DNA of 64,000 nucleotides, from contig NZ_PEND01000004.1 in assembly GCF_002844195.1 (NCBI RefSeq), positions 310,001-374,000 of the forward strand. The letters are read 5' to 3'. The number at the start of each line of letters is the position of its first letter. Within the stretch, counting starts at the first letter, position 1. Both the position numbers and the translations under genes were made by a program. The stretch is from Halegenticoccus soli (GTDB lineage Archaea > Halobacteriota > Halobacteria > Halobacteriales > Haloferacaceae). The notes beneath the pieces are model-generated. The model was not told where the DNA came from. It was given only the letters and a program-made list of their open reading frames with translations, and ran no database searches. Positions 1 through 64,000 of this stretch are shown here, piece by piece.

Positions 1-38
1 GGGGTCGTCGCCCCGTCGTCGATCGAGTTCGGCCTCAT
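1..38 (-). CDS. start of next gene in the pilus operon (partial)
   Basis: An ATG on the minus strand overlaps the TGA of the upstream platform gene as ATGA, the usual coupling in this window. Only about twelve codons are visible (MRPNSIDDGATT) before the window ends, so no function can be read. The overlap suggests a third member of the pilus-like operon, possibly a pilin or accessory protein; that is inference from position alone. Confidence 0.5.
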   Translation of the reverse strand, partial: MRPNSIDDGATT

Positions 39-2071
39 CCGACCACCACCCAGGTGCCGAGCGCAACCGTCAGCAGCGCGACCGCGAACTTCACCCCGGA
101 GACGATGTCGGCGTCGCGGATGTACCCGGAGATGAACCCCGACAGGATCGCCTGCAGCGTCACCGCGTGGAAGAAAAGCACCGACAGGAGGTTGGTGTCG
201 ACGCCGCCGCCGAACTCCGACCCGCCGCCTCCGCCCCCGCCGGAGGACCCCGTCTGCTCCGTCAGCCCGGCCATCACGTCGAGGAACTGCGTCTTCAGGA
301 TGGCCATCACGGCGAGCAGCGTCAGGTAGGTCATGACGATGATGACGACCTGCATCCGCGTGCGCGACTTGCGCTCGCGGTCGATGTCGTCCTGGTTCTC
401 GCTGGCCTGCGCCGCCGTCGTCAGCACGTCGGTGATCTGGCTCGACGCCTCCTGCGCCTCGGTGATGAGCTTCACCGTCCGGGCGAGCCGCGGGACGTGG
501 TACTCGTTGTTGAACTCCACCAGCGCCTCCTTGAGGCCCATCCCGTAGTTCACCTTGCCGTAGATGACCTCGAACTCGTCTGCGAGCTTCCCCGAGGAGG
601 TGTCGGCGACCGTCCGAATCGACTCCAGGAGCGTGAGCCCGGTGTCGTTCGCGCTGGATAGCTTCCGGAGGTTTTCCGAGAGCTTCCCCACCACGGCCCC
701 CCTGGAGCGGACGTTCCAGGTGTGGAACGCGGCGAGGGGCACGCCGACGACGTACGCCGGGACGTACACCCAGAGGAACGTCCCCCAGACCGGCTGCGCG
801 ACCATCCCGGCCCACGAGAGCGGTGCCGATCCGCTCGCCGCCGCGACGGCGAGGAGGGCGACGGCCGCCGGAACCGACAGCGCGAGCGTGTACAGCGGGT
901 TGTCGCGGAAGAAGACGTGCGGGCGACGGAGGAGCGCCGCGGTCTCGTGGGTCCCCTCCCGGCTCCTGATCCGGTCGAAGACGCGGAACTCGCCGACGAA
1001 GCGCTCGACGAACCCGAGGTGAAACAGCCCCTCCTTTCGCGCCTCGTCGAGTCGGTCGCTCGAACCGGACGGCGAGAGGAACCCGTCGCCGGGCTCGTCC
1101 TGTTTGACGGTCGAGACGAGCACGAGGAAGCCGACGCCCGTGAGCGGGATCAGCCCGTACACCGTCGCGTACAGGAGCAGTTCGTCGGCGTTGCCGAGCA
1201 TGCTCATGATGACGAGGATGATGATGAGAAGCAGCGGGAACAGAGAGAGCGTCATGTACATCTCGCCGAACAGCTCCAGCGTCTCCAGGGTCAGCTCCTG
1301 CTGCTGTTTCGACGTCCGCATGTGCTTTTCCTTCTTGTCGTCGAGAAAGCGCTCCACGTCCCCGCCGGAGTTGACGATCGAGAGCATGTCCGTCAGGAAC
1401 TGCGAGAGCTCGTCGCTGGGCGTCTCCATCGCCTGGTTCCGGATGGCCGTCCGGTAGTCCACCCCGAAGTACTCCGTCTCCTGGACGATGCTCTGAAACT
1501 CCTTTGCCACCTCGCCGTAGGTGTCCTCCGCCTTCGCCATCGCCTCCAGGATCTCGAGCTGGTTCAGCCCGCCGACCGAGAGCGCGTACATGAACGACAC
1601 CGCGTCGGACAGGAGCATGTCGATCTCCCGCTTGCGCGAGGACGCCCGCGAGTAGGGGACGGCGACGACCGCCCCGAACCCGGCGGCGAACCCGACCGTC
1701 CCGAACACGACGCCCGTCAGCCCGATCGCCGCCGGCACCTTCGCCGCCAGGACGAGATCGAGCAGCGCCTCGTTCGGGATGCGCGCGCCCAGGGACAGCG
1801 ACTCGGCCGAGACGAGGCCGAGCGCGAACAGCCCGTACCCGAGGAGCGTCCCGAGCAGCCACAGCGCGACCCCGACGAGCGCGCCGACGGCCAGCGCGCG
1901 AGAGAGGTACAGTTCGACGGTGACGGGCATCCGCGCCTGCGCGAGCTTCTCCTCCACGTCGGCGACGAAGTCGCCGTCCGGATCGAAGAGCCGCCGAAAG
2001 AGGGGGTAGAAGGCGTCTGCGAACCCGCCGTCGCCGCCGCGGATCCCGCCCGTTCCGGCGTCCAGGCTCAT
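35..2071 (-). CDS. TadC/ArlJ-like platform membrane protein of a type IV pilus-like system
   Basis: A 678-residue polytopic membrane protein with two T2SS-F/TadC-type halves. Each half pairs helical cytoplasmic segments (for example MLLSDAVSFMYALSVGG near residue 150) with hydrophobic helices (around residues 55-90, 110-140, 275-320, 400-450 and 575-675). Such proteins anchor the assembly ATPase in the membrane and drive pilin polymerisation. The gene starts directly after the stop of the ATPase gene, so the two form one operon. A run of glycines (about residues 607-616) makes a flexible loop before the last helices. The exact filament built cannot be told because no pilin is visible. Confidence 0.9.
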   Translation of the reverse strand: MSLDAGTGGIRGGDGGFADAFYPLFRRLFDPDGDFVADVEEKLAQARMPVTVELYLSRALAVGALVGVALWLLGTLLGYGLFALGLVSAESLSLGARIPNEALLDLVLAAKVPAAIGLTGVVFGTVGFAAGFGAVVAVPYSRASSRKREIDMLLSDAVSFMYALSVGGLNQLEILEAMAKAEDTYGEVAKEFQSIVQETEYFGVDYRTAIRNQAMETPSDELSQFLTDMLSIVNSGGDVERFLDDKKEKHMRTSKQQQELTLETLELFGEMYMTLSLFPLLLIIILVIMSMLGNADELLLYATVYGLIPLTGVGFLVLVSTVKQDEPGDGFLSPSGSSDRLDEARKEGLFHLGFVERFVGEFRVFDRIRSREGTHETAALLRRPHVFFRDNPLYTLALSVPAAVALLAVAAASGSAPLSWAGMVAQPVWGTFLWVYVPAYVVGVPLAAFHTWNVRSRGAVVGKLSENLRKLSSANDTGLTLLESIRTVADTSSGKLADEFEVIYGKVNYGMGLKEALVEFNNEYHVPRLARTVKLITEAQEASSQITDVLTTAAQASENQDDIDRERKSRTRMQVVIIVMTYLTLLAVMAILKTQFLDVMAGLTEQTGSSGGGGGGGSEFGGGVDTNLLSVLFFHAVTLQAILSGFISGYIRDADIVSGVKFAVALLTVALGTWVVVG

Positions 2072-5000
2072 CTACGCCTCCCCGTCGGGATCTTCGAACT
2101 GGCCGAAGCCCCACTCGTCGATGCCGGCCGTCGGGTCGTCCCCCTCCCGGCTCCGATCCCCGTCTCCCTTCTCGCTCCGTTCTCCGTTTTTCCCCTCGCC
2201 GCCTTCCCCGTTCCGCTCTCCGTCCTTCTCCCCGCGTCGCTCTTCGCCGCTCTCCCCGGTCCGCTCCCCGTCGATCTCCCCGGTCCGCTCTCCGTCGTCC
2301 TCCCCGGTCCGCTCTCCGTCGTCCTCCCCGATCCCGTGCACGTCCGCTTCCTTCGACCACCTCGCCTGGGTCTCTCGCCCGGGTGCTCGATCCGCCGCTT
2401 CGTCACCCGCGTCCAGGGCCGGCGGCGCGTCGTCGCCGAGCGCGCTCGGTTCGTCCCCGCCCCCGGCTTCGGGGGGCGAGAACGACCCCGACCCCGACTC
2501 GTCGCCCGGCGCCGGCGCGTCGTTCGACCCGATCGTCACGTCGTCCGCCTCGCGCATGGCGCCCAGGGCGGTCGCGACGCTCCCCGCGCTGTCGCCCCGG
2601 TACCGTTCGAACAGCTCCTCCTCCGCCCGTTCGAGGATGGTCTCGGCCTCGGCCAACCGCTCCGCGTCGGGGTCGGGTCGGGGGACCATCTCCTCCTTCT
2701 CCGGGTCGATGTCGATGAGCACCGACTCCATCTCGCGGAGGTCCTCCAGGCTCCGCTCCAGCCGGTCGTTCGCCATGAGCGTCAGGATCGTCTCGGGGTC
2801 GTTGATGAACGCCTGGAAGGTCGCGGCGACCTGCGTGTACGTGTTCAGCCCGTTTCTGATCAGGTACGCGAGCACGACCCGCCGCTTGAAGAGCTCCTCG
2901 TCGAGCGTCTCCCGCGACCAGCCGCGGTCGAACATGATCTCCGAGAGCGTGTTGGAATCGCCCGTCTCCAGGAACTCGTCCGTCTCGGCCTGCCACTGGT
3001 AGACGTCCTGCACGTTGATCTCGTCGTTCTCGGCGTCGTAGTGGTTGATCTCCGTGAGCGACTTGTTCCGGCGGACCTTGGTCCCCTGCACCCGGGTCGA
3101 TGTCTGGATCGACACGAGGTCGAGCGCCGTGAACATCGTCTTCGAGACGTTGATCGGCTCCGTCGTGAAGCGCTTCAGCACCTCGCCGACGCTGTCGGCG
3201 TGGAACGTCGTGTAGGTCGTGTGCCCGGTGGACATGACCTGAAACAGGGTGCGGCCCTCCTCGCCGCGGATCTCGCCCATCACGATGTAGTCGGGCCGCT
3301 GCCGGAGCGCCGCCTCCAGCAGGTCGAACTCGTCCACGTCGCCCCTGTCGTCGTCAGAGAAGGACGGCCGCGTGACCGATGCGATCCAGTTTCGCTGCGG
3401 GAGTTCGACCTCGCGGGTGTCCTCGATGGAGACGATCTTGGTGTTCGAGGGGATGAAGAGCGAGACGGCGTTCAGGCTCATCGTCTTCCCGGACGCCGTG
3501 CCCCCGGCGAAGATGAGCGACTTGTTGTTCTCGATGCAGAGCCAGAGGAATCCCATCTCGTCCAGCGAGAACGTCCGCCAGTTGATGAGGTCGATTGGGG
3601 TGAAGGGGACGTCCTTGAACTGCCGGATGGTGTAGTTCGTCCCGTGGTCCGACACCTCCCGACCGAGCGTGAGCTGCGCGCGGGATCCGTCCGGCAGCGT
3701 CGCGTCGACCTGCGGCTTGCGCTTGCTGATCCCTTTGTCCGAGCGCTGGGCGAGTTTGACGACGAAGTCGTCGAGCTCCGACTCGCCGTGGTACACGTTC
3801 GAGATGATCTGCTCGTAGTCGCCGTGGTAGACGAACACGGGGGAGTTGTACCCGTCGCAGGAGACGTCCTCGACGTTGATGTCGTGTTTGATCCCGTCGA
3901 TGCGCTCGTAGCCGATGAAGTCGCGCGTGAGGTAGTACAGGAGCTTCTCGACCTGATACTCGCTCAGGTCGGCGGCGTCGTCGGCCAGCACGGCGGGCTC
4001 CGGTCGGGCCGCGATGCCGTCGAGATCCCCGGATTCCAGGCGATCCTCCTCCGTGCCGAAAAGCCGGAGCAGGCGGCCGCCGATCCCGCCGACCCAACCG
4101 TCGCCGCCGACTCCGCCGCCCCCGCCGTCGACGCCGAGTCGTTCGCCGAGCGCCTTCGCGAACCCGTCCTCCGTTTCGTGGCTGTAGAGGTCGTACCGGT
4201 CGAGGAGGCGGTACGTCTCCCGCTCTATGACCTCGCGCCGGCCCTCGTCGCCGGAGACGACGACCTCGTCGTCGGAGTACTTGATCGAGGTGCGGAGCTT
4301 TCCGGTCAGATACTCCGCCAGGTTCTCCTCGATCCGGTTGAGGTGCGGTTCGACGAGGTAGTACTTCCGCTCGTTTTCCCTCTCGGAGTGAAAGATGACG
4401 ACGAACGCGTAGGGTTTGTTCACCCAGTAGCGCTCTACCTCCCGGAAGTGCGCCTTCTTCGCGAGCGGAACCGCCTTTTCCAGGTCGTAGCGGTTCGCCA
4501 CGGTCGTCGTCCCACGCTCCGTCGAGAAGAACGCGTCCTCGTCGAGATCCTCGTTGACGTTCACCGACCGCTCTTCCACGAGGTCGGCCGTCTCCTTCGC
4601 GCGCCGTCCGAGGTGCGAGATGACGCCCTCGATTTCGTCCGGATCGAACCCGAGCGCCTCCGCGGGGTCGAACGGTCGCTTCTCCCCGTCCCCGTCTCTC
4701 GGCGGGTCGCCGTTCTCGTCGTAGTAGTACTCCCGTTTGTAGTGCTCCCACAGCCACGCGTCTTTGACCACGGGCGTGGTCTCCGGATCGCAGAACGCCT
4801 CGAAGCGGTCGTGCAGTCGGCCGGCCTCGGCGCCCGCGTCGCCGATCCGGTCTTCCAGTTCGTCCGGCGGAAAGCCCAGATGCTCGGCCGGATCGACGCC
4901 GGCGCGCTCCCAGTCCGCCGCGCCCGGCGTCCAGGACGCATCGTCCTCCGCCCAGCGGTCGCTTCCCGGCGCTCGCGGCCGGCCGTCGTACAGCGCGTCC

Positions 5001-5137
5001 GCCGACCCGGGCGGGCCGTACTCGTCCAGGTAGTCCGCCCAGGTGTACGCTCCGACGACCGCCCGTCGCCCCTCCTCGGACTCCCCTGAGCCCGTGCCTC
5101 CCTCCAGCTGCCCGGCGTCGGCGTCGTCAACAGCCAT
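2072..5137 (-). CDS. type II/IV secretion system (VirB11/PilT-like) assembly ATPase with acidic tail
   Basis: A 1021-residue secretion ATPase. It has a poorly conserved acidic N-terminal half, the archaeal N-terminal domain (SCDGYNSPVFVYH, LPDGSRAQLTLG), then Walker A GGTASGKTMSLN near residue 545, the Asp box IEDTREVELP, Walker B YIVMGEIRG and the His box TGHTTYTTFHADS. The protein would hydrolyse ATP in a cytoplasmic hexamer to power pilus assembly with the platform protein encoded next. The C-terminal 180 or so residues are low complexity and carry octapeptide repeats. The family is usually shorter, so the tail is an add-on of unknown role. Translation starts at ATG 5137, about 20 bases after a T-rich TATA element. 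Confidence 0.93.
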   Translation of the reverse strand: MAVDDADAGQLEGGTGSGESEEGRRAVVGAYTWADYLDEYGPPGSADALYDGRPRAPGSDRWAEDDASWTPGAADWERAGVDPAEHLGFPPDELEDRIGDAGAEAGRLHDRFEAFCDPETTPVVKDAWLWEHYKREYYYDENGDPPRDGDGEKRPFDPAEALGFDPDEIEGVISHLGRRAKETADLVEERSVNVNEDLDEDAFFSTERGTTTVANRYDLEKAVPLAKKAHFREVERYWVNKPYAFVVIFHSERENERKYYLVEPHLNRIEENLAEYLTGKLRTSIKYSDDEVVVSGDEGRREVIERETYRLLDRYDLYSHETEDGFAKALGERLGVDGGGGGVGGDGWVGGIGGRLLRLFGTEEDRLESGDLDGIAARPEPAVLADDAADLSEYQVEKLLYYLTRDFIGYERIDGIKHDINVEDVSCDGYNSPVFVYHGDYEQIISNVYHGESELDDFVVKLAQRSDKGISKRKPQVDATLPDGSRAQLTLGREVSDHGTNYTIRQFKDVPFTPIDLINWRTFSLDEMGFLWLCIENNKSLIFAGGTASGKTMSLNAVSLFIPSNTKIVSIEDTREVELPQRNWIASVTRPSFSDDDRGDVDEFDLLEAALRQRPDYIVMGEIRGEEGRTLFQVMSTGHTTYTTFHADSVGEVLKRFTTEPINVSKTMFTALDLVSIQTSTRVQGTKVRRNKSLTEINHYDAENDEINVQDVYQWQAETDEFLETGDSNTLSEIMFDRGWSRETLDEELFKRRVVLAYLIRNGLNTYTQVAATFQAFINDPETILTLMANDRLERSLEDLREMESVLIDIDPEKEEMVPRPDPDAERLAEAETILERAEEELFERYRGDSAGSVATALGAMREADDVTIGSNDAPAPGDESGSGSFSPPEAGGGDEPSALGDDAPPALDAGDEAADRAPGRETQARWSKEADVHGIGEDDGERTGEDDGERTGEIDGERTGESGEERRGEKDGERNGEGGEGKNGERSEKGDGDRSREGDDPTAGIDEWGFGQFEDPDGEA
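2252..2323 (-). repeat. three 24-bp tandem repeats in the ATPase C-terminal tail
   Basis: Three consecutive 24-bp units (starting 2252, 2276 and 2300) differ at only a few bases. They encode repeats of the octapeptide DDGERTGE in the acidic tail of the ATPase. Degenerate copies (IDGERTGE, SGEERRGE, KDGERNGE) continue the pattern. The multiple-of-three unit preserves frame, so copy number can vary without breaking the gene. Confidence 0.85.
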
Positions 5138-5154
5138 TGCAAACAGAATGTCGG

Positions 5155-5196
5155 TATGATTAAAAAAGTCTTCTGCTGCTTTAACGGCGCGTTAAA
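5155..5196 (-). promoter_or_regulatory. pilus operon promoter with palindromic operator
   Basis: On the minus strand a T-rich TATA-like element (ACTTTTTTAATCATA, plus positions 5155-5169) lies 20-30 bases before the ATPase start. Just upstream, 5180-5196 is a perfect inverted repeat TTTAACG-GCG-CGTTAAA. Its position directly upstream of the TATA box fits a binding site for a dimeric regulator acting at the BRE or activator position. The regulator is not known. Confidence 0.55.
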
Positions 5197-5346
5197 TCCG
5201 TGAGACTGCGAGCGTGGGCGACCGAATCACCCGTCGAACGTGTCTCTATTCGTACGATTGGGGCAGCGATCGAGCAGGCGCCCGCGGCGGTGACGCTCCC
5301 GAACGGAATCACCCGTCTCCCGCGGTCTGACCGCCGTCTTCAACAC

Positions 5347-5356
5347 GTCTATATCG
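5347..5356 (+). promoter_or_regulatory. TATA element for the leader ORF and bat-type regulator
   Basis: The stretch CGTCTATATCGC lies about 27 bases before the ATG at 5378, the distance typical of leaderless haloarchaeal transcripts. It would drive the 27-residue leader ORF and the coupled regulator gene. The rest of the 320-base gap between the divergent genes shows no other coding signal. Confidence 0.5.
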
Positions 5357-5377
5357 CTGGCGGCTAGTTTTGCCAGT

Positions 5378-5461
5378 ATGGAAACTACCGTCGGAGCCCG
5401 CCGGTTCGCCCTCGGCCCTTCGAGCGACTCGCCGCCCGTTCGTCTCGGCGTTCGGTCATGA
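5378..5461 (+). CDS. 27-residue leader ORF coupled to the HTH regulator
   Basis: A short ORF begins with an ATG 27 bases after a TATA element. It reads METTVGARRFALGPSSDSPP and a few more residues, and its TGA overlaps the ATG of the next gene as ATGA. The promoter spacing suggests the transcript begins at this ATG, so ribosomes would reach the regulator by coupling. I do not recognise the peptide. It may be a leader peptide or simply an upstream ORF without its own function. Confidence 0.4.
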   Translation: METTVGARRFALGPSSDSPPVRLGVRS

Positions 5462-6123
5462 TCCTCGCCGAATTCTACGCCGATCAGCCGATCCTCCGCG
5501 AGACGATCGAGCGCGTCCCGGGGACGCGGATCAGCTGGGAGCAGTCAGACGCCCTCGACGAGGGGCGCGTTCGGGTTCTCGTGTGGGTCGAGAGCGGCGA
5601 TTTCGGGGCGTTCGACGCGGCGCTCGCGGCCGATCCGACGGTCGCCTCGCCACGGCACGTCATGGATTTCGGAGAACGGCGACTGTACCGACTCGACCTG
5701 ATCGACGAGGGGTTACGGACCAGTCTCTATCCCCTCATCACCGAGGAGGGCGGTCTCATCCGCGAACTGGCCTCGTCTTCCGAGGGGTGGCGGTTTCGGG
5801 TGGCGTTCCCGGACCGCCGGACGCTCACCCGCGTCCACCGCTTCTGCGTCGAACGGGGCGTCGACTTCGACCTCCGCCGGCTCTGCATCGAGACGCCCGA
5901 GACGGAGCCGGCGGCGTACGGTCTCTCGCCGAAGCAACGCGACGTTCTGTTGGCGGCGTTCGAGGCCGGTTACTTCGAGGTGCCCCGGCGGGTCACGCTC
6001 TCGGAGCTGGCGGGGGAGTTTCGCGTTTCGAGCCAGGCGCTCTCCGAGCGCCTCCGCCAGGGGGTGAACGCGCTCATCGAACAGACGATCGCGCGTCCGG
6101 ACGAGACCGTCTCGGAGGAGTGA
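5458..6123 (+). CDS. bacterio-opsin activator-type HTH transcriptional regulator
   Basis: A 221-residue protein with the two-part architecture of haloarchaeal Bat/HTH_10 regulators. The N-terminal alpha/beta region (about residues 1-155) is of the kind thought to sense ligands. The C-terminal HTH_10 domain starts at YGLSPKQRDVLLAAFEAGYF and includes the recognition region LSELAGEFRVSSQALSERLR. Family members regulate nearby or distant metabolic and stress genes. The target is not visible here; the divergent pilus operon is a candidate by position only. The start at 5458 overlaps the stop of a leader ORF. Confidence 0.88.
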   Translation: MILAEFYADQPILRETIERVPGTRISWEQSDALDEGRVRVLVWVESGDFGAFDAALAADPTVASPRHVMDFGERRLYRLDLIDEGLRTSLYPLITEEGGLIRELASSSEGWRFRVAFPDRRTLTRVHRFCVERGVDFDLRRLCIETPETEPAAYGLSPKQRDVLLAAFEAGYFEVPRRVTLSELAGEFRVSSQALSERLRQGVNALIEQTIARPDETVSEE

Positions 6124-6212
6124 GACCCCGCCGAGAGGGGATTTCGTCCCTCTCTTTCGGCGGTTCGAGATCCGCTTTCGGCGACAGCAAGGAACTGCCG
6201 ACGGACGTCGGC

Positions 6213-6572
6213 CTATCGAATGCGTAGCCAGGCGTGGTGGCTGTTCCGTAATCCGCCCTCGACGCTCAGCCGCTGGGCCCTCTCCTCGGCGAACCCCCGA
6301 TACCGCCATTCGAGGCGGTCGTCGAGGCCCGATCGCTGCCGGCATTCGAAGTAGTGGTAGCCCGTTTCGTCCCCCAGCAGGATGTCGGTCGTCTCGGACG
6401 CGTCGAGCGCCTTCACGATCCACACGCGGGACCCGGACCCGACAATCCGCTCGACGGTCCGGCTGAACTCGATCACGCGCTCCTTCGCGACCGTGCCTTC
6501 GGTGAGGTTCCGCGCCGCTTCGCGGAGGGCGTCGTCTTCGTCGTGAGTGTGCGTGAACCAGCCGACGTTCAT
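6213..6572 (-). CDS. conserved haloarchaeal protein of unknown function
   Basis: A 119-residue soluble protein beginning MNVGWFTHTHDEDDALREAA. It reads as a real acidic halophile protein but I recognise no catalytic motif. An upstream in-frame ATG at 6602 is possible. The TATA-like CTGTTATGAG near 6603-6612 sits about 30 bases before 6572 and too close to 6602, so I prefer 6572. It is monocistronic and convergent with the HTH regulator. Confidence 0.7.
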   Translation of the reverse strand: MNVGWFTHTHDEDDALREAARNLTEGTVAKERVIEFSRTVERIVGSGSRVWIVKALDASETTDILLGDETGYHYFECRQRSGLDDRLEWRYRGFAEERAQRLSVEGGLRNSHHAWLRIR

Positions 6573-6602
6573 CGGACCAGTAGAGAGAGGTATAGAACTC
6601 AT

Positions 6603-7113
6603 AACAGTATGTATGACTCAGGAGTTCGCAAAAGGCTTGGGCTTGCATACTCCGGCACCGTTCGGCGGTCGATCGGTTTCGAGCGGAACGAGCGTTCCGG
6701 CGGGCGCCGGTTCCCGCGCCCCGTCGATCGAACGGCGCGCCGCCTCGATCGAATCCGCCCGCGGAAGTATTGTGTCGAAGTGGTGGCCTCTCGGGACTCC
6801 CGAGGTAGTTCCGAACGGGCGTGTTCACCGGGCACACGCGTGTTCTCGCGAGATGCGCGCCGGGCGCTCCGGCCTGGGCCGGCGACAGATAGCGTCTCGT
6901 TACTCCGGTAACGAATGCTTGGACGGCGCGTAATTCGCGCTTTCCTGATTGAACGGTCTGCGACCATTATTACGCTCACCGCGCTCCACGGAGACGGGGT
7001 CAGAGCTGTGTGGTGTGTCAAAGTGCGCGGGTCCGACCCCGATTTCGGTCTTCTCGACGCTCCGAGCCGGCGGTTCGCGGGATTCTCGCTCACCGATCGC
7101 CGGGCTCGCCTCG
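6603..7113. other. intergenic region, no gene seen
   Basis: About 510 bases between the unknown protein and the beta-helix gene. Open frames here are rich in Arg, Ser and Pro and lack the acidic composition of neighbouring genes, so I treat them as non-coding. The left edge holds the promoter of the unknown protein. I see no RNA gene or repeat. Confidence 0.6.
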
Positions 7114-9030
7114 TCACCGAACCTGTTCTACGAACGCGTCGATCCGCTCTCCCGGCGTTTCGATCCCGATCACCGCGCCGATGACCGCGTCGCTCTCGTC
7201 GGTCACGTACTCGACGCGCCGTACTCCGCCGCCTCGTCGAGCGAACGAGAGCTTCGGCGCGCGCGCGTACGGTTTGTCGAACGCCACCGCCACCCGCCCG
7301 TCGCCGTCCTCGTCGCGCACGCCCCGGTGCACGTCGAACGCGGGGACGTTATCGCGCACGACGGACGACGGGCTGTCGATCTCCCACGCGTTGCCCTCCT
7401 CGGCGCGGTTGTTCTCGTAGACGTTCCGGTCGACGCCGTCCGCCTCTCTGAGTGCCGGCGACGCCGGCGTCCGCGCGATCGCGTTCCCCCGGACCCCGGT
7501 TTTCGAACTGTCGACTCGGATCGCGGCCGTCCCGTCCTCGCTCGCCCCGTTGAACTGACTGACGTAGTTCCCGGCCAGCTCGTGGTACGTTTCTCCGGGG
7601 CTCCGGAGCGAAATTCCGGAGCGGGCGACGTCCCGAACGTGGTTGTTCGAGACGGTGATCGACTCCGTGCCGTCGAGCACGAGGCCGTGCTTTCCGGTCC
7701 GGGCGACGGTGTTGTCCACGATCGTCCCCTCGGAGGCGTTTTTCACCCGGATGCCCGTCTCGGCCGAATCAAGGACGGTGTTGTTCGAGATCTTGAGATC
7801 CGTGACCGGCGTCCGGACGTTGATCCCGTGACGGCTGTAGCCGGACAGTTCGTTCCCGCTGATGGTGATGCTCGATCCGCCGGCGGGATCGACCGCGATC
7901 CCCGCGAACTTCGTCGTCTTGTTCGTCCACAGCCCCTCGGTCGTCTGGGTGCTGATATTCCCCCTGATGGAGACGTGGTGGACGTCGGTGGGGCCGCGAA
8001 CGTGGCAGAACGACTTGTGGAAGCCGAAGCCGACGTTGTCGGTGATGATGCTGTGCGATCCCCCCGCCGCTTCCCCCTTCGGACCGCTCGCGATGCCGGT
8101 GAGACTCCCCTCTCGGCAGTTCCCGAGGACGTTCCCGGAGATGACGACCGTGCTCGCGACGTCGTTTCTCCCGTCGGGGGCCCAGAGGTCGCACGCGATC
8201 GCGCGGTCGATGCCGTCCGTCACGACGTTCTCCGAGACGACGATGTTCTTCCCGCCCAGTTGGACGCCCCGGTCGCCGAAGTGGTGGACGCGGTTGTTGA
8301 CGATCCGGACGTTCTCGCCGTTCCGCCCGACGCTGATGCCGCTTCCGCCGCTCCCGTGTTCGTGGTACGGGTGGGTTCGCGCGATCGTGTTCCCCGACAG
8401 GACCACGTTGGTCGCGTCCCGCACGACGATCCCGTGGAGCTTCTTCGCGCTCCCGTCCTGGTTCTCCGGGTTGCCGTCGTACCCGACGTTCCGGATCGTG
8501 ACGTTCCGGCAGTGGCCTCCGTTTCCGATCCTGATTCCGCCGACGTTCGCGCCGTCGGCCGGCTTGATCGCGGTGTTGACTCCCGGACCGACGACGGTCA
8601 CGCCGTTCGCGTCGACGTCGAGCCACTGCGTCGTTCTGTACGGCGCGTTCCGCTCGTCGATCCAGACCGTGTCGCCGTCGGAGAGGTCGTCGAACGCCGC
8701 CTCGAGTTCGGCGGCCGTCGAGACGACGTGGTCGGCGACGCCCCGGACGTCCCGCGCGGCGACGGACGGCAGCGAGAGGCCGCACCGCTTCCACCCGTCG
8801 TCGGACGAGACGAACGGCGTCACCTCGTCGTCCGACCGGATTGCGAGGTAGACGTCCCAGTGGTCGGGGTTCACGGGCGGACTCCCCCCCTTCAGCGGAC
8901 CTCCGGTCACGTCGAGCGAGTCCCCCGGATACGATCCGTCGTACTCCGCCTCCCGCGCGAAATCGCCGCGGGTGAAGGGCGTCGCCGAAGCCGCGAGCAG
9001 CGCCAGTGCCTGCCGACGCGACGCGTTCAT
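7114..9030 (-). CDS. secreted right-handed parallel beta-helix protein, Tat-type signal
   Basis: A 638-residue protein with an N-terminal SRRQALALLAAS stretch, a twin-arginine followed by a short hydrophobic region, as in haloarchaeal Tat signals. From about residue 125 there are many short repeats ending in N-N or G-N turns (VVLSGNTIART, VRIVNNRVHHFG, IVVSENVVTDG, LKISNNTVLDS, ITVSNNHVRDV). These are the rungs of a PbH1/NosD-type parallel beta-helix, a fold common in surface polysaccharide lyases and glycan-binding proteins. The substrate cannot be told. The gene stands alone and its promoter overlaps an inverted repeat. TatA is encoded just upstream but is probably unrelated in regulation. 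Confidence 0.88.
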   Translation of the reverse strand: MNASRRQALALLAASATPFTRGDFAREAEYDGSYPGDSLDVTGGPLKGGSPPVNPDHWDVYLAIRSDDEVTPFVSSDDGWKRCGLSLPSVAARDVRGVADHVVSTAAELEAAFDDLSDGDTVWIDERNAPYRTTQWLDVDANGVTVVGPGVNTAIKPADGANVGGIRIGNGGHCRNVTIRNVGYDGNPENQDGSAKKLHGIVVRDATNVVLSGNTIARTHPYHEHGSGGSGISVGRNGENVRIVNNRVHHFGDRGVQLGGKNIVVSENVVTDGIDRAIACDLWAPDGRNDVASTVVISGNVLGNCREGSLTGIASGPKGEAAGGSHSIITDNVGFGFHKSFCHVRGPTDVHHVSIRGNISTQTTEGLWTNKTTKFAGIAVDPAGGSSITISGNELSGYSRHGINVRTPVTDLKISNNTVLDSAETGIRVKNASEGTIVDNTVARTGKHGLVLDGTESITVSNNHVRDVARSGISLRSPGETYHELAGNYVSQFNGASEDGTAAIRVDSSKTGVRGNAIARTPASPALREADGVDRNVYENNRAEEGNAWEIDSPSSVVRDNVPAFDVHRGVRDEDGDGRVAVAFDKPYARAPKLSFARRGGGVRRVEYVTDESDAVIGAVIGIETPGERIDAFVEQVR

Positions 9031-9058
9031 CGTTCTCCGAAATGAAAGGGTGAACGTT

Positions 9059-9078
9059 CAGTCACGGTTTTATGACTG
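9059..9078 (-). promoter_or_regulatory. promoter with inverted repeat around its TATA box
   Basis: The arms CAGTCA and TGACTG form a 6-bp inverted repeat with an 8-base spacer containing the AT-rich TATA-like core (ATAAAA on the minus strand). This lies 29-48 bases upstream of the beta-helix gene start. A protein bound there would block or guide TBP/TFB, so it is a candidate operator. Confidence 0.45.
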
Positions 9079-9133
9079 TACGGTCCGTGAGGCGCGGGGC
9101 TCACTAAAGGGTACTCGCCGTCGTTCGACACGA

Positions 9134-9150
9134 GAGCGGGCGTGGCGGGA
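9134..9150 (-). repeat. partial copy of the tRNA-Arg 3' end
   Basis: Positions 9134-9150 match 9201-9217, the 3' acceptor and T-stem end of the tRNA-Arg gene with its flank, at 16 of 17 bases. The copy lies 67 bases outside the tRNA 3' end. It is short and may be a scar of integration at this tRNA or chance in GC-rich DNA. Confidence 0.35.
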
Positions 9151-9203
9151 GTGAGCGAACGCTTCGCGTTTGCGAACTACGCCACGCGAGCGAACGAAGT
9201 GAG

Positions 9204-9276
9204 CGAGCGTGGCGGGATTCGAACCCGCGATCGAGAGGTTAGGAACCTCTCGCCCTATCCGCTAGGCCACACGCCC
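9204..9276 (-). tRNA. tRNA-Arg (anticodon CCT)
   Basis: A 73-base cloverleaf on the minus strand. The acceptor stem GGGCGTG pairs with CACGCTC (one G-U). The D arm begins GCCTAGCGGATAGGGC. The anticodon stem GAGAGG/CCTCTC encloses the loop TTCCTAA, giving anticodon CCT for codon AGG. The T arm is GCGGG-TTCGAAT-CCCGC and the discriminator is G. No CCA is encoded and no intron is seen. Confidence 0.95.
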
Positions 9277-9357
9277 CGGTCGACGTACGAAAGCGCGAAT
9301 AAAAAGCGTGCGCTTCTTCGGCGAGGAAAGCGGCCCGACCGGATCGGGCAGAAGCGC

Positions 9358-9675
9358 TCAGTTGCTGCTCTTTTCGGTCGCGTCTTCGGTGGCGGTCGTC
9401 TCGGTGGTCGCCGTCTCGGTAGCCGTGGTCGGCTCGTTGACGTCCGACTCGCTTTCGCCCTCGCCCACGGACGACCCGCTGCCGTCGCGCATCTGTTTCA
9501 GTTCCTCTTCGACCTCCTCGCGTCCTTTCTGGAACTCGCCCATCGCCTGCCCCGTCGAGCGCGCGAGCTTGGGAATCTTGTTCGCACCGAACAGCAGCAC
9601 CAGCACGAGCAAGATGATGAGGAGCTCCGGCCCGGCCGGGATTCCGCCGAACAGTGGGATCACGGTATCGACCAT
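9358..9675 (-). CDS. tatA: twin-arginine translocase subunit TatA
   Basis: A 105-residue protein with the TatA/B layout. A short external N-terminus (MVDTVIPLFGGIPAGPE) is followed by one transmembrane helix (LLIILLVLVLLFGANKIP), an FG hinge and the amphipathic helix KLARSTGQAMGEFQKGREEV. A disordered acidic Thr/Glu-rich tail ends the protein. TatA subunits form the membrane pore of the Tat pathway, which exports most haloarchaeal secreted proteins in folded form. No tatC is in the window. The tail is rich in Thr-Ala-Thr-Glu repeats and probably has little structure. Confidence 0.95.
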   Translation of the reverse strand: MVDTVIPLFGGIPAGPELLIILLVLVLLFGANKIPKLARSTGQAMGEFQKGREEVEEELKQMRDGSGSSVGEGESESDVNEPTTATETATTETTATEDATEKSSN

Positions 9676-9855
9676 CTCTATCCCTGCTTAACTCGGTGGC
9701 GATTATAGGCTTTTTGCTCGTCTCTGCCGTTCGTTCGCGTTGATACGTTTCGTTCGGACGCGCAGTGACGACGGCGGCTCGGTCCGCGCCCGCTCTCGCG
9801 CCGGATCGCTCTTCCGAACCGAAGCCTACATTCGCAGCGCGGCGCAAGCGCGGGT

Positions 9856-10332
9856 ATGGTCGACGTCGAAGACGACGCGCCCGACTTCACCGTACCGCTC
9901 GCCGACGGCGACGTGGGCTCGTTCTCCCTGTCCGAGCGGCTCGACGAAGCGCCGATCGTCCTTGCGTTCTTCCCCGCGGCGTTCACGAGCACCTGTACGA
10001 CGGAGATGTGCACCTTCCGCGATAGGCTCGCGGACTTCGAGGAGATCGACGCCGCGGTGTACGGCGTCAGCGTCGATCTCCCCTTCGCGCTCAACGAGTT
10101 CCGCCGGCAGCACGACCTGAGCTTTCCGCTCCTGAGCGACTGCGACCGGGAAGTCGTCGATCGATACGACGTGCGGATGGACTTCGAATCGCTCGGCGTG
10201 CGCGACGTCGCGAAACGCGCGGTGTTCGTCGTCGACGGCGACGGCGAGATCGCCTACCGCTGGGTCGCCGACGATCCCGGGCAGGAGCCCGATTACGAGG
10301 CGGTCTCCGAGGCCGCCGAGGCCGCCGCGTAG
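9856..10332 (+). CDS. BCP/AhpE-type peroxiredoxin
   Basis: A 158-residue thioredoxin-fold peroxiredoxin. The active-site motif FPAAFTSTCTTEMCTFRD places the peroxidatic Cys at residue 47 and a second Cys at 52, the i/i+5 spacing of atypical 2-Cys BCP enzymes. It would reduce hydrogen peroxide and organic peroxides in the cytoplasm, being recycled by a thioredoxin or glutaredoxin system. The sequence covers the whole family length (DYEAVSEAAEAAA at the end). It is followed on the same strand by an HD-domain gene 65 bases away, with its own TATA-like stretch, so it is probably monocistronic. Confidence 0.93.
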   Translation: MVDVEDDAPDFTVPLADGDVGSFSLSERLDEAPIVLAFFPAAFTSTCTTEMCTFRDRLADFEEIDAAVYGVSVDLPFALNEFRRQHDLSFPLLSDCDREVVDRYDVRMDFESLGVRDVAKRAVFVVDGDGEIAYRWVADDPGQEPDYEAVSEAAEAAA

Positions 10333-10397
10333 CCGAAGACCCGCGGCGGATCGAGACCGAGTGTACTTTTTTCTCGGCCGGCCGTGATATCCGTGGT

Positions 10398-11204
10398 ATG
10401 GCCAGCGAAACCGAAGGTGGCCGCCGGGAGTACGAGCCGGAGGCGGAGCACTCGTTCCCCGACGGGAAGCTGAACGAGATTCTCCCCGCGATCATCGAGG
10501 ATCCCGAGATCTCGACGTACCTCGAGGCGCAGAACGTCAACGCGGTGACGCGCAAGGGGTACAACGATCACGGGCCGATGCACATCGAGATCGTCCGAAA
10601 CCGGGCGCTCAGGCTGTACGACCTGCTCAAGCGCGGCGGCGTCGAGTTCAACGGCGCGCGGGACCAGGGCCTCGAAGAGGCCGACGAACCCGTCATCGTC
10701 GCGCTGGCCGCGACGATCCACGACATCGGACACGTCGTCCACCGGGACAACCACGCCTACTACTCGATTCCGCTCGCCGCCGATCTGCTCGATCGCTTCC
10801 TCCCGCGCTTCTACGACACCGAAGGGGTGGTCAGGATGAAGGCCGAGGTCCTCCACGCGATCCTCTGTCACCACACCGAGGAGGACCCGCTCACGCGTGA
10901 GGCGGGCGTGATCCGCGTCGCCGACGCCCTCGACATGGAGCGCGGGCGCTCCCGCATCCCCTACGAGAAGGGCGGCCGCGGTATCAACACGCTCTCCAGC
11001 CAGGCGATAAACAGCGTCACGCTCAAGGAGGGCGACGACGTGCCGGTGCTCGTCGAGATCGAGATGGTCAACGCCGCGGGCGTCTACCAGGTCGACAACC
11101 TGCTCAAGGCGAAACTCCACCGCTCGCGGCTGGAGGACCTCATCCGCATCGTCGCCGTCAACACGAAGGCCGAAGATCAGCTCGTCGAGCGGATCGAGCT
11201 GTAA
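10398..11204 (+). CDS. HD-domain metal-dependent phosphohydrolase
   Basis: A 268-residue protein with an HD domain. The metal ligands are seen in HDIGHVVHRDNHAYYS (around residue 113) and an upstream His in HGPMHIEIV (around residue 60). The motif HAILCHHTEED near residue 155 supplies further His residues, and DALDMERGRSR supplies the late Asp. The HD superfamily hydrolyses phosphate esters or nucleotides; the substrate of this haloarchaeal group is not known to me. The C-terminal 70 residues form an added alpha/beta region (SVTLKEGDDVPVLVEIEMV). It is expressed from its own promoter (ACTTTTTTCTCGG about 30 bases before ATG). Confidence 0.9.
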   Translation: MASETEGGRREYEPEAEHSFPDGKLNEILPAIIEDPEISTYLEAQNVNAVTRKGYNDHGPMHIEIVRNRALRLYDLLKRGGVEFNGARDQGLEEADEPVIVALAATIHDIGHVVHRDNHAYYSIPLAADLLDRFLPRFYDTEGVVRMKAEVLHAILCHHTEEDPLTREAGVIRVADALDMERGRSRIPYEKGGRGINTLSSQAINSVTLKEGDDVPVLVEIEMVNAAGVYQVDNLLKAKLHRSRLEDLIRIVAVNTKAEDQLVERIEL

Positions 11205-11269
11205 AAAGGCCGACCGAACCGGCGCGGCCGCCGAACACGTTTTTGTCCATCGCGGGCGAGTGCCCACTC

Positions 11270-11758
11270 ATGGATTCGGAAGGCGACCTCCGCGACACCT
11301 ACGCCGCCGCGATCCAGCACGGGCTGGTCGACGTGGCGGACGCCGACCGCGTGCTCGGGGTCGTCCGGAGGCCGACGCGGTGGTTCTCCGCCGTCGTCGA
11401 CGAGAACGAACCCGCCGTCGCGCCGCCGACCGACCTGCTCGACGAGTTCGCCGAGCGCCGCGAGGACCTGAAGATGCGGGGGATGTGCGACGAAGGGGCC
11501 CACAACGCCGCCTGGGAGGAAATCGGGTTCAAGCGGCGCTACCTGGACTACCTCGACGGCAGCCCCGAGGCGACGGCTGCCGCGCGGCGCATCAGATCGC
11601 TCGTCGACGACGGCGAAGCGGTGGTGCTCGTCTGCTACGAGAACACCTCGAAGAAGCGGTGCCACCGGACGCACCTGCGCGAGTGGCTCGCCGACGACGG
11701 ATCGGCGGCCGACGGGTCAACGGCCGACGGATCGGCGATCGACGAGACCGACGCGTGA
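11270..11758 (+). CDS. DUF488 family protein
   Basis: A 162-residue protein of the DUF488 family. The signature near the end, LVCYENTSKKRCHRTHLREW, has the conserved CxE and CHR residues. The family is widespread but its biochemical role is uncertain. An earlier TTG at 11243 is open, but ATG 11270 lies about 28 bases after an ACGTTTTTG element, so it is the likely start. The final 20 residues are repeats of Asp-Gly-Ser/Ala and look disordered. The gene converges with the membrane protein gene on the other strand. Confidence 0.85.
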   Translation: MDSEGDLRDTYAAAIQHGLVDVADADRVLGVVRRPTRWFSAVVDENEPAVAPPTDLLDEFAERREDLKMRGMCDEGAHNAAWEEIGFKRRYLDYLDGSPEATAAARRIRSLVDDGEAVVLVCYENTSKKRCHRTHLREWLADDGSAADGSTADGSAIDETDA

Positions 11759-11786
11759 GCCGGGCGGAGACGATCCGAGCGCCGGT

Positions 11787-13757
11787 TCACCACCACGGGT
11801 GGAGGAACCGAAGCGATCCCGCGAGGAGTCGAGACGCCGGGAGGGCGAACTGGTCCGTCCGCGCGAGGAGCCCGAGGCCGGACACGAGGAGGTACGCCGT
11901 CGTCGCCGCCCCCGCGACGCCGAGACAGATCGCGCCCGCCCGTTCGAACCCCCCGGCGAGGGTCGAACTGACTGCCCACGCGCCGAGACAGAGCGCCGCC
12001 GCGAGCGCCCAGAGCGCGTACAGCTGGACTGCCTCTCCCTGCACGGCGCTCATCGATTCGAGCACAGCGACGTAGGCGGGCAGTCCGACCGTCAGCCCGA
12101 CGAGATACGACCGCGCGAGGAGTCTCGGCCGCCCGTCGATCGCGCGGCGAACCGGCCCGAACCGCGCGAGGAGATACAGACAGAGCGGGTACGCGGGGTG
12201 GAGATACCGCATCGTCAGCATGTGGTGGAGTGGCAGTTTGGGCAGGTAGAACGCGACGTGCAGGAGGACGTAACTCGCGGCCAGAACGTCGGTTGCACGT
12301 TCGGGGCGGATCGATCCCGCTCCGCGCCGCCGCGTCGGTCGCCTCGCGGTCCGCGTTCGCGCCCGTCGCCACAGCGCGACCGGGGCCGCGACCAGCGCGC
12401 CGAGGAGCGGCATCGATTCGAGCACGGTGAGGTTGACCGGCGCGTCGTCGGAGACCGCGAGCCGCTCGACGTAGCCGCTTCGGACGAGTACCCGCCAGAC
12501 GCGTTCGGGATCCGTCCGCAGGATCTCCAGCCCCCGAACCAGCGGGTCGACGAACCGGTCGAACACCGCGACGAGCAGCGCGGCGGATTCGCCCAGCGCG
12601 TCCGAGAACGGGATGCGATCGGCCGGCCGGCCCTCGGATCCGACGCCGACCGGATCGGTCGAGGACTCCCCGGATCCGACGGCCGACGATCCGTCGACAG
12701 CGACCCCACCCTCGAAGAGCCCGCCCCGATACCGCGGGAGCATCCGCGGCGGTTCGAGCGGATTGCCCGCGATCAGCGCGTTCGTCAGGAAGAACGGGGC
12801 GAGCGAGACGAGAAACGCGCCGGCGACGACCGCGAGCGAACGCGGCCGGTTGGTTCGCGCGGTGAGCAGATCGACGGGGACGAGGACGGCGAGGAGGACG
12901 AGCGCGTTCGCGGAGACCACCCAGGCGGTCAGCCCCACCCAGACGTACGACAGCGCCCGAAACGCGGTGGCCCCCCGCTCGTCCGTCGCCTCGCGGCTCC
13001 GGTAGAAGCAGTACAGCGTGAGCACGGCGAGAAGCGCCACGAGGCTGTGGCGCTTGGGCAGGGTTGCCCAGAATCCGACGGGGGTCGCGAGGAACGCACC
13101 GGCTCCCGCCGCGACGCCGACCCGGCGGCCGTGGACCCGCGAGAGCAGTCGGTAGACGAACGCCGCGGTGAACGCCGCCGCCGTCGCGCTCACGGTCTGT
13201 ACGGCGACGAGCGGGAACCAGTACGCGGAGACCGGGCGGGCGACGGCGACGTTACAGACGAACAGGCCGAGCGCGACGATCGAGCCGACGGCGAGCCCCT
13301 CGCGCTCGCGGCCGACGCGGTCGCCGAGAAGCGCCGCCAGTCCCAGCGCGCCGAGACACCAGACGCCGACGACGAGGACCCGGACGTCCGCGACGAGGCT
13401 GACCGCCCGCAGCGTCCAGAGGATCGGAACCGACGCGGCGAGCAGTCCGTAGCTCCGCGCGTACACGTGATCCCCGGTAGTCACCGTGCCCGGCGTCGTC
13501 CCGGTTGGCGGTCCGTAGACGATCCGCTCTATCGCGAGGTGCCCGTCCGCGAGCGCCACGAGGCCGTTCACCAGCGCGTAGTTGTCGGTCGACGAGAAGC
13601 CGATCCGCCAGTAGAGGCCGAAGAACGTCGCGGCGGCGAGGAAGACCGCGAGACCGACGCGATCCCCGAAGGCCGCCCCGAGAAGGCGGCGTCCGAGCGA
13701 TTCGGCGTCGATCCGACGAAGCCGCGACCGGTCGGCGGAGGGCGGGCGGGCGCTCAT
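11787..13757 (-). CDS. large polytopic membrane protein, possibly GT39/ArnT-like
   Basis: A 656-residue integral membrane protein with roughly a dozen hydrophobic helices. A long outward loop near residues 35-75 contains SSTDNYALVNGLVALADG and GDHVYARSYG. Loops with acidic residues after the first helix are typical of GT-C lipid-linked glycosyltransferases and other surface polysaccharide enzymes, but no diagnostic motif is certain, so the family is inferred from shape. A long hydrophilic loop (residues about 340-385) is poorly conserved in look. The start overlaps the stop of the upstream gene by 4 bases, so the two are cotranscribed. Confidence 0.75.
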   Translation of the reverse strand: MSARPPSADRSRLRRIDAESLGRRLLGAAFGDRVGLAVFLAAATFFGLYWRIGFSSTDNYALVNGLVALADGHLAIERIVYGPPTGTTPGTVTTGDHVYARSYGLLAASVPILWTLRAVSLVADVRVLVVGVWCLGALGLAALLGDRVGREREGLAVGSIVALGLFVCNVAVARPVSAYWFPLVAVQTVSATAAAFTAAFVYRLLSRVHGRRVGVAAGAGAFLATPVGFWATLPKRHSLVALLAVLTLYCFYRSREATDERGATAFRALSYVWVGLTAWVVSANALVLLAVLVPVDLLTARTNRPRSLAVVAGAFLVSLAPFFLTNALIAGNPLEPPRMLPRYRGGLFEGGVAVDGSSAVGSGESSTDPVGVGSEGRPADRIPFSDALGESAALLVAVFDRFVDPLVRGLEILRTDPERVWRVLVRSGYVERLAVSDDAPVNLTVLESMPLLGALVAAPVALWRRARTRTARRPTRRRGAGSIRPERATDVLAASYVLLHVAFYLPKLPLHHMLTMRYLHPAYPLCLYLLARFGPVRRAIDGRPRLLARSYLVGLTVGLPAYVAVLESMSAVQGEAVQLYALWALAAALCLGAWAVSSTLAGGFERAGAICLGVAGAATTAYLLVSGLGLLARTDQFALPASRLLAGSLRFLHPWW

Positions 13758-14245
13758 CTCTCGACCTCGATCGTCACCGTCTCCTCGTAGAGCAGCGCGT
13801 ACTCGCCGCCCTCTTCGAGGAGCCAGATCGACACGGTCGCCTCGTACCGCCGCTCGGCGATCAGTTTCGGGCTGATCTCCTCGGGTCGGAACGCCATGCG
13901 CACTTCCCCGTCCGCGGCCCCTCGCAACTCGCGGCGGCTGGCGATCGTGACCCAGAGGTCGGGGATGTCGACGGCGTACGTGAGCTGCGGGTTCCCGCGC
14001 ACGTCGTCGACCGCGACGACCGCGTCGGGCCCCGAGAGGTGGAACGTCTCCGCCCCGAACCGGCTCCGTTCGAGGACGATCTCCGCGGGGACGGACCGCA
14101 CCTCGACGTCCGCCGTGCCGCTGCCGGGCGGCGGTGCCGCCGGCTGCGCGATCCCGACCGAACCGAATAGCGGTCCTGCGACGACCGAGACGACGGCGAT
14201 GAACGCCGCGGCGAAGACCGCAGACGCCCTCCCGTAATCCAGCAT
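13754..14245 (-). CDS. membrane-anchored extracellular protein of unknown function
   Basis: A 163-residue protein. An N-terminal hydrophobic segment (residues about 8-28, AVFAAAFIAVVSVVAGPLF) is followed by a Pro-rich linker and a beta-rich domain (VEVRSVPAEIVLER to YEETVTIEVER). It is probably an exported, membrane-anchored partner of the polytopic protein encoded after it, with a 4-base overlap. Longer in-frame starts exist at 14272 and 14383. A TATA box (AAGTATATGG) covers 14269-14278, about 26 bases before 14245, which makes 14245 the natural leaderless start. Confidence 0.75.
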   Translation of the reverse strand: MLDYGRASAVFAAAFIAVVSVVAGPLFGSVGIAQPAAPPPGSGTADVEVRSVPAEIVLERSRFGAETFHLSGPDAVVAVDDVRGNPQLTYAVDIPDLWVTIASRRELRGAADGEVRMAFRPEEISPKLIAERRYEATVSIWLLEEGGEYALLYEETVTIEVER

Positions 14246-14268
14246 ATCTCGGGTATCCGATATGAGAA

Positions 14269-14280
14269 CCATATACTTTC
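14269..14280 (-). promoter_or_regulatory. TATA box deciding the start of the membrane-anchored protein
   Basis: The minus-strand sequence GAAAGTATATGG is a good haloarchaeal TATA element 26 bases before ATG 14245. Because it overlaps the alternative ATG at 14272, that ATG would lie outside the transcript. Confidence 0.55.
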
Positions 14281-14379
14281 CGACGGGAACGTCACCGTCT
14301 CTGACGGACCGGGCCGAAAACGTCCGAAACGGCTCCGGAACGACGCCGGTATCGTACACCCCGGTCGGCCGCGTCGCCA

Positions 14380-14567
14380 TCACCCGTATCGCCGCCGAGT
14401 GTGGCGCTCGTCGGCCGCGGACTGCGTCCGATCGGCGGGCGCGTCGAAGGTGTAGGTATCGCCGTGCTCGACGTGCGCGATCCGGTCTCCGAGCCCCGCC
14501 TCGGCAATCGCCTTTTGGAACACTAGCGGATGATCACCGTGGCGGTTCCGACGAAGAAGATCGAACC
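14380..14567 (-). pseudogene. remnant of an MBL-fold hydrolase gene
   Basis: Two coding-like pieces lie head to tail on the minus strand. The first encodes GSIFFVGTATVIIR, which resembles the first beta strands of MBL-fold hydrolases (FxGTATVLIR), and ends at a TAG (14523-14525). In another frame the next piece encodes FQKAIAEAGLGDRIAHVEHG and DTYTFDAPADRT, resembling the C-terminal end of the same kind of protein, and stops at 14380. The whole catalytic middle with the HxHxDH motif is missing. I read this as a gene with an internal deletion. Confidence 0.5.
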
Positions 14568-14846
14568 GCTTTCGGACCGCGGCTCCGTCGGGTGCCGGGC
14601 GAGGCGAGCTCGACCGTCGCGGGGACGAAGCGTGCGAGGGGACCGACGCCGCGAGCGTTCCTCTCCGTGTCGTGTGTGCGGGAACCCGGGGCAAAACGGG
14701 TGGTAGTCCACCGAGGCGCACACTGTCTCGCGTAGGTGGAAGTGAGAACCGGCGGAGCGTTTCCGTCGAAAACACGTCGACGGGCGGGCGTCGCGGACCG
14801 TCGCGACATCGAGTCTGTTTTGTAGGCGGGCGCACTACGATACGGT
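14568..14846. other. intergenic region, no gene seen
   Basis: About 280 bases with no convincing coding frame. The right end, including CTGTTTTGTAGGC near 14815, should hold the promoter of the DUF5786 gene that starts at 14847. Confidence 0.5.
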
Positions 14847-15035
14847 ATGGGTTTTGGTAGCTACGACGAGTCCGAGCAGCAGCGCCGGAATTCGAACCCC
14901 GACGGAGAAGAAGCCGAGGGCGTCAACGTCCACGCGAACGACCACCAGGGGACGGTCTCGTTCGAATCCGACGCGTCGACCGCCGATCTGGTCGACCAGC
15001 TGGGCGCGATCAAGCGGTCGAAGGCGGACGAGTAA
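14847..15035 (+). CDS. DUF5786 family small protein
   Basis: A 62-residue haloarchaeal protein starting MGFGSYDESEQQRR, with a conserved end DLVDQLGAIKRSKADE. It matches the DUF5786 family, which is nearly universal in Halobacteria and has no known function. The middle (VNVHANDHQGTVSFESDAS) looks like two beta strands and the end like a helix. It is monocistronic. Confidence 0.88.
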   Translation: MGFGSYDESEQQRRNSNPDGEEAEGVNVHANDHQGTVSFESDASTADLVDQLGAIKRSKADE

Positions 15036-15125
15036 GTCCCGTTCGGGGCCGCCTCGCCGCTGAGGAGGGCGGTCGGCTCGCGTTGGCGACCCCGCCGAAA
15101 CCGTCGCTCGTCCGATTCGGTCCCG

Positions 15126-15332
15126 TTACACGTCTTTTTCGCCGCTGTACTCGATGTAGAGCCTGGTTCCGTCGGCGGACATGCCCTCGATCGTCACCGA
15201 CCCCGGAACGAACCCCATGTCGGCCGCGACGTCGGCGAAGATCTCGTCCATCTCGATGCAGGTCCGCTCGCAGACGCGTCCGGCACCGGAATCGACGTCC
15301 AGCGCCGCGTCGGGGCTTGCGTCGCCCGTCAT
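15126..15332 (-). CDS. small conserved-looking protein, second gene of a two-gene unit
   Basis: A 68-residue acidic protein with a CERTCIEMDEIF segment (two Cys three residues apart) followed by beta-like stretches GSVTIEGMSADGTRLYIEYSG. I do not recognise the family. Its ATG overlaps the stop of a 49-residue ORF upstream as ATGA, so both are likely translated from one short transcript. A single Cys pair could bind metal if the protein dimerises; that is speculation. Confidence 0.65.
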   Translation of the reverse strand: MTGDASPDAALDVDSGAGRVCERTCIEMDEIFADVAADMGFVPGSVTIEGMSADGTRLYIEYSGEKDV

Positions 15333-15478
15333 CGGACGATCACCCCGCCGTTCGCGATACGCGCCCCGCGCGGCGCGGCCGGCGCGCGCGCCGCGGTCGG
15401 CTGGCCGCTCTCACCGGGTGACCGCGCGCGGAAGACGTCTTCGAGATCGTCCGTCGATTCGGAACGTGTCTGAACCAT
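15329..15478 (-). CDS. 49-residue small protein upstream of the Cys-pair protein
   Basis: Begins MVQTRSESTDDLEDVFRARS and ends ARIANGGVIVR, overlapping the next start as ATGA. A TATA-like GGTATGATCC lies about 26 bases upstream (15497-15510), fitting a leaderless transcript starting at this ATG. The acidic N-terminus and GC-rich third positions suggest real coding. The function is unknown. Confidence 0.55.
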   Translation of the reverse strand: MVQTRSESTDDLEDVFRARSPGESGQPTAARAPAAPRGARIANGGVIVR

Positions 15479-15564
15479 TCAACTACGCCTAGCGAAGGGA
15501 TCATACCAATGTTTCTGTTCTTCCGAGAAATGGTGATGAAGGTGACACGTGGTGTTCTGCGCAG

Positions 15565-15575
15565 GTTATAATTCT
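15565..15575 (+). promoter_or_regulatory. TATA box of the disrupted island gene
   Basis: GGTTATAATTC is a strong TATA element centred about 28 bases before ATG 15598. It argues that translation once began at 15598, in a different frame from most of the downstream coding sequence. Confidence 0.5.
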
Positions 15576-15597
15576 TCGGAGTCCAGAACTCTCGCCG

Positions 15598-15994
15598 ATG
15601 AGCCTCACCCAGTTCCACGTCCAGTACGTTGGCCGGCAATATATCCTCCCTCGTCCTGAGTTTAAAACTCAGATCCTGGACAGAAGAGTACGACCGGATT
15701 TCCGTCATTGGGGGGGTCCTTCCGGGTTTCCTCTCTTCGAACTTCGTCAATTCCGTCGACTTGTTCGAGTTTCTCGACGAGAGTTCCGGCTGCGTTTTGA
15801 ACAGTACTATTGCAGACCTCGGGAACCGATACCGCGACCGATTCAACGTTGAGACCGAACCTGGACGATTTGGGCATTTGAGCCACGAGAAACTGGCTCA
15901 ACGAGTATTGAGTCTCGAAGGAGAGGTAGCGGAACTCTCGAAGACCATCGAGGTCTTCACCCATCAGATCCAGAACTACACGACTTCAGTCTAA
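15598..15994 (+). pseudogene. small island gene apparently broken by a frameshift
   Basis: ATG 15598, correctly spaced from a TATA box, opens a frame reading MSLTQFHVQYVGRQYILPRP. The best coding-like sequence further on is in the next frame (SVIGGVLPGFLSSNFVNSVD, then LSHEKLAQRVLSLEGEVAEL, a likely coiled coil) and ends at TAA 15994. A shift between about 15,660 and 15,720 would join them; a run of seven G at 15710-15716 is a likely slippage point. An alternative is an intact 121-residue protein from ATG 15629. No family recognised. Confidence 0.45.
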
Positions 15995-16227
15995 ATAACG
16001 CGCGTGCTACTGGAGGCGTGTTTGGTTGGTGTCTCTGGATAACACCTGTTGCCCTCTCTGTCTCCGTTTTCAGTCTTCAAGTGGCCTTCACTCAACTCAC
16101 TCAGTGCTATCCCAGTCTTCAAACTAAGCCTCCGAACAGTCTACAATCGCTGACCGACTATACACCGTTTCTCGATTTGTATCGAAGCCGAGTAGGGGCC
16201 CAGTAGAGGACACGAGTCTTTATCAAT

Positions 16228-16239
16228 TTGTACGTACAA
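16228..16239 (+). promoter_or_regulatory. palindromic operator of the toxin-antitoxin operon
   Basis: TTGTACGTACAA is a perfect 12-bp palindrome placed between a TTTATC TATA-like element (16219-16224) and the antitoxin start at 16264. RHH antitoxins usually bind such palindromes and repress their own operon, so this is the likely autoregulatory site. A Shine-Dalgarno-like GAGGTG follows at 16249-16254. Confidence 0.6.
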
Positions 16240-16263
16240 TGTACTACAGAGGTGGCGACGAAG

Positions 16264-16566
16264 ATGGGAACGACCAAAGTGAATTTTCGACTTCCCGACG
16301 ATCTCGTCGAAAAGGCGGACGTCGCGGCCAAAGTAACTCATAAAAACCGGACCGACATCGTCAAAGAAGCTCTCCAGGAATACTTCGACGAGGTCGAGGA
16401 CGACGAGGCATTCAAAGAGGCAGTCGTCGAACTCTACCTTGACGATCAAATAGGGTTTGAGGCGTTGAAAGAGTTCCTCGGACGCCAGGACGCCGAGTCG
16501 ATACGCGCGTCGAAAACCATCCTCAATCAGGGCGAAGCACTCGCCGACAAACTCGCCGATCTCTAA
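16264..16566 (+). CDS. ribbon-helix-helix antitoxin (VapB-like)
   Basis: A 100-residue protein. The N-terminal ribbon-helix-helix domain begins TTKVNFRLPDDLVEKADVAA and runs to RTDIVKEALQEYF. The acidic C-terminal half (AFKEAVVELYLDDQIGFEAL) resembles the toxin-binding region of UPF0175/CopG type antitoxins. It would form a dimer that binds DNA and neutralises the PIN toxin encoded 16 bases downstream. ATG 16264 has a good Shine-Dalgarno sequence; a longer TTG frame from 16228 would run over the palindrome and is unlikely. Its codon use is AT-richer than that of its chromosomal neighbours. Confidence 0.88.
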   Translation: MGTTKVNFRLPDDLVEKADVAAKVTHKNRTDIVKEALQEYFDEVEDDEAFKEAVVELYLDDQIGFEALKEFLGRQDAESIRASKTILNQGEALADKLADL

Positions 16567-16582
16567 CCGAGTCGAACTGTGA

Positions 16583-17071
16583 ATGATCGTCGCCGACACC
16601 AGTGCCCTGATCTCTCTCGCAACTGCCGACGTTCTCCGACTGGTTCTCGAAGAGTTTGATGTCCATACGACGGAGACAGTAGTCACCGAACTCGAAGACA
16701 CCGCAGAGCACACCGACGTTCATGGAGAGGCCGCAGAAACGGTATTGGAATTGCTTGACCAGATCACTATTCACGGGAGTCAGGAACAGAGTTTTGAGTC
16801 GTCCAGGATCGATAGGGGAGAGGGCAGCTGTAGCCGTCTCTCTCAGGGCCTCGACGCCGAGTTCCTGTTGACGGACGATCTACGGGCGCTTCCCGAACTC
16901 CAGATCCTGACCGACGCTCGTGTCGCGATCTCGCCGATTGTTCTTCGAGCACTGGTGAAACGAGGCGTTTTCACGAACGAGGACGCTGTGGCGATCCTGG
17001 AGCGGGTCGCCGAACGACGTGACTGGCACGACGCACCGATATACCGCCGTGCCCTCGACCTATTCGAGTGA
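16583..17071 (+). CDS. PIN-domain ribonuclease toxin (VapC-like)
   Basis: A 162-residue PIN-domain protein. The first catalytic Asp is in MIVADTSALISL (residue 5), an acidic residue follows in VVTELEDTA, then DRGEGSC near residue 78, and LLTDDLRALPEL supplies the final acidic residues. These form the metal-binding quartet of VapC-type endoribonucleases, which usually cleave tRNA or rRNA. The C-terminal half is longer than in classical VapC and resembles DUF3368-type PIN proteins. It is cotranscribed with the RHH antitoxin. The pair is likely intact and may stabilise the island. Confidence 0.88.
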   Translation: MIVADTSALISLATADVLRLVLEEFDVHTTETVVTELEDTAEHTDVHGEAAETVLELLDQITIHGSQEQSFESSRIDRGEGSCSRLSQGLDAEFLLTDDLRALPELQILTDARVAISPIVLRALVKRGVFTNEDAVAILERVAERRDWHDAPIYRRALDLFE

Positions 17072-17280
17072 ACTGTGGCCATCGCTTCTGTATTCTCCAT
17101 CTTGCGCGTTCGTATTCAGGAGGAACTGAAGCCGAATATCAACACACGGTACCCGGCTTGAGTTCCTGATCGATAGACGGGAATGGTGTCCTGAGCTTTC
17201 GACCCGACTCCTGAGCTTAGTCCGAGGAACATGCGTGACTCTCGGAACGGGCGATTTCACGGGGGAGACGGTCTGTGTAG
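17072..17280. other. intergenic stretch, no gene seen
   Basis: About 200 bases after the toxin gene. CCTGAGCTT occurs twice in close spacing (near 17192 and 17211). No coding frame or RNA is convincing. Confidence 0.5.
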
Positions 17281-17715
17281 TGCGCCGACCGGGATTCGAA
17301 CCGAAACCAGACGTGCTCGCTCCCCGCCTGTCGCTGTGCGCGACTGGTAGGGTTACAAAGCCTTTTCCGCGATTATATCTCTCACGTCCGTTCGAGACAA
17401 TAATGCGCCGGCCGGGATTCGAACCAAAGCAAGACGGTCGCGCTCGCTTCGCTCGCGCGCTGCGACTTGCAGGATTCGAATCCCTCGGAACCGCATTTCC
17501 TCACGCGGTATACGAGCGACACGCAAAGCGGTCGCTCCGAGCGGAGCGTTCGGAAAATGCGCCGGCCGGGATTCGAACCAAAGCAAGACATTCCTGCTCG
17601 CTTCGCTACGCTCAGCTGCGCGGGCTGTGACTTGCAGGATTCGAATCCCTCAAGGCGAGAACCGCGCGCCGCGTGAGTGCGGCGCGCTCGTTATGCGCCG
17701 GCCGGGATTCGAACC
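17281..17715 (-). repeat. array of four tRNA-Gly 3'-end copies (attachment-site scars)
   Basis: A 22-bp segment containing GCCGGGATTCGAACC, the T-arm and 3' acceptor of tRNA-Gly, occurs at 17281-17302 (one mismatch), 17404-17425, 17558-17579 and, within the intact gene, 17694-17715. Sequence diverges right after this block in all partial copies. Between copies 2 to 4 a further element (GACTTGCAGGATTCGAATCC) recurs at about 17,465 and 17,630. Identity limited to the 3' end of a tRNA is the hallmark of att sites used by tyrosine integrases. Confidence 0.7.
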
Positions 17716-17764
17716 CGGGCCATGAGCTTGGAAGGCTCAGGTCCTGCCACTAGACCACCGGCGC
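17694..17764 (-). tRNA. tRNA-Gly (anticodon TCC)
   Basis: A 71-base cloverleaf on the minus strand. The acceptor stem GCGCCGG pairs with CCGGCGC. The D arm is GTCTAGTGGCAGGAC. The anticodon stem TGAGC/GCTCA has loop CTTCCAA, so the anticodon is TCC for GGA codons. The T arm is CCGGG-TTCGAAT-CCCGG and the discriminator is A. No encoded CCA. Its 3' end is copied three times in the adjacent island. Confidence 0.96.
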
Positions 17765-17904
17765 TCACTTCAGTCGCCCCGAGGCTCGGAATCCGCTGGA
17801 GTCCTCACCACCGGCGCTCACTTCGGTCGCCTCGGCCGCGTCACGCGAACCGAAGCTTCACCCGCCCGTTCACGACACGGCAATAAGGGTGTTACTCTTT
17901 CGAT

Positions 17905-18924
17905 CTAATCGTCGCCGAGTCCGAACGCCCGCGCGGCCTCCCGGAGCGCCGGCGAGACGCTCGGGACGTCCTCGATCCCGATCGGCCCCTCGGCCTCGAT
18001 CTCTTCGAGCGACTTGGGGAACTCCCGGAGGTCCATGTGGATCGCGATGCCGGCGTCCGCCCCCTCGCCCATCGCAACCGGAATCTGGTTGTGTCCGGGG
18101 GTGAGATCGCCCACGGCGAACACGCCGTCGACCGTCGTCCGGCCGTCCTCGTCGACGACGACCGTCCCGTCGTCGTTGAGCTCGCACCCGAGCCCCTCCG
18201 CGAGACCGGTGTTGTAGTCCGAGCCGTACATCGGGAACCCGCCGCGGTACTCCCGGACGGTCCCGTCCTCGAACTCGAAGCTCTCCAGCCAGCCGTCCTC
18301 GCCCTTGTTCATCCCCGAGATCTCCGCTTCGATCACGTCGATCGGGTGCGCGCGCAGGAGCTCGTCCGTCTCGTCGCTCCACTCCGGCTCGCGCCCGCGG
18401 AGGAGCAGATCGACCTCGTCGGTGAAGTTGAGCATGATCATCGCGACGTACGCGGCGCTGTCGCCGTGACCCATCACGTACACCGGCTCGTCGATGAACA
18501 TGTACGCGTCGCAGTGCAGACAGTAGTGGAGGCCCCGGCCGGTCCGCGGCAGCGGCGGCTCCGGCCGCTCGTCGGCGAAGCCGACCGCGAGAACGACCCG
18601 CTCCGCGAGGTACTCGTCCCCGTCCGAGGTTTCGAGGCGGAAGCGACCGTCGGGGAGCGATTCGACGCCCGTGACGTACCCCGATCGGAGATCCGCGCCG
18701 TAGGAGGCGACCTGTTCGCGGGCCGTCCGCAGGAACTCGTTCCCCGAGACCTCCTCCGTGACGCCGATGACGTTGTGGGTGTCCAGCATCATCGCCGCCC
18801 GCCCGCCGCCGCGGTCGATCACGGCCGTGTCGTGACCGAGCCGCGTCGTGTAGAGGGCCGCGGTCAGTCCCGCCGGGCCGCCCCCGACGACGACGACCTC
18901 GTACTCGACAGTGTCCTCAGACAT
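17905..18924 (-). CDS. thioredoxin reductase-like FAD/NAD(P)-dependent oxidoreductase
   Basis: A 339-residue flavoprotein. The N-terminal FAD-binding motif is VVVVGGGPAGLTAALYTTR. A redox Cys pair CLHC sits near residue 136, where thioredoxin reductases have CATC. The NAD(P)-binding domain contains YVMGHGDSAAYVAMIM, and the second FAD motif is GVFAVGDLTPGHNQ. The CLHC pair supports a disulfide reductase role, but the substrate could be a thioredoxin, a glutaredoxin-like protein or another partner. ATG 18924 gives the usual N-terminus; an upstream ATG at 18963 adds 13 residues with no function visible. The gene appears monocistronic. Confidence 0.9.
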   Translation of the reverse strand: MSEDTVEYEVVVVGGGPAGLTAALYTTRLGHDTAVIDRGGGRAAMMLDTHNVIGVTEEVSGNEFLRTAREQVASYGADLRSGYVTGVESLPDGRFRLETSDGDEYLAERVVLAVGFADERPEPPLPRTGRGLHYCLHCDAYMFIDEPVYVMGHGDSAAYVAMIMLNFTDEVDLLLRGREPEWSDETDELLRAHPIDVIEAEISGMNKGEDGWLESFEFEDGTVREYRGGFPMYGSDYNTGLAEGLGCELNDDGTVVVDEDGRTTVDGVFAVGDLTPGHNQIPVAMGEGADAGIAIHMDLREFPKSLEEIEAEGPIGIEDVPSVSPALREAARAFGLGDD

Positions 18925-19003
18925 GTTCGCTCGTCCCTTGTCACTCCCCCCGTATAAGTACACAGCAGGTGTGCGTGCGCCCCGTCAGACGGTGTCCCCC
19001 TCC

Positions 19004-19567
19004 TCATCCGCGGCCGATGTCGCGGAACGCCGCGCGGTAGTCGGCCGGACCGAAGTTCCGCGCGAGGGCGTCGATCTCGTCCTGCAGCCCCTCGATCCGC
19101 CGGGTCAGGTCGGCGCGCGCCTCGTCCCGGGCTGGTCCGCGTTCCCCCCTCCGAGCTTCGAGGAGCGCGCGCTCCCGAACCAGCGCGGCCGATTCGCGGA
19201 GCTTGGAGTCGAACGCGCCGCGGTCGAGCAGTCGCTCGACGACGCGGCGGAGGTCCGCTCGCGCCACCGGTCTCACGACGTGGCCGTCGAAGCCCATCGG
19301 GACGAGGTCGCGGTCGGGCGCGTCGACGGTGACTACCGCGACGCGGCAGCCGAGGCGGCGCGTCCGGATCGCTTCGAGCACCTTCGCTCCTGATCCGTGC
19401 GACGGCCGGCGGCCGAGCAGGACGACGTCGACGCCGCGGTCGATCGTCTCTATCGCCCGCTCGACGGTGCTGACGGTTCTGACCGCGTGCCCGTCGAGGA
19501 ACCGAGCGTACCGCGCTGCGACCTCCCGCTCGCCCTCGACGAGTAAGACGGTTGCGTCTCCCTTCAT
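19004..19567 (-). CDS. HalX-domain response regulator with degenerate receiver
   Basis: A 187-residue protein with a receiver domain (about residues 5-115) and a C-terminal HalX helical domain ending GPADYRAAFRDIG. In ordinary HalX regulators the acidic pair and phosphoacceptor read VDDE and VVLLDRRMP. Here they read LVEGERE and VVLLGRRPS, so the phosphoacceptor Asp is Gly and the acidic pocket is altered. The switch Lys is Arg (VRPV). The Thr (VVTVDAPD) remains. The protein therefore probably does not use His-Asp phosphotransfer. ATG 19567 begins MKGDATVLLVEG; upstream in-frame sequence looks non-coding. Confidence 0.85.
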   Translation of the reverse strand: MKGDATVLLVEGEREVAARYARFLDGHAVRTVSTVERAIETIDRGVDVVLLGRRPSHGSGAKVLEAIRTRRLGCRVAVVTVDAPDRDLVPMGFDGHVVRPVARADLRRVVERLLDRGAFDSKLRESAALVRERALLEARRGERGPARDEARADLTRRIEGLQDEIDALARNFGPADYRAAFRDIGRG

Positions 19568-19639
19568 GTCTCCCTCCCGGGCGGCTCGGACGGTCCCGCG
19601 CGGTGGCGTTGCCTGCGCCCCGCCGTCCGACCACCTCAC

Positions 19640-19880
19640 GCCGACGAGTATCAGTTATCGGATAATAAAAGTAACCGAACCGATTTCCCCTCCGATACCT
19701 CACGGGCCGGTATCGGCAGCGACGCCGAACCGGGGCGTGATAGGCCGTCTCGCGACGGAGTGATCGGCCAACCCGCGACGGAGTGATCGACCGGTTTCGC
19801 GCCGAGCGGACGCGACTGGCGCAAACAACGCAATTTTCATCACGGCTGGCAACGGGGACTTCAGCGGGGGTTGGACACGC
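19640..19880. other. intergenic region with a 16-bp direct repeat
   Basis: CGCGACGGAGTGATCG occurs twice in this 240-base gap, near 19,752 and 19,776. TATA-like A/T stretches on both sides serve the divergent HalX and KaiC-like genes. No gene is seen. Confidence 0.5.
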
Positions 19881-20606
19881 ATGCAGGAGCAGGTCAAAAC
19901 CGGGGTCGAGGGGCTCGATTCGATACTGAACGGGGGGATCGCGGCCGACGCGTCCGTGCTCGTCAGCGGGAATCCGGGAACCGGAAAGAGCATCTTCGGA
20001 CTCCAGTTCCTCTACGAGGGCGTCCGTCGGTACGACGAGAAGGGGATCTACGTCTCCTTCGAGGAGACCGACGACGACATCCGGGGGGCGGCGGAGTCCG
20101 TCGGGTTCTCCGAGTGGGCCGCCTTCGTCGAGGAGGGGGACGTGCGCGTGTACGACAAGCGGGGGATGCTCGGCGAGGAAACCTTCACCGCGGTGATCGA
20201 CGCGCTGCTCGACGACCTCGACGGCGGCGGGTACCGCCGGATCGTCGTCGACTCGCTGACGATGTTTCAGCTCTTTTTCGACGACGAGCGCGAGAAGCGG
20301 ACGTACCTGCTGAAGTTCGTCGACATCCTGAAGGAAAACGGGCTGACCTCGCTTCTCATCAACGAACAGGGGGCGGTCTTCCCGGAGACCGAGATCGGCC
20401 TGGAGAACTTCCTCACCGACGGCAACGTCTACTTCATTCAGACGCCGACGGACTCGGGCGTGAACCGGTACGTCTGGGTCGCCAAGATGCGAAAGCAGGA
20501 CATCGACACCGACATCTTCCCGATGGAGATCGGCGAAGGCGGGATCACGGTGTACGAGCGCGCCGGCGGGTTCTCGATGATGGGTCGAAACGGTTCGGTG
20601 TTCTGA
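19881..20606 (+). CDS. KaiC/RAD55-family RecA-fold ATPase
   Basis: A 241-residue single-domain KaiC-like protein. It opens with TGVEGLDSILNGGIAADASV, has Walker A GNPGTGKS (residues 30-37), a catalytic Glu stretch SFEETDDD, and Walker B RIVVDSLTMF near residue 120. These soluble ATPases act as switches. ArlH is a relative, but this protein lacks ArlH features and a full ArlH is encoded 5 kb away. KaiC-like proteins near arl genes have been linked to motility control in Haloferax volcanii as I recall, so a regulatory role for the archaellum is a fair guess. Confidence 0.9.
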   Translation: MQEQVKTGVEGLDSILNGGIAADASVLVSGNPGTGKSIFGLQFLYEGVRRYDEKGIYVSFEETDDDIRGAAESVGFSEWAAFVEEGDVRVYDKRGMLGEETFTAVIDALLDDLDGGGYRRIVVDSLTMFQLFFDDEREKRTYLLKFVDILKENGLTSLLINEQGAVFPETEIGLENFLTDGNVYFIQTPTDSGVNRYVWVAKMRKQDIDTDIFPMEIGEGGITVYERAGGFSMMGRNGSVF

Positions 20607-20625
20607 ACGCCCGCGCCGTCGGCGT

Positions 20626-20961
20626 TCACCGGTCGGCGATCGTCCGCCAGACCTCGTCGAGCTTGTTTTTGACCTCGGTTCGCACCTCCAGTTCGACCGA
20701 GAGTCCCCGCTCGAACGAGATGTGCACGGCGTCGACGCTCCGGCGGTACACCTTCACCCGGCGGTGCTCCTCGGAGAGCGGCTGGTCGTGCAGTTCGAGG
20801 AGCTCCGTCTCGGTGAGCTCGTTGATCCGGCGGTAACAGGTCGCGATCGGAACGCCGAGCCTGTCGCTGAGTTCCTGAGCCGACAGCGGCTCGGACGCCG
20901 CACGGAGTATCTCGGCGTTGTATTTGTTTCCGAGGACTTCGATGATCTCGTCCGACGCCAT
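20626..20961 (-). CDS. winged-helix (ArsR-like) transcriptional regulator
   Basis: A 111-residue DNA-binding protein. The winged helix is IIEVLGNKYNAEILRAASEP followed by LSAQELSDRLGVPIATCYRR as helix-turn-helix, then the wing ELHDQPLSEEHRRVKVYRRS. The C-terminal helix (SVELEVRTEVKNKLDEVWRT) may dimerise. It faces a small membrane protein across a 130-base divergent promoter region and converges with the KaiC-like gene. Such regulator/membrane protein pairs are common in haloarchaea, so it probably controls its own locus and perhaps the archaellum genes. Confidence 0.88.
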   Translation of the reverse strand: MASDEIIEVLGNKYNAEILRAASEPLSAQELSDRLGVPIATCYRRINELTETELLELHDQPLSEEHRRVKVYRRSVDAVHISFERGLSVELEVRTEVKNKLDEVWRTIADR

Positions 20962-21038
20962 TCGATACCAGATCTGATTCGTCCGGTTATTAGTTTTATC
21001 GGATATGATATATGTTCGAGGAGGCGATTATCAGTCGA

Positions 21039-21061
21039 GATATTTTGGACCATAGGTTTAA
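21039..21061 (+). promoter_or_regulatory. archaellum-type promoter element, copy 1
   Basis: GATATTTTGG-ACCA-TAGGTTTAA. The right half contains the TATA-like GTTTAA, 32 bases before the membrane protein start. The left half, ten identical bases with copy 2, occupies the position of an upstream activator or extended BRE site. Confidence 0.6.
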
Positions 21062-21092
21062 CCGGTCACCCTTTTCAGTGGAGGCGAAGGAG

Positions 21093-21374
21093 ATGCAACT
21101 CGTCGAAGGGCTCTACCTCGCGTCGAGCGCCGCGCTGATCGCGGTCGGGCTGTTGATGGTGGCGCTCGCGACCCACGCCTACATGCAGACGGAGCGACGG
21201 GCGATGGTGTACCTCGCCCTCGGATTCGCGTTCGTAGTCGCCGCGGCGGCGGCGACGACGATCAGCGCCTTCCTCACCGGCTTCGAGGGCGCTCGATCGT
21301 TGCTCCTCGTGAACAGCGGCTTCACCACGGTCGGGTACGCGTTCGTCGTCTACAGCCTCGTTTCCTACGAGTGA
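21093..21374 (+). CDS. small membrane protein (DUF7521-like)
   Basis: A 93-residue protein with three hydrophobic helices: LVEGLYLASSAALIAVGLLM, MVYLALGFAFVVAAAAATT and SLLLVNSGFTTVGYAFVVYS. It resembles the haloarchaeal DUF7521 proteins usually found beside winged-helix regulators, as here. The role is unknown; a membrane input for the neighbouring regulator is plausible. ATG 21093 follows a GGAG Shine-Dalgarno (AAGGAGATG). An upstream in-frame extension would cross the promoter and is rejected. Confidence 0.8.
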   Translation: MQLVEGLYLASSAALIAVGLLMVALATHAYMQTERRAMVYLALGFAFVVAAAAATTISAFLTGFEGARSLLLVNSGFTTVGYAFVVYSLVSYE

Positions 21375-21531
21375 GACCGACTCGGTTCCGCTCGGCGACC
21401 GTACGAAACTCCGGTTCGAGTATCATCGTTGAGAGTCGGAGACCCCGCGCGGCGGACGGCCGACCGAGGACTGAAAACGCGAATCCGCCGAAAACGGGGG
21501 CTAACGCCCCGAACAGACCGTTATTACTTGT

Positions 21532-21554
21532 GATATTTTGGGGCGTAGGTTTAA
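21532..21554 (+). promoter_or_regulatory. archaellum-type promoter element, copy 2 (archaellin)
   Basis: GATATTTTGG-GGCG-TAGGTTTAA, identical to copy 1 outside the four middle bases. It lies 77 bases before the archaellin ATG, implying a transcript leader of about 50 bases. Confidence 0.65.
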
Positions 21555-21630
21555 TAGGGGAATCTGAAACTCTGAGAGCAGAGTCTGCGGGCGATGACGT
21601 GCGAACCGAGTCGCAGACGGTGAACCAGCC

Positions 21631-22227
21631 ATGTTCGAAATCGAATCACAGTCCGAGGACCGGGGTCAGGTCGGGATCGGGACGCTCATCGTGTTCATCG
21701 CGATGGTTCTCGTCGCCGCAATCGCGGCGGGCGTTCTCATCAACACCGCCGGGTTCCTTCAGACGAAATCAGAGCAGACCGGCGAACAGAGCAGCGCGCA
21801 GGTGACGGACCGGCTCGAACCGGTCACGAAGACCGGAAACGTCACCAACGAGGAGATCGACGAGGTCGAGTTCGTCCTGCAGAAGTCGCCGGGCGCGAGC
21901 GACATCAACATGAGCGCGGCGACGCTCGAATACATCGGGCCGGACGGTGTCGACCGCATCGCGCTCGACGGGAGCTCGATCGTGTCGTCCTACGCCGTGC
22001 TGAAGGACGACGACGGATCACTCGACAGCAGCGCGGGCACGTACATCCTGAACAGCCGGCAGGACCGCGTCGTTCTGTCGCTCGATCTCTCCGCGTTCAC
22101 GGAGAACGGGAACCTCCAGGCCGCCGAGAAGACCACCGTGCGGCTGAACACCGAGAGCGGATCGACGACGATCATCCGCATCCAGGCGCCGCAGTCGCTC
22201 TCCGGCCAGAAGGCCGTCGAAGTCTGA
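21631..22227 (+). CDS. arlA: archaellin (flagellin) major filament subunit
   Basis: A 198-residue class III signal-peptide protein. It has the short N-terminus [12 protein letters not shown], cleaved by the PibD prepilin peptidase after Gly, then [20 protein letters not shown], the hydrophobic helix that packs in the filament core. The rest is a beta-rich outer domain ending [15 protein letters not shown]-linked glycosylation sequons are visible (for example NMS and NVT). It builds the rotating archaellum filament with the motor encoded downstream. Only one archaellin gene is present here. A T-run after the gene suggests most transcripts end there, giving high archaellin relative to motor proteins. 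Confidence 0.95.
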
Positions 22228-22243
22228 ATCGACCCCGTTTAGC

Positions 22244-22249
22244 TTTTTT
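22244..22249 (+). terminator. oligo-T terminator after archaellin
   Basis: A run of six T (AGCTTTTTTGCG) lies 17 bases after the archaellin stop. Archaeal RNA polymerase terminates at such T-runs. It would separate the highly expressed archaellin from the motor genes. Confidence 0.5.
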
Positions 22250-22331
22250 GCGCGACCGAGTACCGCCCGCGCAGCGGACGCCCTCAAAGTTCATATAGGT
22301 CGACTCGTTCTATCGTATCGGACATCGTTAC

Positions 22332-22973
22332 ATGTCTCCCGAACGAACCGACGACGCCCCCGGACGAAAGCGGGAGAGGAAGGGGTCCGTCCTCTCGCCC
22401 GAGGATCTCGAACTCGGCGAGCGCGACGGCGTCGTCGAACTCGCCGACGGTCGCTACCTCATCTCGACGGGCGACGGCGCGCCGACCGCGCCACCGCCGA
22501 CGGACGGCTCGGGAGGCGCGGACGAGAGCGACGGCGGCGACGATCCCGGCGCGACGGACGCAGCGGACACCGACGATCCCGACGCGGCGGTCGGCTCCCG
22601 GGCCGAACCGAACGTCGACGCCGCGGCGGTCGGTCGGTGGCTCGCCCGCTCGCTGTCCGAAAGCGACCTCGAGTACGGGATCGACGCGACGATCAAGTCC
22701 GGCGACTCCGTGAGCCGACATCGGGTGTTCTCGGACGACGTGGTCGTCGCCTTCGAGACGCTCTTGCTCTGGTACGCCGGGCAGATCGGCGGCGAGACCC
22801 CGCCGGAGGAGACGCTCGGCATCCTGTTCGCCGAGTCGGATCTCCCGATCCGGTACCCCGCCCGGGCCCTGGTCGGCGCGCTGAAGCGCAACGATCTGGG
22901 ACCGGAGGACGCGATCGCGGACCTCCTCGCGGCGGCCGACGACGAGGGGTTGGACCTCTCTCCGCCCCGCTGA
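22332..22973 (+). CDS. haloarchaeal archaellum-locus protein of unknown function
   Basis: A 213-residue soluble protein. The N-terminal part (SVLSPEDLELGERDGVVELA) contains a short conserved-looking segment. A disordered acidic linker of about 50 residues follows. The C-terminal domain is alpha-helical: VGRWLARSLSESDLEYGIDA, then VVVAFETLLLWYAGQIGGET and ALVGALKRNDLGPEDAIADL. It sits between archaellin and arlCDE on the same strand. I do not know a characterised relative; similar proteins occur in haloarchaeal archaellum clusters. It has its own TATA-like element TTCATATAGG. Confidence 0.8.
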   Translation: MSPERTDDAPGRKRERKGSVLSPEDLELGERDGVVELADGRYLISTGDGAPTAPPPTDGSGGADESDGGDDPGATDAADTDDPDAAVGSRAEPNVDAAAVGRWLARSLSESDLEYGIDATIKSGDSVSRHRVFSDDVVVAFETLLLWYAGQIGGETPPEETLGILFAESDLPIRYPARALVGALKRNDLGPEDAIADLLAAADDEGLDLSPPR

Positions 22974-23037
22974 TCGGTATCCGACCGTCGACGACCAGAT
23001 CGAGCGGTCGAGCGTCCCCACTCCGGTATCAGAATCT

Positions 23038-23060
23038 GATATTCGGGGGCGAGAGTTAAA
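23038..23060 (+). promoter_or_regulatory. archaellum-type promoter element, copy 3 (arlCDE operon)
   Basis: GATATTCGGG-GGCG-AGAGTTAAA, a weaker match to copies 1 and 2 but with the same 10-4-9 layout and the same middle GGCG as copy 2. It ends 27 bases before the arlCDE ATG. Confidence 0.5.
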
Positions 23061-23087
23061 GTCGGTCCGATCGCACTGTCCCCATCA

Positions 23088-24374
23088 ATGGGTTCTGTGA
23101 CTCCTCCCCCCCTCGCGCCGATGGCCGACGCGATGGTGGACGTTTCGGTCTCGTTTCCCGGCTGGTGGTCGCTGGAATCGTTCGGCGCCGACCTCGGCTT
23201 TCACGCGTCGCTCCTCTTGTCCGCCGGACTCGTCGCCAGCGCCCTTCTCGATCGATTCCTCGACGGGGACGGCGGCGACGACGGGGAAGACGCCGATCCG
23301 CTCGGCGGCGACGCGGCGTTCGGCGACGCCCTCGACGATTCGCTGGGCGACCTGGACGGGATGGACGACTGGGACGACGCCGCCTTCGGCGACGGGGAGG
23401 ACGAAGGGGAGTCGATCGACGAGCTCGAACGCCGGATCGAGGAGCTCGAAAGCGAACTCGGCGGCCTCTCGTCGACGGTCGGAACCGTGCGAAGCGAGAA
23501 CGAGGAGATAAGCGAGACCGTCGAAGACACCGAGGAGAACGTCAGGAAGCTGCTCGAGATCTACGAGATGGTGACCCGCGGGATCAACCCGTTCGTCGAC
23601 GAAGCGACGGCCGGCGGGTTCGGCGGGGCGTCCGAGGGTGGCTCTCTCGGGCTGTTCGACGGTGACGACGGGAACGGGCGGGAGGAGGAGGGGCTCGACG
23701 ACGACATCGCGAACGCCGACCCCGAAGGGTTCTTTGACGAGGAGCTGCTCGAACCGGCGGCCGACGAGGACGCGGTCGACGCCGGCGACGCCCTCTCGGC
23801 GGCCGAGGTCGACGACGGGTCCGGCAAGTCGTTCAGCGATCTGAAGGAGGAGTACGACTCCGTCGAGGCAGACTGGTCGGACGATCTCGCGTCGGACGAG
23901 GGATCCGACGGACCGCCGCCGGAGGATCAGGAGGGTGCCGGCGAGGGCGCGACGGCCGACGAACGAGGCGGAGACGCCGACGGGGAGTTCCGCTTCGTCG
24001 ATCCGCGGACGCTCGTCTCCCCCTCGAAGCCGTACCTCGACGCGCTCCCCGACGAGTACGTGGGCGACCTCCTCGTCATGGAGTGGCTCGAGTACCTCGT
24101 CGACCACTCCGATCCGACCGACGCCGTCCGCGCCGTCCGGTACTACGAGGCGGTCGAGTGGATCGACGGCGGCGTCGCCGACCGCCTGGAGGCGTTTCTG
24201 GCGGGGTTCGGGGAGATCGACAGGAACAAGACCGACCTCGGCGGAACCGAGCGGCTCACGCTCGCCCACCACACCAGGAGTCTGAAGTACATCACGCAAC
24301 TCGGCGGCGCGACGGCCGAGACCGTCGTGCTCGACCGGTGGTCGGACCTCTCGGGGGTCGAGGATGGGCTTTAG
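23088..24374 (+). CDS. arlCDE: fused archaellum switch protein ArlCDE
   Basis: A 428-residue fusion. The N-terminus has a hydrophobic stretch (LLLSAGLVASALLDRFL). It is followed by an acidic region and the ArlC coiled coil (IDELERRIEELESELGGLSS to TEENVRKLLEIYEMVTRGIN, residues about 110-165). A long disordered linker leads to the C-terminal ArlD/E domain (FVDPRTLVSPSKPYLDALPD to RYYEAVEWIDGG). Euryarchaeal ArlCDE proteins form the cytosolic ring that links the chemotaxis adaptor CheF to the motor ArlH/I/J. No che genes are in this window, so they must lie elsewhere. The gene overlaps arlF by 11 bases. Confidence 0.92.
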   Translation: MGSVTPPPLAPMADAMVDVSVSFPGWWSLESFGADLGFHASLLLSAGLVASALLDRFLDGDGGDDGEDADPLGGDAAFGDALDDSLGDLDGMDDWDDAAFGDGEDEGESIDELERRIEELESELGGLSSTVGTVRSENEEISETVEDTEENVRKLLEIYEMVTRGINPFVDEATAGGFGGASEGGSLGLFDGDDGNGREEEGLDDDIANADPEGFFDEELLEPAADEDAVDAGDALSAAEVDDGSGKSFSDLKEEYDSVEADWSDDLASDEGSDGPPPEDQEGAGEGATADERGGDADGEFRFVDPRTLVSPSKPYLDALPDEYVGDLLVMEWLEYLVDHSDPTDAVRAVRYYEAVEWIDGGVADRLEAFLAGFGEIDRNKTDLGGTERLTLAHHTRSLKYITQLGGATAETVVLDRWSDLSGVEDGL

Positions 24375-24792
24375 CGTCAGCGGCTCCGCGGCGATCGTCT
24401 TCGCCGGGATGTTCATCGCCTTCGGGATCCTGTACCCGACCGTCTCGAACGGGTTCGAGCGGGTCAACGACGCGCGGTCGGACGCCGCCGAGAGCGACCT
24501 CGACCGCCGGAACACCGACTTCGAGATCGCGACCGCCGAGTACAACGCGACGGACGGCGCTCTCGCGATCACCGCCGAGAACACGGGGAGCACCGCGCTC
24601 TCCGTCTCCCGGACCGACGTGCTCGTCGACGGCGAGTACCAGACGTTGTACGACGCCGCCGTCGAGGGCGACGGGGAGACCGACCTGTGGCTCCCGGGCG
24701 AGTCGCTGAACGTGTCTGTTCCGCTGGGATCCGAACCGGACCGGGTCGCGGTGGTCACCTCCCACGGCGTCAGCCGCTCGGAGGTGGTCTGA
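24364..24792 (+). CDS. arlF: archaellum stator protein ArlF
   Basis: A 142-residue protein with a class III-like N-terminus and one transmembrane helix ([20 protein letters not shown]). A beta-sandwich domain follows ([20 protein letters not shown] to [15 protein letters not shown]). ArlF and ArlG form the complex that binds the S-layer from the pseudoperiplasm and acts as stator. The gene overlaps arlCDE and abuts arlG. Confidence 0.92.
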
Positions 24793-25239
24793 GTGGCGAG
24801 CGTCTCGGTCTCGCACCTCGTGCTGTTCATCGCGAGCCTCGTCGTGGCCGCGAGCGTGGCCGGGACGGTCACGAACGGCGTCGATCGACTGAACGGCGCG
24901 CTGAGCGACCAGAGCCTCGACGTGAGCACGCAGGTCCGCACCGACGTCGAGGTGATAAGCGACCCGGGGAGCCCCGTGTACAACCGATCGGGGGAGGAGA
25001 ACGTCACGCTCCTCGTCAAGAACACCGGATCGCGCTCGCTCCCGACCGACGGGACGGGGCTCGACGTGCTCGTCGACGGCGAGTACCAGACGGCGGTGAC
25101 GGTCGAGCCGATCGACGGGAGGTGGCGCGTCGGCGACGTGGCCCGCCTCCACGTCGACGCGGGGATCCTCTCTGCGGGCGACCACCGCGTCAAGCTCGTC
25201 GTGGCCGGCGACGAGGAGGTGTTCCGCTTCCGCGTATGA
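24793..25239 (+). CDS. arlG: archaellum stator protein ArlG
   Basis: A 148-residue protein with a GTG start directly after the arlF stop. The N-terminal helix is [20 protein letters not shown] and the beta-sandwich contains [16 protein letters not shown] and [15 protein letters not shown]. The VDGEYQT segment shared with ArlF shows the two stator proteins are homologous. The end overlaps arlH as ATGA. Confidence 0.92.
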
Positions 25240-25991
25240 GCGCCACGAACCTCCTCTCCCTGGGCCTCGACGACCACGACCGGCTGAATCAGGAGCTGGG
25301 CGGCGGTATCCCGCGGGGCAGCATCGTGCTCGTCGAGGGCGACTACGGCGCCGGCAAGAGCGCCCTCTCCCAGCGGTTCAGCTACGGGTTCTGTCGGACC
25401 GGGACGACGGTCACGTACCTCTCGACGGAGCTCACCGTCCGCGGGTTCATCGACCAGATGCACTCGCTGTCGTACGACGTGGTCGACCCGCTCCTCGACG
25501 AGACGCTCCTGTTCCTGCACGCCAACCTCGACGCCGGCGGGTCGCTGCGGGGAGGGGACGACCGGACGCAGCGAAAGCAGCTTCTCACGCGGCTGATGGA
25601 GGCGGAGGCGATGTGGCGGCCGGACGTGATCGTGATCGACACCTTCGACGCGATTCTCCGCAACGACCCGATGTTCGAGGCGCTCGTCCGGCAGAACGAG
25701 GAGCGACAGGCCGCCCTGGAGATCATCTCCTTCTTCCGGGACGTCGTCTCGCGCGGCAAGGTCATCGTCCTCACCGTCGATCCCTCGGCCGTGGACGACG
25801 AGGCTATCGGCCCCTTCCGCGCCATCGCGGACGTGTTCCTCCAGCTGGAGATGATCGAAGTGGGAAACGACGTCCGCCGCCAGATCGCCGTCAAGCGCTT
25901 TGCCGGCATGGGCGAGCAGGTCGGCGACGTGGTGGGGTACTCCGTCCGCTCCGGCATCGGTATCGTGATCGAGAGTCGCAGCGTCGCCTGA
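25236..25991 (+). CDS. arlH: archaellum motor regulator ArlH
   Basis: A 251-residue RecA/KaiC-fold protein. It has Walker [14 protein letters not shown] (near residue 38), the switch motif [11 protein letters not shown], and Walker [11 protein letters not shown] near residue 130. ArlH binds ATP without much hydrolysis and docks onto ArlI, controlling assembly of the motor. ATG 25236 overlaps the arlG stop, so translation is coupled. An open frame extends far upstream but only as a shadow of arlG. Confidence 0.94.
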
Positions 25992-26002
25992 TACGCAACC
26001 GA

Positions 26003-27667
26003 ATGACGGACCACGGAACCGCGAAACCGTCCGCCGAACTCCGCCGCCTGGCGGCGAAGCGACCGCACCTCCTCGCGCACCTGAAGAAGTTCAAGCAGAT
26101 CACGGGCGAGTTCCCCCTCCTGATCGAGGAGGCGTCGGACGAGTACGAGTCGAACCGACCGAACGTCATCTACTCGGTGGGCGGTCCGATCTTCTGTCAC
26201 GTCTACGGCGACCTCGGGCAGTCGACGAAGTACTACGCCGTCGAACCGACGCTGTCGAGGGCGGAGACCGTCGTCCTCGAGAGGGTGAAGGGGAAGCTCC
26301 TCTCGAAGAGCGGGCACAGGCGCGCGCCGGCGAAGGAGTCCGAGTACGACGACCTCATCGAGGAGCTGCTGGAGGAGAGCACCCGAATCAAAACCGGCGG
26401 CGGGGGACTGTTCGACCGGCTCTCGCGGCTGTGGAACTTCGGGAAGATCGACGTGACGAAGCGGACGTACGAAAGCATCCGCTACCGGTTGAACCGCGAC
26501 ATCATCGGCTTCGGCCCGCTCGAACCCGTGATGCGCGATCCGGCGAACGAGGACGTCCACGTCATCGGCCCCCACGAGTGCCACGTCGACCACTCGATCT
26601 ACGGCATGCTGGAGACGACTGTCGAGTTCGGGACGGCGAAGCAGTTCGACAACTGGCTGCGGAACATGGGCGAGCGCATCGGCGACCCCGTGAGCGACTC
26701 ACAGCCCATCGTCGACTCGACGCTCCCCGACGGGTCGCGAATCAACATCATCTACTCCGACGACGTGAGCGTCAAGGGCTCCAGCCTCACCATCCGGCAG
26801 GGCGTCGAGACGCCGCTGTCGGTCAACCAGATCACGAACTGGGGGACGCTCAGCCCCGAGCTCGCGGCGTACCTCTGGCTCTGTCTCGAGAACGAACAGA
26901 CGGTGTTCGTGGTCGGGGAGACGGCGTCCGGGAAGACGACGACGCTCAACGCGATCCTCTCGTACATCCCGCGGGACTCGAAGATCTACACCGCGGAGGA
27001 CACCGCGGAGGTGCTCCCCCCGCACAGCACCTGGCAGCAGCTTCTGACCCGCGAGGGGCGGGGCGAGAGCAGCACCGACGTGGACATGTTCGACCTCGTC
27101 GCGGCGGCGCTGCGCTCGCGGCCCGACTACATCATCGTGGGCGAGGTCCGCGGCGCCGAGGGGCGCGTGGCGTTCCAGGCGGCGCAGACCGGCCACCCGG
27201 TGATGCTCACGTTCCACGCGAGCGACATCGTCTCGATGATCCAGCGGTTCACCGGCGACCCGATCAACGTCCCCGAGACGTTCATGGACAACGCGGACGT
27301 GGCGCTGTTTCAGAACCGCGTCAAGCGGGGCGACGAGGTGCTGCGCCGCGTGACGAGCGTCCAGGAGATCGAGGGTTACTCGAAGGAGATGGACGGCGTC
27401 GTGACCCGCGAGGCGTTCCGCTGGGACCCCGTCGACGACGAGATCGTCTTCCAGGGGATGAACAACTCCTACGTTCTCGAAGAGCAGATCGCGACGCTGC
27501 TCGGCTACGCCGACACGCGCGAGATCTACGACGACCTCCGGTTCCGCGCGGACCTCACGGAGCGGATGATCCAGGAGGGCGTCGTCGGGTACCACGACGT
27601 GAACGAGACCATCGACGCGTTCCAGCGCGACGGCGTCGAGGGGCTGCCGTTCGACGTGCACCGGTGA
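26003..27667 (+). CDS. arlI: archaellum motor ATPase ArlI
   Basis: A 554-residue VirB11-type ATPase. The N-terminal domain includes GEFPLLIEEASDEYESNRPN. The core has Walker A VVGETASGKTTTLN near residue 310, the Asp box YTAEDTAEVLPPH, Walker B YIIVGEVRGAEG and His box TGHPVMLTFHAS. ArlI hexamers power both assembly and rotation of the archaellum. It starts 11 bases after the arlH stop. Compared with the two pilus ATPases in this window it is shorter, with no acidic tail. Confidence 0.95.
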   Translation: MTDHGTAKPSAELRRLAAKRPHLLAHLKKFKQITGEFPLLIEEASDEYESNRPNVIYSVGGPIFCHVYGDLGQSTKYYAVEPTLSRAETVVLERVKGKLLSKSGHRRAPAKESEYDDLIEELLEESTRIKTGGGGLFDRLSRLWNFGKIDVTKRTYESIRYRLNRDIIGFGPLEPVMRDPANEDVHVIGPHECHVDHSIYGMLETTVEFGTAKQFDNWLRNMGERIGDPVSDSQPIVDSTLPDGSRINIIYSDDVSVKGSSLTIRQGVETPLSVNQITNWGTLSPELAAYLWLCLENEQTVFVVGETASGKTTTLNAILSYIPRDSKIYTAEDTAEVLPPHSTWQQLLTREGRGESSTDVDMFDLVAAALRSRPDYIIVGEVRGAEGRVAFQAAQTGHPVMLTFHASDIVSMIQRFTGDPINVPETFMDNADVALFQNRVKRGDEVLRRVTSVQEIEGYSKEMDGVVTREAFRWDPVDDEIVFQGMNNSYVLEEQIATLLGYADTREIYDDLRFRADLTERMIQEGVVGYHDVNETIDAFQRDGVEGLPFDVHR

Positions 27668-27669
27668 CC

Positions 27670-29415
27670 ATGGCGGCGACGCAATCGTTCGGCGGGATGA
27701 TCGCGACCTCGACGCGCTTTCTCGCGTCCGTCGTCGAGTCGTACGGTCGGCTTCGGGTCTCGAAGCGTCGGTACGTCCTGACGATCCTGCTCCCGGCGGC
27801 GGCGTTCTTCCTCGCGACGGTCGGCGGCGCGCTCGCGGCGCCGCTGCCGGCGGCGATCAGGCTGCCGCTCCCGCTCCTCGGCGGACTCGCGCTCGTCGCC
27901 GCCGTGCTCTACCCGAAGCTCTACCTCAGCCAGCGGAAAGTCGCCATCGAGCGGCAGATGCACCTGGTGACGACTCACATGACGGTGCTGTCGACGACGA
28001 ACATCGACCGAATGGAGGTGTTCCGGACGCTGGCCGCCGAGGAGGAGTACGGCGTGCTCGCGGAGGAGATCGGACACGTGGTGCACATCGTCGACACCTG
28101 GAACCAGAGTCTCGACGACGCCTGTCGCCGCCGGGCGAAGGCGGTCCCGAGCCCGGCGCTGTCGGACTTCTTCGACCGGCTCGGGTACACGCTGGGCGCC
28201 GGACAGGACCTCGCCGACTTCCTGCTGTCGGAACAGCACGTGATGCTCGAAAACTACGTGACCGTCTACGAGGGGGCGCTCGACAACCTCGAGGTGATGA
28301 AGGACCTCTACATGTCGATGATCCTCTCGATGACGTTCGCGCTCGTGTTCGCCATCGTGCTGCCGATCCTCACCGGCAACGACCCGACGACGACGGTCGC
28401 GGCGGTCATCGTCATGTTCGCGTTCGTGCAGTCCGGGTTTTATCTCGCCATCAGGGCGCTCACCCCGTACGATCCCCTCTGGTACCACCCGGAGGAGGAA
28501 GCGGCCCCGACGGATCTGCGGCTCCGCGTCAGCCTCTGGGCGAGCGCGGCGCTCGTCGCGGCGCTCCTGTGTCTCACCGCGGGCGGCCTTCTCGGGGTTC
28601 TGCCGTACGGACTCGACGACCTCCTCCCGTTCGTCGACCCCGTCCCGCTCCCGCTGTACGTCGCGGTACCGGTGACGCCGCTCGCCGTCGTCGGCCTCGT
28701 CCTCCGCGCCGAGGAGCGGACGATCGCCGCGCGAGACGGCGAGTTCCCGAACTTCATCCGCGCGCTCGGCGCGACCGAGAGCGCGAAGCAGAGCACGACG
28801 ACCGCCGTCCTCCGGACGCTCCGGGAGAAGGATTTCGGGCCGCTCTCGCCCGACATCGACCGCCTGTACCGTCGACTCAACGTCCGCGTCGAACCGGTCG
28901 CGGCCTGGCGGCTCTTCGCGGTCGACACCCGATCGTACCTCGTCCAGAAGTTCAGCGAGATGTACGTCGCCGGCCGGGCGATGGGCGGCGACCCGAAGCG
29001 GCTCGGCGAGCTCATAAGCGCGAACATGAACACGGTGAACCAGCTGCGCGAACGGCGCAGACAGGCGACGATCACGCTCATCGGGCTCCTGTACGGGATC
29101 ACCGCGGCGTCGTCGTTCGCCTTCTTCATCGGGTTGCAGGTCGTCGCCATCCTCGCGGACATCTCCGAGGACCTCACCGTCGAGCAGTTCGACTTCGGAC
29201 AGCTGATCTACGCCGGCGTGTACGACATCCCGCTCATCGAGTACCTCCTCCTCCTCGTCATCCTGTTCAACGCCGCCCTCTCGTCGGTGATGATCCGGAC
29301 CATCGACGGCGGCAACAAGGCCAACGCCTACCTCCACTTCGTCCTCCTGACGTGGCTCGGCTGTCTCACCGCGATCGGGACGAAGCTGCTCGTCTCCTCG
29401 CTCCTCACGATCTGA
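27670..29415 (+). CDS. arlJ: archaellum platform membrane protein ArlJ
   Basis: A 581-residue membrane protein with two T2SS-F domains. Hydrophobic helices appear near residues 35-85, 215-260, 275-345 and 470-580. Basic cytoplasmic loops such as RKVAIERQMHLVTTHMTVLS lie between them and contact ArlI. It anchors the motor and conducts torque to the filament. ATG 27670 follows the arlI stop. A GTG at 27664 overlapping that stop (GTGA) would add two residues and could be the true coupled start. Confidence 0.94.
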   Translation: MAATQSFGGMIATSTRFLASVVESYGRLRVSKRRYVLTILLPAAAFFLATVGGALAAPLPAAIRLPLPLLGGLALVAAVLYPKLYLSQRKVAIERQMHLVTTHMTVLSTTNIDRMEVFRTLAAEEEYGVLAEEIGHVVHIVDTWNQSLDDACRRRAKAVPSPALSDFFDRLGYTLGAGQDLADFLLSEQHVMLENYVTVYEGALDNLEVMKDLYMSMILSMTFALVFAIVLPILTGNDPTTTVAAVIVMFAFVQSGFYLAIRALTPYDPLWYHPEEEAAPTDLRLRVSLWASAALVAALLCLTAGGLLGVLPYGLDDLLPFVDPVPLPLYVAVPVTPLAVVGLVLRAEERTIAARDGEFPNFIRALGATESAKQSTTTAVLRTLREKDFGPLSPDIDRLYRRLNVRVEPVAAWRLFAVDTRSYLVQKFSEMYVAGRAMGGDPKRLGELISANMNTVNQLRERRRQATITLIGLLYGITAASSFAFFIGLQVVAILADISEDLTVEQFDFGQLIYAGVYDIPLIEYLLLLVILFNAALSSVMIRTIDGGNKANAYLHFVLLTWLGCLTAIGTKLLVSSLLTI

Positions 29416-29426
29416 GCGGCTCTTCT

Positions 29427-29460
29427 CGGCTAGCGTTGGTCCTGTCGGGAACGCTAGCCG
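29427..29460 (+). terminator. hairpin after arlJ
   Basis: CGGCTAGCGTT and AACGCTAGCCG form a perfect 11-bp stem with a 12-base loop, 11 bases after the arlJ stop. There is no T-run, so it may be an RNA-stabilising or processing hairpin rather than a classic terminator, or a palindromic remnant of an insertion. Confidence 0.45.
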
Positions 29461-29859
29461 TCACCGGTGAGGGCACACGTGCGACGCAACTCGTCTCCAG
29501 CGGGTGACGGGCGGACGGTGACGGGCGACCCCCGCCGGACGGACCGGGACCGGCCGATTCTCGGATCTGACACCCCGCGCGAAACGCTCAAGCCGCCGTG
29601 CCGCCCTGTCCCGACATCGGTCGATCCCAATGGGCGAATCAATCGTCGCGGACTTCGTCGCGCGGTTCCACGCGGCGGACCTCGATCGGGTCGCCGTCTT
29701 CGATCGCCGCCGCGGCCGAGCGCGTGGTCACGTCCGCGGCCGGCTGGACGACCCCCGGACGCTACGCGCGGCCACCCCCACCTCCGCCGCCCCCGAACGC
29801 GCCGACTGCTGCCCGCCGAACGCACCAACGTTTAGTACGGCCGGCGCGGTAGATCCGCC
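29461..29859. other. intergenic region between arlJ and the RecA-like gene
   Basis: About 400 bases. A frame from ATG 29630 begins MGESIVADFVARFHAADLDR, which looks protein-like for some 20 residues and then turns into Pro/Cys-rich noise. It may be the stump of a lost gene. The right end has CAACGTTTAGTACGG, a TATA element 31 bases before 29860. Confidence 0.45.
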
Positions 29860-30492
29860 ATGCCCGAAGCGCCCGCGCTTCCGCTCGGCGACCTCCCCCG
29901 CGGTTCGAACGTGCTCGTCTCGGGGCCGCCGATGACGGGCACGTACGAGCTTGCGCTCCGGCTCGTCGCGGCCGTCTCGGAGCGGGCCATCGTCGTCTCC
30001 ACCGACGACCCGGCCGAGACGGTCCGGGCGGACTACGCGGCCGCGGCCGGCGAGGCGCGGGCGGACGACCTCGGGATCGTCGACTGCGCGACCGGCGAGC
30101 GCACGGGCGGCGCGGCCGACTCCGAGACGGTGAAGTACGTCTCCTCGCCCGAGAACCTCACGCAGATCGGCGTCAAGTTCACAGAGCTCGCGGAGCGGTT
30201 CCTCGCCGACCCGGACGTTCCGACCGGCGTCGGCTTTCACTCGTTCTCCCCGCTCCTCATGTACTGGGACGCCGCCCGCGTCTACCGGTTCGTCCGCGTG
30301 CTCGTCAGTCAGATCCGCCACCCGGCGTGGACCTGCGTCGGCGTCGTCAACTCGACCATGCACGACGAGCAGACGCTGCACACGCTGTACGACCCGTTCG
30401 ACGCGATCGTCGACACGCGCGAGACCGACTCGGGCCGGGAGCTCAGGCTGCGCGACCGGAGCGCGACGACGGTCGACTGGACGGCCTTCTGA
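29860..30492 (+). CDS. RecA/KaiC-fold protein with degenerate P-loop
   Basis: A 210-residue protein with the strand order of RAD55/KaiC-like ATPases. At the P-loop it reads VSGPPMTGTYELALR (residues about 19-33), where Lys-Ser/Thr is replaced by Thr-Tyr. The region VGFHSFSPLLMYWDAARVYR resembles the Walker B strand but without the usual Asp. It probably lost ATP hydrolysis and may act as a regulatory partner. Similar haloarchaeal proteins (DUF7504 type) are of unknown function. It follows the archaellum cluster on the same strand but has its own promoter. Confidence 0.82.
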   Translation: MPEAPALPLGDLPRGSNVLVSGPPMTGTYELALRLVAAVSERAIVVSTDDPAETVRADYAAAAGEARADDLGIVDCATGERTGGAADSETVKYVSSPENLTQIGVKFTELAERFLADPDVPTGVGFHSFSPLLMYWDAARVYRFVRVLVSQIRHPAWTCVGVVNSTMHDEQTLHTLYDPFDAIVDTRETDSGRELRLRDRSATTVDWTAF

Positions 30493-30503
30493 GCCGGGAG
30501 AAC

Positions 30504-31202
30504 TCACCCGCCGCCGACGACCGCGTAGCAGTTGCCGCTGGAGACGAACGTCTCGACGACCGAGAGGTCGCTCGCGTCGAGGTCGGCGCGGAACTCCTCG
30601 GGGTCGTAGATGTGGTAGTACCGCGGGACCGTCTCGCCGCCGGGGAGCGTCCAGTCGATCGTCGTGTCGAACCCCTCGTCGGCCTCGAACCGGCCGTGTT
30701 CGGTGCTCCAGGCGCTGACGAGGCCGCGACCGCCGGGCGCGAGCACGCGCGCGAGCTCGTCGAGGCTCGAAACGCGGGCCGAGCGCGGCCGCAGGTGGTG
30801 CAGCGTCGCGACGTACACCGCGAGGTCGAACGCGTCGGCGGCGAAGGGGAGCCGGGCCGCGTCGCCGTGGACGGGTTCGAACGCGAACCCCCGTTCGTCG
30901 GCCCTTCGGCGCGCCTCTTCGAGCAGCTCGCGGCTCACGTCCAGGCCGACGGTTCGCTCCGCGCACCCCGCGAGCACCTCGGCGTGCCGGCCGTTGCCGC
31001 AGCCGACGTCCAGCCCCCGGTCGCCCCGCCGCCCGTCGAGGAACGCCTCCACCTCGGGCCACGCGTACTCCCGCGTCGCGGAGAAGTGGGCGGCGATGCG
31101 GTCGTACGTCGTCCGCGGATCGCGGGCGGGTGGGGTCTCGCGGGCGGGCTTCGGATCGCAGCCGGGCGGTCCGTCCCGTCCGCGGCGTCCGTCGCGGTCC
31201 AT
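30504..31202 (-). CDS. Trm9-like class I SAM-dependent methyltransferase
   Basis: A 232-residue methyltransferase. After a disordered N-terminus, TTYDRIAAHFSATREYAWPE matches the opening of Trm9/ALKBH8-type tRNA wobble-uridine methyltransferases. Motif I is LDVGCGNGRHAEVL, motif II VGLDVSRELLEEAR, and LAVYVATLHHL is the post-motif IV region. These enzymes methylate carboxymethyluridine at tRNA position 34. Whether this enzyme acts on tRNA is inferred from the similarity. Its full domain set appears intact. It is convergent with the RecA-like gene (12-base gap). Confidence 0.85.
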   Translation of the reverse strand: MDRDGRRGRDGPPGCDPKPARETPPARDPRTTYDRIAAHFSATREYAWPEVEAFLDGRRGDRGLDVGCGNGRHAEVLAGCAERTVGLDVSRELLEEARRRADERGFAFEPVHGDAARLPFAADAFDLAVYVATLHHLRPRSARVSSLDELARVLAPGGRGLVSAWSTEHGRFEADEGFDTTIDWTLPGGETVPRYYHIYDPEEFRADLDASDLSVVETFVSSGNCYAVVGGG

Positions 31203-31240
31203 GCGCGGGGATGGCTCCGGGGCGACAAATCAGTCCCGGC

Positions 31241-33355
31241 TCACAGGAGGGAAAACGCGACCGACGCGGCGACGAGGAGGACCGCCGCGTGCTTCGCGCC
31301 GTCCGCGACGCTCCCCTCGCCGAGCTGGCCCGCGATGAGCCCCGAGCAGACCGCCTGAACGAGGCAGGCGTGGTGGAGCGCGAGCGCGTACGCCCCGGCG
31401 TCCGCACCGTCGGCGCCCCCGATCAGTGGCGAGCCGACCGCCGAGGGCGCTTCTTCGACGGCGGACGCCTGCGCCGCCTCGATCGCGGGGACGAACGAGA
31501 CCGTGAGCGCCGCGACGATGCCGAGAAAGACGAGGAACGCGAGGTAGATAACGAGCAGGTAGGTGACCATCTCCCGGCGCCGGGCGTCGGCGAGCCGGCG
31601 GTCCGCCCGCGCCTCGTCCGCCGCGATGCGGAGCACCGGGGCCACGTCGCCGCTCACGCGCGTCGCGTGGACGACGAGCGTCAGCGCCCGCCGCACCGCC
31701 CGCGAGCCGATCCGCCGATCCATCCGACGCAGCGCCGTCCCGACCTCCGCGCCCCAGGCGACGTCGCGCCGCGCGCGCCGGAGCTCCGGGGTCAGCGCGC
31801 CGAGGTCGCTCCGCGCGACCCGCTCCACGCTCGCGACGACCGTGAGGCCCGCCTCGTTGACGCTGGCGAGCCGGTCCAGAAAATCGGGGATCGCCGCCTC
31901 GACGGCCCGGAGCCGGCGCTTTTCGAGCTCGTAGACGACCGCGAACGCGCCGAGGGCGACCGCTCCCGCTGCCGCCGCCGGCCCGTCGATCGCCGCGAGC
32001 GCGTCGACCGGCTCCGTCGCCCCGACGAGATCCGCCCGCAGGGCGACCCAGAGCGCGCCGAGCGGGACCGTCGCGGCGAACGTCGCCGCGGGGCGACGGC
32101 GGATCGACCCGAGGGGATCCGACGCCCACCGCCGGACCGTTCGGGTGCGATCGTACGCGGCCAGGCGTTTTCGGTCCGCCCGGCGTCCCGGGTCCGCCCG
32201 GCGGTCGTCGAGCGCGACGCCGCCGTCGGTCGCGCTCGCCACGGTTCGTCCCGCCCGGTTCGAGTCGGTTGCGGAGGCCCCCTCCGCGTTCCCGGGACCG
32301 CGGAGCGATCCGGTCACGCTGTCGACGTAGACGAGAAAGCCCGCGCTGGCGAGCGGCAGGCCGACGTAGGCGACGAACCGGACGAGGTCGAGCGTGCTCG
32401 ACAGCACGAGGCCGACGATCACGAGGACGGTGACGAGGAACAGCGGCCCGGCGACGAGGAGGGTCACGTACATCTCGGCGAACGCCGCGAGGAGTTCGAG
32501 ATACTGCTCCTGCTGGGATTCGGCCTCCTCTCGGTACTGGTCGTACTGCGAGCGGAGGAAGGCGGAAACGCTCCGGCCGCTTTCGAGGACGCTCGCCAGG
32601 TTCTCGGCGAACTCCTCGAGGTCGTCGCTCGGCGTCCGGCGGGCCGTCCGGCGGAGTGCAGTCAGCACGTCCGCGCCGAGGAGGTCCGTCTCACGGACCC
32701 CGACGGCGAACTCCTCGGCGGCCTCGCCGTAGGCGCGCCGGTTCGCCGCCAGCGTGTCGAGGACCGCCGACAGCGGCACGCCGCTGCGAGACAGCGCGTA
32801 GACGAACGCGACCGTGCGCGGCAGCGTCGACTCGATCCGCCCGCGCCGGGCGGCGGCGCGCTGTCGGAGGGACGCCCAGTGCGCGCGGTAGGCGCCGAGC
32901 GCGAGCGCGACGGCGAGCGCCGCCCCGCCGCACGAGAGCAGGACGAACCGCGCCGCGCTCTCGCCGACGACGTCGGAGACGACGCTCCAGACCGCGGCCA
33001 GGGGCGCGACGAGACCCCGAACCGGCTCTCCCGCCGCTGACGCGGCGTCCGGCCCGGCGACGACCAGCCACGCGGCGAGAGACGCGCCGAGCGCGCCGCC
33101 CGCGAGGCCGAACGCCGCGCCGAAGAGGAGGGCGCGGGCGGCAAAGCGCCGGTACGTCGACGGGACGGCGGCTGCGCGGAGCCGTCGCCGCCCGCGCTCG
33201 ACCCGCGTCTCGTCGGCGGCGACGTGCTCGCCGAAGAGCCAGAGGGCGAGGCGCGTCGTCGCGAGGCGGACCCGCGGGTCGCGGCGATCGGCGAGAACCA
33301 GCAGGCAGAGGGCGACCGCGGTCGCGATCGGGGCGAAGGCGACGGGCGAGAGCAT
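31241..33355 (-). CDS. TadC/ArlJ-like platform protein of the second pilus system
   Basis: A 704-residue membrane protein with two T2SS-F halves. Helices are seen at residues 1-22, around 60-95, 120-160, 275-315, 410-460 and 560-600, and a cluster at the end (VTYLLVIYLAFLVFLGIVAA and others). Cytoplasmic segments such as VAFVYALSRSGVPLSAVLDT match the first system's platform protein. It would work with the ATPase encoded immediately upstream; the ATG shares one base with the end of that reading frame (TGATG). A pseudogenised ATPase would leave this protein without its motor. Confidence 0.9.
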   Translation of the reverse strand: MLSPVAFAPIATAVALCLLVLADRRDPRVRLATTRLALWLFGEHVAADETRVERGRRRLRAAAVPSTYRRFAARALLFGAAFGLAGGALGASLAAWLVVAGPDAASAAGEPVRGLVAPLAAVWSVVSDVVGESAARFVLLSCGGAALAVALALGAYRAHWASLRQRAAARRGRIESTLPRTVAFVYALSRSGVPLSAVLDTLAANRRAYGEAAEEFAVGVRETDLLGADVLTALRRTARRTPSDDLEEFAENLASVLESGRSVSAFLRSQYDQYREEAESQQEQYLELLAAFAEMYVTLLVAGPLFLVTVLVIVGLVLSSTLDLVRFVAYVGLPLASAGFLVYVDSVTGSLRGPGNAEGASATDSNRAGRTVASATDGGVALDDRRADPGRRADRKRLAAYDRTRTVRRWASDPLGSIRRRPAATFAATVPLGALWVALRADLVGATEPVDALAAIDGPAAAAGAVALGAFAVVYELEKRRLRAVEAAIPDFLDRLASVNEAGLTVVASVERVARSDLGALTPELRRARRDVAWGAEVGTALRRMDRRIGSRAVRRALTLVVHATRVSGDVAPVLRIAADEARADRRLADARRREMVTYLLVIYLAFLVFLGIVAALTVSFVPAIEAAQASAVEEAPSAVGSPLIGGADGADAGAYALALHHACLVQAVCSGLIAGQLGEGSVADGAKHAAVLLVAASVAFSLL

Positions 33356-33612
33356 CAGTCGCCCTCGCCGCGACTGTCGTCTCCGTCCCGCACCGCGTCT
33401 CCGTCGCGCTCGTTGCGCTCTTCGGACTCGTCGGGTTCGTCGGATTCGTCGGGCTCGACCTCGCGTTCGAGCCGCTCCGTCGCGCGCTCCGGATCCGCGT
33501 AGTACGCGTTGACGCGCGCCGTGAAGCGGCGGTAATCGTCGACGCCGCGCTCGCACAGGAGCTCGAGGAACCGCTCGCGGGCCCGGAGTTCGCCGAGGAG
33601 CTCCGACCGGTT
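33355..33612 (-). pseudogene. C-terminal part of the pilus ATPase cut off by an in-frame TGA
   Basis: Directly after the TGA at 33613-33615 the same frame stays open for 85 codons (NRSELLGELRARERFLELLC, then RRFTARVNAYYADPE and an acidic tail). It ends at the TGA that overlaps the platform gene start. It aligns without gaps to the end of the first pilus ATPase. The piece has no start codon of its own, so it is translated only by readthrough or not at all. Confidence 0.8.
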
Positions 33613-35142
33613 TCACCCGCGCTCGGCCGCGATCTCGGAGAGGAGGTCGCTGTCGCTCCTGGCGAACGAGTCCGTCTCGGGGTCCCACGAGAACGACGAC
33701 GTGTAGTCGAGTTCGCCGGTCCGCGCGTCGACGCCGCGGATCTCGCCCACGACCTTCGACCGCCTGACGCGTTCGCCGCCGACGCGGGCGAGCGTCTGGA
33801 CGGACAGCAGATCGAGCGACTGCACCATCGCCCGCGGGACGCCGATCGGCTCGTTTTCGAGCCGGTTGACGACGGTCTCGACGCTGTCGGCGTGCATCGT
33901 CGAGAACGTCGTGTGGCCCGTGTTCATCGCCTGAAACAGCGTGACCGCCTCCCGGCCGCGGACTTCCCCCACGATGATGTACTCGGGGCGGTGCCGGAGC
34001 GCCGACCGCAGGAGGGCGTACATGTCTATCTCCTCGCCGTCGTGGAGGCGCTCGCGCGTGACGTTGGCGAGCCAGTTGTCGTGGTGTAGCGCGAGTTCGC
34101 GGGTGTCCTCGATGGTGAGCACCTTCGCCCGCGGCGGGATGAACGTCGACACCGCGTTCATCGACGTGGTCTTGCCGGAGGCGGTCCCGCCGGCGAAGAT
34201 GAGCGACTTGTTGTGCTCGATGCAGAGCCACAGGTACGCCATCGTCGCGGCGTCGAACGTGCCGTACTCGATCAGGTCGACCGGCGTGAAGGGCTCCTCC
34301 GCGTACTGGCGGATGGTGAACGCGGAGCCGCGGGGGGTCACCTCCTCGCCGAGGACGAGCTCCGCGCGCGACCCGTCAGGGAGCGTCGTCTCGACGATCG
34401 GGTCGCCGACGCTGATGTGTCGCCCCGACCGCTGGGCGAGGCGGACGACGTAGCTGTCCAGTTCCTCCCGGTCGAACGTCACGTCGGTTTCGACGTCGGT
34501 GTACTCCGCGTGGTAGACGAAGAGCGGGAGGTCGTACCCGTCGCAGGAGACGTCCTCGACGCGAGGGTCGCACAGGAGCAGGTCGACCTTCCCGTAGCCG
34601 CGGAAGTCGCGGGCGAGGTAGTACAGCAGGGCGTGAAACGTCTCCGCGCCGACGCGGACGCCGTACTCTTCGAGCAGGGCCGCGAGTTCCTCGGCGAGCG
34701 CTCCGATCGCCGCCGACTCCGTCGGACCCCTCCGGTCGACGTCGGTCCCGTCGTCGCGGTACAGAAGCGAGTCGCGGACGTCGACTTTCACCCGCGCCAG
34801 CAGGTCGGCCTCGAACGGGCCGACGTCGGGTTCGACGGCGTGGTAGGCGTGTTCGCTCGCCTCCGGGTCGTAGGTGACGACGACGAAGGCGTACGGCGCG
34901 TTCACCCAGTACCGATCGACCTCCTCGTGGCCGTCGGGGACCCGAAACGTCGACAGCGGTCGGTCCTCGCCCGGGCGATACGGCCGGGCGTCGACGGTCG
35001 ATCCCCGAAGCGCCCCGGCGATAGACTCCCGAAGCGCCTCGACGGTTCGAACGACCCTGCCCCTCGCGTCCGCGAGTGCGCCCTCTCCACGTCCCGTCGG
35101 CTCCGAACGCGCTCCCCTGCGGCCGTGTGCGTCACCTGCCAT
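33613..35142 (-). CDS. secretion ATPase of the second pilus system, interrupted at a Trp codon
   Basis: A 509-residue product as read. It has the archaeal N-terminal domain (VDRYWVNAPYAFVVVTYDPE and VEDVSCDGYDLPLFVYHAEY), Walker A GGTASGKTTSMN near residue 312, Asp box IEDTRELALH, Walker B YIIVGEVRG and His box TGHTTFSTMHADS. All ATPase motifs are present. The reading frame is cut by TGA where the paralogue at 2072-5137 has Trp (DRGWSRETL against ERG-stop-NRSEL), losing the last 85 residues. With the tail the protein would be 595 residues. It may be a recent pseudogene, a sequencing error or a readthrough gene. Confidence 0.85.
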   Translation of the reverse strand: MAGDAHGRRGARSEPTGRGEGALADARGRVVRTVEALRESIAGALRGSTVDARPYRPGEDRPLSTFRVPDGHEEVDRYWVNAPYAFVVVTYDPEASEHAYHAVEPDVGPFEADLLARVKVDVRDSLLYRDDGTDVDRRGPTESAAIGALAEELAALLEEYGVRVGAETFHALLYYLARDFRGYGKVDLLLCDPRVEDVSCDGYDLPLFVYHAEYTDVETDVTFDREELDSYVVRLAQRSGRHISVGDPIVETTLPDGSRAELVLGEEVTPRGSAFTIRQYAEEPFTPVDLIEYGTFDAATMAYLWLCIEHNKSLIFAGGTASGKTTSMNAVSTFIPPRAKVLTIEDTRELALHHDNWLANVTRERLHDGEEIDMYALLRSALRHRPEYIIVGEVRGREAVTLFQAMNTGHTTFSTMHADSVETVVNRLENEPIGVPRAMVQSLDLLSVQTLARVGGERVRRSKVVGEIRGVDARTGELDYTSSFSWDPETDSFARSDSDLLSEIAAERG

Positions 35143-35186
35143 GATTCCGGTAGTTTCGAACGGGCGGCACTTTCGAGTGCGGTGAC

Positions 35187-35699
35187 TTAAAACCGGCCCC
35201 CCGCGCGCTCGGCGGTCAGCAGCACCGCGCCGAACGCGAGGAGGAAGGCGACGCCGACCGGCACGGGCACCCCGCCGAACCCGCGGGTGAGCAGTGCCGT
35301 CGCGGCGGCAAGGACGGTTCCGGCGAGACAGAGCAGCGCGCCCAGCGCCGCGACGGGATCGACGGGACCCGCTTCGACGCGCTCCTCGCGGAGGTAGTAG
35401 GCGGCGGCGAACAGCGCGGCGACCGCGAGAACCGCCCCGCCGACGGCCCAGACCCGATAGGCGAGCGCGAGCCCCGTTCCCGACTGGAAACCGATCGCCG
35501 TGAGCGGGTCGGAGATCGCGACGCCGCGCGCGAACGGAACCCCGTAAGCGTACCGGACCTGGAAGAAGGGGAACCGGACGAACAGGACGCTCCCGCCCGC
35601 CACGTTCGGCGAGTACGTGACGTTCCACGGGAGGAGCGCGGACAGCCACGTGAGCGACACGGCCAGTTCGCCCGCGTACTCGGAGCGCACCCAGACCAT
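35187..35699 (-). CDS. haloarchaeal membrane protein (DUF7549-like)
   Basis: A 170-residue protein. The N-terminal part MVWVRSEYAGELAVSLTWLS and an outward loop with aromatic residues (WNVTYSPNVAGGSVLFVRFP) precede three hydrophobic helices (YRVWAVGGAVLAVAALFAAA, ALLCLAGTVLAAATALLTRG and VGVAFLLAFGAVLLTAERAG). It resembles DUF7549 proteins of unknown function. It lies 44 bases upstream of the pilus ATPase on the same strand, so it may be cotranscribed with it, but the gap could also hold a separate promoter. A TATA-like GATAGGTATTAC precedes its start. Confidence 0.78.
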   Translation of the reverse strand: MVWVRSEYAGELAVSLTWLSALLPWNVTYSPNVAGGSVLFVRFPFFQVRYAYGVPFARGVAISDPLTAIGFQSGTGLALAYRVWAVGGAVLAVAALFAAAYYLREERVEAGPVDPVAALGALLCLAGTVLAAATALLTRGFGGVPVPVGVAFLLAFGAVLLTAERAGGRF

Positions 35700-35874
35700 G
35701 ACGCGGGAGCGAAGCGGGGACAGTAATACCTATCGGTTTTCGTATTAGTGACAACGAACATGTTTTCCGGTGGACAAACGTTCGGTCGACGGGGACGGCA
35801 CGTCCGGAAAAGAGACTGCGGGGCTGTCGGGGCGTTACGTTCATACGCGGGCACACCCAACACCGGAACAGGGA

Positions 35875-36348
35875 ATGAGGCGCGACTACTTTGCACTGGA
35901 CGTTCAAAACATCGACTGGGTCGACGGCGGCGGCGATCCCCGGAAGCCGCTCGTCCGGATCGACTTCCACGGCCCCCCGGAACTGCTCCGCGAGCGCATC
36001 ACGGGGACGGACGGCGAACTCCTCGACGCGAAGGAGACGGACGTGGCGTTCCGCCTCCAGGGGCCGATCGACCGCGCGGACGCGACCGGCGTCGTGGGGG
36101 TGACGAACCGCCTCACGGGCGACTTCGTCCTCGAACTGAACGAGGACGCCGACGACGTGCTGCGGTTCATCCGCGCGGCCCGCGAGTACGGCCAGGTATC
36201 GGACGAACGGGACGGCCGCTACCGCGTCGAGATCACCATCGAGGACGAACCGCTCGTCACCTACGAGAAGAGCACCTTTCTCGTCTACGACACCGAGGGG
36301 AGTCTCCTCCGGAGCAAGAGTCTGATCCCCTCCGGCGTCGAACTGTGA
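35875..36348 (+). CDS. DUF5793 family protein
   Basis: A 157-residue haloarchaeal protein starting MRRDYFALDVQNIDWVDGGG. Alternating strands and helices follow (PLVRIDFHGPPELLRERITG and GVVGVTNRLTGDFVLELNED). It matches the DUF5793 family, conserved in Halobacteria, function unknown. An upstream in-frame ATG at 35770 adds 35 residues of basic, non-halophilic composition and is rejected; GTTCATACGC about 30 bases before 35875 may serve as promoter. Confidence 0.88.
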   Translation: MRRDYFALDVQNIDWVDGGGDPRKPLVRIDFHGPPELLRERITGTDGELLDAKETDVAFRLQGPIDRADATGVVGVTNRLTGDFVLELNEDADDVLRFIRAAREYGQVSDERDGRYRVEITIEDEPLVTYEKSTFLVYDTEGSLLRSKSLIPSGVEL

Positions 36349-36533
36349 CCGCACCCGCCCGCGTCGCGGAAGCGGCGGCGTTTCCTCCCGAATCGATCGA
36401 CGAGAGGCGATGGGCGATGGGCGAGAGGCCGCTCTCGCGGTCGGCGTCCTCGCGTTCGCACCGCGCCCCCCGGATCCGTCGACGTCGGGGCGAACCACAC
36501 GACCTTTAACGGCGGCACGCCGTACCGAGGAGC

Positions 36534-37160
36534 GTGAGAAACGTCACCGACCGCACGAGCAACCCCTTCGGCATGCGCCCGCCGTGCGACCGGTTCGTGC
36601 CGGGGTACGGCGACGCCAACGCCGACTTCCACGTCGTCGGCGACCACCCGGGCGTCCACGGCGGTGCCGACACCGGCGTTCCGTTCACGAACGGGGCCGG
36701 CCGGCGCCTGCAGGCGGCGCTCCGCGACGCCGGGCTCCTCGAAACCGTCGGTGACGCCCCGGAGGTGAACCGCACCTTCCTCTCGTACCTCCACATGTGC
36801 GTCTCGGAGGGGGAACCGACGGCCGACGAGTACGGCGACATGGAGCGCTTCTTCGACGCCGAACTCCGCGCCATCGCCGCGCACGTCCTCCTCCCCGTCG
36901 GGGCCCGCGCGACGGCGCACGTCCTCGAAAACTACACCGCGCTGGCGTGGAAGACCGACGTCGACATGCCGCGGCTGCACGCGACGGAGCTCCGGGGGAG
37001 CGGCTGGCTCGTCGTCCCCGTCCTCGACCCCGCCGAGTGGACCGACGCCGACGCCGACCGGCTCGTGGAGAGCCTCCGGGAGCTCCGGTCGACGGACTAC
37101 CGACGCGAGGTCGACCTCGGTCGGTTCATCGCGGGCGAGGACCCGTACTTCGTCCGGTGA
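36534..37160 (+). CDS. uracil-DNA glycosylase superfamily protein
   Basis: A 208-residue protein of the UDG superfamily. The first motif region is CDRFVPGYGDANADFHVVGD, followed by GVPFTNGAGRRLQAALRDAG, as in families 4 and 5 where a bound leaving group site reads PFxGxAG. The later motif may be the LHATELRGSGW region, in place of the usual HPS. The usual four iron-sulfur Cys are not all visible (Cys only at two places), so it may be a divergent branch and its substrate is uncertain. It starts with GTG, 25 bases after a CCTTTAACGG TATA element. Confidence 0.8.
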   Translation: MRNVTDRTSNPFGMRPPCDRFVPGYGDANADFHVVGDHPGVHGGADTGVPFTNGAGRRLQAALRDAGLLETVGDAPEVNRTFLSYLHMCVSEGEPTADEYGDMERFFDAELRAIAAHVLLPVGARATAHVLENYTALAWKTDVDMPRLHATELRGSGWLVVPVLDPAEWTDADADRLVESLRELRSTDYRREVDLGRFIAGEDPYFVR

Positions 37161-37512
37161 ATCCTCCCCCGCGGTCGGCGACGCTCTCTTTCTTTTATCG
37201 CTCTCTCCTGTGCAACTGTCCAGGAACGACCATGAACGATTCCATGATTTGAGATTATTCGCCCCGTTTCGCCGTATTCCATGCGAAAACGAGTAAAAAC
37301 TCCCGTTCAGGTGGTCGGTATTGGCGCGAACAAAGGACTTTTTACAGCATCCGTCAAAGGTGTATCCGGCGCGCGTGGTGCGGACGTCGCAGGCAGACCG
37401 CCAGGCGCGCCGAGCATCTGCGGGTCTGGTGCTCCCCGCAGTGGCTTGGTCAGTCACGGACTCGCGGCGTTCTCGCGGGTCCGCTCCGCTTTTCTCCGGC
37501 GAGCCGGAGCCG
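37161..37512. other. convergent intergenic region
   Basis: About 350 bases between two convergent genes. It is AT-richer near 37,180-37,340, with T-runs (TCTTTCTTTTATC and GACTTTTTACAG) that could terminate the glycosylase transcript. No coding frame or RNA gene is convincing. Confidence 0.5.
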
Positions 37513-39183
37513 TCAGGCCGCCGTGTCCTCGGTGCGGTCGCGCAGTTCCGTCCGTCGGATCTTCCCGGTCACGGTCTTGGGGAGGTCGTCGACGAACTCG
37601 ATCTCCCGCGGGTACTCGTGGGCCGACAGCTCGTCTCTGACGTGGGTTTTGATCTCCTCCTTCAGCGATTCGCTCGGCTCGGCCGACGCGTCGAGGACGA
37701 CGTACGCCTTGACGATGTTCCCCCGCTCGGGGTGCGGCTTCGGCACGACGGCCGCCTCCGCGACCGCCGGGTGCTCGCCAAGCGACGATTCGACCTCGAA
37801 CGGGCCGATGCGGTAGCCCGCCGAGATGATCACGTCGTCGGCGCGCCCCTCGAACCAGAAGTAGCCGTCCTCGTCCTTGCGCGCCAGGTCGCCCGAGAGG
37901 TACCAGTCGTTCTCGAAACACTCCGCGGTCTTCTCCGGGCGCTCCCAGTACCCGGCGAAGAAGCACGGGAAGTCGCCGCGGTGGGCGATTTCGCCGGTCT
38001 CGCCCGGCGGCAGCGGTTCGGCGGTCTCCGGGTCGACGATCTCCGACGTGACGCCGGGCAGCGGCTTCCCCATGCTCCCCGGCCGCACCTCCATCGTCGG
38101 GTAGTTGTTGATGACCATGTTGCCCGTCTCGGTCTGCCCGTAGGTGTCGTGGATGGTCACGCCCAGGCGCTCTCTCCCCCAGTCGACGACGCCGGCGCTG
38201 AGCGGTTCGCCGATCGACAGCGCGTGCCGGAGGTCGAGGTCGACGCCGTCGAGCACCTCCTCGTTCGCCCGCAGCATCCGGTAGGCCGTCGGGACGCTGA
38301 ACAGGACGGTGATCGGGTACTCGTCGAGCAGGTCCGCCCACGTCTCGGGATCGAACTCCCCCTCGTAGGTGAAAAGCTCCGCGCCCCAGAACCACGCGCC
38401 GAGGGTGTTGATCGGCCCCGTGAGCCAGCCGAGGTCGGCGGTGCTCCAGTAGAGATCGCCCGGCCGGAGGTCGACCGCGAACCGCTGGGTGGCCGCGACG
38501 CCCGCGATCCACCTGTGCTTGTGGAGGACGCCCTTCGCCAGGCCGGTCGTCCCGCTCGTGTAGTACAGCAGCGCGTCGTCCTCGCCGCCCGTCTCGGCGG
38601 GCTCGTACTCGGCGCTCGCCTCGGCCGTCGCCGCGCGGAAGTCGACGTCCGTCTCCCGGACGCCCTCCCCGTCGCCGTCCCTGTCGAGGACGATCACCGT
38701 CTCGACCGACGGGGCGTCGCCGAGCGCCGCCTCGATCGTGTCGCGGTTCCCGGCGGTCGTGACGACGGCCCGCGCGTCGCAGTCGTCGAGTCGGTAGGCG
38801 ATCCCGTCGGGGCCGAACCGCTCGTTGACGCTCCCCCAGACCGCGCCGGTTTTCAGCGTCCCGACGAGCGCGACGTAGTGCTCGGGGACCCGCGGCATGT
38901 AGGAGAAGACGCGGTCGCCGCGCTCCACCCCGGCGGCTTCGAGCGCGTTCGCGAACGCGTTCGACCGCTCCGCGAGGTCCCGGAACGTCAGCGTCTCTCG
39001 CTCCCCGTCCTTCCCGGCGTACCGAAGCGCGACGGCGTCGGGATCGTCGGCGTGGCGGTCGCACACCTCGTGGGCGACGTTGAGCCGATCGGGCGCGTCC
39101 CAGTCGGCCTCGGCGTAGATCTCGTCCCACGCGAACGACTCTCGGTACCCCTCGTAGGAGGTGAGGTTGTGGTCCGTCATCAT
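37513..39183 (-). CDS. AMP-forming acyl-CoA synthetase
   Basis: A 556-residue ANL-superfamily enzyme. The P-loop motif is YYTSGTTGLAKGVLHKHRW (near residue 195), followed by the adenylate motif DTYGQTETGN, the hinge YWFEGRADDVIISAGYRIGP and the catalytic Lys near PKTVTGKIRR. It activates acetate or a short to medium acyl acid to acyl-AMP and then acyl-CoA. It is closer to acetyl/acyl-CoA synthetases of the medium-chain type than to long-chain ones, but the acid cannot be fixed from sequence. ATG 39183 and the adjacent ATG 39180 are both possible starts. A palindrome overlaps the promoter. Confidence 0.92.
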   Translation of the reverse strand: MMTDHNLTSYEGYRESFAWDEIYAEADWDAPDRLNVAHEVCDRHADDPDAVALRYAGKDGERETLTFRDLAERSNAFANALEAAGVERGDRVFSYMPRVPEHYVALVGTLKTGAVWGSVNERFGPDGIAYRLDDCDARAVVTTAGNRDTIEAALGDAPSVETVIVLDRDGDGEGVRETDVDFRAATAEASAEYEPAETGGEDDALLYYTSGTTGLAKGVLHKHRWIAGVAATQRFAVDLRPGDLYWSTADLGWLTGPINTLGAWFWGAELFTYEGEFDPETWADLLDEYPITVLFSVPTAYRMLRANEEVLDGVDLDLRHALSIGEPLSAGVVDWGRERLGVTIHDTYGQTETGNMVINNYPTMEVRPGSMGKPLPGVTSEIVDPETAEPLPPGETGEIAHRGDFPCFFAGYWERPEKTAECFENDWYLSGDLARKDEDGYFWFEGRADDVIISAGYRIGPFEVESSLGEHPAVAEAAVVPKPHPERGNIVKAYVVLDASAEPSESLKEEIKTHVRDELSAHEYPREIEFVDDLPKTVTGKIRRTELRDRTEDTAA

Positions 39184-39201
39184 CTATCGTGTCCGTCGAT
39201 C

Positions 39202-39218
39202 CGGTAATAGTTTTACCG
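39202..39218 (-). promoter_or_regulatory. palindrome over the acyl-CoA synthetase promoter
   Basis: CGGTAA-AACTA-TTACCG is a 6-bp inverted repeat centred 27 bases before the start, covering the TATA position. This is where a repressor dimer would block transcription. The regulator is unknown. Confidence 0.45.
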
Positions 39219-39363
39219 CCGAAAGGGCCGACCGGAGAGCGTCCGGCGGCGGCAGGTCTCCCGATCGCCGGGGGGACCACCTGACCGTCCACGGAAGACC
39301 GTTCGATCGTCGACGGGGAGTGGTCCGATCGTCGTGGGAGGACGGGAGACGGAGACGCCGCTC

Positions 39364-40041
39364 TCAGAGGGAGTCGGCGAGGCGGCGGAGGGCGTCGCTG
39401 CCGTTCTCGCGGATCGGGTCCCCGTGACCCGGCGCGATCACGTCGATCCCCGAGGTGCGTTCGGCGAGCGCCCTGACGCTCTCCTCGTTCGCCGCCGTGT
39501 CGTAGGTGAAGGGCCAGGGCGACGCGGCGAGTTCCCCGTCGAGCCCCCGGACGAGGTCGCCGACGAAGGCGACGCCGTAGTCGTCGTGGACGTAGACGGT
39601 GTGGCCGGGGGTGTGGCCGGGGAGGCGGTGGGCGACGAAGCGGCCGATCCGCTCGCCGTCCTCGACCGTCTCGATGTCGAGGTCAGGGCGGGTCAGGAAG
39701 ACGTCCACCGCGCGCTGGAAGAGTCCCTTTCGGTTCGAGAGCGGGGGTCGGTCCGTCCCCGCGAGAAACGACGCGTCGGGGTCGCCGAGGTAGACCCGGG
39801 CGTCGAGGTTCAGCGCGGCGAGCGTGCCGACGTGGTCGAGGTCGAAGTGCGTGACGAGCACGCGGTCTATCTCCTCGGGATCGAATCCGGCGTCGGAGAT
39901 CCGCTTTCGGATTCGCTCCGTGTCCCACGGGAGACCGGCGTCTATCAGCGTCAGGCCGTCGTCGTCGGAGACGAGGTACGCGTTGACCCCTCGCAGACGG
40001 AGGCGGAACACGCGGTTGGGCGGAACGCGCATGTCGTACAT
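39364..40041 (-). CDS. MBL-fold metallo-hydrolase
   Basis: A 225-residue metallo-beta-lactamase fold protein. The metal motif is THFDLDHVGT (near residue 61; HxDxDH with Phe-Asp in place of the usual His), then GHTPGHTVYVHDDYGVAFVG and the C-terminal APGHGDPI. The first His of HxHxDH is present and the second position is Asp, as in some glyoxalase II-like subgroups. It probably hydrolyses a thioester or other ester. A CGCTTTTTGTC element 26 bases upstream supports ATG 40041. Confidence 0.88.
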   Translation of the reverse strand: MYDMRVPPNRVFRLRLRGVNAYLVSDDDGLTLIDAGLPWDTERIRKRISDAGFDPEEIDRVLVTHFDLDHVGTLAALNLDARVYLGDPDASFLAGTDRPPLSNRKGLFQRAVDVFLTRPDLDIETVEDGERIGRFVAHRLPGHTPGHTVYVHDDYGVAFVGDLVRGLDGELAASPWPFTYDTAANEESVRALAERTSGIDVIAPGHGDPIRENGSDALRRLADSL

Positions 40042-40074
40042 TCAGGACCCACTGACAAAAAGCGAGACGGCCGA

Positions 40075-41178
40075 TCACCCCGCGGCGCGGAGGTACCGAC
40101 CCAGGTCGCCGAGGAAGACGAGCGCCGCGCCGACCGGGAGGGCGACGAACAGGAGCAGGTCGACGCCGAGCGGACGGGCGGGGAACGCGGCGCCCAGGGT
40201 CAGCGCCGCGGCCGGCGCGAACGCGCAGACGGCGTAGAGCCAGGCGGTCCCGCGACCGTAGCCCAGGACCGTGACCCCCAGGACGAGCGGCAGCGCGAGC
40301 GCCCCCGCGGGGAACAGGATGGCGACCGACGGCTCTCCGACCGCCGCCCCTCCGACCGCCGCTCGCGCGAACGCCGTCGGCGGGACGGTCGCGTACCCGC
40401 CGCCGAGCGCCGCGACGGGCTCGGTCGCCAGCCGTCCCGCGGCCGCGTCGAGCCCCGCGCGGTTGGCGAGCGCGAACCGGCCGACGCCGACGAGGTACGC
40501 GAGCGCCGCGAGCGCCACGGCGACCCACCGCGCGCGGAGCGTCGCCCTGCGGGTTCGTCCGTCGGTCCGCGTTCCGCGCGCCCCGGCGGGCGCGGTCCGG
40601 GTCGAGGCCGAGGCGTCGACCCGCCGCCGATCGGCGGACCGGGCCCCGCTTCGGTTCCGTCCGGCCGTCGTCCCCTCGTTCGGTCTCCCCCGGTCCGTCC
40701 GCGTCCCGCCGTTCGGCGACGGATCGGGACTCCCGGTCGACCCGTCGCCGGGCGACGACCCCCGCCCCGCCGCAGAGCCGGCCGCGGCGTTCGCGGACGC
40801 GCCCGCGCGAGCGTTCGACCGCGACCCGTTCGACCCGTTCGATCCCCCCGGGCGGCGTTCCCACCGCCCCCTCGATCCCGTTCGATCCGATTGCGATCCG
40901 TCGGCGTCCGACGACGCCCGCCGCGCCGCGACCGACGGCAGACCGTTCATGTGCTGTGCGACGTAGGTTCGGTGCCCGAGGCGGTCGTAGCGGGCGCGCT
41001 CCGCGTCGTCCCGGAGCACGTCGTACGCCCGCCGGACGATCGTGAACTGCGCGCCCGCCCGCTCGTCGTCGTTCACGTCGGGGTGGTACTCCTGGGCCTT
41101 CGCCCGGTAGGCCGCCTTGAGTTCGTCGGCGGTGGCGTCCCGACCGACGCCGAGCAGGTCGTAGAAGTCCTCGGGCAT
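40075..41178 (-). CDS. membrane-anchored J-domain protein
   Basis: A 367-residue protein. The N-terminal J domain reads DFYDLLGVGRDATADELKAA with YHPDVNDD carrying the HPD motif, so it can stimulate DnaK ATPase. It lacks the Gly/Phe and zinc domains of DnaJ. A long disordered Ser/Gly/Arg-rich region (residues about 85-225) leads to four or so hydrophobic helices at the C-terminus, so the J domain faces the cytoplasm from the membrane. Haloarchaea carry several such proteins of unknown client. The disordered part is poorly conserved and Arg-rich, unlike the acidic average. Confidence 0.9.
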   Translation of the reverse strand: MPEDFYDLLGVGRDATADELKAAYRAKAQEYHPDVNDDERAGAQFTIVRRAYDVLRDDAERARYDRLGHRTYVAQHMNGLPSVAARRASSDADGSQSDRTGSRGRWERRPGGSNGSNGSRSNARAGASANAAAGSAAGRGSSPGDGSTGSPDPSPNGGTRTDRGRPNEGTTAGRNRSGARSADRRRVDASASTRTAPAGARGTRTDGRTRRATLRARWVAVALAALAYLVGVGRFALANRAGLDAAAGRLATEPVAALGGGYATVPPTAFARAAVGGAAVGEPSVAILFPAGALALPLVLGVTVLGYGRGTAWLYAVCAFAPAAALTLGAAFPARPLGVDLLLFVALPVGAALVFLGDLGRYLRAAG

Positions 41179-41297
41179 GCCTGTCGCTTCCGCGCTACGG
41201 CGACGCCGAACGTCAATGTATCGGAAGTTGAGACGAACGGTCCGGGTGGCGTCCGAAACGCGCGATTCGTCGCTCCCGAGGGCTCGAAAAACCTCCG

Positions 41298-41789
41298 TCA
41301 GTCGTGATCGGGACCGGACATTTCCTCGTCGGGCGACTCGTCGGGGGCGTCACCGCCGTCCGGATCGGCCTGGCCGTCCTCCTCGCCTTCCTCGTCCTCC
41401 GGAGCGTCGGCCGCCGGGCGGGCGCTCGACGGGGACTCGGTCTCCGGTCGCGCCGGGGGCGTCCCGTCGGCCGGGCGATCCGACACCGGGCGCTCGCGGC
41501 CCTCGGGCCGAACTCCGGGACCGTCCGAACTTTCCGGGCGGCCCTCGGTCGGCGCGCCGAGCCGGGGCGAGCGGTCCCGCCGACGCCTCCGTTTCTCGAC
41601 GTCCCACCCCTCGAAGATCCCGTACTCGGTCATGGTCGTCATGCCGGCGAGGGCCGCGCGGAGTTTGAGGCCCACGAGGGGGACGTCCGCGACCGTGATG
41701 ATCACGTCCGCCTCGACCACGGCCCCCTTCTCCAGGAGCACGTCCAGCAGGTCGACGAGCGCGTCGTCCGGATCACGCGTTGGTTCCAC
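41298..41789 (-). CDS. gvpM: gas vesicle protein GvpM with long acidic tail
   Basis: A 163-residue protein. Residues 1-62 are the GvpA/J/M core (DALVDLLDVLLEKGAVVEAD and VIITVADVPLVGLKLRAALA). GvpM is usually about 85 residues; here about 90 extra residues rich in Arg, Pro, Glu and Asp follow. GvpM is a minor hydrophobic protein that with GvpJ and GvpL helps start vesicle assembly. It uses a GTG start inside the end of gvpL (17-base overlap) and is the last gene of the gvpFGHIJKLM operon. Confidence 0.92.
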   Translation of the reverse strand: MEPTRDPDDALVDLLDVLLEKGAVVEADVIITVADVPLVGLKLRAALAGMTTMTEYGIFEGWDVEKRRRRRDRSPRLGAPTEGRPESSDGPGVRPEGRERPVSDRPADGTPPARPETESPSSARPAADAPEDEEGEEDGQADPDGGDAPDESPDEEMSGPDHD

Positions 41790-42591
41790 GCGCGTCCTCC
41801 CCCAGATCGGGCGTGAAGGTGTACGGCGGCCACGGCCCGGTGAACCTGACCTCGACCCCCGGCTCCGCCGCGATCGATTCCAGCACGTCGCCGAGCGCGT
41901 CGGCCCCCTCGTCGGTCGCGAGCGCGGCGAAGCGCGCGAACGGCTCCGCGTCCGACGCCTCGCCGACGTCGAGCCCGGTCGACCGCCGCTCCCCGAGGTC
42001 GTGCAGTTCGCGCACGTGCGGCCGGAGGCGGTCCGCGAGCGACCCCGCCTGCGCCTCGCGCCGCGCGCGCAGCTCCCGCCGGAGCTGCCGCTCGTACTGC
42101 TTTTCGAGGAGAAACCGCGTCCCCTCGGACGCCTCGTCGACGCGGTCCCGAAGCTCGCGGAGCTCCGCGTCCCCCTCGACGACGGCCTCGGCGGCGGCCT
42201 CCTCGTCGCGCGCGACCTCGATTCGGTACTCCCAGTGGCCGGCCAGGGCGTCGAGGTGCGTCCGGAACGTTTCCGACTCTTCGCGGAGCCACTCGCGGAC
42301 CCGGTCGTCGCCGCCCTTGAGGATCGTGTCGAACTGGAACGGCAGCGGCGTGCCGAACGCCTCGCCGGCCTCGTCGACGACTTCCTGGTGTCGCAGCAAC
42401 CACCGCTTGATCTCCGCGGGGGCGTCCGAGTCGTAGAGCGCCTCGCAGGGGTGGACGACCGCGCCGAGTCCGTCGGCGGCGACGACCGACACCGGTTCGC
42501 CGTCCACCCCGGTCGCCGAGAACTCCGGCTCCGCGCCCTCGTCCAGGCGCACGACGCAGTACAGGTACCGCCCCTCGTCCAAGTCGGTCAT
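41773..42591 (-). CDS. gvpL: gas vesicle protein GvpL
   Basis: A 272-residue GvpF/GvpL family protein. It begins RYLYCVVRLDEGAEPEFSAT, has the conserved PFQFDTILKGGDDRVREWL, a helical middle and the end VRFTGPWPPYTFTPDLG. GvpL is a minor vesicle protein that interacts with several other accessory Gvps, acting as an assembly hub. Overlaps gvpK by ATGA and gvpM by 17 bases. Confidence 0.95.
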   Translation of the reverse strand: MTDLDEGRYLYCVVRLDEGAEPEFSATGVDGEPVSVVAADGLGAVVHPCEALYDSDAPAEIKRWLLRHQEVVDEAGEAFGTPLPFQFDTILKGGDDRVREWLREESETFRTHLDALAGHWEYRIEVARDEEAAAEAVVEGDAELRELRDRVDEASEGTRFLLEKQYERQLRRELRARREAQAGSLADRLRPHVRELHDLGERRSTGLDVGEASDAEPFARFAALATDEGADALGDVLESIAAEPGVEVRFTGPWPPYTFTPDLGEDARGTNA

Positions 42592-42950
42592 CGTTCGGTT
42601 CCGCTCGCGCGGTCGCCTTCGGTTTCGCCCGATTCGCCGATCACGCCGTACTCGACGCCCGGCCGGCCCTCGACCCGTCGGAGCGCGTCGTCGACCAGCG
42701 ACGAGAGGTCGCCCCGGAGCCGGTCGACGCCGTCCTCGATCCCCTGGTCAGCTTTCAGCCGGTCGACCTCGTCCTCCAGGGCGGCGAGCTGCGCGCCGAG
42801 GCGCTCGATCTCCTCGTCCGTGAGCGACCCGGACTCCATGCGCCGAACCGCCTCCCGCTCCAGCGCCTCGACTAAGAGTTCGACCACCGCGACGACGAGC
42901 GTCAGCAGCCCGTCAGACGCCTCCTCGCCGTCGAGATCAATCGTCGTCAT
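42588..42950 (-). CDS. gvpK: gas vesicle protein GvpK
   Basis: A 120-residue mostly helical protein: GLLTLVVAVVELLVEALERE, RRMESGSLTDEEIERLGAQL and LSSLVDDALRRVEG are family features. GvpK is among the eight proteins needed for vesicles; its exact role is unclear. It overlaps gvpJ by 14 bases. Confidence 0.94.
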   Translation of the reverse strand: MTTIDLDGEEASDGLLTLVVAVVELLVEALEREAVRRMESGSLTDEEIERLGAQLAALEDEVDRLKADQGIEDGVDRLRGDLSSLVDDALRRVEGRPGVEYGVIGESGETEGDRASGTER

Positions 42951-43494
42951 CGTCGCCCTCCTCGCTCACCTCGCCCTCCTCGCTCGCCTCGCTCGTCTCG
43001 TCCGCCGAGTCGCTTCCGCCGCCCTCTCCGGAGTCCGACTCGGCGTCTTCGACCCCCGAACCGTCCCCGTCGGCCGCTTCGCTCCCGTCGTCCTCGTCGA
43101 CTTCCGGGTCGGCGTCCTCGTCGACTTCCGGGTCGGTCACGGTCGGCCCGTCGACCGGGGCAGCGACGGCGATCTCCGCCCTGTCGCGGTCGTCCTCGCC
43201 TTCGCCCTCGTCCCCGTCTTCGTCCCCGCCGGACGCCGCGTCGAGCGGTTCGAGGTGGGCCGATCGGCCGGACACCTCCCTGACGCGCTCCATGTCGGTC
43301 CCCTCGGGGAACTCCAGGCCGTACTGCGCCGCGGTCTCGAACGAGGCGATGGCCGCCCTGAGCTGGATCCCCAGGAGCTCCGTCTCGCCGATCGTGACGG
43401 CGATGTCGGCGTTGATCACGACGCCCTTGTCGAGCAGCATCTCGACCACGTCGGCGAGGCTGTCCGACCGGCGCGTGGGTCCGCCGCTACCCAT
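42937..43494 (-). CDS. gvpJ: gas vesicle protein GvpJ with long acidic tail
   Basis: A 185-residue protein. The core SLADVVEMLLDKGVVINADI and AVTIGETELLGIQLRAAIAS is homologous to GvpA. GvpJ is normally about 100-115 residues; here the C-terminal half is an acidic tail with repeats of DEDADPEVDEDD type. It is required for vesicle formation and probably initiates the conical ends. ATG 43494 is the likely start; the alternative three codons upstream lies inside gvpI. Confidence 0.93.
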   Translation of the reverse strand: MGSGGPTRRSDSLADVVEMLLDKGVVINADIAVTIGETELLGIQLRAAIASFETAAQYGLEFPEGTDMERVREVSGRSAHLEPLDAASGGDEDGDEGEGEDDRDRAEIAVAAPVDGPTVTDPEVDEDADPEVDEDDGSEAADGDGSGVEDAESDSGEGGGSDSADETSEASEEGEVSEEGDDDDD

Positions 43495-44353
43495 CGTCCT
43501 CACCTCGCTCTTTCCGGAAGCGGGACCCGTAGATCCGCTCGTGGTTCGGGGCGTTCGAGTAGCGCGTGTCCCGCGGCACCGTCGAGAAGCGCGCCGCGCC
43601 GGACACCGCGGTCCGACGCCGCGGCACCGTCGAGTAGGCCGTCGGGTTCCGCGACGAGGGCTGGTCGAGCGACCCGACGCGCGCTTCGTTCTCCGCCCGG
43701 AGCGCGTCGAGCCGCTCGTGGGTCTCGACGATCTTCTCTCTGAACACCTCGACGGAGTCGCTCAGCTGCGACTGGATGGCGACCTCGTACTCGCTCAGGT
43801 CGTCCAGCTCGTCCAGGTCCGCGTCGGCTTCGAGGGCGTCGCCCGCGTCCACGTCGAGGTCCGCGTCCGAGAGCATCCCGTCGTCCCCATCGCCCTCGCC
43901 GCCGCCCGTCACGTCCTCGACCGCGTCGTCCAGCTCCCGCTTGTTCTGCCAGAAGTCGCGGACGTCGACGCTGTCGAGGAGTTCGCCGAGCTCGATCAGG
44001 CGCAGGAGCTTCCCGCCGTCGACGGCCTCGCCCGGATCGGCGTTCGCGACGGCGTCGGGGATCGCGTCCGCGTCGATCGCCTCCGGAAGCTCCTCCACGT
44101 CGACCGCGTCGGGCAGGTTCTCGAAGTCGATCGTCTCGAGCAGCTCCCGGACCTCCTCGACGAGCCTCTCGACGTCGTCGAGGCTCGACAGCGGGCCGTC
44201 CGCCGCGCCGTCGCCCCCGTCCTCGTCGACGCCCTCCTCGGTTTCGTCGCCACCGCCGTCGAGGCCGTCGAGAGCGCCCTTCAGCCGGGTAGTGAGGTCT
44301 TCCAGGTCCACCTCGCCCGCGCCGTCGTCGGACGCGGATCGGTCGTCGGTCAC
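43487..44353 (-). CDS. gvpI: gas vesicle protein GvpI, N-terminally extended
   Basis: A 288-residue protein. The last 50 residues (RNPTAYSTVPRRRTAV and YSNAPNHERIYGSRFRKE) carry the basic GvpI signature. The first 200 residues are acidic and helical (LSSLDDVERLVEEVRELLET) with runs of Asp/Gly. GvpI is usually about 140 residues. It is not strictly needed for vesicles but affects their shape and strength. It overlaps gvpH and gvpJ. Confidence 0.85.
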   Translation of the reverse strand: MTDDRSASDDGAGEVDLEDLTTRLKGALDGLDGGGDETEEGVDEDGGDGAADGPLSSLDDVERLVEEVRELLETIDFENLPDAVDVEELPEAIDADAIPDAVANADPGEAVDGGKLLRLIELGELLDSVDVRDFWQNKRELDDAVEDVTGGGEGDGDDGMLSDADLDVDAGDALEADADLDELDDLSEYEVAIQSQLSDSVEVFREKIVETHERLDALRAENEARVGSLDQPSSRNPTAYSTVPRRRTAVSGAARFSTVPRDTRYSNAPNHERIYGSRFRKERGEDDG

Positions 44354-44841
44354 GGCTCCTCCCCCTCCCGCCCGTCGGTCGCGTCCCGGAGCCGGAGTTC
44401 GAGGACGCCGTTGTTGTAGGTGGCTTCGCCGACGACCAGTCCCGCCCGCGACAGGTCGACCCGAACGACGGTGTCGCCGTCGGCCGCGACGGTCAGCCTC
44501 CGCCCGTCGACGCCCGCGGCCAGCGTCTCCGGGTCGACGTCCGGCAGGTCCGCGACGACGATCGCGCCGTCGGCGACCTCTCTGACGCTGACGGGGCGGT
44601 CGGTCGCCGGGGGTTCGTCGGTCCGCGAGGGCCGCGAGCGCTCCCCCTCGTCGCGGAGGCTCCCGACCCGGATCGAGTAGCCGTACTCGGCCTTCCGTCC
44701 GCCGGATCGGGCCACCCCGCGCCGGGTCTCGACCCGGGAGCCTTCGGCGTCCAGTTCGTGCAGCGTTTCGAGGACGCGCCGCAGCGCGCCGACGAGCCCG
44801 GCCGGCTCCCCGCGGTCGGGGGCTCGGTCGTCGTCGGTCAT
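44350..44841 (-). CDS. gvpH: gas vesicle protein GvpH (Hsp20-like)
   Basis: A 163-residue protein. The C-terminal half has the alpha-crystallin pattern: DGAIVVADLPDVDPETLAAG, then LTVAADGDTVVRVDLSRAG and NNGVLELRL. The N-terminal half is a GvpH-type helix (LVGALRRVLETLHELD) followed by a Tyr/Arg-containing linker. GvpH interacts with accessory Gvps as a chaperone and is dispensable in Halobacterium. Four-base overlaps on both sides. Confidence 0.93.
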   Translation of the reverse strand: MTDDDRAPDRGEPAGLVGALRRVLETLHELDAEGSRVETRRGVARSGGRKAEYGYSIRVGSLRDEGERSRPSRTDEPPATDRPVSVREVADGAIVVADLPDVDPETLAAGVDGRRLTVAADGDTVVRVDLSRAGLVVGEATYNNGVLELRLRDATDGREGEEP

Positions 44842-45089
44842 CCCATCACCTCGACTTTGCCGCTGACGCGTTCGTGCGCCTCCTCGGCCGCGTCGAGTTC
44901 GGCTTCGAGCTCCGCCTTTCGCCGCTCGTACTCGGCCTCCGAGCGCTCGCCGAGTTCGTACAGCAGTTGGTTCTCCTTGATGTCGTCCATGATCGCCTCC
45001 CTGTCGTACATTTCGTCGATCGCCATCGCGTGGATGACGTCGAGGATCGACACGAACGGTTTGACGAGGAGATCGTCTACGAGGAACAT
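44838..45089 (-). CDS. gvpG: gas vesicle protein GvpG
   Basis: An 83-residue protein, normal family length. The first 40 residues (MFLVDDLLVKPFVSILDVIH) are the conserved hydrophobic part; the rest (YERRKAELEAELDAAEEAHE) is a coiled coil. GvpG is a required assembly protein. It starts 10 bases after the gvpF stop and overlaps gvpH. Confidence 0.95.
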   Translation of the reverse strand: MFLVDDLLVKPFVSILDVIHAMAIDEMYDREAIMDDIKENQLLYELGERSEAEYERRKAELEAELDAAEEAHERVSGKVEVMG

Positions 45090-45099
45090 GCGTTCTGCG

Positions 45100-45732
45100 T
45101 CACCGTCCCTGCGCTCCGATCTCGATGTCCACGAAGTTGTACGGCGCCCAGGGGCCGTTGTACTGGACGCGAAGCGTCTCCCCGTAGTCCTCGCGGATCG
45201 CCTCGACCGCGTCGCCGAACGCCTCCTCGCCGTCCCGCTCGACGAGGTACGCGCGGTTCAGCACGAGCCGGTCGCTGTACAGGTCGTCGTCGGTCTCGCG
45301 GGCGCTCACCTCGGCCAGCCGACCCCCGACGTCCTCGCGGATCGCCTCCCGGTCCAGGTCCGCGCCCTCGTCGGCGACGAGCTTCACGCCGAGTTCGATC
45401 ATCCCGTCGACGTCGTTGAGCGCCTGCCTGAAGGCGCGGCGGCCGCCGCGCAGGACGCTCTTCAGCGTCCGGCCGCTCTTGAACGTCATCCCGAACTGCA
45501 TCGGCACGATCGTGCGGCCGCCGTCGTACAGGAGCACCTCGCGGAGGACCTCGTCGTGCGCGCGGGCGTTCTCGTCGGTCCGCTCCGGTTCCATCGTGTC
45601 GATGTCGCTCACGACGGCCGACAGCGTCCGATAATCGACCGTCCGGATCGGCGTTCCGCCGTCGACGCCGCGCTCGTCCAGCTCGATCGACTCCTTTTCG
45701 ATCACGCCGTAGGTGTACAGGTTCGAACTCAT
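45100..45732 (-). CDS. gvpF: gas vesicle protein GvpF
   Basis: A 210-residue GvpF/L family protein: NLYTYGVIEKESIELDERGV, VPMQFGMTFKSGRTLKSVLR, then DDLYSDRLVLNRAYLVERDG and the end YNGPWAPYNFVDIEIG. GvpF binds GvpA and is thought to bring it to the growing vesicle wall. First gene of the FGHIJKLM operon. The start at 45732 overlaps the stop of a 21-residue upstream ORF; longer in-frame extensions cross the promoter and are rejected. Confidence 0.95.
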   Translation of the reverse strand: MSSNLYTYGVIEKESIELDERGVDGGTPIRTVDYRTLSAVVSDIDTMEPERTDENARAHDEVLREVLLYDGGRTIVPMQFGMTFKSGRTLKSVLRGGRRAFRQALNDVDGMIELGVKLVADEGADLDREAIREDVGGRLAEVSARETDDDLYSDRLVLNRAYLVERDGEEAFGDAVEAIREDYGETLRVQYNGPWAPYNFVDIEIGAQGR

Positions 45733-45794
45733 GACGGGCCATCCCCGTTGACTGTTCCGCGCGCCGGGGCGTCGCGCGGTGGTTCCGTCGCCAT
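45729..45794 (-). CDS. 21-residue upstream ORF coupled to gvpF
   Basis: Reads MATEPPRDAPARGTVNGDGP plus Ser and stops at a TGA overlapping the gvpF ATG (ATGA). A TTGTTTACC element lies 33-40 bases before its ATG. It may couple translation of gvpF or be non-functional leader sequence. Confidence 0.35.
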   Translation of the reverse strand: MATEPPRDAPARGTVNGDGPS

Positions 45795-45920
45795 TTCTGT
45801 CCCTAGGTACGAGTGGTCGTCGTCGGGGTAAACAATGACGGCCGTCGAGCCGTCCGATCGGGGGCTCCGCCGCCCGTTCTATTCGGACGATTGTCATCTA
45901 TGACGGTTCGGCCAGTGCCG

Positions 45921-45926
45921 TTAAGG
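45921..45926 (+). promoter_or_regulatory. gvpA promoter TATA element
   Basis: CCGTTAAGGTC places a TTAAGG box about 27 bases before the gvpA ATG at 45951, as expected for a strongly expressed haloarchaeal gene with a short leader. I do not see the upstream GvpE-binding motif known from Halobacterium, consistent with the absence of gvpE here. Confidence 0.5.
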
Positions 45927-45950
45927 TCGACACGGGTGTTTCATGAACCG

Positions 45951-46226
45951 ATGGCATCCGAACGTCCCGGTTCATCCAGCCTGGCAGACGTCCTTGATCG
46001 CATCCTGGACAAGGGCATCGTCATCGACATCTGGGCGCGGATCTCCGTCGTCGGGATCGAGATCCTCACGGTCGAGGCGCGCGTCGTGGCGGCGTCGGTC
46101 GACACGTTCCTCCACTACGCGGCCGAGATATCGAAGATCGAGCAGGCGACGCAGTCGGGCGACTTCGAGGACCTGCAGGACCTCGAAATCAAACAGTCCC
46201 CGGCGATGCGCGCCCAGTCGCAGTAG
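45951..46226 (+). CDS. gvpA: gas vesicle structural protein GvpA
   Basis: A 91-residue protein. The core [20 protein letters not shown] and [20 protein letters not shown] is the highly conserved GvpA fold (helix-strand-strand-helix) that forms the ribbed, gas-permeable wall. [14 protein letters not shown] closes the core. The C-terminal tail ([18 protein letters not shown]) is longer than usual by about 15 residues. It heads a short gvpAO operon, divergent from gvpFGHIJKLM. Confidence 0.96.
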
Positions 46227-46271
46227 CGCCCCCGACCACCGACCGATCCCCCATTTCACGAGGAATCACAC

Positions 46272-46934
46272 GTGTCCGAAGCCGAATCGGAGACAGCCGA
46301 CGACCGCTGCCGAGCGCTGACGGAGGACGGCACGCGGTGTGCGCGCCCGGCGCAGGAGGACGGATTTTGCTACCAGCACGACGAGAGCGATCCGACCGCG
46401 GACGAGTCGGACGCCGATGCGTCGGCTGCGGGGGACGGGGACGCGTCGGGTGACGACGAGGGCGCGTCGGCCGACGACGATGAGGGCGCGTCGGCCGGCG
46501 GGGACGAAGACGACAAGGCCGCGGAGGGCGAATCGTCCGAGGGGCGAGACGGCGTGAGCGACGAAGCCGAGTCAACTACGGATATGAGCGAAGAATCGAC
46601 CGAGGAAGGCGAGTCAGACGCCGAAAGCGAGTCCGAGGCCGAAAACGAGTCGTCCGCCGAAAGCGGCGCGAACCCCGATCTCATGACGGTCCGGGACACG
46701 GTGTTCGACCTGGCGGCGGACGTCATCGGCCGCGATCTCGACGGGATCACCGAAGTGACGAAGGACGACGACGGCTGGCGGGCCGTCGTCGAGGTGGTCG
46801 AGCGCCGATCGGTCCCGGACACCCAGGACATCCTGGGCCGATACGAGATCGAACTCGACGAGGGCGGCGACATCCACGGTTACCGCCGCCTCGACCGCTA
46901 CCGGCGGAGCGACACCGCGGCCGACGAGTTCTAA
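46272..46934 (+). CDS. gvpO: gas vesicle protein GvpO with N-terminal Cys/His motif
   Basis: A 220-residue protein with GTG start. The C-terminal 90 residues are a normal GvpO domain (TVRDTVFDLAADVIGRDLDG, GWRAVVEVVERRSVPDTQDI, LGRYEIELDEGGDIHGYRRL). The N-terminus has Cys at 13, 23 and 33 and His at 36 (CRALTEDGTRC, GFCYQHD), the CX9CX9CX2H pattern of small zinc motifs. About 85 disordered Ser/Asp/Glu/Gly residues separate the two. GvpO is required for vesicles in halophiles and affects gvpA expression. It sits directly after gvpA; gvpC and gvpN, usually in between, are missing. Confidence 0.92.
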   Translation: MSEAESETADDRCRALTEDGTRCARPAQEDGFCYQHDESDPTADESDADASAAGDGDASGDDEGASADDDEGASAGGDEDDKAAEGESSEGRDGVSDEAESTTDMSEESTEEGESDAESESEAENESSAESGANPDLMTVRDTVFDLAADVIGRDLDGITEVTKDDDGWRAVVEVVERRSVPDTQDILGRYEIELDEGGDIHGYRRLDRYRRSDTAADEF

Positions 46935-47020
46935 CCTCGCCGACGGACCCGAAACGGGGCGTCGGCCGATCGTCGCGGCGAGTGGGAACGCTCTTTTGCT
47001 CTCGAACTGACCGCTCGGGC

Positions 47021-48079
47021 GTGAAGCGAATCCAGCTCGGTAACACCGTATTCGAGGGCCGAAACAACGTCTACGTGCTGGACGGCGAGACGACCGCGCT
47101 CGTCGACGCGGGGGTGGCGACCCCGAACGCCCGGGACCAGCTCCGGGCCGGGCTGGCCGACTACGGGCTGTCCTTCGCCGACGTGGACGAGATCTTCGTC
47201 ACCCACTGGCACTACGACCACGCCGGCCTCGCGGGCGAGATTCAGTCCGAGAGCGGGGCGACCGTCCGGGCGCACGAGGCCGACGCGCCGCTCGTCGCGG
47301 GCGAGGAGTCCGCCGTCGCGGCCGAGAACGAGCGCCTCGCCGCTCGCCTCCGCGAGTGGAACCTCCCGGACGACGCCCGCGAGGGGCTTCTCGACTACCT
47401 CGAACGGCACGCCGATCTCGCGGGGGAGCCCGCGGACGTGACGCCGTTCGCCGATGGTGACGCCTTCGAGGTGAACGGTCGCACCTACGAGGCGGTCCAC
47501 CTCCCCGGCCACGCCGCCGGGCTCTGCGCGTTCGCGTTCGAGGCCGACGAGGCACCCGGCGAACAGGCGGCGGACGCCGGGGGAGCGCCCGCGGGGGAGG
47601 ACGACGAGATCGCGCCCGCGGAGAAGGGCGGCGAGGAGGCGTTCGTGGGGGACGCGATCCTCCCGAAGTACACGCCGAACGTCGGGGGCGCCGACGTCCG
47701 GGTCGACGCGCCCCTCGCGACGTACGCCGACAGCCTCGTCCGGCTGGCCGAGCGGGACCCCGATCGGGCCTGGCCCGGCCACCGCGACCGGATCGACGAC
47801 CCCGCCGGTCGCGCGGCGACGATCCTCGAACACCACCGCGAGCGCACGCGGAACGTGATCGGCGTGCTCGCCGAGCGCGGGCCCTGCGACGCCTGGACCG
47901 TGAGCGCGCACCTGTTCGGCGAACTGCGCGACATCCACGTCCTCCACGGGCCGGGCGAGGCGTACGCCCACCTCGACCACCTGCGGGCGACCGGCGTCGT
48001 CGAGCGCGACGGGCGCGACTACGAACTCGTCGACCACGATCCGGACGTCGACGCGCTGTTCCCTCGCATCGACGGCTGA
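47021..48079 (+). CDS. MBL-fold hydrolase with C-terminal winged-helix-like region
   Basis: A 352-residue protein with GTG start. It contains the complete metal motif THWHYDHAGL (HxHxDH, near residue 67), VHLPGHAAGLC for the next His and DRAWPGHRDRIDD for the last. The C-terminal 80 residues (TRNVIGVLAERGPCDAWTVS to LDHLRATGVVERDG) look like a winged helix, as in LACTB2-like MBL proteins. An insertion of about 30 acidic Gly/Ala-rich residues interrupts the fold near residue 185. It likely hydrolyses thioesters or RNA; unresolved. The upstream frame to 46982 crosses the promoter. Confidence 0.88.
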   Translation: MKRIQLGNTVFEGRNNVYVLDGETTALVDAGVATPNARDQLRAGLADYGLSFADVDEIFVTHWHYDHAGLAGEIQSESGATVRAHEADAPLVAGEESAVAAENERLAARLREWNLPDDAREGLLDYLERHADLAGEPADVTPFADGDAFEVNGRTYEAVHLPGHAAGLCAFAFEADEAPGEQAADAGGAPAGEDDEIAPAEKGGEEAFVGDAILPKYTPNVGGADVRVDAPLATYADSLVRLAERDPDRAWPGHRDRIDDPAGRAATILEHHRERTRNVIGVLAERGPCDAWTVSAHLFGELRDIHVLHGPGEAYAHLDHLRATGVVERDGRDYELVDHDPDVDALFPRIDG

Positions 48080-48178
48080 GGCGCGCCCCCGAGACGTCCC
48101 TCTGAGACGTCCCTTCCGGTGGTCTTGCGGTCGCACGCCCGACCAGCATTTAAATCCGAACCCGACCTAGGGAACCTC

Positions 48179-48919
48179 GTGTGCACGCTCACCCTCGCGT
48201 GGCGGACGTTCCCGGACGCGCCGGTCGTCGTCGCGGCCAACCGGGACGAGGCGTTCGGCCGCCCGTCGGCGCCGCCGTCGCGCATCGAAGACGATCCGAT
48301 CGTCGTCGCCCCCCGCGACCTCGAAGCCGGCGGCACGTGGCTCGGCTACAACGAGCACGGCCTGCTCGTCGGGATCACGAACCGCTGGGTGTCGGGACTG
48401 GCCGGCGAACGCTCCCGCGGGCTGCTCGTCCGCGACGCGCTCCGCCGACGGAGCGCCGAGGAAGCGTCGAGGGACGTCGAGCGCGCGGTCGGGGCGGACG
48501 AGTACGAGGGGTTCAACCTCGTGCTCGCCGACGCGGACGCCGCGCTCCTCCTGGAGTGGGACGGCTACCTCCGCGTCCGACAGTACGACCCCGGCGTGCA
48601 CGTCGTGGTGAACGTCGGCACCGACGACTCCTTTTTCGTCCCCGATCGCCGCCCGGAGGTCGGCCGTCGCCAGGCCGAGAACGCGCGGAAGGTGCGCGAG
48701 GCGCTCGGGCCGGAGCCCGGGGAGTCGGCCGACGAGTGGCTCGACCGGGCCGGGGAGGTGCTCGGCGACCACGAGTACGGGGTCTGCGTCCACGGCGACG
48801 GGTACGGCACCAGGTCGTCGTCGCTCGTCGCGCTCTACGAGGACGGCCCCGAGACGCACCTGTTCGCCGACGGCCCGCCCTGCGAGACCGCCTTCCGCCC
48901 CGTCGAAAGCCAGCTTTAA
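48179..48919 (+). CDS. NRDE/TANGO2 family protein
   Basis: A 246-residue protein. The start GTG gives MCTLTLAWRTFPDAPVVVAA followed by NRDE, so the Cys is residue 2, as in Ntn-type folds where it could be the nucleophile. Other family features are GGTWLGYNEHGLLVGITNRW and VVNVGTDDSFF. TANGO2 proteins are linked to heme handling in other organisms; the role in archaea is unknown. A CATTTAAATCC TATA box lies 28 bases upstream and decides the start. Confidence 0.92.
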   Translation: MCTLTLAWRTFPDAPVVVAANRDEAFGRPSAPPSRIEDDPIVVAPRDLEAGGTWLGYNEHGLLVGITNRWVSGLAGERSRGLLVRDALRRRSAEEASRDVERAVGADEYEGFNLVLADADAALLLEWDGYLRVRQYDPGVHVVVNVGTDDSFFVPDRRPEVGRRQAENARKVREALGPEPGESADEWLDRAGEVLGDHEYGVCVHGDGYGTRSSSLVALYEDGPETHLFADGPPCETAFRPVESQL

Positions 48920-48944
48920 GCGGGTCGCCCGACGACTCCCTCGT

Positions 48945-48980
48945 ATGATCGACAACCCACTTCCGGGGTGGTTCGCGTGA
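48945..48980 (+). CDS. 11-residue leader ORF coupled to an HTH gene
   Basis: MIDNPLPGWFA then TGA, overlapping the GTG of the next gene as GTGA. A TTTAAG box at 48915-48920 is 25 bases before its ATG, so the transcript probably starts here. It may serve only to deliver ribosomes to the coupled start. Confidence 0.4.
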   Translation: MIDNPLPGWFA

Positions 48981-49330
48981 GCGCGTCCGACGCGGAGGCC
49001 GACCTCTCGGCGGACGAGCGCGCCGGGCTCGAACTCGTCCGCCGGAGCGGCGGCATCCACCAGAGCGACTTCTGGAAGGAGCTCGACGTCTCCTCGCGCA
49101 AGGGGAGCCGGATCGCGGAGGCACTCGAAGAGCGCGATCTGATCCAGCGCGAGGAGACGGTGTACAACGGGCACAACACGTACTACCTCCAGCCGGCCAC
49201 GAGGGACCTCGACTTCTCGCTGCTCATGGCCGGCGACATGCTCTCGCCGTTCATCGGCGAGGAGGAGATAAACGCCCGGAGCGACGCGTTCTCGCAGTGG
49301 CTGATGAACCTCGCGTACGAAGAGTACTGA
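48977..49330 (+). CDS. winged-helix regulator
   Basis: A 117-residue protein. The DNA-binding part is GLELVRRSGGIHQSDFWKEL then VSSRKGSRIAEALEERDLIQ, a MarR/Lrp-like winged helix, followed by the wing REETVYNGHNTYYLQP. The C-terminal half (FSLLMAGDMLSPFIGEEEIN and SQWLMNLAYEEY) may bind a partner. No sensor domain is visible. The start at GTG 48977 is preferred over GTG 48968 because it overlaps the leader ORF stop. Target genes unknown. Confidence 0.85.
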   Translation: MSASDAEADLSADERAGLELVRRSGGIHQSDFWKELDVSSRKGSRIAEALEERDLIQREETVYNGHNTYYLQPATRDLDFSLLMAGDMLSPFIGEEEINARSDAFSQWLMNLAYEEY

Positions 49331-49523
49331 CGCCGGCTCCGCGGACCCCGTTTCGAGCCGGACGCGGTGTTCGACGACGAGTCGCCGCCGCGTTCGGGCG
49401 GCCGGAATCGCCCGCCGAGCCGCGCGAACCGACCGGCACGGGAACCGCCGCTTTCGGTTCGTCGCACGCTCCCGGTTCGAAAAGTCGATCCGCCGTACGC
49501 GGGGACCGCGAACTCCGGTCGGG

Positions 49524-50285
49524 TTACTCGCCGACCTCGTCGCCGTCCCCGTCGGAGGCGAGCAGGTCGTGTTCGCTCAGGTACCCTTCGAGTTCGTCCG
49601 TCGGCAGCTCGCGGAACTGCTCGCTCTCGGCGTCGACGGTGGCGACGCCGATGCCCTCGGGCGTCAGGTTCTCGTCGCTGACCTCGGCGAGCGCGCGGAG
49701 CGCGAGCCCGACGCCCGCGTCGAGGTCCACGTCCTCGCGGTAGTTCTCTTCGAGGAAGTCGCGGATCTCGCCGCGGTCGGACCCGATCGAGACGGCCTTC
49801 CACTCGTAGGGCGTCCCCGAGGGGTCCGTCTCGTAGAGGCGCGGGCGGCCGTTCTCGACGCCGCCGATCAGCAGCGCGACGCCGAAGGGGCGGGCGCCGC
49901 CCACCTGCGTGTACTGCTGGATGTGGTCCGTGACCTCCTTCGTCAGCGTCTCGATGCCGATCGGCTCGCCGTAGCGCAGGCGGTTGACCTGCGACTGGCG
50001 GCGGGCGAAGTCGATCAGCTGCCGGGCGTCGGCGACGTGGCCCGCGCTGGCGATGCCGATGTGGTCGTCGGCCTTGTGGATCTTCTCGACGCTCGACGGC
50101 TCCATGAGCGGCGACCGGCTGCGCTTGTCCGCCGCGAGGACGACCCCGTCTGCCGTCCGGATGCCGATGCTCGCGGTTCCTCGCTTGACTGCTTCGCGCG
50201 CGTACTCGACCTGGTAGAGGCGGCCGTCGGGCGAGAAGATGGTGATCCCGCGGTCGTACGCCTGCTGTTGCGCTTGTCCCTGCAT
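49524..50285 (-). CDS. psmA: proteasome alpha subunit
   Basis: A 253-residue 20S proteasome alpha protein. The alpha signature YDRGITIFSPDGRLYQVEYA and REAVKRGTASIGI is at the N-terminus, where the gating residues lie. RSRSPLMEPSSVEKIHKADD with the pocket Lys that docks PAN/Cdc48 follows. The end (LLASDGDGDEVGE) is acidic and disordered. Seven copies form each outer ring. It is the last gene of the rnp3-methyltransferase-rnp2-psmA cluster, an order found in other haloarchaea. Confidence 0.96.
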   Translation of the reverse strand: MQGQAQQQAYDRGITIFSPDGRLYQVEYAREAVKRGTASIGIRTADGVVLAADKRSRSPLMEPSSVEKIHKADDHIGIASAGHVADARQLIDFARRQSQVNRLRYGEPIGIETLTKEVTDHIQQYTQVGGARPFGVALLIGGVENGRPRLYETDPSGTPYEWKAVSIGSDRGEIRDFLEENYREDVDLDAGVGLALRALAEVSDENLTPEGIGVATVDAESEQFRELPTDELEGYLSEHDLLASDGDGDEVGE

Positions 50286-50294
50286 AGTATCACT

Positions 50295-50777
50295 CTATGG
50301 CTCGAAATCGAGTTGCGTCGCACCCGCGAACCCCGACGGGAGGCGCACGTCGAGCGCCCCGTCCCGCGAGTAAGCGGTCCTGTCGGCGTCCTCGAACGCG
50401 ACGTTTCTCTTCCCCGAATGTCCGGCCCGGCCTCCTAAATACCTTTCTTCACAGGCGCGCACCGTCCCCGAGACGCCGCGGACGCGAACCCCGATCGGGT
50501 CGCCCCCCACGTCGTCGACGCACGCCAGGGCGGCCCGGGCCTCGTCGGCGTGCCCGCGCCGGGCGCGGACGACGGTCTCGCCGACGCCGCCGCCGAACCG
50601 GAACCCGAGCACCGTCAGGTCGGCGTCGGCGCTCCCGACGTCCCCGAGGAGGTTCTGCGCCGCGAACCAGAGCTCGCGCTGGAACGCTCCGCGCGTGAGG
50701 TCGGCGTCGGGCCAGGCTTCGATGCCGACGCCGAGGTAGCGCCAGCGCGGCTGGAGGTGCTTCGGAAGGTGCTTCAT
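50295..50777 (-). CDS. rnp2: RNase P protein component 2 (Pop5 homologue)
   Basis: A 160-residue Pop5/Rpp14 family protein. It begins MKHLPKHLQPRWRYLGVGIE, the family's typical opening, and has the RRM-like fold (FQRELWFAAQNLLGDVGSAD, VLGFRFGGGVGETVVRARRG). It binds the catalytic RNA of RNase P together with Rnp3 (p30) to mature the 5' ends of tRNAs. Start overlaps the methyltransferase stop as ATGA. The C-terminal 25 residues are haloarchaeal. Confidence 0.93.
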   Translation of the reverse strand: MKHLPKHLQPRWRYLGVGIEAWPDADLTRGAFQRELWFAAQNLLGDVGSADADLTVLGFRFGGGVGETVVRARRGHADEARAALACVDDVGGDPIGVRVRGVSGTVRACEERYLGGRAGHSGKRNVAFEDADRTAYSRDGALDVRLPSGFAGATQLDFEP

Positions 50778-51478
50778 TCGCGCGCGGGCGAGTCGTCGTC
50801 GCCCTCCGGGTCGCCGCCGACAGCCTCCGCGTCCGCGGCGGTTCCGGCGATCGGCGCGCGCTCGGCGACGAGGACGCCGACCTGATCGTGCACGCGCTCG
50901 ACCGCCGTGAGCGCGAAGCCCGCGTCGGTCAGCGCGTCCACCAGCGTCCCGACCGTCGCCGGATCGTCCACCTCGGGGCTGTAGAACGGCTCGTCGGGGT
51001 TCGGCTCGCCGAAGAACATCACGTCGCCGAGGACGAACTTGCGCGGGCCGAGGCCGGCGATGACCTCGATCGCCTCCCGCTTTTCGTCGTCGGACAGGTG
51101 GTGCATCGCGAAGTTCGAGACGACGACGTCCGGGCCGGCGGATCGGGTCGACTCCGAACCGCCGTACTCGGGTTCGCGGAACGTCCCGTACCCGAACTCG
51201 ACGTTCTCGATCCCCGCCGCCGCGGCCTTCTCGCGCGCCCGCTCAAGCATCCCCTCGCTGATGTCGCGGCCGACGACGCGCTTCGCGCGCGGGGCCAGCG
51301 CGAGGGCGATCGCGCCGGTGCCCGCGCCGAGGTCGAGGACGACGTCGTCCGGCCCGGGCGCGGCGTGCTCCACGACGAGGCTCGCGCAGGCCCTGTACTC
51401 CTCGCTGTTCTGCGAGTCGTCGTAGTCGGCGGCCATCTCCGAGAAGTGGGCGGCGTGTTCCTCAATCGTCTTCTTCAT
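50774..51478 (-). CDS. class I SAM-dependent methyltransferase
   Basis: A 234-residue methyltransferase: EEHAAHFSEMAADYDDSQNS, then motif I VVLDLGAGTGAIALAL, motif II RVVGRDISEGMLERAR and motif IV DVVVSNFAMHHLS. The substrate is unknown. Its conserved place between rnp3 and rnp2 in haloarchaea suggests an RNA-related role, but that is inference. The start at 51478 lies inside the rnp3 end; an ATG 3 codons earlier is less likely. Confidence 0.9.
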   Translation of the reverse strand: MKKTIEEHAAHFSEMAADYDDSQNSEEYRACASLVVEHAAPGPDDVVLDLGAGTGAIALALAPRAKRVVGRDISEGMLERAREKAAAAGIENVEFGYGTFREPEYGGSESTRSAGPDVVVSNFAMHHLSDDEKREAIEVIAGLGPRKFVLGDVMFFGEPNPDEPFYSPEVDDPATVGTLVDALTDAGFALTAVERVHDQVGVLVAERAPIAGTAADAEAVGGDPEGDDDSPARE

Positions 51479-52169
51479 ACCTACCACGTTTTACCCCCGG
51501 CGCTATGAACGACTCGGAGCGCCGTTCGCGGTTGCGGGCGGCGAGGCGACCCCACTCCGCGAGCCCCGCCTCGATCTGTTCCCCGGTGAACCCGGCCGCC
51601 TCGCCGACGGCGACGAGCTCCCGGGGGGCGCGGAGCTGGAGGTGCGAGGCCGGGTTCGCGCTCACCACGTACGGGGCGTCGTACTTCTCGACGAGCTCGC
51701 GGAGCTTTCTGAGCCCCTGAAGCGCCCGCACGCGGTGGCCGCCGTCCCGCCTGAGCACGGGGCCGAAGTCGAACTCGATCCGGACGCCGTTCTCCCGAGC
51801 GACGCGGGCGAGGACGTGGTTCACGTCGCCGTCGCCGGCCATCGGGCGCGCGAGCACGTCGACGCGCTCCTGTTCGACGGCGAAGCGGTTGAGACCGTCC
51901 GTCCCGCCGCGGACGAGAAGGAGGGTGCACTTGGGCCGGTAGTTGCCGATCCCGCCGCTCGCCCGCTGGGGGTTCTCGGCGACGACCTCGATCCCGTCGA
52001 CCACGTCGACGCCGTACTCGTCCCGGACGCGCTCGTAGCTCGCCGGACCCGCCTCGCCCGCGGAGCGCACGCGGACCACGACTCCGTCGAATCCGTAGCG
52101 CGCGGCGGTGAGCGCGAACCGCGCCGCGGTGCTGTCGCCGTCGGGGTACGCGTGGACCGCCTCGTACAT
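51462..52169 (-). CDS. rnp3: RNase P protein component 3 (p30 homologue)
   Basis: A 235-residue TIM-barrel protein of the RPP30/PHP-like family: MYEAVHAYPDGDSTAARFAL, VVDGIEVVAENPQRASGGIG, VDVLARPMAGDGDVNHVLAR and GVRIEFDFGPVLRRDGGHRV. It pairs with Rnp2 in RNase P. First gene of the cluster leading to psmA. The end is basic (VKRGRYEEDD) as in relatives. Confidence 0.93.
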   Translation of the reverse strand: MYEAVHAYPDGDSTAARFALTAARYGFDGVVVRVRSAGEAGPASYERVRDEYGVDVVDGIEVVAENPQRASGGIGNYRPKCTLLLVRGGTDGLNRFAVEQERVDVLARPMAGDGDVNHVLARVARENGVRIEFDFGPVLRRDGGHRVRALQGLRKLRELVEKYDAPYVVSANPASHLQLRAPRELVAVGEAAGFTGEQIEAGLAEWGRLAARNRERRSESFIAPGVKRGRYEEDD

Positions 52170-52510
52170 GCGAATTCGAAGTCGCGGACGCGGCTTTGGG
52201 GTTACGGTTCGGTCCGAGAGTTCACGATTTGATCCGGGCAGTTACGGTTCGCTCCGAGAAGCGGCGTCCGATCGGCTACGGCTCGAAACGTCGTCGAACC
52301 GCAGAAAGGAGAGGCACGGAAAGAGGCACCGAAAGTGGCACGGGTGCGGCGAGTGCCGACGTGGCTGGAGTTGCTGGCTGGACAGGCATCCGCTGGCGCG
52401 TAACGGACGCGTCGTGGGCTGGGATCGACGCGCCCGGGCACCCGCCGACGTATGTACTCTTTACTCGATGTAGAATAAATCTTTTGGTGGAGGGGGTACT
52501 GGTACCGAGT
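52170..52510. promoter_or_regulatory. gdh upstream region with repeats and a TrmB-like site
   Basis: About 340 bases between divergent genes. GTTACGGTTCGGTCCGAGAG and GTTACGGTTCGCTCCGAGAA form a direct repeat (from 52202 and 52240). Near 52,310 a 12-base unit (AGGCACGGAAAG) occurs about three times. GAATAAATCTTTT near 52,473 is the TATA element. TACT-N6-GAGTA at 52497-52511, touching the gdh ATG, resembles the TrmB sugar-regulator motif (TACT-N7/8-GAGTA) but has one base less in the spacer. Confidence 0.5.
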
Positions 52511-53581
52511 ATGAAGGCGATCGCAGTCCGGGAGGGAGAGGGAGCGCCGTCGCTCGTCGAGAAACCGCGGCCGGAGCCCGACGCGGGCGAAGCGCTCGTC
52601 CGCACGCTCCGCGTCGGGGTCGACGGGACCGACCACGAGGTGATACGCGGCGGCCACGGCGGGGTCCCCGAGGGCGAGGACCACCTCGTACTCGGCCACG
52701 AGGCGGTCGGCGTCGTCGAGGACCCGAACGGCACCGAGTTGGCGGTCGGGGACGTGGTCGTCCCGACGGTCCGCCGGCCGCCGAACGGGGCGAACGAGTA
52801 CTTCGAGCGCGGCGAAGCGGACATGGCCCCCGAGGGGATGTACCACGAGCGGGGCATCGTGGGCGCGCACGGGTTCATGGCGGAGTACTTTACCAGCCCC
52901 GCGGAGTACCTGGTGCGGATCCCCGAATCCCTGGCCGAGATCGGCTTTCTCGTCGAGCCGGCGTCCATCTCCGAGAAGGCGTTCGAACTCGCCGAGGCGT
53001 CCCGGTCGACGTTCGAGTGGAGCCCCGAGTCGGCGCTCGTGCTCGGCAACGGGAGTCTGGGTCTCCTGACGCTCGCGATGCTTCGGGGCGACTACGAACG
53101 GCTGTACTGTCTCGGCCGCCGGGACCGGCCCGACCCGACGATCGACATCATCGAGGAGCTCGGCGCGACGTACGTCGACTCCCGGAAGACGCCCGCGGAC
53201 GCCGTCCCGGAGGTCTACGAGCCGGTGGACTTCGTCTACGAGGCGACCGGCTACGCGAAGCACGCGTTCGAGTCGGTCCACGCGCTCGCGCCGAACGGCG
53301 TGGCCGCCCTGCTCGGCGTCCCGGGCGAGTGGGAGTTCGAGATCGACGGCGGCGCGTTCCACGAGGAGCTGGTCCTCCACAACAAGGCGATGGTCGGCAG
53401 CGTCAACTCGGGCGTCAGACACTTCGAGGCCGCGGCCGAAGCGATCTCGGCCCTCCCCGAGTGGTTCGTCGACGACCTGGTCACCGGCGTGTACGGGCTG
53501 GACGAGTTCGACCGGGCGTTCGCCGAGGGGGACACGGTTATAAAAACCGCCGTCCAATTCGACACACATGAAGAACGTTGA
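52511..53581 (+). CDS. gdh: glucose 1-dehydrogenase
   Basis: A 356-residue zinc-dependent medium-chain dehydrogenase. The catalytic zinc ligands Asp38 (VGVDGTDHEV), His63 and Glu64 (LGHEAVGVV) and a Glu near 149 (FLVEPASI) match the haloarchaeal enzyme, in which Asp38 replaces the usual Cys. The nucleotide-binding motif is VLGNGSLGLLTLAM. It oxidises glucose to gluconolactone with NADP as first step of the semiphosphorylative Entner-Doudoroff path. The last 14 bases overlap gfcR. Confidence 0.93.
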   Translation: MKAIAVREGEGAPSLVEKPRPEPDAGEALVRTLRVGVDGTDHEVIRGGHGGVPEGEDHLVLGHEAVGVVEDPNGTELAVGDVVVPTVRRPPNGANEYFERGEADMAPEGMYHERGIVGAHGFMAEYFTSPAEYLVRIPESLAEIGFLVEPASISEKAFELAEASRSTFEWSPESALVLGNGSLGLLTLAMLRGDYERLYCLGRRDRPDPTIDIIEELGATYVDSRKTPADAVPEVYEPVDFVYEATGYAKHAFESVHALAPNGVAALLGVPGEWEFEIDGGAFHEELVLHNKAMVGSVNSGVRHFEAAAEAISALPEWFVDDLVTGVYGLDEFDRAFAEGDTVIKTAVQFDTHEER

Positions 53582-54218
53582 CGACCTCATCTCCAGCGCC
53601 GCCGAACTGGCGGAGCGGGGACTGTCGAAGGGCGAGATCGCCGACGAACTGAACGTCTCCCGGGAGACGGCGAGCTGGCTCGTCGAGCGCAGCGGCGCGA
53701 CGAGCGAGCCGATCTCGCGGACGGGCGACGACGACCGGGACGGCCCCCACGACATCCACGTCGACTGGAGCGCGATCGGCCGGGACAGCGCCAGGCTCAC
53801 CCACGTCGCGCGCGCGATGGCCGATCTCCTCTCGAAGGAGGGCCAGGAGGTCGATCTCACGATCGGCATCGAGAAGGCGGGCGTCCCGCTCGCGACGGCG
53901 GTCGCGAGCGAACTCGACACGGATCTCGGCGCGTACGCCCCGCGCAAGCACCAGTGGGAGGAGGGCGACATCGAGGACTACGGCGGGAGCTTCTCGCGCA
54001 ACTTCGCGCAGATCCGCGGGCGGGACTGTTACATCGTCGACGACACGATCACGAGCGGCACGACGATGAGCGAGACGATCGAGGCCGTCCGCGAGGAGGG
54101 GGGCAACCCCGTCGGCTGCGTCGTCGTCGTCGACAAGCAGGGGGTCGAGGCGGTCGACGACGTGCCCGTCCACGCGCTGATCAACGTCGTCCGCGTCGGC
54201 AGCGAAGACCGCCAGTAG
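53568..54218 (+). CDS. gfcR: GfcR-type regulator with phosphoribosyltransferase domain
   Basis: A 216-residue protein. The N-terminal helix-turn-helix (LISSAAELAERGLSKGEIAD, ELNVSRETASWLVERSG) is followed by an OPRT-like PRTase domain with CYIVDDTITSGTTMSETIEA as PRPP loop. In Haloferax volcanii GfcR activates glucose and fructose degradation genes of the Entner-Doudoroff route. Linkage with gdh (14-base overlap) supports the same role. Annotated elsewhere as PyrE-like, but the HTH makes an enzyme role unlikely. Confidence 0.93.
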   Translation: MKNVDDLISSAAELAERGLSKGEIADELNVSRETASWLVERSGATSEPISRTGDDDRDGPHDIHVDWSAIGRDSARLTHVARAMADLLSKEGQEVDLTIGIEKAGVPLATAVASELDTDLGAYAPRKHQWEEGDIEDYGGSFSRNFAQIRGRDCYIVDDTITSGTTMSETIEAVREEGGNPVGCVVVVDKQGVEAVDDVPVHALINVVRVGSEDRQ

Positions 54219-54312
54219 CGGTCGTTTCGTCCGCGGGTAGACCGCCGCCACCGGACGCCGCCGGTCGGACCGCGTCGCAATCCCTTTGAGGCCGCTTCCC
54301 CTAGGAACGACG

Positions 54313-54657
54313 ATGACGTTCCAACCCGGAGGCGACCTGAGCCAGGAGGAAGTGCGACGGCGAGTCGACGACGCCATCGAGAACAACGACGTGGTCCTCT
54401 TCATGAAGGGCAACCGGCTGATGCCGCAGTGCGGCTACTCCAACCGAGCGCTCGAACTCATCGGCCAGTACGTCGAGGAGTTCGAGACGGTGGACGTGCT
54501 CCCCGCCCTCGATCAGTACCGGGCCGCGCTCGAATCTCACAGCGGGTGGGAGACGATCCCGCAGACGTACGTGAACGGCGACTTCGTCGGCGGCAGCGAC
54601 ATCCTCGCGGAGCTGGACGAGCGGGGCGAGCTAGAGCAAACACTTAGAGGGGAGTAG
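54313..54657 (+). CDS. monothiol glutaredoxin family protein
   Basis: A 114-residue thioredoxin-fold protein. VVLFMKGNRLMPQCGYSNRA carries the CGYS active site, like CGFS monothiol glutaredoxins that carry or transfer iron-sulfur clusters. The cis-Pro region is WETIPQTYVNGDFVGGSDIL. ATG 54313 is preferred to ATG 54286 because CCCTTTGAGG about 30 bases before it is TATA-like. Likely monocistronic after gfcR. Confidence 0.93.
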   Translation: MTFQPGGDLSQEEVRRRVDDAIENNDVVLFMKGNRLMPQCGYSNRALELIGQYVEEFETVDVLPALDQYRAALESHSGWETIPQTYVNGDFVGGSDILAELDERGELEQTLRGE

Positions 54658-54791
54658 TTCGTCTTTCGACCCGAAGACGAGAATGAAAGAGTAGCCGATA
54701 TAAGGCTACGTCTCGTAGGTTCCGCAGAGAGTGTCGGATTTGCGCCGCGGGCGTCGCACCACTTGACCCACACGCACCACCCAGTATACAT

Positions 54792-55358
54792 ATGACAGGC
54801 CGCGTATATCGACTCCATTCGACGTTGGAACTGCCACTTGAGGACGTCAAAGAGTACTTCGAGGACGATCCCGACCTTCCCCCGGAGATCGCGGACGTCG
54901 ACATCACGAGGCGCAACAACACGCTCATCCTCAAGGCCGTCGCGGCGGACGAGAGCCTCAGCAAGTACACGCCGACGGCACAGCTGAAGGCGAGCGTCAC
55001 GGAGACGCGCGTCTACGAGGAGGAGCCGCCGCGCGCGGGCGGCCCCCGCTGGGGGCGCGAGGAGGAAGAGGAGATCCCCTCGGAGCTCGTCGAGTTCGCC
55101 TGCTTCAAGGGCGACCGCGAGACCGTCCTCCAGAACACCGCGCTCCAGTACCCGATGTTCCTCGTCCTCCGCGACATCGCGCGCCTCGCCGAAAAGGGGA
55201 CGCTGACCGCGATCACCGAGGTCGACGGCGAACTCGAGGCGACGCGCATCGTCGAGGGCGACGACCGGCCGGCGAAGGTCGAGGTCGTCGAGAACCCGAC
55301 GCAGAAGCAGTCGGGGGGCAACGGGGTCAACTGGCGGGACAACAAGTTCATTAGTTAA
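54792..55358 (+). CDS. conserved haloarchaeal protein of unknown function (DUF7110-like)
   Basis: A 188-residue protein: MTGRVYRLHSTLELPLEDVK, NNTLILKAVAADESLSKYTP and LVEFACFKGDRETVLQNTAL are well formed and look strongly conserved across haloarchaea by recall. No catalytic motif recognised. It has an alpha/beta N-terminal domain, a short acidic loop (REEEEEIPSE) and a mixed C-terminal half. Its own promoter lies near CCCAGTATACAT just before the start. Confidence 0.82.
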   Translation: MTGRVYRLHSTLELPLEDVKEYFEDDPDLPPEIADVDITRRNNTLILKAVAADESLSKYTPTAQLKASVTETRVYEEEPPRAGGPRWGREEEEEIPSELVEFACFKGDRETVLQNTALQYPMFLVLRDIARLAEKGTLTAITEVDGELEATRIVEGDDRPAKVEVVENPTQKQSGGNGVNWRDNKFIS

Positions 55359-55521
55359 TCCTGATTCAGAAGATTCCTGTACAACACCACAAAATCGGGC
55401 AGGAAATCGAGAACGCGACCCCCGCAGGCGAAGACGCCCCTCACCTCCAACGTCCGCGATTACTGAAACTCTCCAGGCAGCCGCAATCCGAAGAGGGGTG
55501 CCTCTGGTTGCTCTGCCGAGG

Positions 55522-56316
55522 TCACCCTCCAGACTCGCGCGCACCCATCGCCTGCGTAATGTGGGTGAGCGTAACCAAGCCGAGCCCTCCAGCAAGGTTG
55601 CCAGCTGTGACAACCGCGATCATCACTGCGAGCGTTCCGAAGCCGACGTTTGCCCCAAACAGGATGCCGAAGAAGACGTGCAACGTAGTGACGACGACGT
55701 GATTAAACGGTCCGAGCGCGAGGAGGAACCCTACGACGTACGCGAGGGTGACCCGGGTCCGTACGCCGTTGACGGCCACGAGGAGGAATGACAGCAGACT
55801 CACGAGCGCACCCCCCGCGATGGCACTCGCAAACCACGCTCCGGCTCCTTGGCGCGCGGTTTCTTCTGCGAACGCGGTCAGTGCCTCCGCCGTTCCCGCG
55901 GGGAGTGCGCCGCGAACGGAGAAGATAAGGGCGAAGAGGCCCCCACCGAGCAGATTAAACACGAGCGTAACGGCCCAGAGACGAAAGAGGGACGAAAGCA
56001 TCCACGACTCGGATCGGTCGGCCGCCGCCGCGACCGGGTCGAAGAAGTTCTCGTTGAACAGTTCCGTCCGTCCCACGACGAGGAAAACGAGGCCAACCCC
56101 GAAGGCGAGCGCGCCCGTGATTTTGGCGATTTCGCCGAAGCGCGGCTCGACGAGCGCTTCGACGATGCCGAGTGCGACGATGCCGAAGACAATCGTGAAC
56201 CCAGCGATGAAGCTGGTCGAGACTAATTCGAGCAACGACTGATCGAGCCGGCGTTCACCTTCCTCGACGGCTCGATTGAATATCTCACCCGGCGGAGGGG
56301 CAGGAGTGTCTGGCAC
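55522..56316 (-). CDS. formate/nitrite transporter family channel
   Basis: A 264-residue membrane protein with six helices. Family motifs are GEIFNRAVEEGERRLDQSLL at the start, VVGRTELFNENFFDPVAAAA (helix 3 region), and FNHVVVTTLHVFFGILFGAN with the central His. FNT channels pass formate, nitrite or hydrosulfide as neutral acids. The neighbourhood (PP-loop paralogues related to sulfate assimilation) hints at a sulfur anion but this is weak. TATA-like GGGTTTTTTGC lies 28 bases upstream. Confidence 0.9.
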   Translation of the reverse strand: MPDTPAPPPGEIFNRAVEEGERRLDQSLLELVSTSFIAGFTIVFGIVALGIVEALVEPRFGEIAKITGALAFGVGLVFLVVGRTELFNENFFDPVAAAADRSESWMLSSLFRLWAVTLVFNLLGGGLFALIFSVRGALPAGTAEALTAFAEETARQGAGAWFASAIAGGALVSLLSFLLVAVNGVRTRVTLAYVVGFLLALGPFNHVVVTTLHVFFGILFGANVGFGTLAVMIAVVTAGNLAGGLGLVTLTHITQAMGARESGG

Positions 56317-56318
56317 AT

Positions 56319-56587
56319 AGTGAGTACCGGTATGAAGAGCAAAAAACCCAGGTAGTGCCCGGTTGCGGCGTCTGGTCAGCCGCGCCTCGTAGTTACGGCC
56401 AAATCTGTCGCTTCCAGAGAACGCAGAATCCGGGAGTCAAAACCGCGTAATCGGTTAACGGCGGGCCGGTCTCTCCGTTCGCGCGCGGTATCCGACGAAA
56501 TGGCGGTTCGGAGTTCACGTCGTCTGCGTGCCCGTCGGAACCGTCTCCACGCCCCCGGTAGCGCAGGAAGCCACTCGAAGCACTCGT
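56319..56587. other. intergenic region, no gene seen
   Basis: About 270 bases between the FNT gene and the small membrane protein gene. A 71-codon minus-strand frame here is basic and Arg-rich, unlike halophile proteins. Only promoter signals for the FNT gene are recognised. Confidence 0.5.
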
Positions 56588-56818
56588 TCAACTAGTAGAA
56601 CAAGATTCGCCGGAAGACGTGTCGATGCCGAGTAACGCGTACCCGCCGCAGTGTTGGGTCGCGAAATTCAACAGCAATCCAGTCCCCGCTATCCCGGTCG
56701 TGGCAGCGACGACGCGTCTTCCGTCGAGCATCGCCCCGACGGACATGACGATAAGCCAGATGCCGAGTACGCCCCGTATGACGCGGTCCACCTCGGACAT
56801 ATTCTTTTCCAGGCCCAT
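56588..56818 (-). CDS. YgaP-like DUF2892 membrane protein
   Basis: A 76-residue protein with two helices (GVLGIWLIVMSVGAMLDG and VVAATTGIAGTGLLLNFATQ) after a basic start NMSEVDRVIRG, the DUF2892 layout. Two Cys lie near the end (QHCGGY and GESCSTS). The domain occurs alone or fused to rhodanese domains in sulfur metabolism. Function unknown. Confidence 0.88.
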   Translation of the reverse strand: MGLEKNMSEVDRVIRGVLGIWLIVMSVGAMLDGRRVVAATTGIAGTGLLLNFATQHCGGYALLGIDTSSGESCSTS

Positions 56819-56977
56819 ATTGTCAACCTACTAATTTCCTTGCCAAAAAACTACGTACCGACGACTCCTCCCGGCCGGGGCTGGGTGACGAAGCGCCCAT
56901 CCGTTCGACAAGGGTTACCGCACAGCAATGTCTCGGGCAAAAAGCATTTTAGTCGCCTAATTATATGTTATTACACC

Positions 56978-57949
56978 ATGCCGGAAGGCTTCCCCGACTA
57001 CCTGAACGTCGACTACACCGACGGCGAAGGTGAGACCCCCGAGGACTACCCGAGCATCCAGCACAAGATCGAGAAGGCCATCGAGGTCACGAAGCAGGGG
57101 CTCGAAGAGTACGAGAACCCCGCGGTGATGTGGACCGGCGGGAAGGACTCGACGCTCACGCTCTACTTCGTGAAGGAGGTCGCGGACCGGTACGACCTCG
57201 AACTGCCGCCGACGGTGTTCATCGACCACTACCAGCACTTCGACGAGCTGATGGACTTCGTCGAGCACTGGGCCGACGAGTGGGACCTGGAGGTCGTCTA
57301 CGCGCGCAACACCGACGTCGGCGAGTACGTCGAGGAGAACGGCCTCACCCCCGGCGACGAGATCCCGATCTCCGCGCTCTCGGAGCACAACCAGCACCAC
57401 GTCCGCAACATCCTCGAGTACGAGGAGGACACGTTCCCGTTCCTGCTCGACACCTACGTCGGCAACCACCTCCTGAAGACCGTCGCGCTCAACGACGCGC
57501 TGGAGGAGTACGACATCGACGGCATCGTCTCCGGCATCCGCTGGGACGAACAGGACGCGCGCGCCGACGAGACGTTCTTCAGCCCCCGCCACGACCCGGA
57601 CATCTACCCGCCGCACGACCGCGTCCAGCCGATCCTCCAGTTCACCGAGGCGGACGTCTGGGAGGCGTTCTGGCACTTCGTCGTGCCCGAGACGGTCGAG
57701 GAGTTCCCGGACGAGGGGTACGTCCCGCAGGACTACGACGACCTGCCGAACGGCCTCACTCACGAGGACATCCCGGTCTCGCCGAAGTACTTCGAGGGCT
57801 TCCGCTCGCTCGGCAGCGAGGTGTCGACCGACAGGGCCGACTCCGAGCCCGCGTGGCTGCAGGACCTCGACAACACGACCGAGCGCGCCGGCCGCGCCCA
57901 GGACAAGGAGGACCTGATGGAGCGCCTGCGCGACCTCGGCTACATGTAA
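56978..57949 (+). CDS. PAPS reductase-family PP-loop protein 1
   Basis: A 323-residue protein. The PP-loop AVMWTGGKDSTLTLYFVKEV (near residue 50) binds ATP or an adenylyl group. Later segments YVGNHLLKTVALNDAL, SGIRWDEQDARADETFFSPR and PILQFTEADVWEAFW match the PAPS reductase/sulfate adenylyltransferase-2 family. It lacks the C-terminal ECGLH motif of classical PAPS reductases and ends MERLRDLGYM, so the reaction is not certain. AAGCATTTTAGTC precedes ATG 56978 by about 30 bases. Confidence 0.88.
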   Translation: MPEGFPDYLNVDYTDGEGETPEDYPSIQHKIEKAIEVTKQGLEEYENPAVMWTGGKDSTLTLYFVKEVADRYDLELPPTVFIDHYQHFDELMDFVEHWADEWDLEVVYARNTDVGEYVEENGLTPGDEIPISALSEHNQHHVRNILEYEEDTFPFLLDTYVGNHLLKTVALNDALEEYDIDGIVSGIRWDEQDARADETFFSPRHDPDIYPPHDRVQPILQFTEADVWEAFWHFVVPETVEEFPDEGYVPQDYDDLPNGLTHEDIPVSPKYFEGFRSLGSEVSTDRADSEPAWLQDLDNTTERAGRAQDKEDLMERLRDLGYM

Positions 57950-58126
57950 CTCGGGTCCTGATCGAACTCGACGTCCCGCCGATCCGCGGATCGCCGACCC
58001 GAAGATCGCGCTACCGTTCTTTTTCGCGTCGACGCACCCGACGCAGACGCCCGCCGAGCGGCCGCGGGGTTATCAGCCGGTGATAACGGAAGCAGAGATT
58101 ATCCCCGACGACGGAGAGAGTCGACT

Positions 58127-59080
58127 GTGACCGACGATTTCCCCTCCTACCTCGACCTGGATTACGAAGACGGCGCGGACCGGACCGCCGAGGACTACCC
58201 GACGCTCGCGGACAAACTGGAGAAGGCCGCCGAGGTGACGCGGACCGCGCTGGAACAGTATCGATCCCCCGCGGTGATGTGGACCGGCGGGAAGGACTCG
58301 ACGCTGGTGCTCTACGTCGTCAGGGAGGTCGCCCGCGAGAGCGGCTTCGACGTGCCGCCGGTCGTGTTCATCGACCACTTCGAGCACTTCCCGGAGACGG
58401 TCGAGTTCGTCGAGCGGTGGGTCGACCGGTGGGACCTCGACCTCGTCTACTCGCGGAACACGGACCTCGCCGAACGCGGCGTCGAACCCGGGGACACCCT
58501 CCCGGTGTCCGAGCTGGGCGAGACGAACCGACGCGAGCTCGACCGCCTGGAGTACGACGACGACGCGCTGACGGTCGACGCCGACACGTTCGTCGGCAAC
58601 CACCTCCTGAAGACCGTCGCGCTCAACGAGACGCTGAGCGAGCGCGGCTTCGACGGCGTGTTCTCGGGCGTCAGGTGGGACGAACAGGACGCGCGCGCCG
58701 ACGAGACGTTCTTCAGCCCCCGCCACGACTCCGAGAAGTACCCGCCGCACGACCGCGTCCACCCCATCCTCCAGTTCGCCGAGGCGGACGTGTGGGAGGC
58801 GTTTTGGCGCTTCGTCGTGCCCGACACCGTCGAGGGATACCCGGCGGGCCACGTCCCGGAGAACTCCACCGACCTGCCCGACGACCTGACGCCGGAGGAC
58901 CTGCCGGTCAGCCCCAAGTACTTCGAGGGGTTCCGCTCGCTCGGCACCGAATCGGGATCGGCCAAGTCCGCCGACGACCCCGCGTGGATGCAGGACATGG
59001 AGGGAACGACCGAGCGGGAGGGCCGCGCGCAGGACAAGGAGAACATCATGGAGCGCCTGCGCGACCTCGGCTACATGTGA
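58127..59080 (+). CDS. PAPS reductase-family PP-loop protein 2 (tandem paralogue)
   Basis: A 317-residue close paralogue of the preceding protein, with the same PP-loop VMWTGGKDSTLVLYVVREVA, the same GVRWDEQDARADETFFSPRH block and the same end MERLRDLGYM. Starts with GTG. The two genes are on the same strand, separated by about 175 bases with their own promoter signals. The products may form a heteromer or have split substrates. Confidence 0.88.
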   Translation: MTDDFPSYLDLDYEDGADRTAEDYPTLADKLEKAAEVTRTALEQYRSPAVMWTGGKDSTLVLYVVREVARESGFDVPPVVFIDHFEHFPETVEFVERWVDRWDLDLVYSRNTDLAERGVEPGDTLPVSELGETNRRELDRLEYDDDALTVDADTFVGNHLLKTVALNETLSERGFDGVFSGVRWDEQDARADETFFSPRHDSEKYPPHDRVHPILQFAEADVWEAFWRFVVPDTVEGYPAGHVPENSTDLPDDLTPEDLPVSPKYFEGFRSLGTESGSAKSADDPAWMQDMEGTTEREGRAQDKENIMERLRDLGYM

Positions 59081-59257
59081 CGGCGGGCGCGACTCGTTCG
59101 CGGCGTCGCCGACGGCGTCCCCCCGCCTGAGCGACCGCGAACGACCGACGCGATGGAATCGGCTAATGCCGCGGCGGACCCACTAGCCGGAGAGGTCAGT
59201 CGGACCGAAATCCGATCCGGCGCGGGCCGCGGAAAGCAGTCGCAGGAGAATCAGACC

Positions 59258-59428
59258 ATGACGGACGTACAGAAACTCGACGCGTCGCCGAACGGAACGG
59301 TCAAACTGAACGACGGGACCGCACACGACGGCGTCCCGGTCTCGGTGTTCGCCGGCTGGGTGAAGGTGAAGGTTCGCGGTCGGACGGTGTACTACCCGCG
59401 CGAGCGCGTGCGAGAAGTGGAGCTCTAG
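59258..59428 (+). CDS. 56-residue small conserved-looking protein
   Basis: Reads MTDVQKLDASPNGTVKLNDG and then VSVFAGWVKVKVRGRTVYYP, a compact all-beta protein by appearance, ending RERVREVEL. I do not recognise a family. An upstream frame from 59153 adds 35 residues of non-halophilic look; GGAG at 59246-59249 and ATG 59258 fit better. Confidence 0.65.
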   Translation: MTDVQKLDASPNGTVKLNDGTAHDGVPVSVFAGWVKVKVRGRTVYYPRERVREVEL

Positions 59429-59588
59429 CCGTATCGGAACCGGAGTCGCAACCGCGAGGTCGACCCACGCCGCGATCACAATCGATCGCGGTCGGCCCGC
59501 GACCGCGCCGGCGAGACCCGGCGGGGCCGACCCCGCGCCGCGCGGCCGAACCGCAGGGCGTTTACGTCCATTCGCCGTACACCGCCCG

Positions 59589-60299
59589 ATGACCGACGAC
59601 TGGGTGTGTCTCTTTTCCGGCGGGAAGGACTCCTCGTGGGCGCTGTACCGGGCACTCGAATCGGGACTGGACGTGGCGCGGCTCCTGACCGTCCACCCCG
59701 CCGGCGACTCGTACATGTACCACGTCCCCGCGACCCGCCTCGCGCGCCTCGCGGCCGAGAGCATCGGAATCGAACTCGTCGAGGTGGAACCGGCCGACTT
59801 CGGCGCCGAGGCGGCGACCGACTCCGGCGAGCAGGGCGACGCCGAACTCGAACCTATGGAGGCCGCGTTGCTCGATCTGCGGGAGGATATCGACCTCGCG
59901 GGCGTCGTCGCGGGCGCGGTCGAGAGCGAGTTCCAGACGGACCGCATCCGGGGAATGTGCGACCGACTCGGCGTCGAGCTGTTCGCGCCGCTGTGGCGGG
60001 AGGACCCCCGAGAGCTCGCCGACGCGATGCTCGACGCGGGATTCGAAATCAGGATCATCCAGGTCGCCGCGGCCGGCCTCGACGAATCGTGGCTCGGCCG
60101 GAGACTCGACGCCGACGCCATCGCGGACCTGGAGGAGCTGCACGAGCGGTACGGCGTCCACCTCCTCGGCGAGGGTGGGGAGTTCGAGACGCTGGTGACG
60201 GACGGGCCGCACATGTCCCGGCCGATCGAGTTGGCGTACGAGACGGAGTGGGACGGGACGCGGGGGCGAGTGCGGATCACCGACGCTCGACTGGGGTGA
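59589..60299 (+). CDS. dph6: Dph6-type diphthine-ammonia ligase
   Basis: A 236-residue adenine nucleotide alpha-hydrolase. PP-loop CLFSGGKDSSWALYRALESG at the N-terminus, VVAGAVESEFQTDRIRGMCD and LFAPLWREDPRELADAMLDA in the middle, and GEGGEFETLVTDGP at the end are the Dph6 family blocks. It makes the final amidation of diphthamide on elongation factor 2. The last 50 bases are duplicated downstream (60504-60553), where the copy continues to a slightly different end (ARLGER instead of ARLG). Confidence 0.92.
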   Translation: MTDDWVCLFSGGKDSSWALYRALESGLDVARLLTVHPAGDSYMYHVPATRLARLAAESIGIELVEVEPADFGAEAATDSGEQGDAELEPMEAALLDLREDIDLAGVVAGAVESEFQTDRIRGMCDRLGVELFAPLWREDPRELADAMLDAGFEIRIIQVAAAGLDESWLGRRLDADAIADLEELHERYGVHLLGEGGEFETLVTDGPHMSRPIELAYETEWDGTRGRVRITDARLG

Positions 60300-60553
60300 G
60301 TCACGTGCCGTTGGAGGGGTTCGGAACCGTGAGCGCCGGTCGGCCCGAACGGGACGAGGATCCCCCGGAGTGCGCGTGAGCGCGGCGAACGAGCACGCGA
60401 GACGGCGACGCCGTCTCGGAGGGGGTGACGACGGCTTTTGATGCAGCTTTTGCCAGCGAGTGAGCGCCGGTTCACCCGCGCGAACGAGCGCGGCAAAAGG
60501 TGCTACGAGACGGAGTGGGACGGGACGCGGGGGCGAGTGCGGATCACCGACGC
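60237..60553 (+). repeat. 50-bp direct repeat of the dph6 3' end flanking a REP-like element
   Basis: Bases 60237-60286 are repeated exactly at 60504-60553. The 217-base segment between holds a perfect palindrome GAGACGGCGACGCCGTCTC (60399-60417). It also holds a longer imperfect hairpin whose arms are GCAGCTTTTGCC (60443-60454) and GGCAAAAGGTGC (60492-60503). The second dph6 copy begins at the base after the right arm. Hairpins of this kind recur at gene ends in haloarchaea as I recall. Confidence 0.8.
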
Positions 60554-60614
60554 GCGGCTCGGGGAGCGATAAGACGGGCGGAGCGGAGAAGCGATCGGCC
60601 TGCGGGCGCCGCGT

Positions 60615-61601
60615 TCAGGACAGCTGTTCGGGCTGGTCTTCCTGGGTGATCCTCGTGTGCGCGCCGATGAGCGCCCCGGCGAAGTCGAGGCCCTCGATTC
60701 GGGTCTCGCGGTCGATGATCGACCGGCGGATGTCCGAGTCGCGGATGGACGTGTCGGGGAAGACCACGGTCTGTTCGAGGTGCGAGTTGACCACCTCCGC
60801 GCCGGCCATCACGTGGACGTTGTCGCCGAGCTCGGAGTTCTCGACGGTCGCCGTCTCGTGGACGTAGTTCTCGCCGTCGAGCTTCCAGCTGATCGCGTCG
60901 AGGTAGCTCTCCGGCGTCCCGATGTCGAACCAGGCGCCGTCGAAGGTGTAGGCGTGGACCGCCTCGCGCCCCTGGAGCCACTGGATGAACCAGCCCGGCT
61001 CGTCGGGGTTGTTGTCGGCGGCGAGGTACTCGTCGAACAGGGGGAGCGTGTCGGCCGGGAAGGCGTAGCAGGCGATGGAGACGAGCGTGCTCTTCGGGTT
61101 GTCCGGCTTCTCCTGGAAGTCGACCACGCGCTCGCCGTCGAGTTCGACGAGCCCGTAGGACTTCGCCCGCTGGTACGATCCGACGTCGTACGCCGCCAGC
61201 GTCGGGGTCCCCTTGTCCTTGAAGTAGTCGACGAAGTCGGACATCGGGAAGCTGAGGAGGTTGTCCCCGGCGACGACGAGGAGGTCCTCCTCCACATCCT
61301 CGCGGTCTATGAGCTGCGCGAGCGCGCCGACGACGCCGAATTTCTCCTCCTCCTCGGTGGTCTCCTCGACCGACAGCGTCGGCTTCTCGAAGCCCGACTC
61401 CGAGAGGTAGCGCTCGAAGTCCTCCGCGAAGGCCTCGTTCGTGCTGACGTACACCTCGGAGATCCGCTCGTCCGACTCCAGCTCGTCGAAGATGATGTCG
61501 ATGACCGTGTCCTCTCCCACGGGGAGGAGCATCTTCGGGCGGTTTTTCGTGATCGGCCACAGCCTGGTCGCGTAGCCTCCTGCGAGGACAACCGCTTTCA
61601 T
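60615..61601 (-). CDS. sugar-1-phosphate nucleotidyltransferase
   Basis: A 328-residue protein. N-terminal nucleotidyltransferase domain: AVVLAGGYATRLWPITKNRP (signature and substrate loop), DLLVVAGDNLL and WFDIGTPESYLDAISW. C-terminal left-handed beta-helix repeats (VENSELGDNVHVMAGAEVVN, RRSIIDRETRIEG). It activates a sugar phosphate (glucose-1-phosphate type) to UDP- or dTDP-sugar for glycosylation; similar to AglF-type enzymes. ATG 61601; the upstream open frame runs against a neighbouring gene. Confidence 0.92.
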   Translation of the reverse strand: MKAVVLAGGYATRLWPITKNRPKMLLPVGEDTVIDIIFDELESDERISEVYVSTNEAFAEDFERYLSESGFEKPTLSVEETTEEEEKFGVVGALAQLIDREDVEEDLLVVAGDNLLSFPMSDFVDYFKDKGTPTLAAYDVGSYQRAKSYGLVELDGERVVDFQEKPDNPKSTLVSIACYAFPADTLPLFDEYLAADNNPDEPGWFIQWLQGREAVHAYTFDGAWFDIGTPESYLDAISWKLDGENYVHETATVENSELGDNVHVMAGAEVVNSHLEQTVVFPDTSIRDSDIRRSIIDRETRIEGLDFAGALIGAHTRITQEDQPEQLS

Positions 61602-61703
61602 ACCTCCACACTCCCGCCCCGACGGTAAGGTTTTTTCCCCTCCTGTCTTCCTTTCAGTCAGATAAGCGAAACTCGTTTTTCGACCCCCGACGAACGGGCG
61701 ACC

Positions 61704-61994
61704 ATGACGACTACCGACGCGACGACTCGTCAGCGCCTCGCCGACGCGCTCCGCGAGGGACCGGCGACCGCGAGCGCGCTCTCGCGGTCGGTCGGCGTCC
61801 CCCGCTCCGTCGTCTACGACCACCTGCGGCACGTCGCCAGGTCGCTCGACGGGACCGACGAACGGTTCCTCGTCGCGCCGCCGGAGTGCGCCGACTGTGG
61901 GTTCAACGACTACGAAGACCCGGTCAACTACCCCTCGCGCTGCCCGGAGTGCCGGAGCGAGAACGTCGAGGAGGCCGCGTTCAAAATCGAGTAG
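61704..61994 (+). CDS. HTH protein with C-terminal zinc ribbon
   Basis: A 96-residue protein. The winged helix TTRQRLADALREGPATASAL, SRSVGVPRSVVYDHLRHVAR is followed by a zinc ribbon CADCGF and CPECRS. Haloarchaeal transcription regulators of this type are common. It has its own TATA-like element (AACTCGTTTTTCG) about 30 bases upstream and is divergent from the nucleotidyltransferase gene. Confidence 0.88.
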   Translation: MTTTDATTRQRLADALREGPATASALSRSVGVPRSVVYDHLRHVARSLDGTDERFLVAPPECADCGFNDYEDPVNYPSRCPECRSENVEEAAFKIE

Positions 61995-62050
61995 CTGCGG
62001 ATCGAGGTCAGTCGCGGTGCGCCTCCGCCTCGGACCGCGGTGGCGTCGCC

Positions 62051-62746
62051 CTACTTGGCGGGCGCTTCGATCCCCAACTCTTCGAGCAGCGTCTCCGCGG
62101 CCGCCCGCGACGACTCCGGACCGCGACCCGTGATGAGGTCGCCGTCGACGGTGACGCTCGTGTCCGAATCGAGTTCGGCGTCCCAGTTGCCGCCGGCGGC
62201 CTTCACCTCGTCTTCGACCCAGTAGGGGAGCTTCCGACCGTCGGGCATCCGGTCGTTCTCGTCGACGATCTCCTCCTCCCACTCGTTCGGGAAGCCCGTG
62301 ACGTCCCGCTCGGAGACCACGTACTTGCCCTCCTCAGTGTGGGTGAACCCGAGGATCCCGACGGCGTGACAGAGGATCAGCGCCTTCCCCTCGTCGCCGG
62401 AGACGGCGTCCGCGACCAGCTTCCGCGCGTGGCGGTCCTGGTTGACGTCCCACTCGGTGCCGTGGCCGCCGGGGAGGACGACCGCGTCGTAGTCGGCGGC
62501 GTCGACCGTGGCGATCGGAACCGGGTCGTTCAGCCGCTCGTCGTTCTCGTGCACCTCCCGAACGCGCTCGGCGGTCTCCTCGCCGACGGTGTCGGGATCT
62601 ATCGAGCGCTCGTCGACGACCGGCGGCGACCCGCTCGGGGTGGCGACCGTGATGTCGAACCCGGCCTCGTCGAGCGTCGTGAGCGGCTCGACGCACTCTT
62701 CCCCCCAGTACCCCTCCTCGCTGACGACGAACAGTGCTGACGGCAT
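62051..62746 (-). CDS. DJ-1/PfpI family protein (type 1 glutamine amidotransferase-like)
   Basis: A 231-residue protein: ALFVVSEEGYWGEECVEPLT, ADYDAVVLPGGHGTEWDVNQ and nucleophile elbow ILCHAVGILGF with Cys. The segment with the catalytic Glu (EEGYWGEEC) and the length suggest the Hsp31/HchA-like branch with possible glyoxalase III or deglycase activity. ATG 62746 gives the normal N-terminus; the longer frame upstream is non-halophilic. Confidence 0.9.
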   Translation of the reverse strand: MPSALFVVSEEGYWGEECVEPLTTLDEAGFDITVATPSGSPPVVDERSIDPDTVGEETAERVREVHENDERLNDPVPIATVDAADYDAVVLPGGHGTEWDVNQDRHARKLVADAVSGDEGKALILCHAVGILGFTHTEEGKYVVSERDVTGFPNEWEEEIVDENDRMPDGRKLPYWVEDEVKAAGGNWDAELDSDTSVTVDGDLITGRGPESSRAAAETLLEELGIEAPAK

Positions 62747-62924
62747 ACCCGTACGTTCACGCCGGCCGCCGAAAAGGCTCACGCCCGCGGAAGGTGACGC
62801 GGGGCGGGTCGGACGCGGATCGGCGACAGGCAGGCGGCAGCGCGGCGGATCGCCGGTCGCGCGGGCGAAGAGCGGTCCGCGCGGGACGACCGACACCGCG
62901 ATGCTCGCGCGACCCGCTCAGCTC
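62747..62924. other. intergenic region, no gene seen
   Basis: About 180 bases between two minus-strand genes. It should hold the promoter of the DJ-1-like gene at its left edge. No repeat or RNA is convincing. Confidence 0.4.
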
Positions 62925-64000
62925 TCAATCTTCGCGTCCGGGCAGCGGCTCGACGCCCTCGGATCGCCGCGAGCCGTCCAGGAGGTGGCAGGTCGCGGAC
63001 CAGCCGTCGTCGACGGCCGCGGCCCGCGGTCGGCGGCGCTCGCAGGGCGTCGAGAACTCCTTGGCCAGGAGCGCCGCGGCCCTGTCGGAGTCGCCGTCGA
63101 CGACGAGCCCGAGCGCCTCGGAGAGGACCGCCTCGGCGCGCTCGTCGGTCAGCGCCTCCGGGAGGTCGAACGCCCGTCGGATCGCCGCGCGCGCCTCGTC
63201 GGGCGGCGTCCCGGTCGCGCGCGCTCCGTCGGTAGCCCCCGCCGTCGCGGTCGACTGCGCGGCCGCGAGGTCGAGCGCGGATTCGCGGCCGACCTCGCCG
63301 CGGTCGAGCTTCGCTCTCAGGTCCATCACGCGCCGCCAGTGGACCTGCTCGAACTCGTAGCCGTCGGGCTGTACGATCTCCGGACAGCGGGTGTGGAACC
63401 GACAGCCCGACGGGGGGTCCGAGGGGCTCGGCACGTCGCCGGTCAGCTCGATCCCCCGACCGCGCTCCCGCGGGTCGGGGGTCGGGATCGACGACAGGAG
63501 CGCCCGCGTGTACGGGTGCTGCGGGTCGGCGAACAGCCGCTCCGTCGGGCCGACCTCGACGATCTCGCCGAGGTACATCACGGCGACGCGGTCGCACACC
63601 TCGCGGACGACGCTGAGGTTGTGGCTGATGAACACGACCGCGAGGTCGAACTCCTCCTGGAGCCGGCGCATCAGCGCCAGGATCTCGGCCTGGATCGACA
63701 CGTCGAGCGCCGACACGGGCTCGTCGGCGACGATCAGGTCCGGGTTGAGCACGAGCGCCCGCGCCAGCCCGATCCGCTGTTTCTGCCCGCCGGAGAACTC
63801 GTGGGGGTACCGGTCGACGTCGTCCGCGGAGAGGCCGACCCGCTCCAGGAGGTCCTGCGCGATCCGCCGCCGCCGGTCCCGATCGCGCATCCCGTGGATC
63901 CGGAGCGGCTCCGCGACGGACTCGCCGACGCTCATCCGCGGGTCGAAGCTGGAGGTCGGATCCTGGAAGATCATCTGCGCGCGGCGGCGGAACCGCTTGA
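62925..64000 (-). CDS. oligopeptide/dipeptide ABC transporter ATP-binding protein (partial)
   Basis: The N-terminal part with Walker A lies beyond the window. Visible are the Q-loop [20 protein letters not shown], the signature [16 protein letters not shown], Walker [13 protein letters not shown] and the switch His [11 protein letters not shown]. The oligopeptide family C-terminal domain with Cys residues ([20 protein letters not shown]) follows. An extra haloarchaeal C-terminal extension of about 130 residues ends in [20 protein letters not shown] and more. It energises import of peptides or related solutes. Its partners are outside. Confidence 0.92.

Follow-up and report, generated by a model that had tools for sequence, protein, structure and literature searches.

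An in-frame TGA at a conserved tryptophan codon of the pilus ATPase gene pilB3 in a haloarchaeon: probably a recent nonsense mutation

Is a pilus ATPase gene with a TGA in the middle of its reading frame a fresh pseudogene, an assembly error or a case of UGA read as tryptophan? The original prediction left these three options for a gene found in the window, which is the whole stretch of 64,000 nucleotides analysed here. The answer which we favour, and consider likely, is that a recent nonsense mutation has turned TGG into TGA in pilB3, whose product is the ATPase which assembles the main adhesion pili, those of PilA type. The base found at codon 510 is probably real. The features concerned are the following:

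33355–35142, minus strand: full pilB3 frame, 596 codons, with orthologues in 161 of 170 family genomes
33616–35142, minus strand: predicted translated head, 509 residues, with PilB3_N at 35–106 and the T2SSE ATPase core at 245–454 (Pfam)
33613–33615, minus strand: in-frame TGA, codon 510, which is TGG (Trp) in 29 of 29 aligned relatives
33358–33612, minus strand: putative untranslated tail, 85 codons, with most of PilB3_C and an acidic end (PF23989, E 1.6e-12); no relaxed constraint
33353–33357, minus strand: TGATG overlap of the pilB3 natural stop (33357–33355) and the pilC3 ATG (33355–33353)
31241–33355, minus strand: pilC3, a 704-residue T2SSF membrane platform, frame intact
2072–5137, minus strand: PilB4-like paralogue with extra N- and C-terminal regions, intact, with DRGWSRETL at the matching site

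We will start with the frame itself. Its 596 codons include the internal TGA and the natural stop, also TGA. Only one stop is found inside it, and the rest of the frame is open: 85 sense codons lie between codon 510 and the expected end, as had been predicted. The translation around the site is ...AAERG*NRSELLGEL..., and the paralogue reads MFDRGWSRETLDEEL at the matching place (...FDRGWSRETL...). The TGA is therefore found at the tryptophan codon of the paralogue, and the gapless match described on both sides of it is accurate. When they are searched separately in Pfam, the head matches PilB3_N and T2SSE and the tail matches PilB3_C, so the similarity of the frame is not due to chance. No usable early start was found among the tail codons, where there is one CTG at codon 529 and one GTG at codon 584. 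The tail is thus no separate gene, and a separately started tail protein was rejected.

On sequence grounds the gene is the PilB3 orthologue of this genome, which belongs to the Haloferacaceae, a family of salt-loving archaea. The domains PilB3_N, T2SSE and PilB3_C are present in this order, PilB3_C only after the stop, and the T2SSF platform gene pilC3 is found directly downstream. In Haloferax volcanii PilB3-C3 is needed for the pili of six adhesion pilins, PilA1-6, and its deletion causes a severe adhesion defect (PMC6491452). The pair described here has the same domain set and an adjoining T2SSF-type pilC; it differs from that of H. volcanii in having an ATPase frame broken at codon 510. 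The gene had been presented as a second pilus ATPase; it can now be named as PilB3, the ATPase which in H. volcanii has been shown to build the main PilA adhesion pili. The first ATPase of the window looks like PilB4 by its sequence, a protein which has been described with extra N- and C-terminal regions (PMC4858521). Other PilB-like ATPases are also present in the genome. Antisense to the PilB4-like gene there is an open frame of 1455 codons (722–5089, plus strand), probably a by-product of the high GC content.

Comparison with relatives shows that the stop is exceptional. In a codon-by-codon alignment codon 510 is TGG in all 29 relatives, which represent 25 genera of the family; a single G-to-A transition of TGG gives TGA. 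We also looked at 80 further PilB3-like records, mostly from haloarchaea and methanogens: 78 have Trp at this position and two have Val, and the tail domain is present in all of them, out to methanogens. A genome of the same genus has an intact PilB3 with 79% identity. The gene is widespread in the family; among good-quality genomes it is found in 142 of 145. Three genomes which are at least 90% complete (G006, G127 and G134) lack any strong match to PilB3, which shows that loss of the whole gene also occurs in the family. No early stop was found in other PilB3 genes of the family among the matches listed, which omit a few of the weakest. The other internal stops listed were inspected; they come from alignments which extend beyond the natural C-terminus or reach into sequence before the start. 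As far as the sequences compared go, the premature stop appears unique to this genome. A programmed stop conserved in relatives was rejected, since none of them has a stop at codon 510. The original prediction had suggested looking in relatives for a conserved stop followed by a separately started tail: they have TGG, and the tail lacks an early start.

The age of the lesion can be judged from the tail. We considered the columns conserved in at least 90% of the other sequences, ignoring a mis-framed row (L069). Of such columns, 2 of 17 are changed in the tail and 17 of 279 in the head (Fisher p 0.30); ranked among 54 sequences, this tail does not stand out. The conserved columns of these 54 sequences give no sign of relaxed constraint beyond the stop, and on these counts an old pseudogene with relaxed selection on its tail was rejected. 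This absence of accumulated decay leaves three possibilities (a recent mutation, a wrong base, or a protein which continues to be produced): the undecayed tail fits a sequencing error or rescue by readthrough as well as a young lesion.

If the stop is real, translation would end at codon 510, and the protein would lack Trp510 and the last three C-terminal helices. In a model of the read-through protein, which has an overall pLDDT of only 61 and values of 83–96 over residues 491–560, the helices of the C-terminal domain are found at 499–508, 512–531, 537–549 and 551–560; according to this model, termination at 510 removes the last three of them. The solved structure of a GspE-type ATPase from A. 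fulgidus (2OAP) includes the tail region, which is therefore a structured part of the enzyme. The truncated product would still have its N domain and its Walker-type ATPase core. We infer that it is inactive, although partial function is possible because the whole core is retained.

The consequences may extend to the next gene. The predicted overlap with the platform gene is present and amounts to one shared base: in TGATG, the natural pilB3 stop runs into the ATG of pilC3. Of 53 sequences examined, 37 have an overlap of the type TGATG or ATGA/GTGA, and the present one is among them. In H. volcanii a premature stop in the upstream gene abolished downstream translation in 9 of 9 overlapping pairs (Huber et al., PMC6728339). 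With the same arrangement here, translation of pilC3 should be lost. Ribosomes would halt 258 nt short of the pilC3 start, and the coupled platform gene would remain largely untranslated too, so that by analogy pilC3 may be lost along with pilB3. The original prediction stated that a second pilus system silenced in this way would lack its complete motor. This agrees with a truncated ATPase, but the likely polar effect on pilC3 had been missed.

Could the base simply be wrong? In that case the strain would have TGG and a normal pilB3, which we consider unlikely, although with an appreciable chance. In favour of an error, the lesion is single, constraint in the tail is normal and every relative is intact; the assembly is also a draft, in 15 contigs, and its contamination is estimated at 4.75%. 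However, the contig does not look like a careless assembly. The window lies on contig C4 (550 kb), which we compared with contig C9 of the same-genus genome; of the 288 homologous ORF pairs obtained, about 243 have a coding-like pattern of substitutions. In this survey no other clear single-lesion nonsense mutation or frameshift was found in a recognised gene, among some 240 conserved coding-like genes. Point errors in ordinary genes must therefore be rare, and widespread assembly errors were rejected. With one exception, the remaining in-frame stops looked like antisense or upstream frames. The exception is a DUF7286 gene outside the window (G000:C4:46431-49708, L122:6431-9708, minus strand), the only other broken gene found on the contig. 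It has three lesions (a TGA in place of a Trp codon, a frameshift and a TAG); it is intact in the same-genus genome, and it is plainly a real pseudogene. Next to it lies a further T2SSE/T2SSF pair, with DUF7283 and DUF7284 as neighbours, which seems to belong to another pilus-like system. The T2SSE ATPase of this locus has a frameshift of its own in the same-genus genome, near residue 349 (L277 around 1097-1100, G001:C9:233000-235700), with 76–80% identity on both sides. It is thus nothing unusual for pilus-type genes to be broken in this genus, and loss of a pilus gene fits with a multiply broken gene at another pilus-type locus of the same genome. We found one Pilin_N hit here and three in the same-genus genome; this difference is suggestive only and was set aside as independent evidence of pilus loss.

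Readthrough of codon 510, by the near-cognate tRNA-Trp or by a dedicated tRNA, would provide some full-length PilB3. The tail is undecayed and insertion of Trp would restore the conserved residue, but we consider this very improbable. TGA is the commonest stop, ending 271 of the 413 predicted ORFs of the contig, so UGA is not reassigned, and no relative has TGA at codon 510. In haloarchaea tRNA-Trp, a near-cognate of UGA, contains an intron. Leaving its anticodon aside, the 47 Rfam tRNA hits included no plausible decoder of UGA. There is one UCA call, tRNA-SeC(tca) at G000:C10:31552 (ARAGORN with intron search); it has no U33 and has a long extended anticodon hairpin, and the elements related to it in other genomes agree with it in the acceptor and T arms but not in the anticodon. 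It was rejected for these reasons, and from its sequence we consider it a tRNA-like element with a variable anticodon arm. In the family to which it belongs the acceptor and T arms hardly vary and the anticodon arm is hypervariable; matches to the family, some of them partial, occur in 23 of 60 relatives. In this genome its elements are found at L103:1553-1650, L104:338-427 and L112:134-218 (contigs C10, C9 and C12). They probably correspond to the elements of this kind reported for H. volcanii (Hoelzle et al. 2012, as cited in PMC7714728). According to a review, the only cases of stop-codon readthrough demonstrated in Archaea are those of Sec and Pyl (PMC8211752). Archaeal selenocysteine recoding, treated in the same review, shares an in-frame UGA with this locus; it differs in that the relatives here have Trp instead of Cys or Sec, and there is no Sec-type tRNA. 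A low level of near-cognate misreading may occur here, as it may at any UGA, but there is no sign of a programmed event. We give only a slim chance to a UGA tolerated through useful Trp readthrough, whose level would throttle PilB3 and, by coupling, PilC3. Finally, it is hardly credible that the 509-residue protein is a functional shortened ATPase with a dispensable tail. The T2SSE core lies entirely before the stop, but the tail domain is universal in the 80 further records, and both the model and 2OAP show it as part of the helical C-terminal domain; even with a working protein, coupling to pilC3 would be broken.

A fresh pseudogene is best supported among the three original options, given the unique stop, the TGG-to-TGA transition, the undecayed tail and another pilus-type gene which is truly broken; an assembly error is possible and not favoured, and reading of UGA as Trp is not supported. 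A nonsense mutation is an ordinary kind of event, and a recent one in pilB3 does not change general views of the genetic code or of pili. It resembles other recent nonsense pseudogenes of bacteria and archaea, with a single stop-making transition, intact relatives and an undecayed remainder. It differs from them by its position in a translationally coupled pair, so that two genes may go at once: one stop codon in a TGATG-coupled pair can take out two parts of a machine. If the mutation is real, this isolate should adhere poorly by means of pili, as a natural mutant of PilB3 and probably also of PilC3, and this would matter wherever its surface attachment is described or taken as typical of the species.

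Follow-up and report, generated by a model that had tools for sequence, protein, structure and literature searches.

A conserved N-terminal Cys3-His module on the gas vesicle protein GvpO of Halegenticoccus soli and its possible role as a docking tag

The gas vesicle protein GvpO encoded in a 64,000-nucleotide stretch of the Halegenticoccus soli genome (hereafter the window) is an ordinary halophile-type GvpO, and the fusion of its core to a small N-terminal Cys3-His module is already catalogued in databases. Our reading, to which we give slightly less than an even chance, is that this module serves gas-vesicle assembly as a docking tag, stabilised by zinc and carried on a flexible acidic tether. 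In Halobacterium salinarum GvpO is essential for gas vesicles, its function being described as unknown in PMC9501494, and it binds GvpA, C, N, F, I and L and assembles into homo- and heterodimers (PMC9372576). A preliminary description of the window had presented the protein as a GvpO with a zinc-like motif fused to it. What stands of this is a conserved Cys3-His module found in many genomes; the novelty of the fusion does not stand, NF045806 having been named for it.

The gvpO gene adjoins gvpA within a gvp cluster whose genes gvpF to gvpL are divergent (Table 1), and the gap between gvpA and gvpO is too small to hold gvpC or gvpN. The window's genome gave no match to GvpD (PF07088), none over the cut-off to GvpN, and none to the GvpC repeats (PF05465), which were likewise not found in the window GvpO itself. 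The direct succession of gvpA and gvpO seen in the window cluster (41298-46934) is also present in the Halegenticoccus locus L074. At 288 aa the GvpI-like protein is double the size of its H. salinarum counterpart (144 aa); its N-terminal half is acidic and its C-terminal end basic, and it has no Pfam match. A second, distant GvpO is encoded elsewhere in the genome (G000:C1:617401-617748, minus strand; L002, L201); it shares 49% identity over residues 98-214, has no zinc module and no other gvp gene called in the surrounding 14 kb, and a lone GvpO resembling it also occurs in L157. A scan for viral contigs confirmed none of 10 candidates.

Table 1. Features of the gvp cluster in the window, and GvpJ-type proteins of other loci that bear the module (locus coordinates)
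Feature	Positions	Strand	Basis or remark
gvpO coding sequence, 220 aa	46272..46934	+	GTG start; PF05800 match; start context kept in L074
C-x9-C-x9-C-x2-H motif, Cys13 to His36	46308..46379	+	identical spacing in 64/64 module-bearing GvpO frames
DUF5763 / GvpO_arch_Nterm module, residues 11-47	46302..46412	+	NF045806, PF19067; 70% mean identity with 31 orthologues
acidic low-confidence linker, about residues 48-134	46413..46673	+	41% Asp+Glu; 18% mean identity; pLDDT mostly <50
GvpO core domain PF05800, predicted helix and four strands	46644..46913	+	Pfam; AlphaFold2 pLDDT ~95 mostly
gvpA, directly upstream of gvpO	45951..46226	+	PF00741, 53.8 bits
gvpF (GvpL/GvpF family), divergent	45100..45732	-	PF06386, 156 bits
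gvpG	44838..45089	-	PF05120
gvpH	44350..44841	-	PF05455
gvpI-like protein, 288 aa	43487..44353	-	custom profile based on H. salinarum GvpI
gvpJ-type protein (Gas_vesicle family), without zinc module	42937..43503	-	PF00741
gvpK	42588..42950	-	PF05121
gvpL	41773..42591	-	PF06386, 222 bits
gvpM-like frame	41298..41789	-	by eye, from sequence only
GvpJ-type protein with C-terminal DUF5763	L112:3553-4359	-	
GvpJ-type protein with C-terminal DUF5763	L202:3935-4459	-	
GvpJ-type protein with C-terminal DUF5763	L203:4971-5705	-	

Read from the GTG at 46272, the gvpO frame translates as VSEAESETADDRCRALTEDGTRCARPAQEDGFCYQHDESD... and places Cys13, Cys23, Cys33 and His36 at a spacing of C-x9-C-x9-C-x2-H. 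The pattern claimed in the preliminary description is confirmed by this translation and by two profile matches, one to the NCBIfam model NF045806 at residues 11-45 (75.1 bits, cut-off 52, E=2.3e-21) and the other to Pfam PF19067 (DUF5763) at residues 11-47 (58.9 bits, cut-off 26.3, E=3.4e-16); matches of this strength put it far outside what chance would give. The GvpO domain PF05800 spans residues 125-214 with 96.2 bits against a cut-off of 25. Translation beginning past the motif had been named as a possible objection, and it fails: in the closest relative found, Halegenticoccus tardaugens L074 (59% in the GvpO similarity search, 82% in the core columns used for the tree), a GTG stands at the equivalent position in a nearly identical DNA context. 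Of 62 GvpO frames with the module, 40 have their last Met ahead of the motif 11-12 residues from the first Cys. A start codon further downstream, which would leave the motif out of the protein, is rejected on the strength of the L074 context and of a module conservation far above that of the linker.

The 31 other rows of alignment A2 are on average 70% identical to the window sequence in the module (residues 11-44) and 59% identical in the core, against 18% in the linker between them. Every one of the 64 GvpO frames matched by the module profile has all four motif residues at the exact spacing. Since that profile came from frames first chosen with a looser Cys/His pattern, the residues are in part selected for being present, while their exact spacing is unselected. 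No degenerate copies of the motif were seen among the other GvpO N-termini inspected by eye, and the poor Cys/His conservation that had been foreseen as a possible refutation is not what the relatives display. Taken together, the difference in identity between module and linker and the retention of all four residues indicate strong purifying selection. From the residues we infer that the module is of a zinc-binding type. In an AlphaFold2 model made from 32 sequences the core has a pLDDT of ~95, with one helix, four strands and a short C-terminal helix, the module reaches about 70-75, and the linker is mostly below 50. A Foldseek search with the whole GvpO model returned no solved structure at E<=0.001, and by sequence neither module nor core came closer to a solved structure than E of about 0.9; the one phmmer match of the module, SAP30L at E=0.91, is not evidence of a relationship.

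A profile search of 391 genomes drawn evenly from the class found PF05800 in 161 and NF045806 above its cut-off in 120, of which 118 lie within the 161 GvpO genomes; these genome counts are fairer than locus proportions, yet they do not prove that both domains sit in one gene. NF045806 is missing from 43 of the 161 GvpO genomes, and two genomes (G214 and G341) have the module without any PF05800 match. The same fusion was thus found in other genomes, and a fusion peculiar to this one is ruled out by the curated NF045806 and by the many fused relatives. The related statement that known GvpO proteins are without the motif holds for the laboratory (Halobacterium) type and not for GvpO in general. 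The product name "halophile-type" also appears in the public annotation of a Natronorubrum bangense plasmid. Within the window's own genome a profile search found DUF5763 once, in the gvpO gene only. A search of mainly open-access literature found no paper naming DUF5763 and none on a GvpO module or tag exchange.

To place the module among gvp clusters we surveyed loci from the best 80 of 146 relatives by GvpO similarity, all from named organisms, further loci surrounding gvpO in the 43 GvpO genomes that lack NF045806, and some extras, with gvp genes called by custom profiles seeded from the H. salinarum cluster. After removal of duplicates 114 distinct loci remained, 105 of them with at least four other gvp families, and because they were picked by similarity or by NF045806 absence rather than at random, their proportions are not frequencies. 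At its N-terminus GvpO is either bare or carries one of three modules (DUF5763, a helix-hairpin-helix or an unnamed helical one), which makes four kinds. Where GvpC is absent and at least four other gvp families are present, GvpO is tagged in 87 of 91 loci (zinc 58, unnamed helical 24, helix-hairpin-helix 5), and no recognised tag was found in the clusters L126, L127, L161 and L166. Among GvpC-bearing loci tagged GvpO was found in 0 of 16, with L158, a 17th GvpC locus whose GvpO is untagged by eye, standing outside this tally. Counted by genome, NF045806 is present in 0 of 14 with strong GvpC repeats versus 118 of 147 other GvpO genomes, three genomes with one weak GvpC repeat match each being excluded from the comparison. 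On GvpO, PF14520 (HHH_5) scored 33-65 bits in the four copies scanned (L132, L137, L170, L191), and the unnamed helical tag, with the pattern TIDELRDELDxIDD...GAKEAIxERL, had no Pfam match over a cut-off. Some loci hold more than one GvpO: two divergent genes, one zinc-type and one untagged, in the Haladaptatus-type L078, L096, L110, L111, L119, L153 and L213, and a tandem pair, one helical-tagged and one not, in the Halocatena-type L147, L150 and L151, where GvpH- or GvpI-like genes follow the pair.

In a tree of 122 GvpO cores (92 columns, from a quick search that left many forks open) the tag state changes 9 times, and the zinc label alone changes 7 times on the best tree, with 2 changes forced by well-supported branches. 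A single branch (SH-aLRT 95) separates all 16 GvpC loci from the rest. Because they form a single GvpO clade, the mutual exclusion of GvpC and tag may be one event, and because there is only one independent pair, the GvpC contrast, striking as it looks in a simple table, has no claim to significance once descent is counted.

Tags are found on proteins other than GvpO as well. A C2H2 finger stands at the C-terminus of GvpC in 14 of 17 copies, and the GvpC of L175 (446-1984, plus strand) ends instead in HHH_5 (37.9 bits, cut-off 27), the Pfam family (PF14520) shared with the HHH_5-tagged GvpOs. Two GvpC-like proteins (L187:7634-8869, plus strand; L200:5419-6462, minus strand) have an unnamed helical C-terminal end; neither these ends nor the N-terminal parts had a Pfam match over the cut-off, PF05465 had no match in the genomes of either, and their identity as GvpC comes from a custom profile and gene order only. 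The genome of L200 holds a separate cluster with a zinc-type GvpO as well. DUF5763 itself stands at the C-terminus of three GvpJ-type proteins (PF00741 + PF19067; Table 1), and in L112 and L203 a zinc-type GvpO is encoded in the same cluster. These GvpJ cases are few, yet they tie the module to gas-vesicle proteins beyond GvpO alone, and DUF5763 on such proteins points more to assembly than to gene control. It is also present on proteins without a visible gvp link (L204, L205, L207, L211). Those of L204 (3362-4129, minus strand) and L205 (3974-4744, plus strand) are 256-257 aa long and have the same N-terminal module, by eye no GvpO core, and no other gvp genes called nearby, and proteins of ~185-190 aa in L207 (3989-4558), L209 (3974-4531) and L211 (3992-4546), all on the minus strand, carry a C-terminal DUF5763-like module.

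A regulatory reading, which goes back to the preliminary description, would have the zinc module give GvpO a grip on nucleic acid and thereby control over gvpA expression where GvpD and GvpE are lacking; we consider it unlikely. It draws on the absence of GvpD from all tagged clusters (0 of 58 zinc, 0 of 24 helical, 0 of 5 helix-hairpin-helix) and of GvpE from nearly all, with a match in one helical locus, L147, and also on PMC5496347, in which GvpO is termed a potential transcription regulator and Haloquadratum without gvpDE is taken to suggest another regulation. However, the 16 GvpC loci divide into 8 with GvpD and 8 without, and GvpO is untagged in all of them, so that the proposed stand-in for missing GvpD/E is found in 0 of the 8 GvpC-bearing loci where GvpD is missing. 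As the best reading a GvpD/E substitute is therefore rejected, the tag being absent with GvpC whether GvpD is present or not. The clearest evidence against it is that GvpD changes 4 times inside the GvpC group while GvpO stays constantly untagged. The module on GvpJ-type assembly proteins counts against a regulatory role too, as do the Gvp partners and the dimers of H. salinarum GvpO. Helix-hairpin-helix domains usually bind nucleic acid, and it is chiefly because they occupy the same place in other GvpOs that regulation through nucleic acid keeps the small probability we allow it.

It is similarly improbable, in our judgement, that the module is a mobile tag with no fixed role, swapped at the ends of acidic tails by recombination and serving mostly solubility or drift, with the GvpC pattern inherited once. 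The single clade of GvpC loci would fit such a history, and so would the four untagged GvpOs in clusters without GvpC and the occurrence of DUF5763 on other proteins. It sits poorly with the purifying selection on the module, and with the 87 of 91 GvpC-less clusters that keep some tag despite the 9 changes of tag state on the tree. More unlikely still is a zinc or redox sensor, in which metal loading or Cys oxidation would switch GvpO and buoyancy would follow the metal or oxygen state: three Cys and one His are conserved and gas vesicles give access to oxygen, yet other GvpOs hold Cys-less helix-hairpin-helix or helical modules at the equivalent position.

In the docking explanation that we favour, the folded GvpO core would be joined through a long, acidic and probably disordered tether to the small Cys3-His module, which is predicted very likely to fold around one zinc ion and would tie GvpO to a partner in the forming vesicle, such as the shell, or in the accessory or assembly machinery. 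Because the window cluster has no gvpC, we infer that the module may fill the position occupied in Halobacterium-type clusters by GvpC's C-terminal zinc-finger domain. In H. salinarum a C-terminal GvpC fragment, described with a zinc-finger motif, binds GvpN and GvpO and gives its strongest signals with F, H, I and L (PMC9372576). A replacement of this kind is consistent with the distribution of tags over loci with and without GvpC, a contrast that amounts to one independent comparison on the tree, so that the exclusion may have arisen only once and the data leave too little for any test to become significant. Several observations weigh against docking. DUF5763 is a different motif from the C2H2 finger of GvpC; L126, L127, L161 and L166 have neither GvpC nor a recognised tag; the zinc-type GvpOs of Haladaptatus share their locus with a second, untagged GvpO; helix-hairpin-helix, as a usually nucleic-acid-binding fold, is a poorer fit to docking between Gvp proteins; DUF5763 also occurs on the proteins of L204, L205, L207 and L211 without a gvp link; and the module has no clearly related solved structure and a pLDDT of only about 70-75. 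The window cluster may moreover be silent, because the species without gvpC and gvpDE named in a review (Halopiger, Haladaptatus, Natrinema, Natrialba and Natronobacterium) are all Vac-negative (PMC4390858).

A wider proposal, possible and on balance doubtful, is that gas vesicles of haloarchaea depend on a single small tag at a protein end, carried on an acidic tether, that this tag has moved between carriers in evolution, and that GvpC-less clusters survive because GvpO took over both the tag and the part that the GvpC C-terminus plays in docking or as a scaffold. The tag could then be a zinc finger, a helix-hairpin-helix or the unnamed helical module, and its carrier the GvpC C-terminus, the GvpO N-terminus or, at times, the GvpJ C-terminus. 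Should nucleic acid be what the tags bind, the vesicles may be anchored to DNA, mRNA or ribosomes while they assemble. The finding that GvpC and GvpO bear tags reciprocally offers a testable handle on the role of both proteins, and suggests that vesicles engineered for display could take fusions at a second site in addition to GvpC. The laboratory H. salinarum GvpO, as used in PMC9501494, is untagged, while most surveyed GvpO genomes (118 of 161) are tagged.

Set beside known systems, the window protein agrees most fully with NF045806 ("gas vesicle protein GvpO, halophile-type"), which likewise has a 35-residue N-terminal module on a GvpO core; nothing essential differs, and the window copy starts with GTG. 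Compared with other module-bearing GvpOs, its acidic linker is longer (80 residues in the measured stretch, with 41% Asp+Glu, versus a median of 45), and Ala rather than the usual Ser follows the second Cys. Pfam PF19067 (DUF5763) matches the window module in Cys/His pattern and in length, and is a family of unknown function that is found on proteins other than GvpO as well. The GvpOs of L132, L137, L170 and L191 resemble the window protein in joining a core to a small N-terminal module through an acidic linker, with HHH_5 in place of the Cys/His module. GvpO of H. salinarum (pNRC100, L063) shares the core (PF05800, 120.7 bits), whereas at 119 aa it has only PF05800 and no N-terminal module, and it is accompanied by GvpC, D, E and N. 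It is the C-terminal domain of H. salinarum GvpC that, like the window module, forms a small zinc-finger-type unit on an acidic tail; its finger is a C-terminal C2H2 (CxxC...HxxxH; PF05443, 27.5-28.3 bits, cut-off 25.4), a motif different from DUF5763 and with no sequence relation shown to it.
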